From Ignavibacteria bacterium (GTDB lineage Bacteria > Bacteroidota > Ignavibacteria > Kapaibacteriales > Kapaibacteriaceae): DNA of 34,519 bases. Shown here piece after piece: positions 1 to 34,519 of this stretch (the stretch's first letter is position 1; the number at the start of each line of letters is the position of its first letter). A model generated the notes under the pieces. That model saw only the letters and a program-made list of their open reading frames with translations. It did no database searches and had not been told where the DNA came from. The DNA is taken from NCBI GenBank assembly GCA_013204605.1, contig JABMNI010000040.1:1-34519 (forward strand), given 5' to 3'. A program made the translations under genes and the position numbers.

Positions 1-37
1 ACGTAGAGTAAAAGCATAGTGTAACTCGAGGCAAGAT

Positions 38-64
38 ACACACACACACACACACACACACACA
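38..64. repeat. (AC)n dinucleotide microsatellite
   Basis: An uninterrupted run of alternating A and C of about 27 bases lies in the intergenic DNA before the DnaA-box-like sites at 73-112. It is non-coding here. Such tracts can slip in length, but no gene start is visible close enough in this window to say what it might affect; the neighbouring gene on the left lies outside the window. Confidence 0.9.
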
Positions 65-72
65 AGAGAAAG

Positions 73-112
73 TTATCCACATCTGTCGAAACCAATGTGG
101 AAATGTGGAAAT
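73..112. promoter_or_regulatory. DnaA-box-like sites near the window start
   Basis: A perfect match to the classical DnaA box, TTATCCACA, lies at 73-81. Two copies of TGTGGAAAT (reverse complement ATTTCCACA, a one-mismatch box) overlap at 96-104 and 104-112. The same ATTTCCACA variant occurs in the cluster at 33477-33540. The sites sit in the AT-rich non-coding stretch downstream of the VWA-OmpA gene. They could be part of an origin, a DnaA-titration site or a promoter for a gene left of the window; the sequence alone cannot decide. Confidence 0.4.
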
Positions 113-187
113 TTGAGAATCTCAATGTTTCAATCGAATTGTGTAATTGACATTATGAATTGGCATTCTCACATTTACACATTGGTT

Positions 188-1510
188 TTACTTCGATACG
201 ATCACGATCTCCGTGCGCCTATTTAGCCGCCTACCAAATTCGGTGGAGTTATCGGCCATTGGGCGCGTTGGGCCGAAGCCGATAGTTTGGACGCGGTGGG
301 GATCAACGCCTCTTTGAACGGAATACGCCTTTACGGCCTCTGCACGGGCCAGTGAGAGGGCTTTGTTGGTCTTGGTGGAACCTCGGTTATCGGTATGACC
401 TTCCACGAGTATCTGCACGGCAGGACGGCTTTTCATAAAGTCTATGAGCACATCTAGTTCCTGCACTGTATCAGGCAGTATGGCACTGTTAGTTGTGAAC
501 AACAAATTTTCGATAATGAACTTGCGTCCGATTTCCACTATGGGAATTATCTGTTTCACGAGTTCGCGTTTACGTTCATCGAGAATGGAAACGGTTATTG
601 AATCTCGAACTACACGCGAATCGCTACGGTACGAAACAGCATACAGGTTTGTAAGCTGCACAGAATACTGATCAAGTATTCTTGAAAACGGTTGCTTGAT
701 ATCGAACGCATTGCCACGCGTGCTTTCGCTTAGTTCCTTGTACTCAGTTAGACCCGGCGGCGTTATGCAAAACAAACGCATCTTGTTCTCTTTGAGAATT
801 GGAATTGTGGTCTCGGTAGTCATATAGGTCCTACCATTTCCACGCTCGCCGTATTGGTGGTATGGCGCATCGGTAATTAGAACGGCTACTCTATTTGCGG
901 CCGGATTCCACTTGGTTTTGGTAGACTCACGAAGTGCCTCTAGTGAGTTTTCCTTCTCGTCAAATCCGCCACTAGCAAACACCTTGGATAGCCACGCAAG
1001 AAATTCCTTCACGTCGGGCGTTGGCTGGTACACTTTTTCAATAATATCAGAATATAGTATCAGCCCCAACCTGTACTCGATACCTCGGTTACGCAAATCC
1101 TCGACAAATTTTTCAACGTTATTTTTTACCCCGTTAATGTACGCCTGCATAGTACCGGTAATGTCAATCAGGAACACAAAGTCTACAGGGATTCGCTCGA
1201 TAATCGTAATTTTTTCTACTGAGATAACGGGCTTTGGGATTCCGTTTTCTACTACGGTAAGAGTAGTAGGATCTATATCATCCATTACTCGAAGACTATC
1301 ATCAAGCACCTCAACAATTAATTTAACTGTTGGGAATCTTGTGATATCAACGTTTTGGATGGTCATCTTTACGCCGTCGAGCGTCGACTTCACCGTAGCA
1401 TCTTCGGCCGACTTCATTACCTTTTGCACTGAATCAGTTTGCGCGTATAACTCTCCATGGCTTAGAGTAAGCAACGTAAACAAACACAATATGAGCGACT
1501 TAGGTAGCAC
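188..1510 (-). CDS. VWA-domain and OmpA-domain envelope protein
   Basis: The 440-residue product starts with a signal peptide (hydrophobic residues 6-17, likely cleavage after LYA at about residue 23). A von Willebrand factor A fold follows from about residue 108, with a MIDAS-like DITGT at 116-120 after a hydrophobic strand. The C-terminus (about 335-438) is an OmpA-family peptidoglycan-binding domain with GHTDNRGS at 371-378 and GRRLNRR near 426-432. The family anchors the outer membrane to peptidoglycan, and the VWA part suggests metal-dependent protein binding at the cell surface or in the periplasm. It is the last gene of the minus-strand envelope group and lies behind a hairpin that may end the previous transcript. 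The domain calls are firm; the biological role is not known. Confidence 0.85.
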   Translation of the reverse strand: MLPKSLILCLFTLLTLSHGELYAQTDSVQKVMKSAEDATVKSTLDGVKMTIQNVDITRFPTVKLIVEVLDDSLRVMDDIDPTTLTVVENGIPKPVISVEKITIIERIPVDFVFLIDITGTMQAYINGVKNNVEKFVEDLRNRGIEYRLGLILYSDIIEKVYQPTPDVKEFLAWLSKVFASGGFDEKENSLEALRESTKTKWNPAANRVAVLITDAPYHQYGERGNGRTYMTTETTIPILKENKMRLFCITPPGLTEYKELSESTRGNAFDIKQPFSRILDQYSVQLTNLYAVSYRSDSRVVRDSITVSILDERKRELVKQIIPIVEIGRKFIIENLLFTTNSAILPDTVQELDVLIDFMKSRPAVQILVEGHTDNRGSTKTNKALSLARAEAVKAYSVQRGVDPHRVQTIGFGPTRPMADNSTEFGRRLNRRTEIVIVSK

Positions 1511-1559
1511 GTAATTTTTTCAGGTTGCCAATCAACACAACAACTGAGTAGGTAAAGGA

Positions 1560-1592
1560 AAGCCCCTTGAAGAAAATACTTCTAAGGGGCTT
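1560..1592 (-). terminator. Hairpin terminator after the 465-aa barrel gene
   Basis: A nine-base arm AAGCCCCTT (1560-1568) and its exact complement AAGGGGCTT (1584-1592) enclose a further GAAG/CTTC pairing with a single bulged T and an AAAATA loop. On the minus strand the hairpin is followed by TTTCCTTT, a moderate T-tract, and lies 20 bases past the stop of the barrel gene, which fits an intrinsic terminator. Both arms are copies of the octamer that is over-represented throughout this window. Confidence 0.6.
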
Positions 1593-1612
1593 AGTAAAAA
1601 GTTTCTTACTAA

Positions 1613-3010
1613 TTAGAAGTTTAAGCGAAGAACGGGTGAGAACATAAAGAAGTTCTTCATCTCGAAAGGACGTACGCCTCTTAGTGGCGTGCTGTAGCGT
1701 CCCTCCAAATACAACCAATCACCTAGCAACGGCACGTATGCTCTTCCAAGTAGCATTTGATTTGCGTACTGCAAGCTAACTCCGAACGGGAAAGAGCTTT
1801 GACTTTTATATTCAATTTTTGCGTACACCCAGTCGCCCAATTCATTTGGCTTCCAAGTTGTCAATCCGGTTACGCCCTCGATAGCTAATGAAGAATTACC
1901 GGTAGTCGTGTCGTTAAATACACCAACCTCGCGTACTTCCGAATACACTATTCCAAGGTCGAACCTGAAAAAGTTTTCGGGGGCTTTAGGATCGACCCAC
2001 CAATTGTAAAATACTGTTGCTTGACCTGTCGACCTCAATAGCGCCGCTGTTGCATACGGATCCACGGGATAACCCGGAGCGGTTATTCGGCGGTTGCCAA
2101 TGCTTGTTGTGTAATATGTAGACGCATCTATGTTTTCTGTATACGAAATGCCACGCAATGGGAGTTCCATATTTAGGCCAACACCAAATTGCGGATGCAT
2201 TGGAAAGTGGAAGTCCAATCCAGCCACGAATTTTCCGCCATAGCCGGCATTCAATTTTCTGCCCGGAATGAAGTTTAAAAATCTGTTCTGACCATCTATC
2301 GATCCGTTTAAACGGTACCCAAAACCAAGCTTTGCATTCAGTAAATACGGGATAGCTTTTCTTGTCGCGGCGTCTGTGTTTTCGTACAACGGACGTTGCA
2401 ATGTTATGCGACCCTCGCCTGATGACCAGTAGGTATATCCAACCTGGTCAGTACCAATGGATGACTTCAACCAAAAACCAGATTTACCGATTTTCAACAC
2501 CTGTTCGAACGCCGAAAGTGTAAACGCATGCGTCACATTTGTCGGCTCCATATAGTTTATAATCTCTGCTGTCTGTGGTGCCGATGGTGGTTGGCTTGGA
2601 GGAATTTCTGTATAACAATACGGGCGCTTCGGATCCGAAAGTGTAAACGAAAGTTTGCGCATGTTCGAAGAAATCTCAGCGGCAACCATTCTCTCTGATC
2701 CACATTCAATAAGAATAAGATCAAATTCAGGTTCCGAAAGACCCTCTCTAATTGGGGCACTGGTAACTACGATATTCTTGTCGTCCAAGTTTTTCGGGTC
2801 GTAACCTAATAGGGCAAAAGACTGCTTAATCTTAACCTGCAGGTCACCTTCACACACTCTCCATCTTGGAAAGTACTGAAGAATCTCAGGGTCGATTGTC
2901 TTTAATGCCGTTATAATACTATCGGTTGTAGACTGCGCTTGAATAGTACCTGTGCCTATTAAAGTGCTTACTGCAACGGCGATAAAAAAGAGACGAGTAA
3001 ATTTTGACAT
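1613..3010 (-). CDS. Predicted outer-membrane beta-barrel protein (465 aa)
   Basis: I do not recognise a named family. The product has a clear signal peptide (MSKFTRLFFIAVAVSTL..., cleavage near IQA-Q at about residue 26). It then has a small soluble region to about residue 150 that ends in a Pro/Gln-rich linker (PPSQPPSAPQ). The long C-terminal region is built of alternating aromatic/hydrophobic strands and ends ...VLRLNF, a terminal Phe typical of outer-membrane barrels. The upstream gene has the same plan (signal peptide, soluble domain, barrel ending in Phe), and the two stand 33 bp apart. Downstream of the GldM-like gene, these two may be outer-membrane partners of that system, but this is inference from position only. 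Confidence 0.7.
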   Translation of the reverse strand: MSKFTRLFFIAVAVSTLIGTGTIQAQSTTDSIITALKTIDPEILQYFPRWRVCEGDLQVKIKQSFALLGYDPKNLDDKNIVVTSAPIREGLSEPEFDLILIECGSERMVAAEISSNMRKLSFTLSDPKRPYCYTEIPPSQPPSAPQTAEIINYMEPTNVTHAFTLSAFEQVLKIGKSGFWLKSSIGTDQVGYTYWSSGEGRITLQRPLYENTDAATRKAIPYLLNAKLGFGYRLNGSIDGQNRFLNFIPGRKLNAGYGGKFVAGLDFHFPMHPQFGVGLNMELPLRGISYTENIDASTYYTTSIGNRRITAPGYPVDPYATAALLRSTGQATVFYNWWVDPKAPENFFRFDLGIVYSEVREVGVFNDTTTGNSSLAIEGVTGLTTWKPNELGDWVYAKIEYKSQSSFPFGVSLQYANQMLLGRAYVPLLGDWLYLEGRYSTPLRGVRPFEMKNFFMFSPVLRLNF

Positions 3011-3043
3011 GTTATATACCGATCGTATTCGCTAGGGGGCTTA

Positions 3044-4693
3044 TCAGAAATTAAATATGAATCGAGCATTAGGCATAACTACAGCTGCGTTTTCCCAAGG
3101 CCGTGGATCGCGGGAGACAGGCGTAAAGATTTTCACATCCAAACGGATAGCAAATTCATCAATTACAGGAATCTGCAGCCAAGCAACACCAAGTATGGTT
3201 TCGTCGAAATACGAAAGCGAGAATCCAACCGGAGTAGACCAACTTGTGTTCATGAAATCAATTCTACCCGAAACTCCACCAACTGTAGTTGATGCATTTT
3301 TCTTGAATTGAACTGAATCCTGCTGACCTGAAATCGTCTGATCTGCCCAGGTTTCCATTCCATACACTGTACCACCCAACCTCATCCTGAACATAAAATC
3401 TTTGTCGATTTTAATTGCAAAAGAGTACTGAACTGATCCATGGTAACGCACTAAGTAATCATTATACCTGTTGCGTTCGGAATCGAAAACCTGATGTGTT
3501 GTTTTTTTTGCGTCAGAGAAAACATAGCTGGCTGAAAGGTTGAATACTCCCGACTCGCTGATTACCTTTATTGGAAAATCAAACGACCCGTTAATACCTA
3601 ACCCACCATTCGTCATTTTTCTTGTGTTACCTACATCACTAGCAAGCGCCGACCAACCAGTTGTTGGTAAAATGAAACCAAGTCGAGATGAGCTCCAAAG
3701 CGCGTTCAGTGTCATCCGCTCACTCCAAAGTGACGGGTAGTTGATTGCTTCAAGGCCATAAGCCAGTTCAGCCCCATATTTAGGCAGCACCGTATTGGTT
3801 CCCTTAGTTGAGTCGAAGTCATCAATCGCGCCTGCCGTCTTAGGTATCTCATATCTACGGTACGAAATACCATCAAGAACACTCACTATAACCTCGTTGT
3901 TACCACTGTACACTTGAGGATTTCCGTCAGTAATTCGAATATAGGTTTGTGGGTCATCTTCTGTTACGCCAATAGTATTTCCGTAGCGCTTAGGCACAAA
4001 TCGAATACCTTCTTCGCCAATTCCCTGAGCTTCGGGCGTCACGTTCTCATAGTTGCCCTGAACTACCTGATTGTTTAAGAACTCAAGTAAATCTTTGGAA
4101 CCTGTTTTAAGAAGATCACGTCCCTTCATGGCAACGTTATTTACCAAGATCGACTCATCAAGATCTTTTTTCAATTCAATTGGAAGAAAGACCTGACTTG
4201 GTGGATCGAGATCGTCTTTCAAACCATAGTAACTCTCGGAATTCTTTTGAACCAAAAGACCAATAAACTGGTACGGTTCATTGGGAATTCGTCGAGTAGT
4301 TACAACGTAGGCTTTCTTGAACTGAGCTCGCTCCCAAGCAACGCGCTGGGTGTAATAGCGTTCGTAGGCTTTACAACCTGGAGCACGCAACAAACGTTGC
4401 ACTTCCTTGTCGTCCATACCCTCGCCACCAGTTAGCACGTAACTCTCTATTTCATCTCGGCCACGACACTGCTTAGCGTCTTCTGGTAGTTCCGGTTCTT
4501 TGGGTCCAAGAAGAACATTTAGATTAACTAAATCCTCGCCTTCCGGAACCTTGTATACCGACACCATACCATAGCGCCAATTCTTGTATCGAAGCAGTAA
4601 ATTATTTATCTGCGAATTTTGTTGCGCAAATGCCGGAGCCGACAATATTCCTACCATCAGCACCGCAAAAAAAGCGTATCGCAAGCGCGTCAT
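3044..4693 (-). CDS. Predicted outer-membrane beta-barrel protein (549 aa)
   Basis: The start is placed at the internal ATG (4693), because a typical signal peptide (MTRLRYAFFAVLMVGILSAP, cleavage near AFA-Q) begins there and the longer reading frame would start inside the terminator hairpin at 4743-4780. An N-terminal soluble region of roughly 250 residues includes an E/D-rich part with two Cys residues. A strand-rich region follows and ends ...NARFIFNF, an outer-membrane barrel signature. No named family is recognised. The gene follows the GldM-like gene and precedes a second barrel gene of similar plan. The octamer TAAGCCCCCT directly follows its stop codon. Confidence 0.7.
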   Translation of the reverse strand: MTRLRYAFFAVLMVGILSAPAFAQQNSQINNLLLRYKNWRYGMVSVYKVPEGEDLVNLNVLLGPKEPELPEDAKQCRGRDEIESYVLTGGEGMDDKEVQRLLRAPGCKAYERYYTQRVAWERAQFKKAYVVTTRRIPNEPYQFIGLLVQKNSESYYGLKDDLDPPSQVFLPIELKKDLDESILVNNVAMKGRDLLKTGSKDLLEFLNNQVVQGNYENVTPEAQGIGEEGIRFVPKRYGNTIGVTEDDPQTYIRITDGNPQVYSGNNEVIVSVLDGISYRRYEIPKTAGAIDDFDSTKGTNTVLPKYGAELAYGLEAINYPSLWSERMTLNALWSSSRLGFILPTTGWSALASDVGNTRKMTNGGLGINGSFDFPIKVISESGVFNLSASYVFSDAKKTTHQVFDSERNRYNDYLVRYHGSVQYSFAIKIDKDFMFRMRLGGTVYGMETWADQTISGQQDSVQFKKNASTTVGGVSGRIDFMNTSWSTPVGFSLSYFDETILGVAWLQIPVIDEFAIRLDVKIFTPVSRDPRPWENAAVVMPNARFIFNF

Positions 4694-4742
4694 ATCATAC
4701 CCTGAAGCGTGTATTATTCTCGTTTTCAAATCTTCAAAAATG

Positions 4743-4780
4743 AATCGCAGAGTAATCATTGTTGTGATTGCTCTGCGATT
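4743..4780 (-). terminator. Intrinsic terminator after the GldM-like gene
   Basis: Arms AATCGCAGAG and CTCTGCGATT (10 bp, perfect) continue inward as a further 6 bp with one G-T pair around a six-base loop, giving a 16-bp stem. On the minus strand it is followed by CATTTTTG. It lies 12 bases past the stop of the GldM-like gene and before the signal-peptide start of the next gene, so the downstream barrel gene probably has its own promoter or depends on read-through. Confidence 0.7.
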
Positions 4781-4791
4781 ACATCGTCCTT

Positions 4792-6942
4792 TTAGTTTCC
4801 TACTGATACCGTCTTTGTTATCTGTCTTGGGCGCGATTCGGTTCCCTGCGACCTAGCGGTTGCTGAAATCGTGACCGCCACATTACCCTTTACTTGTCCC
4901 TTGGTTAACGGGAATCTTCCGCCTTGCAATTTCAGTGTCACTTCGTATTCCTGTCCAGAAACCTTACGCGGCTTACCTACCGCAACCACTTTGAAGGTCT
5001 GACCAGTTCGCATGTCACGAACCGATGCATTACCTACTTGGATGTCCACAGCTCCCACATCCGCTTTATCGGTTTCACTAATGGTAGGTGGGCGAACTAA
5101 GAAGCCCCTCACCTTAAACTCACCAGTTTGGTTGTCAGAAATTGGATCGGAACGCATATCAGAAGTTACGATGGTTGGTTTTTTCAACCCTACCTCACCG
5201 GAACCATTGAATATCTCAACTATCTCTCCTGTTTGCGGATCTTTCCATGCAACCGAAAGTCCAACTTTATCTGCACCTGCTGGAACAATTACAGCATCGG
5301 ACAACTGAACATTCAACTTATGTAGCGGTGAAATCTGCGTTCCACCACCCATATTAAACTGCATAACGAACTCGTCGGGCTTAATTGTGTTTCCTGATGC
5401 AGGCGCAACTACCAACTCGATAGCATCCCCCCACGACATTTCAAGGAAGCTCTTTACTTCGTCTTCGTTCTTAATCTTGGAAGGATAAACATAAACCGAA
5501 CATTGAACGGCTTCGGAAGTTTTATTTGAATTCTTCTGAATGAGTTCAAAAACATATGGTTCAGCGCGAGGAGCAAGGCTACCCGACACTGGAATTTCTA
5601 CCTGTTTAGCAATCCACTTCGTTTGACCGCCATCTGTGCTTGCTGCAGTAGCACCTGAACCGCCAATGGTTGCAGCACCTGGTTTTTTGCTGAATTCTGT
5701 TGTACCGTTAGCTGGGGTGACCTGCATAGGCAGCACAATTTTTGACAGCTTATCGAACACTCGAATCACTGTTTTCAAGTCAGCAATCTTAGGGTCAGTG
5801 ATTTGAGGCTGTGGCTTCAGCACACGAATATTAAACTCCATATCGCCCTGATTTTGCTTGAAGGAATTTTCAGCCCTTAAGCCTGGGGTGGTAAGTTTAA
5901 TAATAGCTGCGTACAACTTGATCCGAGCACGTGCATTTAAGTCGTCAGTCTTATCAAATTCTTCCTGAATTTTAGCATCAAATTCTTCGATGCTTTTCTT
6001 CGCCAAATCAGTAGGCGGTAGTCCATCTGTGTGCTTTAAAATTTCTTCACGGACTTTAACTAGATCTTTAACTTTCAATTGGACCGTTCCAATGTTAACC
6101 TTACTGTCTCCATCGAATTCAAACGGCTGTCCTTCTTTGACGCTTACTCCTAGAATCTTGCTAGTACGCGACGAGAACTTCAGTTTGTACCAGCCGGCTT
6201 CCCTGGGCTCGAAGTTCACAACAAAGGAACGCTTCTTATTAGACATTTCCTCGCCCAGGCTATTCGTTTCAGCTAGGGAAAAATAAAATTCTGGCTCTTG
6301 TATTCTGCCGGGTTTAAACGGCGTGGTTTCAGGAACGTTATAGATAGCCTGCTTCATAACGTTCTGAGCTGAGTCGACAAAATTTTTCGGGTTGCCTTTA
6401 TTCTGTTCGTAGAAAGCTTTCAAACGGCTAGCCATTTCATCGTACTTCAACTTCAATTCTGACGTGGTTTTCAATTGCCAACCAACAGAATCAGGAGGAA
6501 CGGCCTCGTCGGATTGGTTGTTATTGTACAAGATCTCGTATTTCAAGTCAGAAACGTTCGAAAGCTTAATAAACCTTTGTAATCTGTCAAGATATTCGAT
6601 TGGCTCTTCGCCTTCTGAAAGCTTCAATGACGAAGCCACATCGGTAATTCCAACTTCCACCATGTACTTGCGTTCTGGCTTAATGTCGGCGCCGATGGCT
6701 TCTTTAACATTCACACCAGGAGGTGGGATTGTTATCTGATCCTGAGGACGCGTATTTATACCCTCCGTACCCGAACCAACTTGCAATTGCGAAAGAATAC
6801 TTTCTACAATTCTCATTGATTCCTTTTGTTTCGCAATCAACAGCTCTTCTGCTTCGTCCCGCTCAACAATAATGATGAGAAGCTCAAGAATTACTGCCAA
6901 ATAGAGTACAAAATATACTTTACCTGCTCCGCCCTTAGACAT
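4792..6942 (-). CDS. GldM/PorM-like inner-membrane anchored periplasmic protein (candidate T9SS component)
   Basis: The 716-residue protein begins with one uncleaved membrane helix (about residues 10-26) carrying a Glu in its middle (VILELLIII). An acidic, helical region follows with coiled-coil-like stretches to about residue 350. The remainder is a chain of strand-rich domains, including a Gly/Ala/Ser-rich linker near residue 420. This order (single N-terminal helix, helical domain, Ig-like strand domains) is that of GldM/PorM, which couples the inner-membrane GldL motor to the outer-membrane T9SS core. It is longer than the roughly 510-residue Bacteroidetes GldM, and no gldK, gldL or gldN is recognisable beside it. 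GGAG stands about nine bases before the ATG. The architecture is visible, but the GldM assignment is an inference that needs a profile search. Confidence 0.5.
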   Translation of the reverse strand: MSKGGAGKVYFVLYLAVILELLIIIVERDEAEELLIAKQKESMRIVESILSQLQVGSGTEGINTRPQDQITIPPPGVNVKEAIGADIKPERKYMVEVGITDVASSLKLSEGEEPIEYLDRLQRFIKLSNVSDLKYEILYNNNQSDEAVPPDSVGWQLKTTSELKLKYDEMASRLKAFYEQNKGNPKNFVDSAQNVMKQAIYNVPETTPFKPGRIQEPEFYFSLAETNSLGEEMSNKKRSFVVNFEPREAGWYKLKFSSRTSKILGVSVKEGQPFEFDGDSKVNIGTVQLKVKDLVKVREEILKHTDGLPPTDLAKKSIEEFDAKIQEEFDKTDDLNARARIKLYAAIIKLTTPGLRAENSFKQNQGDMEFNIRVLKPQPQITDPKIADLKTVIRVFDKLSKIVLPMQVTPANGTTEFSKKPGAATIGGSGATAASTDGGQTKWIAKQVEIPVSGSLAPRAEPYVFELIQKNSNKTSEAVQCSVYVYPSKIKNEDEVKSFLEMSWGDAIELVVAPASGNTIKPDEFVMQFNMGGGTQISPLHKLNVQLSDAVIVPAGADKVGLSVAWKDPQTGEIVEIFNGSGEVGLKKPTIVTSDMRSDPISDNQTGEFKVRGFLVRPPTISETDKADVGAVDIQVGNASVRDMRTGQTFKVVAVGKPRKVSGQEYEVTLKLQGGRFPLTKGQVKGNVAVTISATARSQGTESRPRQITKTVSVGN

Positions 6943-7066
6943 AGTTTATTCTCCACGCAATGTGAAATTTTTTGGATCCCCGCAGGAGTCCAATATCCCG
7001 TAAAAGTGAGCCCTGCATTCTGCAATGATTCCCTAATGCCATTTCATCCCGTTCCGATTTACTCAA

Positions 7067-7417
7067 TTACTTGCTATTAGTTGTAGCAACCACTTCCGCT
7101 TGGCCAGAAGTGCTTTCAACAGCACTCATTTTTGCGTTTGTTTTTGAAGCGCAGCATGAGCTTGATTTTACTTTTTTTGCCATTTTTTTACTTGAACATT
7201 CGGCTTGTTCCGCGGCAGAGCACTCTTTTTTTGCCACTGCTGTGTGAGCCGTGCATTCAGCTTCTGTTGTTGCAGAAACTGTTTTTACTACAGACTTCGA
7301 GGCGCAGCAAGATGCCGAAGACTTTTTAGCTGTTTCGTCACACTTAAAACCAGCAGTAGCAATTGCTATAGAAGCACCAGCTACCAAAATTGACATACCA
7401 ATCATACGAAGTTTCAT
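7067..7417 (-). CDS. Small Cys-rich exported protein of unknown function
   Basis: Starting at the ATG 7417 (GGAG eight bases upstream, better placed than the ATG four codons earlier), the 116-residue product has a signal-peptide-like N-terminus (MKLRMIGMSILVAGASIAIA). A Lys/Ala/Ser/Thr-rich low-complexity body follows. It carries ten Cys residues, including two copies of SCCASK about 50 residues apart and several isolated Cys in Ala/Glu-rich segments. The pattern suggests metal binding or a disulfide-stabilised periplasmic peptide, but no family is recognised. It precedes the GldM-like gene on the same strand, separated by 124 bp that contain no clear terminator. Confidence 0.6.
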   Translation of the reverse strand: MKLRMIGMSILVAGASIAIATAGFKCDETAKKSSASCCASKSVVKTVSATTEAECTAHTAVAKKECSAAEQAECSSKKMAKKVKSSSCCASKTNAKMSAVESTSGQAEVVATTNSK

Positions 7418-7614
7418 TTTATTCTCCATTAAAACTATTAAAAATTCAATGTCATACTAGATGACCTGTAAATTAGGGTTAAGGCACGGCTTATCCAAAG
7501 AAATTTGCGTACCAAACCTCCAGATATTGCACCTAATTGACTTTATTTAACAAAAAAATCGCGTAAAGTCCAGCAAATACGAGTGCTTAGCCCAATTCAT
7601 AACCTAAAAACTGA

Positions 7615-9221
<1,607 letters not shown>

Positions 9222-9235
9222 GTAATGGTAGGGGG

Positions 9236-10177
9236 CTATCCCTTGGCTGAATGAACATGACCAATGCGTTTGTGCTTAATGCGATCGGAGTACCAAATAA
9301 CAAACGAAGCTGCGATGTAGATTGACGAGTAGGTACCAACAACGATACCAACGAACATTGTGAAGGCGAAACCTTCCAATACGTCCCCGCCAAAAAATAC
9401 AAGTACCAAAAGTGCGGCAAGTACTGAAACACCAGTAATCAAGGTACGGCTAAGAGTTTCGTTAATACTTAGGTTAACCAACTCAGAAAGTGGCATGCCT
9501 TTATGCTTCTCACGATTCTCTCGGATCCGGTCAAATACTACTACCTTGTCATTGATTGAATAACCAAGAATAGTCAGATAGGCCGCAATTGCATTTATGT
9601 TGAATTCTAGGTTTAACAGTCCGGTCTTGTTAAAGATTACGGAAATGATAAAAGCCATGGTAACATCGTGCAACAAAGCCACAATGGAACCCAGACCGTA
9701 TACGAATTCAAACCTGAATGCAACGTAAATAAGCATTACGAGAAATGAAACCACAAGGGCAATGGCACTTTCCCATGCCAGCTCGCTCGAAATCTTACTC
9801 TCTACGTTGTCTGCTCCTAAAAGCTCTACAACATCAGTGCTGAACTTTGTTTGCAATCCGGTTACCATATCCTGCGAAACCTGCGATGCATTTCCTACAC
9901 TTTGAACGCGAATTAGGAACTCGCCTTCACTACCAAAACTTTTCAATTCGGCATTACCGAAACCTAGTGTTCCCAAGGCAGCACGAATGTCCTCGGTAGT
10001 AGCAGTGTTTTTCTGGAATTTCACTGTTATCTGCGTACCACCTGTGAAGTCGATACCCAAGTCAACACCGGCAAAAAATATTGCTATCGCACCGACTACT
10101 GTTAGGATCGCCGACGCCATAAAAAATTTATTGCGGGGCGTTACAAAGTCTATATCGGTTTTTTTAATCAGATCCAT
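9236..10177 (-). CDS. secF: Protein translocase subunit SecF
   Basis: SecF works with SecD in the inner membrane and uses the proton gradient to complete export of preproteins through SecYEG. The 313-residue protein has the expected six-helix RND-like plan. The first periplasmic domain opens with DFTGGTQI (43-50), HDVTMAF is near 170, and the family motif reads GYSINDKVVVFDRIREN at 205-221. Most SecF proteins have Thr or a similar small residue where this one has Lys215-equivalent (SINDK). The gene begins 19 bp after secD. Its stop is embedded in a copy of the over-represented octamer (GATAGCCCCCTACC). Confidence 0.97.
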   Translation of the reverse strand: MDLIKKTDIDFVTPRNKFFMASAILTVVGAIAIFFAGVDLGIDFTGGTQITVKFQKNTATTEDIRAALGTLGFGNAELKSFGSEGEFLIRVQSVGNASQVSQDMVTGLQTKFSTDVVELLGADNVESKISSELAWESAIALVVSFLVMLIYVAFRFEFVYGLGSIVALLHDVTMAFIISVIFNKTGLLNLEFNINAIAAYLTILGYSINDKVVVFDRIRENREKHKGMPLSELVNLSINETLSRTLITGVSVLAALLVLVFFGGDVLEGFAFTMFVGIVVGTYSSIYIAASFVIWYSDRIKHKRIGHVHSAKG

Positions 10178-10196
10178 AATTAAATTCTATCCCACA

Positions 10197-12254
10197 TTAA
10201 GCAGTTTTTCTCTGTCCTAGGTTAATAGTAGTAGCTCCGCTTGCAATAACAATCTCGAACATTGCTCGAGTTACAACGACCGCCGTGAATAGAGTCATCA
10301 ACACACCAATAATAAGCGTAACCGCGAAGCCCTTTACCGGACCCGAACCTAAGAAAAGTAGCACCAAACCTGACAACATATTTGTCACGTTAGAGTCAAT
10401 AATTGCACTCCACGCCTTACTATAACCTTGTTCCACCGCGGCTCTAAGAGGTCTGCCTGCTGCCATTTCCTCTCGAATACGTTCAAATATTAGGATGTTC
10501 GCATCCACAGCCATAGCCGTGGACAAGATGATACCGGCAATACCCGGTAAAGTGAGAGTTCCACCAAACATTGCCAATGCAGCAATAACTAGAAGGACGT
10601 TCATCAATAGTGCAATGTCAGCAATTCCACCACCTACGGCGTAGTAAAGCAACATAAATAGGATTACAATTGCGAATGATATTAGCGATGAAATCACTCC
10701 TCTGCGGATAGAGTCTTCACCGAGTGACGGCCCTACAACTCGCTCCTCAATAATCTTAACCGGAGCTTTCAATGCGCCTGCTTTTAACACTACAGCAAGT
10801 AGAGTTGCTTCTTCGGGACTTCCCATTCCGGTTATCTGTGAAGATCCGTTAGGAATCTTGTTAATTACGTTTGGAGCTGAGTACACCCTGCCATCAAGTA
10901 CGATAGCAATACGTTTTCCAACGTTTGCACCAGTAATCTGAGCCCAACGTTCAGCACCATCGGAATTCATTTCCATCATTACAACAGGCTGATTACTCGT
11001 AGGATCGAAATTTGGCATTGCCTCGGTAATCACGTCACCCGTCATTTCGGCTTCTCTAGCCACTCCGTAAATGTCAAAGAATTCTTCTTTTACTTCGGTA
11101 CCGCGTTGACGCTCAGGCTTTGCGCTTACCAAGATTTCTAAATCAAGTGGGATGATTTTCTTAACATCGGCTCGCTCAAGAATTTTTAGAAGTCTTGGCA
11201 ATAATTTTCCGCTTACAACAAATCTATACTGACCCTGCTCCGGGAAATCTTCCGTTTTCTTGAGGATCATGTCGAATGGCTGGTACGATGATTTCTCATC
11301 CTTAGCAAACATTCCACTTAGCATATATGTGAACGGATAATCTTTTTTGATCCGTCTAAGTTGCTCTTCATCGCTCAAGCCTTCGTACGGATTCTTCTTT
11401 TTGCCCGTGTCGGCCTTGGCCGAATCTGCCTTCGCTATAGATGCGGTGTCTGCCTTCGTAGCTGAAGTATCGGCATTGGAAGTAGAATCCACAACTGTGG
11501 TATCAGCTACTGCGCCTAGCTCGGAAATTTCATCCCCACGACCCTTCAACAAAAGATCGATCGAATAAAATGCCCGTATCAAATCACGATTCATCAATAC
11601 TCGCTTGAACTCCAACCTTGCAGTTGTTTGAAGAAGAGAACGAATCTCTTTCTCATCCTTAACATCTGGCAATTCAAGTTGTATACGACGCGAACCCTGC
11701 TTTTGAATGGCGGCCTCGGAAACTTCGTATTTGTTGATACGCTGCTTAATTACTTCAAGAGCCTGATCAACAGCTTGACCTGCATCTCTTTTGAGTTTCT
11801 CCTCAATAGATGCTTCGGTTGGATCGGCTTGATTAGAAACAGCGAAGTATTGAAGCAACGTTCTTCCCGAAGTACGGAAATTCTTCAAGAACGTATCCAT
11901 TACGTCAAGATCAGTGTTATCTGTTTCTTTCCGAGTACGTTCTATTACTGCCGTAAACTCATCATCTATGCTCGATGCATCGGCAGATTCTTCAATCAAC
12001 TTCAACACATCTACCTCTAGCGTGACGTACATACCGCCTCGCAGGTCGAGTCCGAGCTTCATTCGAGCAGCACGATACTTCGCAAATGATTCGCCATTTG
12101 TACGGTCCCATTGCTCTGCGGCAACGCTGTCAGCACTTATGCTTTCACGTTCCCTTTCAAGCTGACCATACCTAAATGTTGGCCACAATACGTATAGTGC
12201 CAATACAATCGGTGAAACAATTAACAACCACTTTGTGATATTCTTCTTATTCAA
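10197..12254 (-). CDS. secD: Protein translocase subunit SecD
   Basis: SecD is the larger partner of SecF. I place the start at the TTG at 12254 because GGGAGG lies just upstream with good spacing and the first membrane helix (WLLIVSPIVLALYVLW) then sits at the N-terminus. The longer ATG frame from 12338 would add 28 residues with no family resemblance. The product is 685 residues, with LGLDLRGGMYVTLEV near residue 67, GPSLGEDSIRRGV before the membrane bundle, DANILIFERIREEM, and a C-terminal membrane region. The periplasmic part contains an inserted low-complexity Asp/Ser/Thr/Ala/Lys stretch (plus-strand positions about 11390-11530). The gene runs into secF and is divergent from trmB. Confidence 0.96.
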   Translation of the reverse strand: MNKKNITKWLLIVSPIVLALYVLWPTFRYGQLERERESISADSVAAEQWDRTNGESFAKYRAARMKLGLDLRGGMYVTLEVDVLKLIEESADASSIDDEFTAVIERTRKETDNTDLDVMDTFLKNFRTSGRTLLQYFAVSNQADPTEASIEEKLKRDAGQAVDQALEVIKQRINKYEVSEAAIQKQGSRRIQLELPDVKDEKEIRSLLQTTARLEFKRVLMNRDLIRAFYSIDLLLKGRGDEISELGAVADTTVVDSTSNADTSATKADTASIAKADSAKADTGKKKNPYEGLSDEEQLRRIKKDYPFTYMLSGMFAKDEKSSYQPFDMILKKTEDFPEQGQYRFVVSGKLLPRLLKILERADVKKIIPLDLEILVSAKPERQRGTEVKEEFFDIYGVAREAEMTGDVITEAMPNFDPTSNQPVVMMEMNSDGAERWAQITGANVGKRIAIVLDGRVYSAPNVINKIPNGSSQITGMGSPEEATLLAVVLKAGALKAPVKIIEERVVGPSLGEDSIRRGVISSLISFAIVILFMLLYYAVGGGIADIALLMNVLLVIAALAMFGGTLTLPGIAGIILSTAMAVDANILIFERIREEMAAGRPLRAAVEQGYSKAWSAIIDSNVTNMLSGLVLLFLGSGPVKGFAVTLIIGVLMTLFTAVVVTRAMFEIVIASGATTINLGQRKTA

Positions 12255-12335
12255 GGATTCCTCCCTGGTGCAACCAGTACTCCGCCCATTAGTTAAGCGT
12301 GGGGCGGACACAAGGTGGCAAATATACGGAAAAGA

Positions 12336-12363
12336 CAATTACGAATTAGTAATTATCAATTAC
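12336..12363. repeat. Heptanucleotide array, NAATTAN family (4 units)
   Basis: Four consecutive 7-bp units read CAATTAC, GAATTAG, TAATTAT, CAATTAC in the divergent intergenic region between secD and trmB. Related arrays with the same phase and core (AATTA) occur at 17661-17688 and 34484-34518. They resemble in style the short tandemly repeated heptamers known from cyanobacteria. No role in transcription is evident from the sequence. Confidence 0.75.
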
Positions 12364-12449
12364 GAGATCCTTGATGAGATTCTGGTATAACTCCATTTCG
12401 AGGGATGAGTGGAGTTTTGCCTGTGTAGCCTGTTCCGTAGTTTTGCACA

Positions 12450-13169
12450 ATGAGCCTAGATGTAACCGTTCAAACGGCCGAAATTAACTTCAAGAAGTAC
12501 CCGGTGCCGCGCGTCCGGCACCATAGTAATCCGCAAGTGTATTTGCCTGCACACCAAGCCCAGAAGGACTTGGAGTGGTATCCGCCCGTTATTGCTCAAC
12601 CTTCTTGGGACGAGTTTTTTCAAAATGGACGGAGTGCCGATGTGCTGGATATTGGGTGTGGGCGTGGCGGATTCTTGCTTTCGCACGCTCTGAACCATCC
12701 CGAAATGAACATTTTAGGCGTGGAAGTGCGAAATATGCTGGTGGATTGGACGAATAAGGTGATTGCAGGCGAAAACATCCCCAATGCCCACGTGGTTTGG
12801 TACTCCATGGCTAATGGTCTGCAGTGGATTCCAAGTAACTCCATTAACTATGCCACCTATCTGTTTCCGGATCCGTGGCCAAAACGGCGTCATAAGAAAC
12901 GTCGCGCCTTTACACTTGAATTTTTAGATGAGTTGAGTAGGGTGCTGAAACCGAATGGAAAATTGTATCTCGCTACTGACCGACCCGAGGTTGCAAGCCA
13001 TCAGCATGAATTGATCGACGAATCGGTTACGTTCGAACTGGTAGACGTAATCACAGAGCCCCTTTTAGAAAATTCTTGGCCGTTTATATTCAAAACTGAT
13101 CAGCAACGGTTTTCTGAGCGAAAAGGGATTCCCTACACCTATAGCATAGCAAGTAATGTCCGCCAATAA
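12450..13169 (+). CDS. trmB: tRNA (guanine-N7-)-methyltransferase
   Basis: TrmB methylates G46 in the variable loop of tRNA using S-adenosylmethionine. The 239-residue product shows the SAM-binding DIGCGRGG (67-74), the downstream acidic GVEVR (90-94), and the TrmB signature FPDPWPKRRHKKRR (139-152), followed by KLYLATD. The N-terminal 45 residues (FKKYPVPRVRHHSNPQ) are an extension on the usual fold. It is the first gene of the plus-strand run and stands 24 bp before aat, so it probably shares its transcript. Confidence 0.96.
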   Translation: MSLDVTVQTAEINFKKYPVPRVRHHSNPQVYLPAHQAQKDLEWYPPVIAQPSWDEFFQNGRSADVLDIGCGRGGFLLSHALNHPEMNILGVEVRNMLVDWTNKVIAGENIPNAHVVWYSMANGLQWIPSNSINYATYLFPDPWPKRRHKKRRAFTLEFLDELSRVLKPNGKLYLATDRPEVASHQHELIDESVTFELVDVITEPLLENSWPFIFKTDQQRFSERKGIPYTYSIASNVRQ

Positions 13170-13193
13170 CATTGCAACTATCATTCGCAAAAC

Positions 13194-13787
13194 GTGAAGT
13201 ACGAAGACACCAACATACTGTTCCCCGAAGTTTTATTGTTGGGTTATCAGAATGGATTTTTTCCAATGGCCGAAGATGTTACCGGACGCATAGTGTGGCA
13301 CCGACCAGATCCTCGCGCGATTATTCCGCTGGAGACTGTCCGCATTCCACGGTCATTGCGCGCTGTCGTGAATAAGAACGTTTTTGACGTAACTGTCAAC
13401 AAAGCCTTCGAAGCCGTGATTGAACGGTGCGCACTTCGCGATGAGTCGTGGATTTCCGACGAGATTATTAACGCCTACACGGCTATCCATTATCTTGGTT
13501 TTGCTCACAGTATAGAAACCTGGCAAGATGGGAAATTGGTAGGGGGCTTATACGGAGTGTCTATCGGATCGGCTTTTTTTGGCGAATCAATGTTTCATAC
13601 AGTTTCTAATGCATCGAAGGTTGCGTTTGCACAATTGATTGAAGTTTTGAAAAAAAACAGCTTTAGGTTGTTAGACACTCAATACATCAATAGTTTTACC
13701 GAACAACTGGGTGCAATTGAAATTCCTGACTCAGTTTATCAAGCAGTTTTAGGGAGCGCATTAAAACATGATTGTTCGTTTAATTAG
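13194..13787 (+). CDS. aat: Leucyl/phenylalanyl-tRNA--protein transferase
   Basis: Aat transfers Leu or Phe from aminoacyl-tRNA to the N-terminal Arg or Lys of proteins, feeding them to ClpS/ClpAP (N-degron pathway). The 197-residue protein has the family blocks GYQNGFFPMAED, WHRPDPRAIIPL, DESWISDEIINAYTAIHYLGFAHSIETW, LVGGLYGVSIGSAFFGESMF and LLDTQYI. The start is GTG without a visible Shine-Dalgarno. Its 3' end overlaps the next gene by 20 bases in another frame, implying translational coupling. The LVGGLY codons contain a copy of the window's repeated octamer (AGGGGGCT). Confidence 0.96.
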   Translation: MKYEDTNILFPEVLLLGYQNGFFPMAEDVTGRIVWHRPDPRAIIPLETVRIPRSLRAVVNKNVFDVTVNKAFEAVIERCALRDESWISDEIINAYTAIHYLGFAHSIETWQDGKLVGGLYGVSIGSAFFGESMFHTVSNASKVAFAQLIEVLKKNSFRLLDTQYINSFTEQLGAIEIPDSVYQAVLGSALKHDCSFN

Positions 13788-15507
13788 TATTGCGCTTTGC
13801 TTTTTGGTTATCTCTTGCCGACCAGAACTGCGGCAGACGATTACCTACCCTTGCCCGATGCCACCACCACCACCTGCCTGCAACTCTACCGATTTTAGCA
13901 CCGTGGTTTTTGACACCTCAAAAGTAATTAACGGATGGCGTTGGAAAATTTCTCGGGTACTTGGTGCTGAAACTTCGGCAAACGAATGGGGCCTTGTTAG
14001 AGTTAAACAAAATTTTCTACTCATCAAGGGTGAATCTGCCGCAACTTCAAAACAACTTCCTGTTACACTTAAAAATGTGAACACGCTCGATTTTGGTTGG
14101 CCAATTGGATTGACTGAAACGGGCTTTGTGACGCGTGTTGCTAACGCAGACATTACTGGTGATGCGTCAATTTTTGAAACCTCCGTTGCCGGAACTAATG
14201 TGGTAATTGGAAAGCCCCTTAACGATTTAGTTAATAATAAAATTTACTGGGACGGACACTCCACGGTTTCGCGCGATGGGGAAATTATTGTGTTTGCGTC
14301 GGACCGACCGGGCAGCCTAGGTGGTACAGATCTTTGGTTTTCGAATTTGAAAAATGGTGAGTGGCAGGAGCCGCGAAGACTTTCCAACGACGTTAACACA
14401 CCGTGCGATGAGTTGTGTCCGCAGTTCGCACAAAACGATAGCCTACTCCTCTTCTCCTCGGCCGGGCACCAAACGGCGGGCGGCTATGACGTGTTCAGTT
14501 CTTTCGTTACGTTTTCTGGAGATAGCATTTTGGTGCGTGCCCCGCGCAATATGGGTCTGCCAATCAATACGCCGCACGACGAACTTTTTCCACAAATGAC
14601 TGACGCACAAACCATTTACTACGCATCAAACCAACCGAAGGCTTCGCGGACTAAAGCGTCGGATTTTGATTTGTTTGTTTTGCATCGCGTTGAGATAAAA
14701 GGCAATGTTCCTGCGAAGGCAGTCATTCCTCCTCCACCAATTGTTGACGAACCGCAGATTGTTGATACGCCGGTTGAGACCCTACCGAAAGAGGTGGCGG
14801 TAACTACACCAGATGTTGATGCAGAGATGCCAGTTGTTGAACAACGAGGTACAATTCAGGGTACGGTGTTACACCAAGAAACACACAAGCCGGTGGTTGA
14901 TGCAGAGGTGACAGCAAAGCACAACGTTTCGAAAATCGTACTCGCAAAAACCAATACCGATTCTGCTGGCAAATATTTGCTCTCGGTTCCTGTAGAAACG
15001 CCGGTAGAAATTGTTGCGCAATCGCCGGAATTATTTTACGATAACGCAGTCGTTACTGTGCCATCTAAAAAAGCGAACGATACCCTAGTACTAGAAAAAC
15101 CACTTCAACTTCCGTTGACGTTTTATTTGAGAATCAACTTCCCTACTTCGGTGTTCGATGCTCCATATCAATACACGTTGGATTCACTCGGCGTCGACAC
15201 CGATCAATCATGGCAACAGTCGTTGAATCAATTGGTTGAAAATGTCAACCTGAGCGGAAAGCGCTTGAAGCGCCTGGTGCTAATTGGTCACACAGACGAT
15301 GTTAGCACTGATGCATCGAACATGAAGCTCGGCCGACAACGCGTTGACTTTGTTGTTCAAGAATTAGTTAGTCGGGGCATTAACGAACAACTGCTCGAGG
15401 GCAGAAGCGCGGGCGAGAGAATGTTGCCAGAGAAACGTAAGAACGAAACAATCGACGTGTGGAGGAAGCGGGCGCGACGTGTGGAATTAGTTAAGGTGAT
15501 GCAGTAA
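13768..15507 (+). CDS. PorE-like lipoprotein: WD40-like repeats, carboxypeptidase-regulatory domain, OmpA domain
   Basis: The 579-residue product has a lipoprotein signal with a lipobox-like LVISC (Cys17) and a Pro-run (PMPPPPPAC) just after it. From about 150 to 310 there are PD40/WD40-like propeller repeats (DGEIIVFASDRPGSLGGTDLWFS and a second FDVFSS-type copy, each with a DEL(C/F)PQ block). At about 355-430 comes a carboxypeptidase-regulatory-like fold (GTIQGTVLHQETHKPV). An OmpA-family peptidoglycan-binding domain ends the protein (IGHTDDVSTDASNMKLGRQRV). In Porphyromonas PorE, which anchors the T9SS to the wall, the order is TPR, WD40, CRD, OmpA; here the TPR part is missing. PorE-like is an inference from domain order, and a general OmpA/PD40 lipoprotein is the alternative. 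Confidence 0.7.
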   Translation: MIVRLISIALCFLVISCRPELRQTITYPCPMPPPPPACNSTDFSTVVFDTSKVINGWRWKISRVLGAETSANEWGLVRVKQNFLLIKGESAATSKQLPVTLKNVNTLDFGWPIGLTETGFVTRVANADITGDASIFETSVAGTNVVIGKPLNDLVNNKIYWDGHSTVSRDGEIIVFASDRPGSLGGTDLWFSNLKNGEWQEPRRLSNDVNTPCDELCPQFAQNDSLLLFSSAGHQTAGGYDVFSSFVTFSGDSILVRAPRNMGLPINTPHDELFPQMTDAQTIYYASNQPKASRTKASDFDLFVLHRVEIKGNVPAKAVIPPPPIVDEPQIVDTPVETLPKEVAVTTPDVDAEMPVVEQRGTIQGTVLHQETHKPVVDAEVTAKHNVSKIVLAKTNTDSAGKYLLSVPVETPVEIVAQSPELFYDNAVVTVPSKKANDTLVLEKPLQLPLTFYLRINFPTSVFDAPYQYTLDSLGVDTDQSWQQSLNQLVENVNLSGKRLKRLVLIGHTDDVSTDASNMKLGRQRVDFVVQELVSRGINEQLLEGRSAGERMLPEKRKNETIDVWRKRARRVELVKVMQ

Positions 15508-15512
15508 CATCT

Positions 15513-17681
15513 ATGAAGTTAAAATTACCCGATAATCCCGTCAAGCTAATTCAGTACGCACTTTACGCGCTGCTCACATTAGTACTGATAATCGCCGTAT
15601 ACGTTTTTGCAATACTTCAGGATGGACTTCCCACGCTCGAGCAACTCGAAAATCCACGTCAGGATCTAGCTACACAAGTGTACAGTGCCGATGGCGAATT
15701 GCTTGATCACTTTGCAACTACGCGTAGAACATATACTCCGTATGATTCTATTCCCACATCCTTCGTAAACGCTCTGGTTGCAACTGAAGACCGCGCCTTT
15801 AGATCGCATTGGGGCGTTCACTCGTTTCGCATAATTAAGGCTGCAGTAAAAAATCTTTTCGCCTTTCGCGCAAAAGAAGGTGCCTCCACAATCACACAAC
15901 AACTTGCTCGAAATCTGTATTTCACACAAGAGCAAACGCTGTCGCGAAAGGTACGAGAAGCTTGGACCGCACTTCAAATTGAACGCACATACACGAAAAA
16001 TGAAATTCTTGAAATGTATGCCAATACGGTGTATTATGGTAAGGGGGCTTACGGGATTCGCGTTGCTTCGCAGGTGTACTTCAACAAAGATCCCATGCGA
16101 TTAACCGTGGCAGAAAGTGCATACTTGGTTGGATTGTTTAAAGCCCCTGAAAGATATAACAGCGACGATAGTGCCGGCATTGCACGCAGAAATCTGATTC
16201 TCGGAATGATGCGCGAAGCTGAATTCATTGATGAAATTCATTGGTCGAAGGCAACGCAAGAAGGATTAGTAAAACCAAGTAAAAAAGAAATTGTTCGCGG
16301 CATTGCTCCGCACTTTGTTGAGCTCATCAGACAAGCATTGAACAAATCTGGGGAATGGAACGGTCGGCTTAAGGGTCACGATTTGTACCGCGACGGTTTG
16401 GTGATTTATACAACGCTGAATGCCCGACTGCAAAAACATGTGCTGCAATCTGTTGAAGAACACATGGCGGATTTTCAAAAACAATTCGATAAATCTTGGT
16501 CTTGGAAATCCAAATCGGGATTGCTCGATGAACTGGTGAATCGTGCCATTAATAAAAGATCAGATTATATTACCGGAAACGCCGATTTCAAAAAACGATT
16601 GAAACAGCGACTTAGCAAATCAACTTCATTCATCGACTCTGTAAAGCGCCTTGCCACAGTAATTCAAATCGGAACTGCCGTTATTGATCCGCATACTGGT
16701 GCGGTGTTAGCTATGGTAGGGGGCTCACCCCTCGGAATGAAATTGGATGCAGCCGCTCGATACTCTTTGAATCACGTAACACAAATTCGACGCCAACCCG
16801 GATCAGCATTTAAACCGTTTGTGTATGCCTCTGCGCTTGAGTCGGGACAGACTCCCGAATCTGTAATCGAAAGCACTCCTTTTAGCATGACGCTGTCTAG
16901 CGGTGACGTGTGGGCGCCAAGTGGCTCTAGCAAGGACGGTCTCCCAATGACTCTGCGAAGTGCTTTGAAGTACTCAACGAACAGCGTTGCTGCCCGACTG
17001 ATAACTGAACACACTTCGCCATCTGACGTTATTGCATTATGCCGGCGGATGGGTATTACAAGTGCAATGCCCAGCGTTCCATCTATCGCGCTAGGATCTG
17101 TTGAAGTAAGTCCCATCGAGTTGATCAATGCATTCTCGCCGTTTGTTAATCAAGGTGTGAGTGTGATGCCTTCGTATATCACCCGCATCGAAGACCGAAT
17201 GGGAAATGTGCTGTACGATGCACGCTTGCCGCGTCAAGTTGGCGACGCAATTAGTTTGACTACAGCACAAAACATGCTTTCCATGTTACGTGGCGTTGTT
17301 GATGGTGGCACTGCATCCGGTATTCGTAGATTTTTCCGCTATGATGCCGCCGGAAAAACAGGAACAACGAATGACTTTGCCGATGCCTGGTTTGTGGGTT
17401 TAACACCACAACTGGTTGCCGGTGTATGGACGGGATTTGACGACCGTCGAATTCAGTTTACCGGTAACTACGGTCAAGGTGGCAGGGCCTCGGCACCGGT
17501 ATGGGGAAGAATGATGCAGAAGATTTACAACGATCCGCAACTTTCGTATAAGCAAAAGAAATTCACGATGGTTGCGGATTCAAACGATGTGTTGAATCCG
17601 GAGTTGATTATTAATCCACCGTCGGATCAGATATCAGACCCTGCACCCGACACCACGAATCAATTAGGAATTAGGAATTAG
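15513..17681 (+). CDS. Class A penicillin-binding protein (PBP1A-type)
   Basis: This bifunctional enzyme polymerises glycan strands and cross-links peptidoglycan outside the inner membrane. The 722-residue product has one N-terminal membrane helix (about 12-33). The GT51 glycosyltransferase domain has the catalytic Glu92 in TEDRAF and GASTITQQLARN (113-124). The transpeptidase domain has SxxK as SAFK (421-424), STN (478-480) and KTGTTN (605-610). The gene begins five bases after the PorE-like stop. Its last codons and stop (LGIRN-stop) are made from the NAATTAN heptamer array, so the native C-terminus may have been altered by the repeat. Confidence 0.95.
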   Translation: MKLKLPDNPVKLIQYALYALLTLVLIIAVYVFAILQDGLPTLEQLENPRQDLATQVYSADGELLDHFATTRRTYTPYDSIPTSFVNALVATEDRAFRSHWGVHSFRIIKAAVKNLFAFRAKEGASTITQQLARNLYFTQEQTLSRKVREAWTALQIERTYTKNEILEMYANTVYYGKGAYGIRVASQVYFNKDPMRLTVAESAYLVGLFKAPERYNSDDSAGIARRNLILGMMREAEFIDEIHWSKATQEGLVKPSKKEIVRGIAPHFVELIRQALNKSGEWNGRLKGHDLYRDGLVIYTTLNARLQKHVLQSVEEHMADFQKQFDKSWSWKSKSGLLDELVNRAINKRSDYITGNADFKKRLKQRLSKSTSFIDSVKRLATVIQIGTAVIDPHTGAVLAMVGGSPLGMKLDAAARYSLNHVTQIRRQPGSAFKPFVYASALESGQTPESVIESTPFSMTLSSGDVWAPSGSSKDGLPMTLRSALKYSTNSVAARLITEHTSPSDVIALCRRMGITSAMPSVPSIALGSVEVSPIELINAFSPFVNQGVSVMPSYITRIEDRMGNVLYDARLPRQVGDAISLTTAQNMLSMLRGVVDGGTASGIRRFFRYDAAGKTGTTNDFADAWFVGLTPQLVAGVWTGFDDRRIQFTGNYGQGGRASAPVWGRMMQKIYNDPQLSYKQKKFTMVADSNDVLNPELIINPPSDQISDPAPDTTNQLGIRN

Positions 17682-17694
17682 GAATTAGGAATTG
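17661..17694. repeat. Heptanucleotide array, NAATTAN family, at the PBP/FAH junction
   Basis: Units CAATTAG, GAATTAG, GAATTAG, GAATTAG and a partial GAATTGA run through the 3' end of the PBP gene and stop just before the ATG of the FAH gene. The array encodes the last residues of the PBP (NQLGIRN) and supplies its TAG stop. A change in copy number would change where the PBP ends and the distance to the next start codon. Confidence 0.85.
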
Positions 17695-17697
17695 AAA

Positions 17698-18363
17698 ATG
17701 AAAGAAGCGTTGAATAGAGAATGGAATTTTACGGATGGTAGTTCGATACCTGTGGGTACGATGTATGGTGTGGGAAGAAACTACGCCGCGCATGCCGTAG
17801 AGATGGGTGGTACTGTTCCAACTGATCCGATAATTTTCATTAAGCCCCCTTCAGCATATTGCAAAAGCAATTCCACAATTGAATTACCAAATTGGAGCAC
17901 CGATGTGCATCACGAACTAGAGCTGGTTGTGGTAATTGGTACCGACGCTGAACAAGTTTCCGAAGCGGATGCGTTTTCATTGGTGGCCGGAATTGGTGTT
18001 GGGCTAGATCTTACTGCACGCGATGTACAGGCACGCGCAAAAAAGAAAGGCGAGCCGTGGGCAATTGCCAAAGGCTGGAAAAGTTCTGCTCCGGTTAGCG
18101 CCATCGTTCCAACTAGCGTTTGCGGGATGGGTCCGTGGGATATCGCGTTATTTACAAACAACGAAATTCGGCAGCAAGCAAATACTTCGCAGATGGAACG
18201 AAGTGTTTCTCAATTGATACATTATTTGTGCAGCGTATTCACACTGCGCAAGGGCGACTGCATTTTTACGGGAACTCCAAGTGGTGTTGCCGCAGTGCAT
18301 AGTGGCGATGTGGTTACGGCAACATTGGATGAATTGACTTCACTAACGGTACGATTCACATGA
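17698..18363 (+). CDS. Fumarylacetoacetate hydrolase-family protein (acylpyruvase/oxaloacetate decarboxylase-like)
   Basis: The ATG at 17698 is chosen over a TTG two codons earlier that lies inside the heptamer array. The 221-residue product is a single FAH domain. It opens with YGVGRNYAAHAVEMG, then IFIKPPSAYC, the metal-binding HHELEL (Glu73, Glu75), GLDLTARDVQ (Asp104) and AKGWKSSAP, the pattern of FAHD1-type enzymes that cleave acylpyruvates or decarboxylate oxaloacetate with Mg2+. The substrate cannot be told from sequence. Its stop overlaps the following start by four bases (ATGA). Confidence 0.9.
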   Translation: MKEALNREWNFTDGSSIPVGTMYGVGRNYAAHAVEMGGTVPTDPIIFIKPPSAYCKSNSTIELPNWSTDVHHELELVVVIGTDAEQVSEADAFSLVAGIGVGLDLTARDVQARAKKKGEPWAIAKGWKSSAPVSAIVPTSVCGMGPWDIALFTNNEIRQQANTSQMERSVSQLIHYLCSVFTLRKGDCIFTGTPSGVAAVHSGDVVTATLDELTSLTVRFT

Positions 18364-19757
18364 AAAATTCTCGACACTTTTTCTCATTGACGATGGCGTT
18401 TGTTGCGCTGACATTTTTGTTTGGATGTGTGAGTTATACACGCACCGAGAGGGACGTGCACACACACACTACAATCGACACCGTGGTGTCGGAAACTGTC
18501 AAAAATCAACCTGGCGACAGAGACAACGGCATCATTTACCCTTCTTCGAGGACCGTAGTTATAAACCGTTCCGTGGTCCAGTATGATAGCGTTGCAATAC
18601 GAGAATATCCAAACTTCATTCGCCTCGGATTGTTTGAAGGTATCGGTTTAATGGGCACTGATTTGGGAGGGGGCTCAACCCAAACTGGTTTGTTCGGAGT
18701 GTTTTATGAGCTAGATAGGATACTCACGCAAGAGCCTGCACCGGCAAATACAGGAGCACTATTCAGTGGATACATTTATCGGTTTGGAATTGCTGAATGG
18801 CGTCTGCGGTGGTTGGGCGACGCTCACGATTGGTCGGTAGGTATTACCGGCTACGAAGTAATCCGACCCGATAACGCCGATGGTTACACATTAACAGGTG
18901 CTGGAGTACTATCGGTTCACAAACGCTTCTACCTGTCAAACAAAATTCCCTACCTGTGTATTAGACCGCAGTTTTCACTTTCGTTTGTTCCGTCGCCGTA
19001 CGTTAACACCTCGGTCTCGGCTGACCTGGGTAGTATTGGCGGACTGAACCTGCGTGTGTACGCAGGATACGCGTTGGGTGTAACTAAATTGGTCGATGGT
19101 AATAGCGTGAATTTTCCGTACATCGGGATTGGAACCTCTGTCTTGGATTTTCTGAATCGTGAAGAAGAGTTGGAGACTGAATGGAAGAACCACGAACACT
19201 CAGCCTGGCACGTTGAAGTGACAGACTTTGCATTGATCGGAGCAAACACCAACTTTTCCATTTTTACAACCAACGATCCGTCAAAGCCGCAGCCCTTGCT
19301 AAGTGGAATTGCCGGCAGAGTTGCCAGTGCAGAAGTTGCGCTGCCCATTCTAGACAAACGTTTTGCAGTTGGAACTTCCTTGTTGAATGTTCTGATTATG
19401 GGAATGCAAGAATTCGGAATAGGAGTACTTCCAATCCGCGTGAGTTACTTCTGGAACCCATTCGGCAACCGATTTACTGTCCAGCCATTCCTCGAATACA
19501 ATTACGCCCCCTCAAATTTTATACATACCGGCTTCCGCGCTTTAATGCCAATAGCCGACAACACAACGCTACAAATTGTTGCAGGCTATGCCAGTGGCAA
19601 CGTGGGCTCGGCCACTGCTCGCGTGTTTGGAGATAAGATTGGCGTGCAAGGAATTGATAGCTTTCAGGCTATCTACGTAGGCGTTGGTCTTAGTTTGTTT
19701 GATAGAATTTTCGGAAGCAATGAACTCCGATATGGTAGGGGGCTTCCCCATGAGTAA
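18360..19757 (+). CDS. Lipoprotein with beta-strand-rich domain, unknown function
   Basis: The 465-residue product has a lipoprotein signal (ALTFLFGC, Cys23), then a Thr/Asp-rich linker. A long region of amphipathic strands resembling a membrane or envelope barrel follows (for example FGVFYELDRIL, GYIYRFGIAEWRLRW, RVYAGYALGVTKL). I recognise no named family. It starts within the FAH stop (ATGA) and its end overlaps the next lipoprotein gene by eight bases, so the three genes are likely co-translated. It ends RYGRGLPHE, whose codons contain the octamer AGGGGGCT. Confidence 0.65.
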   Translation: MKNSRHFFSLTMAFVALTFLFGCVSYTRTERDVHTHTTIDTVVSETVKNQPGDRDNGIIYPSSRTVVINRSVVQYDSVAIREYPNFIRLGLFEGIGLMGTDLGGGSTQTGLFGVFYELDRILTQEPAPANTGALFSGYIYRFGIAEWRLRWLGDAHDWSVGITGYEVIRPDNADGYTLTGAGVLSVHKRFYLSNKIPYLCIRPQFSLSFVPSPYVNTSVSADLGSIGGLNLRVYAGYALGVTKLVDGNSVNFPYIGIGTSVLDFLNREEELETEWKNHEHSAWHVEVTDFALIGANTNFSIFTTNDPSKPQPLLSGIAGRVASAEVALPILDKRFAVGTSLLNVLIMGMQEFGIGVLPIRVSYFWNPFGNRFTVQPFLEYNYAPSNFIHTGFRALMPIADNTTLQIVAGYASGNVGSATARVFGDKIGVQGIDSFQAIYVGVGLSLFDRIFGSNELRYGRGLPHE

Positions 19758-20367
19758 TACTCCAGTCTCCGCTGCATTGTGCAGTGCCACTTTCCCCAAG
19801 CTGTTGTTTATTCCTTTCTTCGCTCTTACGGTGCTAGTTGTCAGTTGCAATCCATGGGTGTTCGACCTAAACAAAGACACTGGTTGGCCGGTTGAAGGAC
19901 GCATCTTGAAGAACTACGACAGTGTGGACGTGGTGTCCGGAAATGCAATTCAAATTTCAGGCGACAGTAAGATTGCAATGCGGTGTGTGAATGTAACAGA
20001 TGGTGTGTTTAGTTCCGATGTACAACTCAGATACGGCACGTTACTAACTTTGGAATTCAGGTCTACGCCATTCGATGATTCAACAAGCCTGCGCAACGGA
20101 CTCATTCTAACTATTGGTCGTGATGAAGTTAAGGCAGAACTAGACGGTAAGTCAACCACGGTTCCAACATCGCAAACCACCAACAAACCATTTATTGTCG
20201 TTATCACTCACCAGGGTAATTGGATTGATGTTGATATAGCGTGCACAAAAATTGGACGCTTCAAATCTCAAGCCCCTTCCACTCAGTGGCTGCTTGCAAA
20301 TACTAGCGCACCCGGTTCCGCGTTGTTTGTCAACCCCAGATTTGAGCCCCTTTCCATGTATTATTAA
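19750..20367 (+). CDS. Small lipoprotein, unknown function
   Basis: The start is placed at the ATG 19750, inside the last codons of the preceding gene. The longer GTG frame (from 19684) would run through that gene and adds no plausible domain. The 205-residue product has a signal with lipobox LVVSC (MSNTPVSAALCSATFPKLLF...ALTVLVVSC), followed by a short soluble domain of mixed strands (FDLNKDTGWPVEGRIL..., LILTIGRDEVKAELDGK) that could be a small jelly-roll or lectin-like fold. No family is recognised. Two AGCCCCTT octamers occur in its last third. Confidence 0.6.
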   Translation: MSNTPVSAALCSATFPKLLFIPFFALTVLVVSCNPWVFDLNKDTGWPVEGRILKNYDSVDVVSGNAIQISGDSKIAMRCVNVTDGVFSSDVQLRYGTLLTLEFRSTPFDDSTSLRNGLILTIGRDEVKAELDGKSTTVPTSQTTNKPFIVVITHQGNWIDVDIACTKIGRFKSQAPSTQWLLANTSAPGSALFVNPRFEPLSMYY

Positions 20368-20408
20368 GTCGAGTAAAAAAGTTGAGTAAAACGAAAGTTG
20401 AGTAAAAC
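20368..20408. repeat. Triple short repeat GTYGAGTAAAA before kmo
   Basis: Three near-identical copies lie between the lipoprotein stop and the kmo ATG: GTCGAGTAAAAA (20368-20379), GTTGAGTAAAAC (20381-20392) and GTTGAGTAAAAC (20397-20408). The last two each contain a TTG that could start the same reading (MSKT). This makes a partial tandem duplication of the translation-start region the simplest explanation. Confidence 0.7.
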
Positions 20409-20409
20409 A

Positions 20410-21792
20410 ATGTCGAAATCAATTACAATTGCCGGCGCGGGATTAGTTGGAAGTCTATTGGGTATCATGCTTGCTAAAAGGGGCTATATGGTGCAAATTT
20501 TTGAACGACGCGCTGATATGAGAACCGAGAGTATGTTGGCTGGTAGGTCGATAAATCTTGCGATGTCCGACCGCGGACTGATGGCCTTGGAAATGGCCGG
20601 ACTTGCAGAGGATATTCGCAAGATTGCTATCCCAATGCGAAATCGAATAATGCATGATGAGCACGGGGGCATTTCAAAGCAGCCATACGGTGTTGACGAT
20701 CAGGCCATTAACAGCGTCTCGCGCGGAGACCTGAACATGATGCTCATGACGATGGCCGAAGCCAACGGAGTTACCATCCATTTCAATGCGAGATGCCAGA
20801 GTATTGATGTCGATTCCGCAACCGCCGTATTCGGTGAAGAGCCGAATAATTTACAGACGGCTCAAAGCGATATACTTATTGGTGCCGATGGTGCCTACAG
20901 CGCCGTCCGCGATGCGTTGTTACGTACCGATAGATTTGATTACTCACAATCATATCTCGATCACGGCTACAAGGAGTTACATATTCCGCCAACACCTGAT
21001 GGTGGTTTTCAGTTGGATAAGAATGCACTTCACATTTGGCCGCGTCATAGCTTTATGATGATTGCACTTCCAAATCTTGATGGCAGTTTTACCGTAACGC
21101 TCTTTCTCGCTCATAAGGGGCCCGTAAGTTTCGAACACCTTACTACTGAGAATGCGGTTACAGAATTTTTTGCAACGCACTTTGCCGATGCAGTTCCTTT
21201 GATGCCCACATTGCTGCAAGACTTCTTTTCCAATCCGGAATCATCACTAGTAACTGTGAAGTGTTCCCCGTGGACCAGAAATAGCAACATTGTTCTTATC
21301 GGCGATGCTGCCCATGCCTTGGTACCATTCTACGGACAAGGCATGAACTGTGGTTTCGAAGATTGCCGAGTACTTATTGACTGTTTGGATTATACAAACG
21401 ATAATTGGGAACGGGCTTTACAGTTGTACGAACATCATCGTAAACCGGATGGTGACGCAATTGCCGATCTTGCTGTTCAAAATTTTATTGAAATGCGTGA
21501 CAAGGTTGCCGACAAAGATTTTCTGCGTAGGAAAAGGATTGAGGGCTTTATGTTTAAGCGTTACCCAACCAAGTTTGTGCCTCAATACACGCTGGTTACA
21601 TTCATGCCAAACGTTCCGTATTCAGAGGCAAAACGAATTGCTAAAGAACAGGATGTGTTGATGGCTAGGTTGATGAATAATCCCATCGTATATAATGAAT
21701 GGGAATCAGATGCAGGGATTAAAATAATCGACGATGAAATGGAAACCAGAAAAGAACTGGTGTATTTGCCCATTTCTCCAAGCGTGTACTAA
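20410..21792 (+). CDS. kmo: Kynurenine 3-monooxygenase (FAD-dependent)
   Basis: The enzyme hydroxylates L-kynurenine to 3-hydroxykynurenine using NADPH and O2, in tryptophan breakdown and the route to quinolinate/NAD. The 460-residue protein starts at the ATG 20410 (a TTG four codons earlier lies in a repeat). It carries the Rossmann GAGLVG (9-14), an FAD-binding ADG motif (IGADGAYSAVRDAL) and GDAAHALVPFYGQGMNCGFED (from about 298). GRSINLAMSDRGLMALE and the C-terminal helical region match kmo rather than general aromatic hydroxylases. No other kynurenine-pathway gene is in the window. Confidence 0.93.
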   Translation: MSKSITIAGAGLVGSLLGIMLAKRGYMVQIFERRADMRTESMLAGRSINLAMSDRGLMALEMAGLAEDIRKIAIPMRNRIMHDEHGGISKQPYGVDDQAINSVSRGDLNMMLMTMAEANGVTIHFNARCQSIDVDSATAVFGEEPNNLQTAQSDILIGADGAYSAVRDALLRTDRFDYSQSYLDHGYKELHIPPTPDGGFQLDKNALHIWPRHSFMMIALPNLDGSFTVTLFLAHKGPVSFEHLTTENAVTEFFATHFADAVPLMPTLLQDFFSNPESSLVTVKCSPWTRNSNIVLIGDAAHALVPFYGQGMNCGFEDCRVLIDCLDYTNDNWERALQLYEHHRKPDGDAIADLAVQNFIEMRDKVADKDFLRRKRIEGFMFKRYPTKFVPQYTLVTFMPNVPYSEAKRIAKEQDVLMARLMNNPIVYNEWESDAGIKIIDDEMETRKELVYLPISPSVY

Positions 21793-22030
21793 CGCTGAAT
21801 ACCTGCGAATGGGATTTCGCAATGTCACTTCTGACTATCTGCAAAAACTGCCAATGAATTTTAGACAAGTACATTGCATACTTCGGATATGATTTGAGTC
21901 AGTCGTGATTTGTGAAAAGTAAGTGAAAACGTGAAAATTTTTGATTATGTCCAATTCTTACATACGATCTATACGTGTGGTTGGATGGGGACCACAGAAG
22001 TGGGTACGACACAAGCTTAACATGTATTTG

Positions 22031-22141
22031 CTAGTCAGGGTACGGCGATTTAGGCATCGTGATGTATTCATCATCCTGACCTCTAACAGGGTTCAATGCT
22101 GTTAATACTAGCAAACTCACTATCAGAAAGCGTTTCATCAT
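22031..22141 (-). pseudogene. Orphan signal-peptide fragment (36 aa), probable remnant of a secreted-protein gene
   Basis: From the ATG at 22141 the frame reads MMKRFLIVSLLVLTALNPVR then GQDDEYITMPKSPYPD and stops. This is a textbook signal peptide followed at once by a stop. The mature start, QDDEYITMPKSPYP, resembles that of the 593-residue protein encoded at 23630-25411 (QEDYIKVFPNPL). The simplest reading is the 5' end of a broken paralogue left beside the insertion sequence. A genuine small secreted peptide is a less likely alternative. Confidence 0.4.
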
Positions 22142-22350
22142 GGTAACAGCAAAACTTTCTTATACATCGTGTCTTGCAAAATAGTTATAATCTCCAATGC
22201 AGCCGCTACAATCATGGCGCTCCTTCTATGTAAATATCCAAATGTGTCCGACCCAAAGTGGTTGGAAATATGTTATGGTTTGAACAACACAGTACTGCTC
22301 ATCCTTCTATTAGAGGTCCATGGTAAACCAAGGCCGCAAGTTCATATTAG

Positions 22351-22424
22351 AACGTGAGGGCGCACTCTACGGAAAGCGGTCACTGCAAGCAGGCCGCAAG
22401 GGGCGACTAGCATACCCTCACGTT
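22351..22424. ncRNA. Long inverted repeat, possible structured RNA of the IS110-like element
   Basis: AACGTGAGGG (22351-22360) and its exact complement CCCTCACGTT (22415-22424) bracket 54 bases. Inside, GCGG...CCGC with an inner CTG(CAAG)CAG can form a second hairpin. It lies 27 bases past the stop of the transposase, in the 3' non-coding part where IS1111-group members of the IS110 family keep their bridge RNA. It could instead be a terminator or a subterminal repeat. No T-tract follows on either strand. The assignment as RNA is inference. Confidence 0.3.
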
Positions 22425-22451
22425 AGACAGTAGTGTTAGTATTGATTATCG

Positions 22452-23537
22452 TTATTGTTTCGAGGACTGCTCCACGTATGGTTGGGAATTTTTCAAAACA
22501 GTATATATCGTATTGAGAAGTTTTCTTGCGACGTAGATAATGGCAACCTGTGACGGTCGATTCTTCCGCTTCTCGATGTGGGCGGCCCTGAATCTGTCGC
22601 TAGACCTTGCTGCCATCCAAGCAGATTGGACCAAGGCCACGCGTAGTTCTTGCTGAGCGCGGTGCTGCATTGGCATCGATCGGTCTGACGAGCCGCTCTG
22701 ATGCCGCATCGGTACTAGGCCTACGTAACTAGCTAAATGGTCGATTGTGCGGAATCGTGATATCGGATTCAATTCGGTTAGTATAGTAATAGCCGTTAGT
22801 CTACCTATGCCAGGTATCGTACACAAGAGATCCATATCATCTGCGTACCTTGGACTAGAGGCCAATTCATTAATCCGCCGCAAATGCTTCTGGTACGCTA
22901 TCTCTGAAGTCTCGAGATTCTCTAGCATGATCCCAAATGTAGTCTGCGCCGATGCGCTGGGTAACGTTCTCATTCCGAGCCAAGCCCTCAATGGCTTCGA
23001 CCAATGCGACGTATCCAATTCATCTGGTATGTGTATGCCGTATCTGTGAATAAACATCTTAATGCGTGTCTTGTGTTTGGACACTTCCTGACGCAGGCGC
23101 GAACGATACCGAACAAGATCTCGATCGCCAAGTTGTTCATCGCTCGGCACATAAATCTTTCGAAGTGTTTCTGATTTGAGAGCCTTGCAAATCTTCATAC
23201 TGTCTGATCGGTCGCTTTTCGTTGTGCGCTCCTTATTCGTTGTTGGAATGTCCGCGGCATTGACCACGATGGTTTCTACTCCAAGTGCATTCAACTGCTT
23301 ACACAACGCAAATCCACTAAATCCAGCTTCATAAGCTGCCGTCAATTGTTTGCCCGGATACTTTCTCTTCACTTTTCGAATGTACTCTTCCATTATATTG
23401 GATCGAATATGCGCTTGTGCCAGAACTATATGCTGTGACATCAACGTTACGTCAATATGTTTTTTATGAACATCCATTCCGATGTATATTCGATTCGAAT
23501 TGTCATTCTCTTTCGTAGCTTGACTCATTGGCCGCAT
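22452..23537 (-). CDS. IS110-family transposase (DEDD recombinase)
   Basis: The start at 23537 is preferred because GGAGG stands just upstream; a further ATG at 23573 would add 12 Asn-rich residues. The 361-residue protein has the RuvC-like DEDD residues Asp22 (IYIGMDVHK), Glu70 (AAYEAGFSG), Asp109 and Asp112 (TTKSDRSD). The C-terminal transposase-20 domain has CTIPGIGRLTAITILTE and the SGSS serine block at 281-284. The family moves by RNA-guided (bridge RNA) recombination without classical terminal repeats. All catalytic positions are intact, so it may be active. Non-coding DNA is short upstream (92 bp) and long downstream (about 660 bp), which resembles the IS1111 subgroup. Confidence 0.93.
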   Translation of the reverse strand: MRPMSQATKENDNSNRIYIGMDVHKKHIDVTLMSQHIVLAQAHIRSNIMEEYIRKVKRKYPGKQLTAAYEAGFSGFALCKQLNALGVETIVVNAADIPTTNKERTTKSDRSDSMKICKALKSETLRKIYVPSDEQLGDRDLVRYRSRLRQEVSKHKTRIKMFIHRYGIHIPDELDTSHWSKPLRAWLGMRTLPSASAQTTFGIMLENLETSEIAYQKHLRRINELASSPRYADDMDLLCTIPGIGRLTAITILTELNPISRFRTIDHLASYVGLVPMRHQSGSSDRSMPMQHRAQQELRVALVQSAWMAARSSDRFRAAHIEKRKNRPSQVAIIYVARKLLNTIYTVLKNSQPYVEQSSKQ

Positions 23538-23629
23538 GATTCCTCCGTTTAGATTGTTGTTGTTGGTATTCACAACCTACGACGGTTTCAGAATCATGTG
23601 GCTTTTTATTTAACATACGCTCTTCGGGG

Positions 23630-25411
23630 CTACTTTTGATTAAACTGATACAGCTCTCCGTGCAAAACGGAATACACACGCAGTACCTTGCCTTGTATAT
23701 CGCGTACCATTAAAAAACCGTTGTTCACATTTTCAGAAAGCGACAGTAACTCGGAGCGGTTGTCGATGTTTGCGCCTCGTACTATAAAGCGTCCGTTGAG
23801 GTCCACAATATCGCAGGTGACAGAAGCTTCGGGCCATGCTATGGTGGAGGCATCGTTTATGCCTGTGCCTACGATTTCTATCGTATCGGTTACCGTGGCA
23901 CACCAGTTCCTAGTCATCACTACTGCGTGGTAGCGTCCGGGTATAGGGTCAAGTAATTCTAACGCACTTCTTCCATCCAGCTCTTCCCAAGGTAGAGGCG
24001 AGCCGTTGCGGTACCACTTCATTAGTGCTATGTGTGGTTTTGTTTCTGGTGTTGCCTCGAGCAATGTACCCGTTATGGGCTTGGCTATGTAGTGCTGATA
24101 GAGCTTTATATTGAATTCGTTTTGGTTTCGAATATCGGCGCAGTAAATGGTATCGATAAAACTGCCATCGGTTGCTACCATCGTGAAACGACCCGTAAAG
24201 CCTGGTTCACGCACAAATGTTACAAGGTCCGACAGTTCACGTTGTATTCGACCGGCTATACTCATTCCTGCATTGTTGGAATACGTAAACGTCACCTTGT
24301 GTCTGTTCTCTCCTCGAACAACTAACTGTATTGTATCGCACGAATACAGAAGGTCATCTATCTTGAACGGACGTACTGTTATGGGAGTGATAGATGTAAT
24401 GAATATTGAATCTGGCATACCGTCCGACATCATAAATGTCCGGCCATCCGGAAGGTGGGCTGAATAGTATGGTCTTGCAATGGTGTGTAGTGGAGGTGAA
24501 TTCTTTGGCGAGCAGTACTTATTGGTGTCTAGGCTATATTTTTCATAGTATTCACTAAGTGTTGAATGAATAATTCCGCAATAGGTTATTGTATAGAGTG
24601 TGTCCGGCGTTTCGACATAACTATCACTCGAAGCACGAGATTTTGTTGCAATACTATCCAATCCGTCTATATCTATAAAATAGTTAGTGTTGTCGAACCT
24701 ACTTCTGACGTTGTTAATGTATCGTCCGAATATTGTTGGTGTTGAGTTGTAATTTTCACTTAAGCTGAACAGCGTATCCCAACTAACTCCTAGATCTGAA
24801 GTCTTCATCAAGTGTGGATAAGTGCTTTCGCCAGTTTCATACAACACTCTACCATCCTGTGATACGATCATTTTTCGCGCGCTCTCTATTCGAATTGGCA
24901 ACAGTCTAACATGATGCAGATTCTGCGCAGGCCACCAGATGTGTAACGGCTCCGAGCCCCCCCACGATACATATACGCCTGCAGGGTGACGGATGATACC
25001 ATCAGTATCTGTATAGTAAAATGAATCTACAATCTCCTTAGCACCATCCATGGGGTCATAGCGCATAACATACTTTCTGTATGGTCTAAAGCGCCGATCG
25101 TAATCTTTATAGTAGTACCACTTGCCATCTGGTAGTACTACAGGGTCGCAGTCCTTGTTATCAAATCCATTTTCAAACTCATTTAAACCCCCATTGGGCA
25201 GCAAGGACCAGGTAAGAGTTTCAGTATTCATCGTATAGTTGAATATTGCAATTGTTGCATCATCCGTTACAATTGGTCTCCAAATGCCACTATAAGGTAT
25301 TGGTGTGTCGTTTAGTGGATTTGGGAACACCTTTATGTAGTCCTCTTGACAGGTAGCGCTGAAGCTACATAGAAACAAGAACGAAACCACTATGTTTACA
25401 GTACTTCTCAT
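23630..25411 (-). CDS. Secreted BNR/sialidase-repeat-like protein, probable T9SS cargo
   Basis: The 593-residue product has a signal peptide (STVNIVVSFLFLCSFSATC-Q). A region of propeller-like repeats contains an Asp-box-type motif (KTSDLGVSWDTLF) and other DGxxYY/DGR strands. A Cys-containing Ig-like part follows, and the C-terminal 75 residues (CDIVDLNGRFIVRG ... NGFLMVRDIQGKVLRVYS) resemble a type A T9SS sorting domain, although weakly. No enzyme active site is evident. Its ATG overlaps the stop of the giant subtilase by four bases (ATGA), so its translation is probably coupled to that gene and would follow its phase state. Confidence 0.65.
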   Translation of the reverse strand: MRSTVNIVVSFLFLCSFSATCQEDYIKVFPNPLNDTPIPYSGIWRPIVTDDATIAIFNYTMNTETLTWSLLPNGGLNEFENGFDNKDCDPVVLPDGKWYYYKDYDRRFRPYRKYVMRYDPMDGAKEIVDSFYYTDTDGIIRHPAGVYVSWGGSEPLHIWWPAQNLHHVRLLPIRIESARKMIVSQDGRVLYETGESTYPHLMKTSDLGVSWDTLFSLSENYNSTPTIFGRYINNVRSRFDNTNYFIDIDGLDSIATKSRASSDSYVETPDTLYTITYCGIIHSTLSEYYEKYSLDTNKYCSPKNSPPLHTIARPYYSAHLPDGRTFMMSDGMPDSIFITSITPITVRPFKIDDLLYSCDTIQLVVRGENRHKVTFTYSNNAGMSIAGRIQRELSDLVTFVREPGFTGRFTMVATDGSFIDTIYCADIRNQNEFNIKLYQHYIAKPITGTLLEATPETKPHIALMKWYRNGSPLPWEELDGRSALELLDPIPGRYHAVVMTRNWCATVTDTIEIVGTGINDASTIAWPEASVTCDIVDLNGRFIVRGANIDNRSELLSLSENVNNGFLMVRDIQGKVLRVYSVLHGELYQFNQK

Positions 25412-28400
25412 GGCAGCAATAGAGGTAAAGTATGTTGCTCATAACCACTCATCACTCTTAGCAGAACCGCACCACGGTATTCCTCAATATTTACAAATGC
25501 AGAGGTATTGCTTAGCAGCTCAAAAGTTTGCTGTGACAGTAGTTGACCTATCACAGAAACTACCTGAACCTGCACTGTTCGATTATGCTTGCCAATATTT
25601 TCAACAAGTAGAGCATTAACCTGTGAGTAAGAAACTCTCAATGAACCAACAGTTGCTGTTTGCTGTGGTTGCCGTCCTGCCCTTTTTCCAAACTCCTCTT
25701 CTTCAAAGTACTGCAGACGGGAAACCTCCGTAGCATTTGTAACCATCGTAGCAATGTTAGCTGATGTTGCTGAATCGTAGGAATGCATTACGTTACTTCG
25801 AACTATATCCAGCAATGACGTAACCGAAAACGTGTCGATTTCTGAGCATGGCCAGCCATTCACATCCAGTGAATCAATCCTGGCCATAGCTTCCTGGTGT
25901 CTATTTGAGACATCCAAGGAATAGATGCCCGCGGTAAGTGCCTTCATTCTTACATAGCATGGTAACAAAGTATCGGCTATAACGGAGTCACAGGCTGCTT
26001 CGAACAAAATGTTATATGTAATGTCTTGTAAGATGGTGACGATTTCCAAAGCAGCAACCACGGCATCGAATCTTTGTTCTGCTCCAAGATTAATGTTGTT
26101 CATCCATACAATTGCCGTATCCAAATCGGCAATTCTGAATTCATTTGGTCGGTAGCCATCATAATACCGAATGTCAACGTCTGAGTCTCGGTAGAGATAG
26201 GAAGGGCAATGCACTTCCCAACCTCCAACTAGTGCCGAGCACGCTGGCTCTGTTACGTCATGCACGTTTAGAATATCTCCGACTATATCAAACAGTCCCG
26301 GTTCATATCTTACAGCATTTATCTCCACTGCAGGGTTACTGGCAGATGTGCTAATCCATTCGTTGTTGTTTACACGGACAGTTTTGACAACATTTCTGGT
26401 GTCGGGAGACTCATCCAATTGTCGATGAAGGTGGTATTGGCTTCCTTTGTCAATCCTGTTATAACCACACTCAACCAAGAGGTTTGCATACAACGTCACA
26501 TCGAAGTCATAGGAAAAGTTGACTCTTGGTACGGCACTGGAGAACGATTTGAAAAGAAAGGGATTATCATTTACCCTTGTACCATCCATATCTAGATCAT
26601 TTCTGCCTTCGTGTTCATGACGAACAATCCAGTAGTTCTCTGTTGGGAAAAACCTAGTTTTTGAGTCAACCAGTATCTGGGTGCCATTAGTAGCGCGTAA
26701 ACCGGATTTTGCATTCACAATGTCATTTCCACGCATTAGCAGATTACCTGAATTCTCATGCGAAATGGCATTTCCCATAAACTCAGCATTCTCTTCAAAG
26801 AAAGCCTCTGTGGAGGCTATCAACGGCTTTCCAAAGTCATTATCATATACTCTGCTGAACAGAGAGTTCTTTAAATTCACACCAAGTCGCGTTTCGCCAA
26901 AGCGGTTTAAACAAATCTGGTTTGTACTCAGCTGATCTGAAAAACCCGTCAAACTATACACCACCGTGTTCGAGCTAAACTCATTGAAACCGCTACTAAT
27001 ACAGGAAACTCCTGACGCTAGATATGCAAACTTTGAGGCCTGTACTTTTACGTGGGAAAGCTTGGTCGTGGCAATGCCGCTCACTTCAGGGAAATTCTCT
27101 AAATACTCTCCACTACTATTCTCCAATGGCTTCCTATAATAGTAGAATGTATTCCACTTACCATCAGGGTCCTTAAACAAACAGCTAGAAATCTTCACTG
27201 TTCTGATGCGCGATTCAACATCCTGTGCGTTTATCTCTGGGTGAGCTTGTAGGTCTAAGTTGTAGTAAACAGACAGCATAGCACCATCCCTTACAAAACC
27301 ACTAAGCCCCTTAACCTGATTCCGATTCATAAGGAAGTCTGAGTGAGCAATTTCTCCAAAACCATCATTAGTCTGGTTGCTAAAGCCGTTAATGATAGGC
27401 GCATTCACGAGGTCAACATAGACATTGCTGAATTTGGCGTTGTGGGCACGAAAACCCGTGAACACTTTGGCTAGTGGATCGTTGCCCGTGAGTCCCGTAA
27501 ATGGGTTTTGCACCGTTTTGATCACCAGACGTGGAACAGCTGGTTGCTCGTAACATTGGCCATCGAATATAATGGCATTTACTTCTGACTTCGACTGCGG
27601 ATTTAACCCTTCTACAAGGATCCTGCCTTCGGTTTCGAATTTTGCATTTGGCTGTGCTGCCAATTGAAGAATCGATTGATTATCGACTCTAATTGTAGAA
27701 TTTCTGCTACCTTCGAGTCCTCCCAACGAAAGTGTATCCTGTTGCGTAAGATTGATGGCAGCGTTCTCGAGTAACTTGAGTTTTGCATGTGATAGATCGA
27801 CGTGATTATTACCAACATTCGGAAACATAAAAACTGAGGTGGCAGGGGCAGTAGCAGCAGGTATTTCCACAACAGGTAATTCTGTGGTTCCAATTACAGG
27901 ATCGATACTGGCACGACCTATAACTGATATTTTTCCGGTTCCTTCTACCTTTAATGACCTAACATGAATGCCTGAGCTAAAGGGTGCCGACGAAATAAAT
28001 TCAATTTCGCCACCACTTTGTACGAGAACGTCGGCATCGATGTTGACAGAACGCGAATTGTTCTTGACTCTGATTTTGCCACCGTTACCAACGATGACCT
28101 TTCTACCTTGCGCTACAGCAACAATATCACAGCCGTAATCTAGGTCCAACACCGCTCCGTTAGTAATAACAAGATCCTTGCTACCTTGTAGTAAAATTGA
28201 TGCTGCCGGATAGACCCTTGTAACACCAGTGGTTGCAAAAACTGGTTCGGCGTTGTTTTGAAACTCTACTTTTCCAAATACTTTGCACTCTTCGTTGCTT
28301 GTTGGTGAGAATTGTATAGTGCCACTCTTGAACACAACATCCCCAAGGGTTAGGTTACCTACTATTGACCCACTACCCTGCAAAAAGCCACTGAACATGA

Positions 28401-30405
28401 TCCTACCATTTGTGTTGCTTGTTGTTGTTATTGTTCCGTTGTAATCAAACTGAACAATACCATCGATGCATAACACATTGTCTATTCCAACAGTGTAGGT
28501 GTTACTACCGAGTATCGTTTTGCCAAAACTCAGGTGGCTATCCTCTCCAGTTGGAGTAAAGCCAAAAGCTGGTGAGTCAAATAGAAGCTTATTATTTTCA
28601 AACGATCCTGCACTTCTGCCCCAAGCACCAAAAAGCACATACTTTTTTCCGTTAATAGTAGTGCCGTTGGTAAAGTTAATTTGATCATTATTGCCGTAGA
28701 TGTTCTGACCCTTTGCTGGAATAGACTGTGCTACACATCGGTAGGCATCAACCAGACCGTAGCCATAGTTGTATGACCATGAACGCTTCATTGGGTCGCC
28801 GATTTGCGTTGTATAAGTATAGGTAGGGTTTGGCACTTTCCGTGCCGTGAACGTCATTACGTCGCGCATGCGTCTGTGTAGCTCATTCTTCCATACAATT
28901 TTATTCTCCGTTTGCAAACGCGTGTTTACTAACACAGGATTTGCTGAATAGTAATCGTTATAGCACCCACTAATTTGAATGTCAGTTGCAAGCAATGTTT
29001 CAGTACTTAGATTTACCCCTCCTGTCACATCTACAGAACGCATGAGTGCAAATACACCGTTTACAAAGGGCAATACATAGGATTGATCAGCGAGATGTTG
29101 TTTATAGGTTTCTCCTGTTCCCTCGCATAGAATACTACTAGGAACAACAATATCCGGATGCTGTGCCCAGGCTTGCGGCGTATTCAAGTTGCCAAGAAGT
29201 TTGAGTCTGTAGCACCCTTCGCTCTCATCCTGCGCTATACCACATGAGCTAGATGCTTCATAGAGAACGTTGGATGGCGTTGCTGTTGTGCCCTGCAACT
29301 CAGGCTTTTGATGCCAAAACGAATACTTCGGAGTAGATGGACTGTTGTCGAAATAGGACTTGAACAGATTAATCTCTCTGTCGAATGATGCACAATCAGG
29401 ATCCACACCATCTACGGCTGTAGTGTTTACAACAACTCCATCGTTCCAGGTGCTAGCAACCACTGTTCGAGTATCCTGCCAAGCACTAACATTCATACGC
29501 TTGTCAAAGTTAATGGATGGTTTATACAGACAAAGTGGGTCGTAACTCGTAACTGTCTTTCGAAATTGGAATGCACCACGATGCGTAGGCGTGACCACAG
29601 GGAAGGCATTCTGACTCATTGAAAAAGGAGCATATTCAGAAGACGCACTGTAAATGTGTGGAAGTTGAAGGCCAGGTGAACTTGGATCAAGATCGAGGCT
29701 TAAGGGATTTTTGCTTAAGGACGAGATAAAGTACTTGCAGTTCGGAGCAATACCAACCATTCCCTTTCCATTGGATGCGCAAGCCATTATCGACAAACAT
29801 TGCACAGCATGATTGTCTGTTGCAGACATTCTTACGATGTAGTTCCCCGACAGATTAGGCTGATTGTTTAAATTCTGACCAACATCAGGAACCCAACGTT
29901 CATTTTCGAATTTCTCAAAGACATGAATGTTTCCATTTTGACTGCTATTCTGAGCTTCATCTTCGATGGTAACATAGGATCCGTCTGTTTGAAGCCTATG
30001 AATATTCATAACCAGATCCTCCCGGCCATCAAGATTACCCATGGTGTTTACTTCGTGAGTGGCATCCATGTTTAATCCAACACCTGACGTAAATCCATAG
30101 CTGGGAACTGGTTCATCGTTGCTATTATATGGCGCCGTGGCGTCATCTGCTACTAGAACTCGCACATCGGAACTTCCCATAGTTATCTCCCAGGCCATGG
30201 GAATCCTTGCCGCGTACAAGCCCCATTGCAAACCCATTCGGTGATAACTTGGAATGATGGTGCCGTTGTCATCCCTCCTCTGCTTGATATATACTCGCGT
30301 AGCTTCCGTACCCCATTCTGTAGATAGCTGTCCCGTTTTCATACTAGGCTCCAATCTCCATGGTTGCGCATGCGCATCACTAAACCACGCGACGAAGATC
30401 CACAA
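25408..30405 (-). CDS. Giant divergent subtilase with beta-helix region, probable T9SS cargo, likely phase-variable
   Basis: The open frame encodes 1665 residues from a TTG at 30405 and stays open to a TGA at 30478. Counting from the TTG, an S8 subtilisin-type domain keeps a recognisable catalytic set: Asp87 (VLVADDAT), His199 (DNHAVQCLS), oxyanion Asn406 (LLGN) and Ser442 (DQSYVLPFVNG). The flanking consensus (HGTH, GTS) is degenerate, so activity is uncertain. From about 560 to 1400 there are parallel beta-helix-like strand repeats. The last 75 residues resemble a T9SS sorting domain. The signal peptide (GCLTCLALWIFVAWFSDAHA-Q) extends upstream of the TTG and has no in-frame ATG. The well-placed ATG at 30499 is one base out of register because of the 7-bp repeat at 30431-30472. 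Confidence 0.8.
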   Translation of the reverse strand: MWIFVAWFSDAHAQPWRLEPSMKTGQLSTEWGTEATRVYIKQRRDDNGTIIPSYHRMGLQWGLYAARIPMAWEITMGSSDVRVLVADDATAPYNSNDEPVPSYGFTSGVGLNMDATHEVNTMGNLDGREDLVMNIHRLQTDGSYVTIEDEAQNSSQNGNIHVFEKFENERWVPDVGQNLNNQPNLSGNYIVRMSATDNHAVQCLSIMACASNGKGMVGIAPNCKYFISSLSKNPLSLDLDPSSPGLQLPHIYSASSEYAPFSMSQNAFPVVTPTHRGAFQFRKTVTSYDPLCLYKPSINFDKRMNVSAWQDTRTVVASTWNDGVVVNTTAVDGVDPDCASFDREINLFKSYFDNSPSTPKYSFWHQKPELQGTTATPSNVLYEASSSCGIAQDESEGCYRLKLLGNLNTPQAWAQHPDIVVPSSILCEGTGETYKQHLADQSYVLPFVNGVFALMRSVDVTGGVNLSTETLLATDIQISGCYNDYYSANPVLVNTRLQTENKIVWKNELHRRMRDVMTFTARKVPNPTYTYTTQIGDPMKRSWSYNYGYGLVDAYRCVAQSIPAKGQNIYGNNDQINFTNGTTINGKKYVLFGAWGRSAGSFENNKLLFDSPAFGFTPTGEDSHLSFGKTILGSNTYTVGIDNVLCIDGIVQFDYNGTITTTSNTNGRIMFSGFLQGSGSIVGNLTLGDVVFKSGTIQFSPTSNEECKVFGKVEFQNNAEPVFATTGVTRVYPAASILLQGSKDLVITNGAVLDLDYGCDIVAVAQGRKVIVGNGGKIRVKNNSRSVNIDADVLVQSGGEIEFISSAPFSSGIHVRSLKVEGTGKISVIGRASIDPVIGTTELPVVEIPAATAPATSVFMFPNVGNNHVDLSHAKLKLLENAAINLTQQDTLSLGGLEGSRNSTIRVDNQSILQLAAQPNAKFETEGRILVEGLNPQSKSEVNAIIFDGQCYEQPAVPRLVIKTVQNPFTGLTGNDPLAKVFTGFRAHNAKFSNVYVDLVNAPIINGFSNQTNDGFGEIAHSDFLMNRNQVKGLSGFVRDGAMLSVYYNLDLQAHPEINAQDVESRIRTVKISSCLFKDPDGKWNTFYYYRKPLENSSGEYLENFPEVSGIATTKLSHVKVQASKFAYLASGVSCISSGFNEFSSNTVVYSLTGFSDQLSTNQICLNRFGETRLGVNLKNSLFSRVYDNDFGKPLIASTEAFFEENAEFMGNAISHENSGNLLMRGNDIVNAKSGLRATNGTQILVDSKTRFFPTENYWIVRHEHEGRNDLDMDGTRVNDNPFLFKSFSSAVPRVNFSYDFDVTLYANLLVECGYNRIDKGSQYHLHRQLDESPDTRNVVKTVRVNNNEWISTSASNPAVEINAVRYEPGLFDIVGDILNVHDVTEPACSALVGGWEVHCPSYLYRDSDVDIRYYDGYRPNEFRIADLDTAIVWMNNINLGAEQRFDAVVAALEIVTILQDITYNILFEAACDSVIADTLLPCYVRMKALTAGIYSLDVSNRHQEAMARIDSLDVNGWPCSEIDTFSVTSLLDIVRSNVMHSYDSATSANIATMVTNATEVSRLQYFEEEEFGKRAGRQPQQTATVGSLRVSYSQVNALLVENIGKHNRTVQVQVVSVIGQLLSQQTFELLSNTSAFVNIEEYRGAVLLRVMSGYEQHTLPLLLP

Positions 30406-30499
30406 CGCTAAACAAGTTAAACAGCCTAGTTCTTGGCTCTTGGCTCTTGGCTCTTGGCTCTTGGCTCTTGGCGAAAATCAACATATTTACAACTCTCAT
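30380..30499 (-). CDS. Short out-of-register reading from the likely true start of the giant subtilase
   Basis: AGGAG stands seven bases before the ATG at 30499, the best initiation site in the region. With the six repeat units present, translation runs MRVVNMLIF, then two KSQEPRA-type turns, then 17 unrelated residues to a TAG at 30380. With five (or eight) units the same ATG would read into ELGCLTCLALWIFVAWFSDAHA-Q and on through the 1665-residue frame. With four or seven units it hits a stop right after the repeat. It is best seen as the OFF form of the downstream gene, not as a gene of its own. Confidence 0.55.
   Translation of the reverse strand: MRVVNMLIFAKSQEPRAKSQEPRTRLFNLFSVVDLRRVV
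30431..30472. repeat. Perfect heptanucleotide tandem repeat TCTTGGC x6 (GCCAAGA on the coding strand)
   Basis: Six uninterrupted identical 7-bp units lie between the RBS/ATG at 30499 and the hydrophobic core of the signal peptide of the giant subtilase. As seven is not a multiple of three, each slip changes the reading frame. Three units encode the heptapeptide period A-K-S-Q-E-P-R in all frames used here. Perfect tracts like this are the classic substrate for slipped-strand mispairing. Confidence 0.95.
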
Positions 30500-30814
30500 T
30501 GTCAACTCCTATTTGTTAAAGTTATACACTGAATACTCAACTTACGGATTCCACATTGGTTTCAGGCAAAGACCAGGATTTATACACATTCTAGTATCAA
30601 AGTCATTGCATTTCACAAGCATTAACATGCCACGAAACTGGATAAAGTCTCATTCTCTCGCGGACATTTTCTCCGGGACAATATGACACCAATTACAATC
30701 TGCTTATATCAAGATGGTTCTTACTAAAGCGTTGAATGTCTTTCGCAGTATAGCCCTAATGCGCGTAATCTGGGTTAAACTAGACTTACGTACTTTTTAA
30801 TACCCTATCTGCCC
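30500..30814. other. Non-coding stretch upstream of the giant subtilase
   Basis: About 315 bases separate the stop of the glycine-rich cargo gene from the ATG at 30499. I see no gene in it. On the minus strand it holds AT-rich candidates for promoter elements (TATAAC about 25 bases before the ATG) but no convincing -35 partner. No strong terminator hairpin was found after the glycine-rich gene. Confidence 0.5.
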
Positions 30815-33355
30815 CTATCTCTCAATAACTATAATTTGCGACGTGGTTAACAATGGTGTAGTATACACAACAAAGTACAGTCCCTGACTCCAACTTCTTG
30901 TTGATATGTTGTTGACGTATTCTGTTTTATCAATAGAATTGTGCTCGATGTTATTGCTGTAAACTTCCATGCCTTGAATGTCAATAATTCTCAATGTGTA
31001 CAGTCCTGGAGCGGTCATCAGAATGCTTGTATTTAAGTCGTCGCTAGCAGGATTTGGTGACACACTTAACGTTGGCAACGCAAACAGCCTTACAATCCTA
31101 CCCTTTTGATAACAGACGCCTAGAACTGCCAGATTTCCGTCACGAACCGTAGTTCTCGGACTCTGCCACACCTTCAACCATTCCACACTGACAAGCTCGA
31201 GTGGTGACTCGACCAAGGCTGCCGACAAAACCGTGCCACGAAACTCTGTCAACGTCATTAATCCGCCCTTGATGTCAATCGATTCAATCTCAATTGTTAA
31301 CGTCCTTTTCTGACCAATCAAGTCAATGTTATCCGAAACAATACTTCCTACCGTAACAGATTTTGGAGCAAACAACTTAGAATCAAAACGAACTGTCAAT
31401 CTCATTTTTGTATCCGGAAGTGAAATAGTGTCGGGCACTAAATTGCTTCGAATCGGAATTGGAAAGTCTAAGTCGCCGGTCTTTGCCGTTGTGTCTGATA
31501 GATACACTACAATCTTAATTGGGTTCACTACGGCTGTAACATCAACCACCCTGCTCGACGGACAAGGTGCCAACACCACTACATCTAACGTATCCGAATA
31601 GGATCTGTCTTCGTCTGCAAAGAATGAAACCAAAATGTCAAGCCTTTTGCCCGGAGCAATACTCACTGGAAAACTTGCGGGTTGAATTACTATGAAATCG
31701 TTTGAAAGTCCGATGCTTTGTATCACTAGAGAATCGTCATCGTTGTTGGTTATTGCAAATGATTTTGTGTAGGCCTTCTTGAAGTCTACTGTCCCAAAAT
31801 CTAACTGCGCATCAACGGTGTACTGTGGCGAATTATCCCAAACTCTTAGTCCTCCAGCAGTGTACACACATCCGCTCGAATCTGTGGTAATAACGGAATA
31901 CACACCCGGTGTTGATACCGTAGTGAACTTCGTATTTGCCCCATTGCTCCACTTGTATTTAATATACCCATCCGAAGCGCCTAATATCTGCATCTGACCC
32001 GGACATATTGGACCACCACCCCAGGCTGATAGTATTAAATCGGCAGGCACTTTCCAATTGAACCGATTTATAACAACACCGGTGTCTCCAGGTTTAGAAT
32101 CCCAGGCTAATCCAAATGCGTCGTTATCCGGATATGTATGCGTTCCATTAACTCCGGGCGATACATTCGACACTACATTTTCCGTAGGCTGTTTGTACAC
32201 AATTACTCCGCCACCTCCACCACCGCCAGGACCATGAGCATTGAATTTGTGACTAATAATTCCACCGTCACCGCCACGGGCCGATACATTTAACGTATCG
32301 TAAATTTTCGCTGCATCTATGTAGATAGTTCCACCAGCGCCTCCGCCGCCAGCCCCGTCCCACTCTGCCGGTTTAAGTACACTTTGGCCGTCGGCAGAAA
32401 TTGTGTGACCATATGAAATAATTGTCTTAGCAATTAGAAATACAATTCCCCCACCATTCGCGCCGGAAGTACCAAGCGTATCATTTTGATGACCACCGCC
32501 ACCACCACCGCCAAAGAAAAATCTTTGTTTTGGAACGAGTGAATCGAGTCCTTTACCTGGTCGTCCACCAACAAACTTATCCAAATCGCAATGTCGGTTT
32601 GCCGATCCTCCGTCGCCACCGTTTCCACCATTTCCACCACCTGCGCCACCAGCGTTATTTCCATTGCCACCACCGCCGCCGTTACCAAGTGGACCACGTC
32701 CTGCCGGTTGATAGATAACTGGCAAGTTCACAATGCCTTCACCTTTAGCTCCCGAAGTTCCAAAACTCCAGTTGACTAATTGCGCGTACACGCTGCACCT
32801 GCTTACAGGTACACTAACAACGCCACCTCGAAAACCTTGACCCGAAACTGTAATGTCTGCGTTCAAGGTTAAATCTTCCTCAACTTCAATTGCAACTACA
32901 CCACCAATGCTTCCATTCCAAGGTCGAGCCACAATATCTTTTGTAACTCGCGCTGATTTATACCGAGCCACTTTTACAAGCTGCACGTTACCATCGGGAT
33001 CGTACGTGTGAACTAGTTTAGAACCGAAATAAAATTGGTCGCCATTTATTCGCGTAATAGTTAAAAACTCCGCACAGCCTGCCCAGTTCAAATCTGTAAA
33101 ATTTCCAAAGGTGCTATCGTTTGCGGTTACTATCTTAGCCCCCTTCATCTGAATAATCAAAACACGATCACCAGGTGAAAAATTGGCCGGATTACCCACG
33201 CGCAACAGACTGTCGCAGGGCGAGATTTCAGTTACTTGAACGTATTGATTTACTACTCCGCCAATGTTTTGCTGAGCACCAACTGTACCAGGCAAAACTG
33301 CGCAGATCACTAAAAAAGTGAATAAGGAGGCGATATGTATAGTTACTTTAGTCAT
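30815..33355 (-). CDS. Glycine-rich secreted protein with C-terminal T9SS sorting domain
   Basis: The start is placed at the ATG 33355, giving a signal peptide (VTIHIASLFTFLVICAVLPG, cleavage near VGA-Q). The longer frame to 33484 would put 43 charged residues before it and run through the intergenic DNA. The 846-residue protein has an N-terminal strand domain. A very Gly-rich stretch follows (runs such as GNGGGGGNGN and GGGGGGGH; plus-strand about 32200-32700), which may form polyglycine-type helices or an adhesive surface. Then come an Ig-like/PKD-type part (KYKWSNGANTKFTTVSTPG) and an HYDIN/ASPM-like domain (VDFKKAYTKSFAITNNDD). The C-terminus (SVSPNPASDDL ... SQGLYFVVY) is a clear type A T9SS signal. 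It probably ends on the cell surface; no enzymatic role is seen. Confidence 0.8.
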   Translation of the reverse strand: MTKVTIHIASLFTFLVICAVLPGTVGAQQNIGGVVNQYVQVTEISPCDSLLRVGNPANFSPGDRVLIIQMKGAKIVTANDSTFGNFTDLNWAGCAEFLTITRINGDQFYFGSKLVHTYDPDGNVQLVKVARYKSARVTKDIVARPWNGSIGGVVAIEVEEDLTLNADITVSGQGFRGGVVSVPVSRCSVYAQLVNWSFGTSGAKGEGIVNLPVIYQPAGRGPLGNGGGGGNGNNAGGAGGGNGGNGGDGGSANRHCDLDKFVGGRPGKGLDSLVPKQRFFFGGGGGGGHQNDTLGTSGANGGGIVFLIAKTIISYGHTISADGQSVLKPAEWDGAGGGGAGGTIYIDAAKIYDTLNVSARGGDGGIISHKFNAHGPGGGGGGGVIVYKQPTENVVSNVSPGVNGTHTYPDNDAFGLAWDSKPGDTGVVINRFNWKVPADLILSAWGGGPICPGQMQILGASDGYIKYKWSNGANTKFTTVSTPGVYSVITTDSSGCVYTAGGLRVWDNSPQYTVDAQLDFGTVDFKKAYTKSFAITNNDDDSLVIQSIGLSNDFIVIQPASFPVSIAPGKRLDILVSFFADEDRSYSDTLDVVVLAPCPSSRVVDVTAVVNPIKIVVYLSDTTAKTGDLDFPIPIRSNLVPDTISLPDTKMRLTVRFDSKLFAPKSVTVGSIVSDNIDLIGQKRTLTIEIESIDIKGGLMTLTEFRGTVLSAALVESPLELVSVEWLKVWQSPRTTVRDGNLAVLGVCYQKGRIVRLFALPTLSVSPNPASDDLNTSILMTAPGLYTLRIIDIQGMEVYSNNIEHNSIDKTEYVNNISTRSWSQGLYFVVYTTPLLTTSQIIVIER

Positions 33356-33476
33356 AACTCGTAGGGAGGGTGAAGCCTCCAAATCCCGTGCCATCTCCGC
33401 AATTCTACGCCGTTTAATCTGTAAGGTCAAGCCCAACAATAAGTTACGAATAGGTGAAATCGACGCTATACCCATA

Positions 33477-33540
33477 ATTTCCACGTACTTGTGGCATTAT
33501 CCACACATTATCAACACATTATCAACCTAGATTTCCACAT
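33477..33540. promoter_or_regulatory. Cluster of DnaA-box-like sites, about 11-bp spacing
   Basis: Within the divergent intergenic region lie ATTTCCACG (33477), TTATCCACA (33497, perfect box), TTATCAACA (33508), TTATCAACC (33519) and ATTTCCACA (33531). The last four start 11, 11 and 12 bases apart, so they face the same side of the helix. Such helically phased boxes suggest cooperative DnaA binding, as at replication origins, or DnaA control of one of the divergent genes. An origin would also need an AT-rich unwinding element and a GC-skew change, which I could not measure. Confidence 0.45.
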
Positions 33541-33548
33541 TTTAGCAT

Positions 33549-34499
33549 ATGATTCTCCCAAAGGTACTTCCTAAGAAGGCAACAATAGGCATAATCGCGC
33601 CAGCATCACCCCAGCGCGACCTTCAACGTCTGGAACGAGGCATTGCGTACCTAGAGGGTCTAGGGCACACTGTGGTGCTTGGCAACCATGTTCACGGCAG
33701 ATTTGCCGAATATTTGGCGGGCACCGATGCTGAGCGACTATCTGATATTCACGAAATGTTTGCGAATCCCGCTATCGATGCAATTTTTTGTTCGAGAGGG
33801 GGCTATGGGACTCCGCGACTGTTGGACAGAATAGATTATTCGCTGATTGAAAAAAATCCAAAAATTTTTGTGGGGTTTAGCGATACCACAGCGCTTCAAT
33901 TTGCATTGCTGAAAAAGATTGGTCTCGTTACGTTTAGCGGTGCACTGCCTAGCGTGGATATGGCGGAAGATTTCGACGCTGAATCAGAAGAAATTTTTTG
34001 GCGCGTGCTACAATCTACAAAGCCCCTTGGCATAATTAATCAGTCGTATCCTGCAAAGAGAAATAAATCTGGTTCGGCTAGCGGGACATTTTTGGCAGGC
34101 AACCTATCAATGATGGGCGCTATCATGGGCACGCCGTTTATGCCTAAGTTGGACGGTACAATTTTGTTGGTTGAAGATATTGCCGAGGAAACGTATCGGT
34201 TGGACCGACTTCTTACGCAGTTGCGTTTGCAAATGTTAAATGACAACAACCAACCAAGTGGCGAATTGGCGGCGCTCTGTTTTGGGCAGTTTACAATGTC
34301 GAAGAATCCGGGTAACACACCACATCGTGATGTTAATGAATTGATTGAAGAACAGTCGGCGTGGGTGACGGGTCCAATAATTTCAAACATCATGTACGGA
34401 CACGAGTCAAAAAAACTCACGCTTCCAATTGGAGTGCGTGTGAAGATTCATGAAGAGGTTGACGCTCTGGACTTCTACGAAGTCAATTATCAATTATGA
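33549..34499 (+). CDS. LD-carboxypeptidase (peptidase family S66)
   Basis: S66 enzymes remove the terminal D-Ala from tetrapeptides during cytoplasmic murein recycling. The 316-residue product has no signal peptide. It shows the family blocks IGIIAPASP, CSRGGYGTPRLLD (81-93), the nucleophile Ser111 in VGFSDTTAL, Glu209 in LLVEDIAEE and His285 in YGHESKKLTLPIG, completing the Ser-Glu-His triad. It is the first gene on its strand, 60 bases after the DnaA-box-like cluster begins to fade. Its C-terminal residues NYQL and the stop codon are formed by the NAATTAN heptamer array. Confidence 0.93.
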   Translation: MILPKVLPKKATIGIIAPASPQRDLQRLERGIAYLEGLGHTVVLGNHVHGRFAEYLAGTDAERLSDIHEMFANPAIDAIFCSRGGYGTPRLLDRIDYSLIEKNPKIFVGFSDTTALQFALLKKIGLVTFSGALPSVDMAEDFDAESEEIFWRVLQSTKPLGIINQSYPAKRNKSGSASGTFLAGNLSMMGAIMGTPFMPKLDGTILLVEDIAEETYRLDRLLTQLRLQMLNDNNQPSGELAALCFGQFTMSKNPGNTPHRDVNELIEEQSAWVTGPIISNIMYGHESKKLTLPIGVRVKIHEEVDALDFYEVNYQL

Positions 34500-34519
34500 A
34501 TTACGAATTATGAATTACG
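34484..34519. repeat. Heptanucleotide array, NAATTAN family, at the window end (at least 5 units)
   Basis: CAATTAT, CAATTAT, GAATTAC, GAATTAT, GAATTAC follow each other exactly and continue to the last base, so the array may extend beyond the window. It begins inside the LD-carboxypeptidase gene, encodes its last three or four residues and provides the TGA stop. It belongs to the same repeat family as the arrays at 12336 and 17661. Confidence 0.85.

Follow-up and report, generated by a model that had tools for sequence, protein, structure and literature searches.

A Heptamer Array in the Signal-Peptide Region of a Subtilase-Like Gene as a Candidate Phase-Variable Switch in Kapabacteria

Organization of the Locus

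The window analysed here is a stretch of 34,519 nucleotides from an Ignavibacteria bacterium of the order Kapaibacteriales, and the locus under study in it is referred to as C35. On the minus strand a long open frame of 1689 codons, counted from the preceding stop, occupies positions 25408–30477; it begins at 30477, behind a TGA, and encodes a subtilase-like domain and a long C-terminal part. The preceding ATG start codon (30497–30499, minus strand) has a Shine-Dalgarno-like AGGAG (30506–30510, minus strand) six bases 5' of it, that is AGGAG-N6-ATG and not the N7 spacing given in an earlier, sequence-only reading of this DNA. Between this start and a hydrophobic stretch ending in AHA-Q sits the array of six perfect GCCAAGA units which that reading had described on the coding strand (30431–30472, minus strand). 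It is followed in the long frame by the signal-peptide core with its likely cleavage site LGCLTCLALWIFVAWFSDAHA-Q (30367–30430, minus strand), and a promoter/leader block ACCAA-N28-GTATAACTTT was located upstream of the start by a pattern search of the genome and alignment (30518–30560, minus strand). As claimed before, the long frame lacks an ATG of its own, with no ATG, GTG or TTG before the TTG at 30405 (TTG30405), and 94 bases, 1 mod 3, separate the upstream ATG from this codon. At six units this ATG is out of frame with the long frame.

The longest self-match in the window with a period that is not a multiple of three (non-3n) measures 35 bases, compared to a maximum of 14 in 60 Markov simulations, so the array is not due to chance. 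This genome has many tandem arrays with periods of 7–14, mostly in intergenic positions, and it is therefore not the array by itself which is remarkable but its position.

The stop of the long frame overlaps as ATGA with the start codon (ATG25411) of a partner gene of 593 amino acids (23630–25411, minus strand), an overlap correctly noticed in the sequence-only reading. Switching of the partner gene together with the subtilase would fit this arrangement. Just downstream of the partner gene a transposase of the IS110 family is found at 22452–23573. The gene upstream of the locus (30815–33484) has a match to the AgmC N-terminal domain, below the cut-off, with an E value of 2e-66, and also bears a type IX sorting domain. 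In two orphan modules elsewhere (L036 2113–5387 and L052 417–4945) a short reading frame resembling the sorting part at the subtilase C-terminus is closely followed by another partner gene, yielding the order subtilase, partner, C-terminal piece, partner. Such modules may have been left behind by tandem duplication or serve as donor cassettes. A polymorphic-toxin layout was considered for them and set aside, as no toxin domain was seen.

The Subtilase-Like Product

As the window protein alone found no family in scans of Pfam and NCBIfam, profiles at the level of the family were needed. Ten of 13 relatives match PF00082 (Peptidase_S8), the best with 2.1e-16, and the family profile matches solved subtilases in the PDB, with mirolase of Tannerella forsythia (PDB 8ehe) as the best hit (E 8.8e-20). 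Aspartate 111, histidine 223, and serine 466 (P0001 numbering) form a triad which is invariant in all 13 aligned relatives, and in the profile comparison the motifs around them align with those of mirolase. A structure model of the window protein, of low confidence (pLDDT 51), likewise has mirolase as its best match in the PDB. The likeness concerns the catalytic domain: the mirolase chain has 353 residues, whereas the window protein has about 1690, and the oxyanion-hole asparagine is not seen at the aligned site, which lies in a gappy part of the alignment and reads TPTHR in the window protein and GAGN in its closest paralogue C62 (51% identity). The sequence-only reading had spoken of a giant subtilase. 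This finds support at the family level, in the profiles and the invariant triad, while the window protein by itself lacks a Pfam match; the product is best called subtilase-like, a putative protease supported at the level of its family. Differences between C35 and C62 at the three codon positions amount to 0.37, 0.31, and 0.66, a pattern typical of constraint at the protein level.

When the ATG is joined to the long frame, the N-terminus shows the features of a complete signal peptide ending in AHA-Q, as had been proposed, with a hydrophobic core scoring 2.55, a net charge of +2 before the core, and a predicted cleavage site at AHA-Q. The type IX sorting domain (PF18962) was matched 116 times in the genome. 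Such a domain was not detected at the C-terminus of the window protein by domain and profile scans; it was detected in the products of C38, C68, and G038, which are described below.

Dependence of the Reading Frame on Unit Number

The C35 locus was translated in silico with 0–14 GCCAAGA units. The full frame was reached at 2, 5, 8, 11, and 14 units only, and six units yielded a product of 39 residues. This agrees with the frame rule of the sequence-only reading (open at 2, 5, and 8 units, closed at 4, 6, and 7) and with its statement that the locus is OFF as assembled, since six units close the long frame. Beyond the array the frame is intact over 1665 codons. Two marks of a contingency locus are hence present at C35, a perfect non-3n array in coding sequence and an intact frame which is opened or closed by the number of units.

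The units of the start-site arrays in this genome have lengths of 7 and 10 bp. Both are 1 mod 3, so every unit gained or lost shifts the frame. Inside the arrays all frames are free of stops and encode one peptide per array, which is AKSQEPR for the GCCAAGA array, cyclically in all three frames, and VAKSRQESPR, VAESRRESPR, and VIESHRESSR for the others. As the same stop-free peptide results in every frame, the frame is felt only at the exit of the array. From this it can be deduced that an array may lengthen or shorten and yet keep encoding a hydrophilic n-region.

Arrays at Other Loci of the Genome

The genome holding the window is a draft of 2.69 Mb in 86 contigs. At least three further loci in it (C62, C68, and C71/C38) carry non-3n arrays, with 10-bp units, at the same site. 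The recurrence of one layout at several loci is a usual, though not an obligatory, mark of contingency loci. In C62 the unit GTCATCGAGA is repeated 3.6 times between the ATG and the signal-peptide core, and with its three full units the gene is in frame, that is, ON as assembled. In C68 three copies of GTCGCCAAGA follow a start region nearly identical to that of the window. This gene is closed at three units, and so OFF as assembled, and open at 1, 4, or 7, with a long frame of about 787 codons undamaged past the array. Its product is unrelated to the subtilase and resembles a metalloprotease; it bears an HEVAHH motif as well as a type IX sorting domain. An array of GTCGCCGAGA (9.8 units), preceded by a start region resembling the window's, is cut off by the end of contig C71, and the start of contig C38 lies within an array of this unit (8 units) leading into another subtilase-like gene. 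These ends probably represent opposite flanks of a single long array; if so, the gene would be open at unit numbers that are multiples of three. A sample of 303 kb of the genome with 207 long frames contained no clean non-3n array within the first 150 bases of a gene.

Contig C62 stops inside the subtilase frame (end of L034, C62:49282), and contig C3 starts inside a partner gene on the minus strand (end of L036, C3:91461). The two may be neighbours split by an assembly gap.

About 75 bp upstream of the ATG are common to C35, C68, and C71, with alignment scores of 81, 60, and 56 compared to a shuffle maximum of 24. The pattern ACCAA-N20..50-GTATAACTTT has exactly three matches in the whole genome, which are these three loci, all with arrays, and the leader TATAACTTTAA-N5-AGGAGTTG-NN-AATG likewise occurs in the genome at these three loci alone. 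The upstream region of C62 has weak similarity to them.

Relatives in the Order and Class

With the single window protein as query no match was obtained among the genome contigs; a family alignment as query found 21 named loci of relatives, by which the genome falls among Candidatus Kapaibacterium and Ignavibacteria. Among roughly 19 homologues whose 5' end could be read, the majority have an ordinary start, an ATG followed by a signal peptide, and arrays are therefore not a trait of the family. In a family-wide search the 10-bp array pattern was seen in the genome of the window only, so there is no orthologous array to compare.

Other tracts do occur at this site. In a homologous subtilase from another family of the order (G038, L080) a tract of 13 cytosines separates AGGAG-ATG from the core. 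Frame arithmetic shows that its first ATG leads into the long frame at 12 or 15 cytosines but not at 13, although immediately ahead of the tract there is a second ATG that is in frame. In G033 the gene for a homologue of the C68 protein has GTTCTCG repeated 3.3 times directly after ATGAAAA, in frame. Among 294 genomes of the class GCCAAGA x4 was found in three, namely that of the window, G172, where the match lies outside any long frame, and G137. In the latter (L173 1739–5392) five units lie in the start region of a gene for a secreted-type protein of 750 residues, a third kind of protein, which at this number is closed from the first ATG and open from the second. Since G038, G033, and G137, which belong to families of the order other than that of the window, have different tracts at the same site, signal-peptide starts in the order seem to have acquired tracts on more than one occasion. 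The G137 gene is followed by one whose BNR/sortilin-like product bears a type IX sorting domain. The homologues of the C68 protein in L150, L152, and L153 (G011, G009, and G013) look truncated or fragmented, as if this gene were often lost.

A Candidate Contingency Locus

The C35 array is very probably the slippage tract of a contingency, or phase-variable, locus, as the sequence-only reading had proposed. The proposal gains support from three more loci with different non-3n arrays and from the private promoter/leader at three loci. In the suggested mechanism slipped-strand mispairing would alter the number of units at a high rate, and a population would mix ON and OFF cells, with each locus switching independently. 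At 2, 5, 8, or 11 units the ATG would be joined to the 1665-codon frame with a full signal peptide, and the product, a subtilase-like protein of the cell surface or the medium, would be exported by Sec and probably then by the type IX system. The partner gene coupled by ATGA would share the ON/OFF state. As six (or three) units are a short tract, the rate of slippage could also be low, and the evidence on array length comes from a single genome for the genus.

An improbable alternative is that chance expansion of a heptamer of a kind common in this genome broke the gene in its start region, leaving a pseudogene which is now dying. Tandem arrays are indeed frequent in the genome, and the broken or fragmented appearance of several C68-protein homologues in related genomes would suit such decay. 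Decay is difficult to reconcile, however, with the undamaged frames past the arrays at the two OFF loci, with the occurrence of differing units at this site in four or more loci, of which three share a private promoter/leader, and with C62, which is an ON allele.

It is still less likely that the array is irrelevant and that translation begins at TTG30405 or another nonstandard start in the long frame. TTG30405 is in frame, but it has no Shine-Dalgarno sequence at the usual distance upstream, and the good AGGAG-ATG further upstream is common to other loci. A product starting there would be without the charged n-region and most of the core, its best 11-residue hydropathy being 1.25 as against 2.55 for the ON form. 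Equally hard to credit is a wrong unit count in the assembly, with a gene constitutively in frame and the repeat as a neutral part of the n-region. The assembly is a draft in 86 contigs, and two contig ends, those of C71 and C38, fall within an array; on the other hand the 42-base array of C35 is shorter than ordinary reads, errors would be needed at both OFF loci, C35 and C68, and even then the coding sequence would still hold unstable non-3n arrays. Programmed ribosomal frameshifting was set aside, as a common layout with differing units does not suggest it.

For the loci taken together the best explanation is a limited group of opa-like contingency loci which would control secreted proteins of the type IX kind in Kapabacteria. 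More tentatively, with the chances somewhat against it, one may think of a portable start cassette, made up of the private promoter, ribosome-binding site, ATG, and slippery n-region array, placed before unrelated type IX-secreted proteases. One transcriptional control would then be combined with independent frame switches to an opa-like stochastic secretome.

Comparison with Known Switches

Frame-shifting switches made of simple sequence repeats are known mainly from host-adapted pathogens such as Neisseria. In the opa genes CTCTT repeats lie in the sequence coding for the leader peptide, at about 11 loci (PMC3745409). The loci described here resemble them in having non-3n arrays in the signal-peptide coding region, at several loci per genome, and in encoding what are probably surface or secreted proteins with an ON/OFF state set by unit number. 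The opa units are pentamers, the products outer-membrane proteins, and the organism a host-adapted pathogen, whereas here units of 7 and 10 bp occur in an uncultured environmental lineage. Switching of opa has been determined experimentally, at about 1e-3 per cell per generation (PMC3745409), while here it is deduced from sequence. Membership in the Neisseria Opa proteins was rejected, the window protein being subtilase-like; it is in working alone that the locus is opa-like.

In autA and autB of Neisseria and Haemophilus AAGC repeats closely follow the start codon, inside the DNA for the signal sequence, and autB is mostly OFF with its frame intact (PMC5118866). C35 shares with them the position of the array, right behind the start codon in a gene for a large secreted protein, and the OFF state with intact frame; autA and autB differ in encoding type V autotransporters, in their tetranucleotide units, and in that variation has been measured between strains. 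Long simple sequence repeats of heptamers, for example TAACTGA, have been described in Beggiatoaceae, Cyanobacteria, and some Bacteroidetes (PMC4679880). They are likewise tandem heptamer arrays near gene starts, Bacteroidetes included, but are mostly intergenic upstream of start codons with a proposed role in binding a regulator, whereas the C35 array lies inside the coding start. For Bacteroides, the examples given by a recent review are DNA inversions (PMC11868660).

The kind of switch is thus known, and for its occurrence in Kapabacteria or in type IX cargo we found no report in the part of the literature covered. If real, it would mean that uncultured environmental bacteria also bet-hedge secreted proteases, perhaps against phages, grazers, or competitors. 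It would also be a warning for annotation, because an assembled copy which is OFF leads to such genes being annotated as pseudogenes or with their true start missing.

Other Repeats in the Window and Genome

Further repeats were noticed next to start codons. At 17662–17693 of the window AATTAGG is repeated 4.6 times, ending just before ATG17698; the repeated AGG may act as tandem ribosome-binding sites, with the number of units tuning expression. At 20366–20408 two to three copies of the 16-bp unit AAAGTTGAGTAAAACG lie directly before an ATG at 20410. Near the ends of the window contig are a heptamer array of AATTATG/AATTACG (34485–34519) and (AC)13.5 (38–64), and several contigs of the genome end in or near such arrays. 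In L112 (10127–10187) a 15-bp in-frame repeat, ATGAGAAACGTGAGA, encoding the peptide MRNVR, lies at the beginning of a frame of 347 residues, forming an array of start codons.
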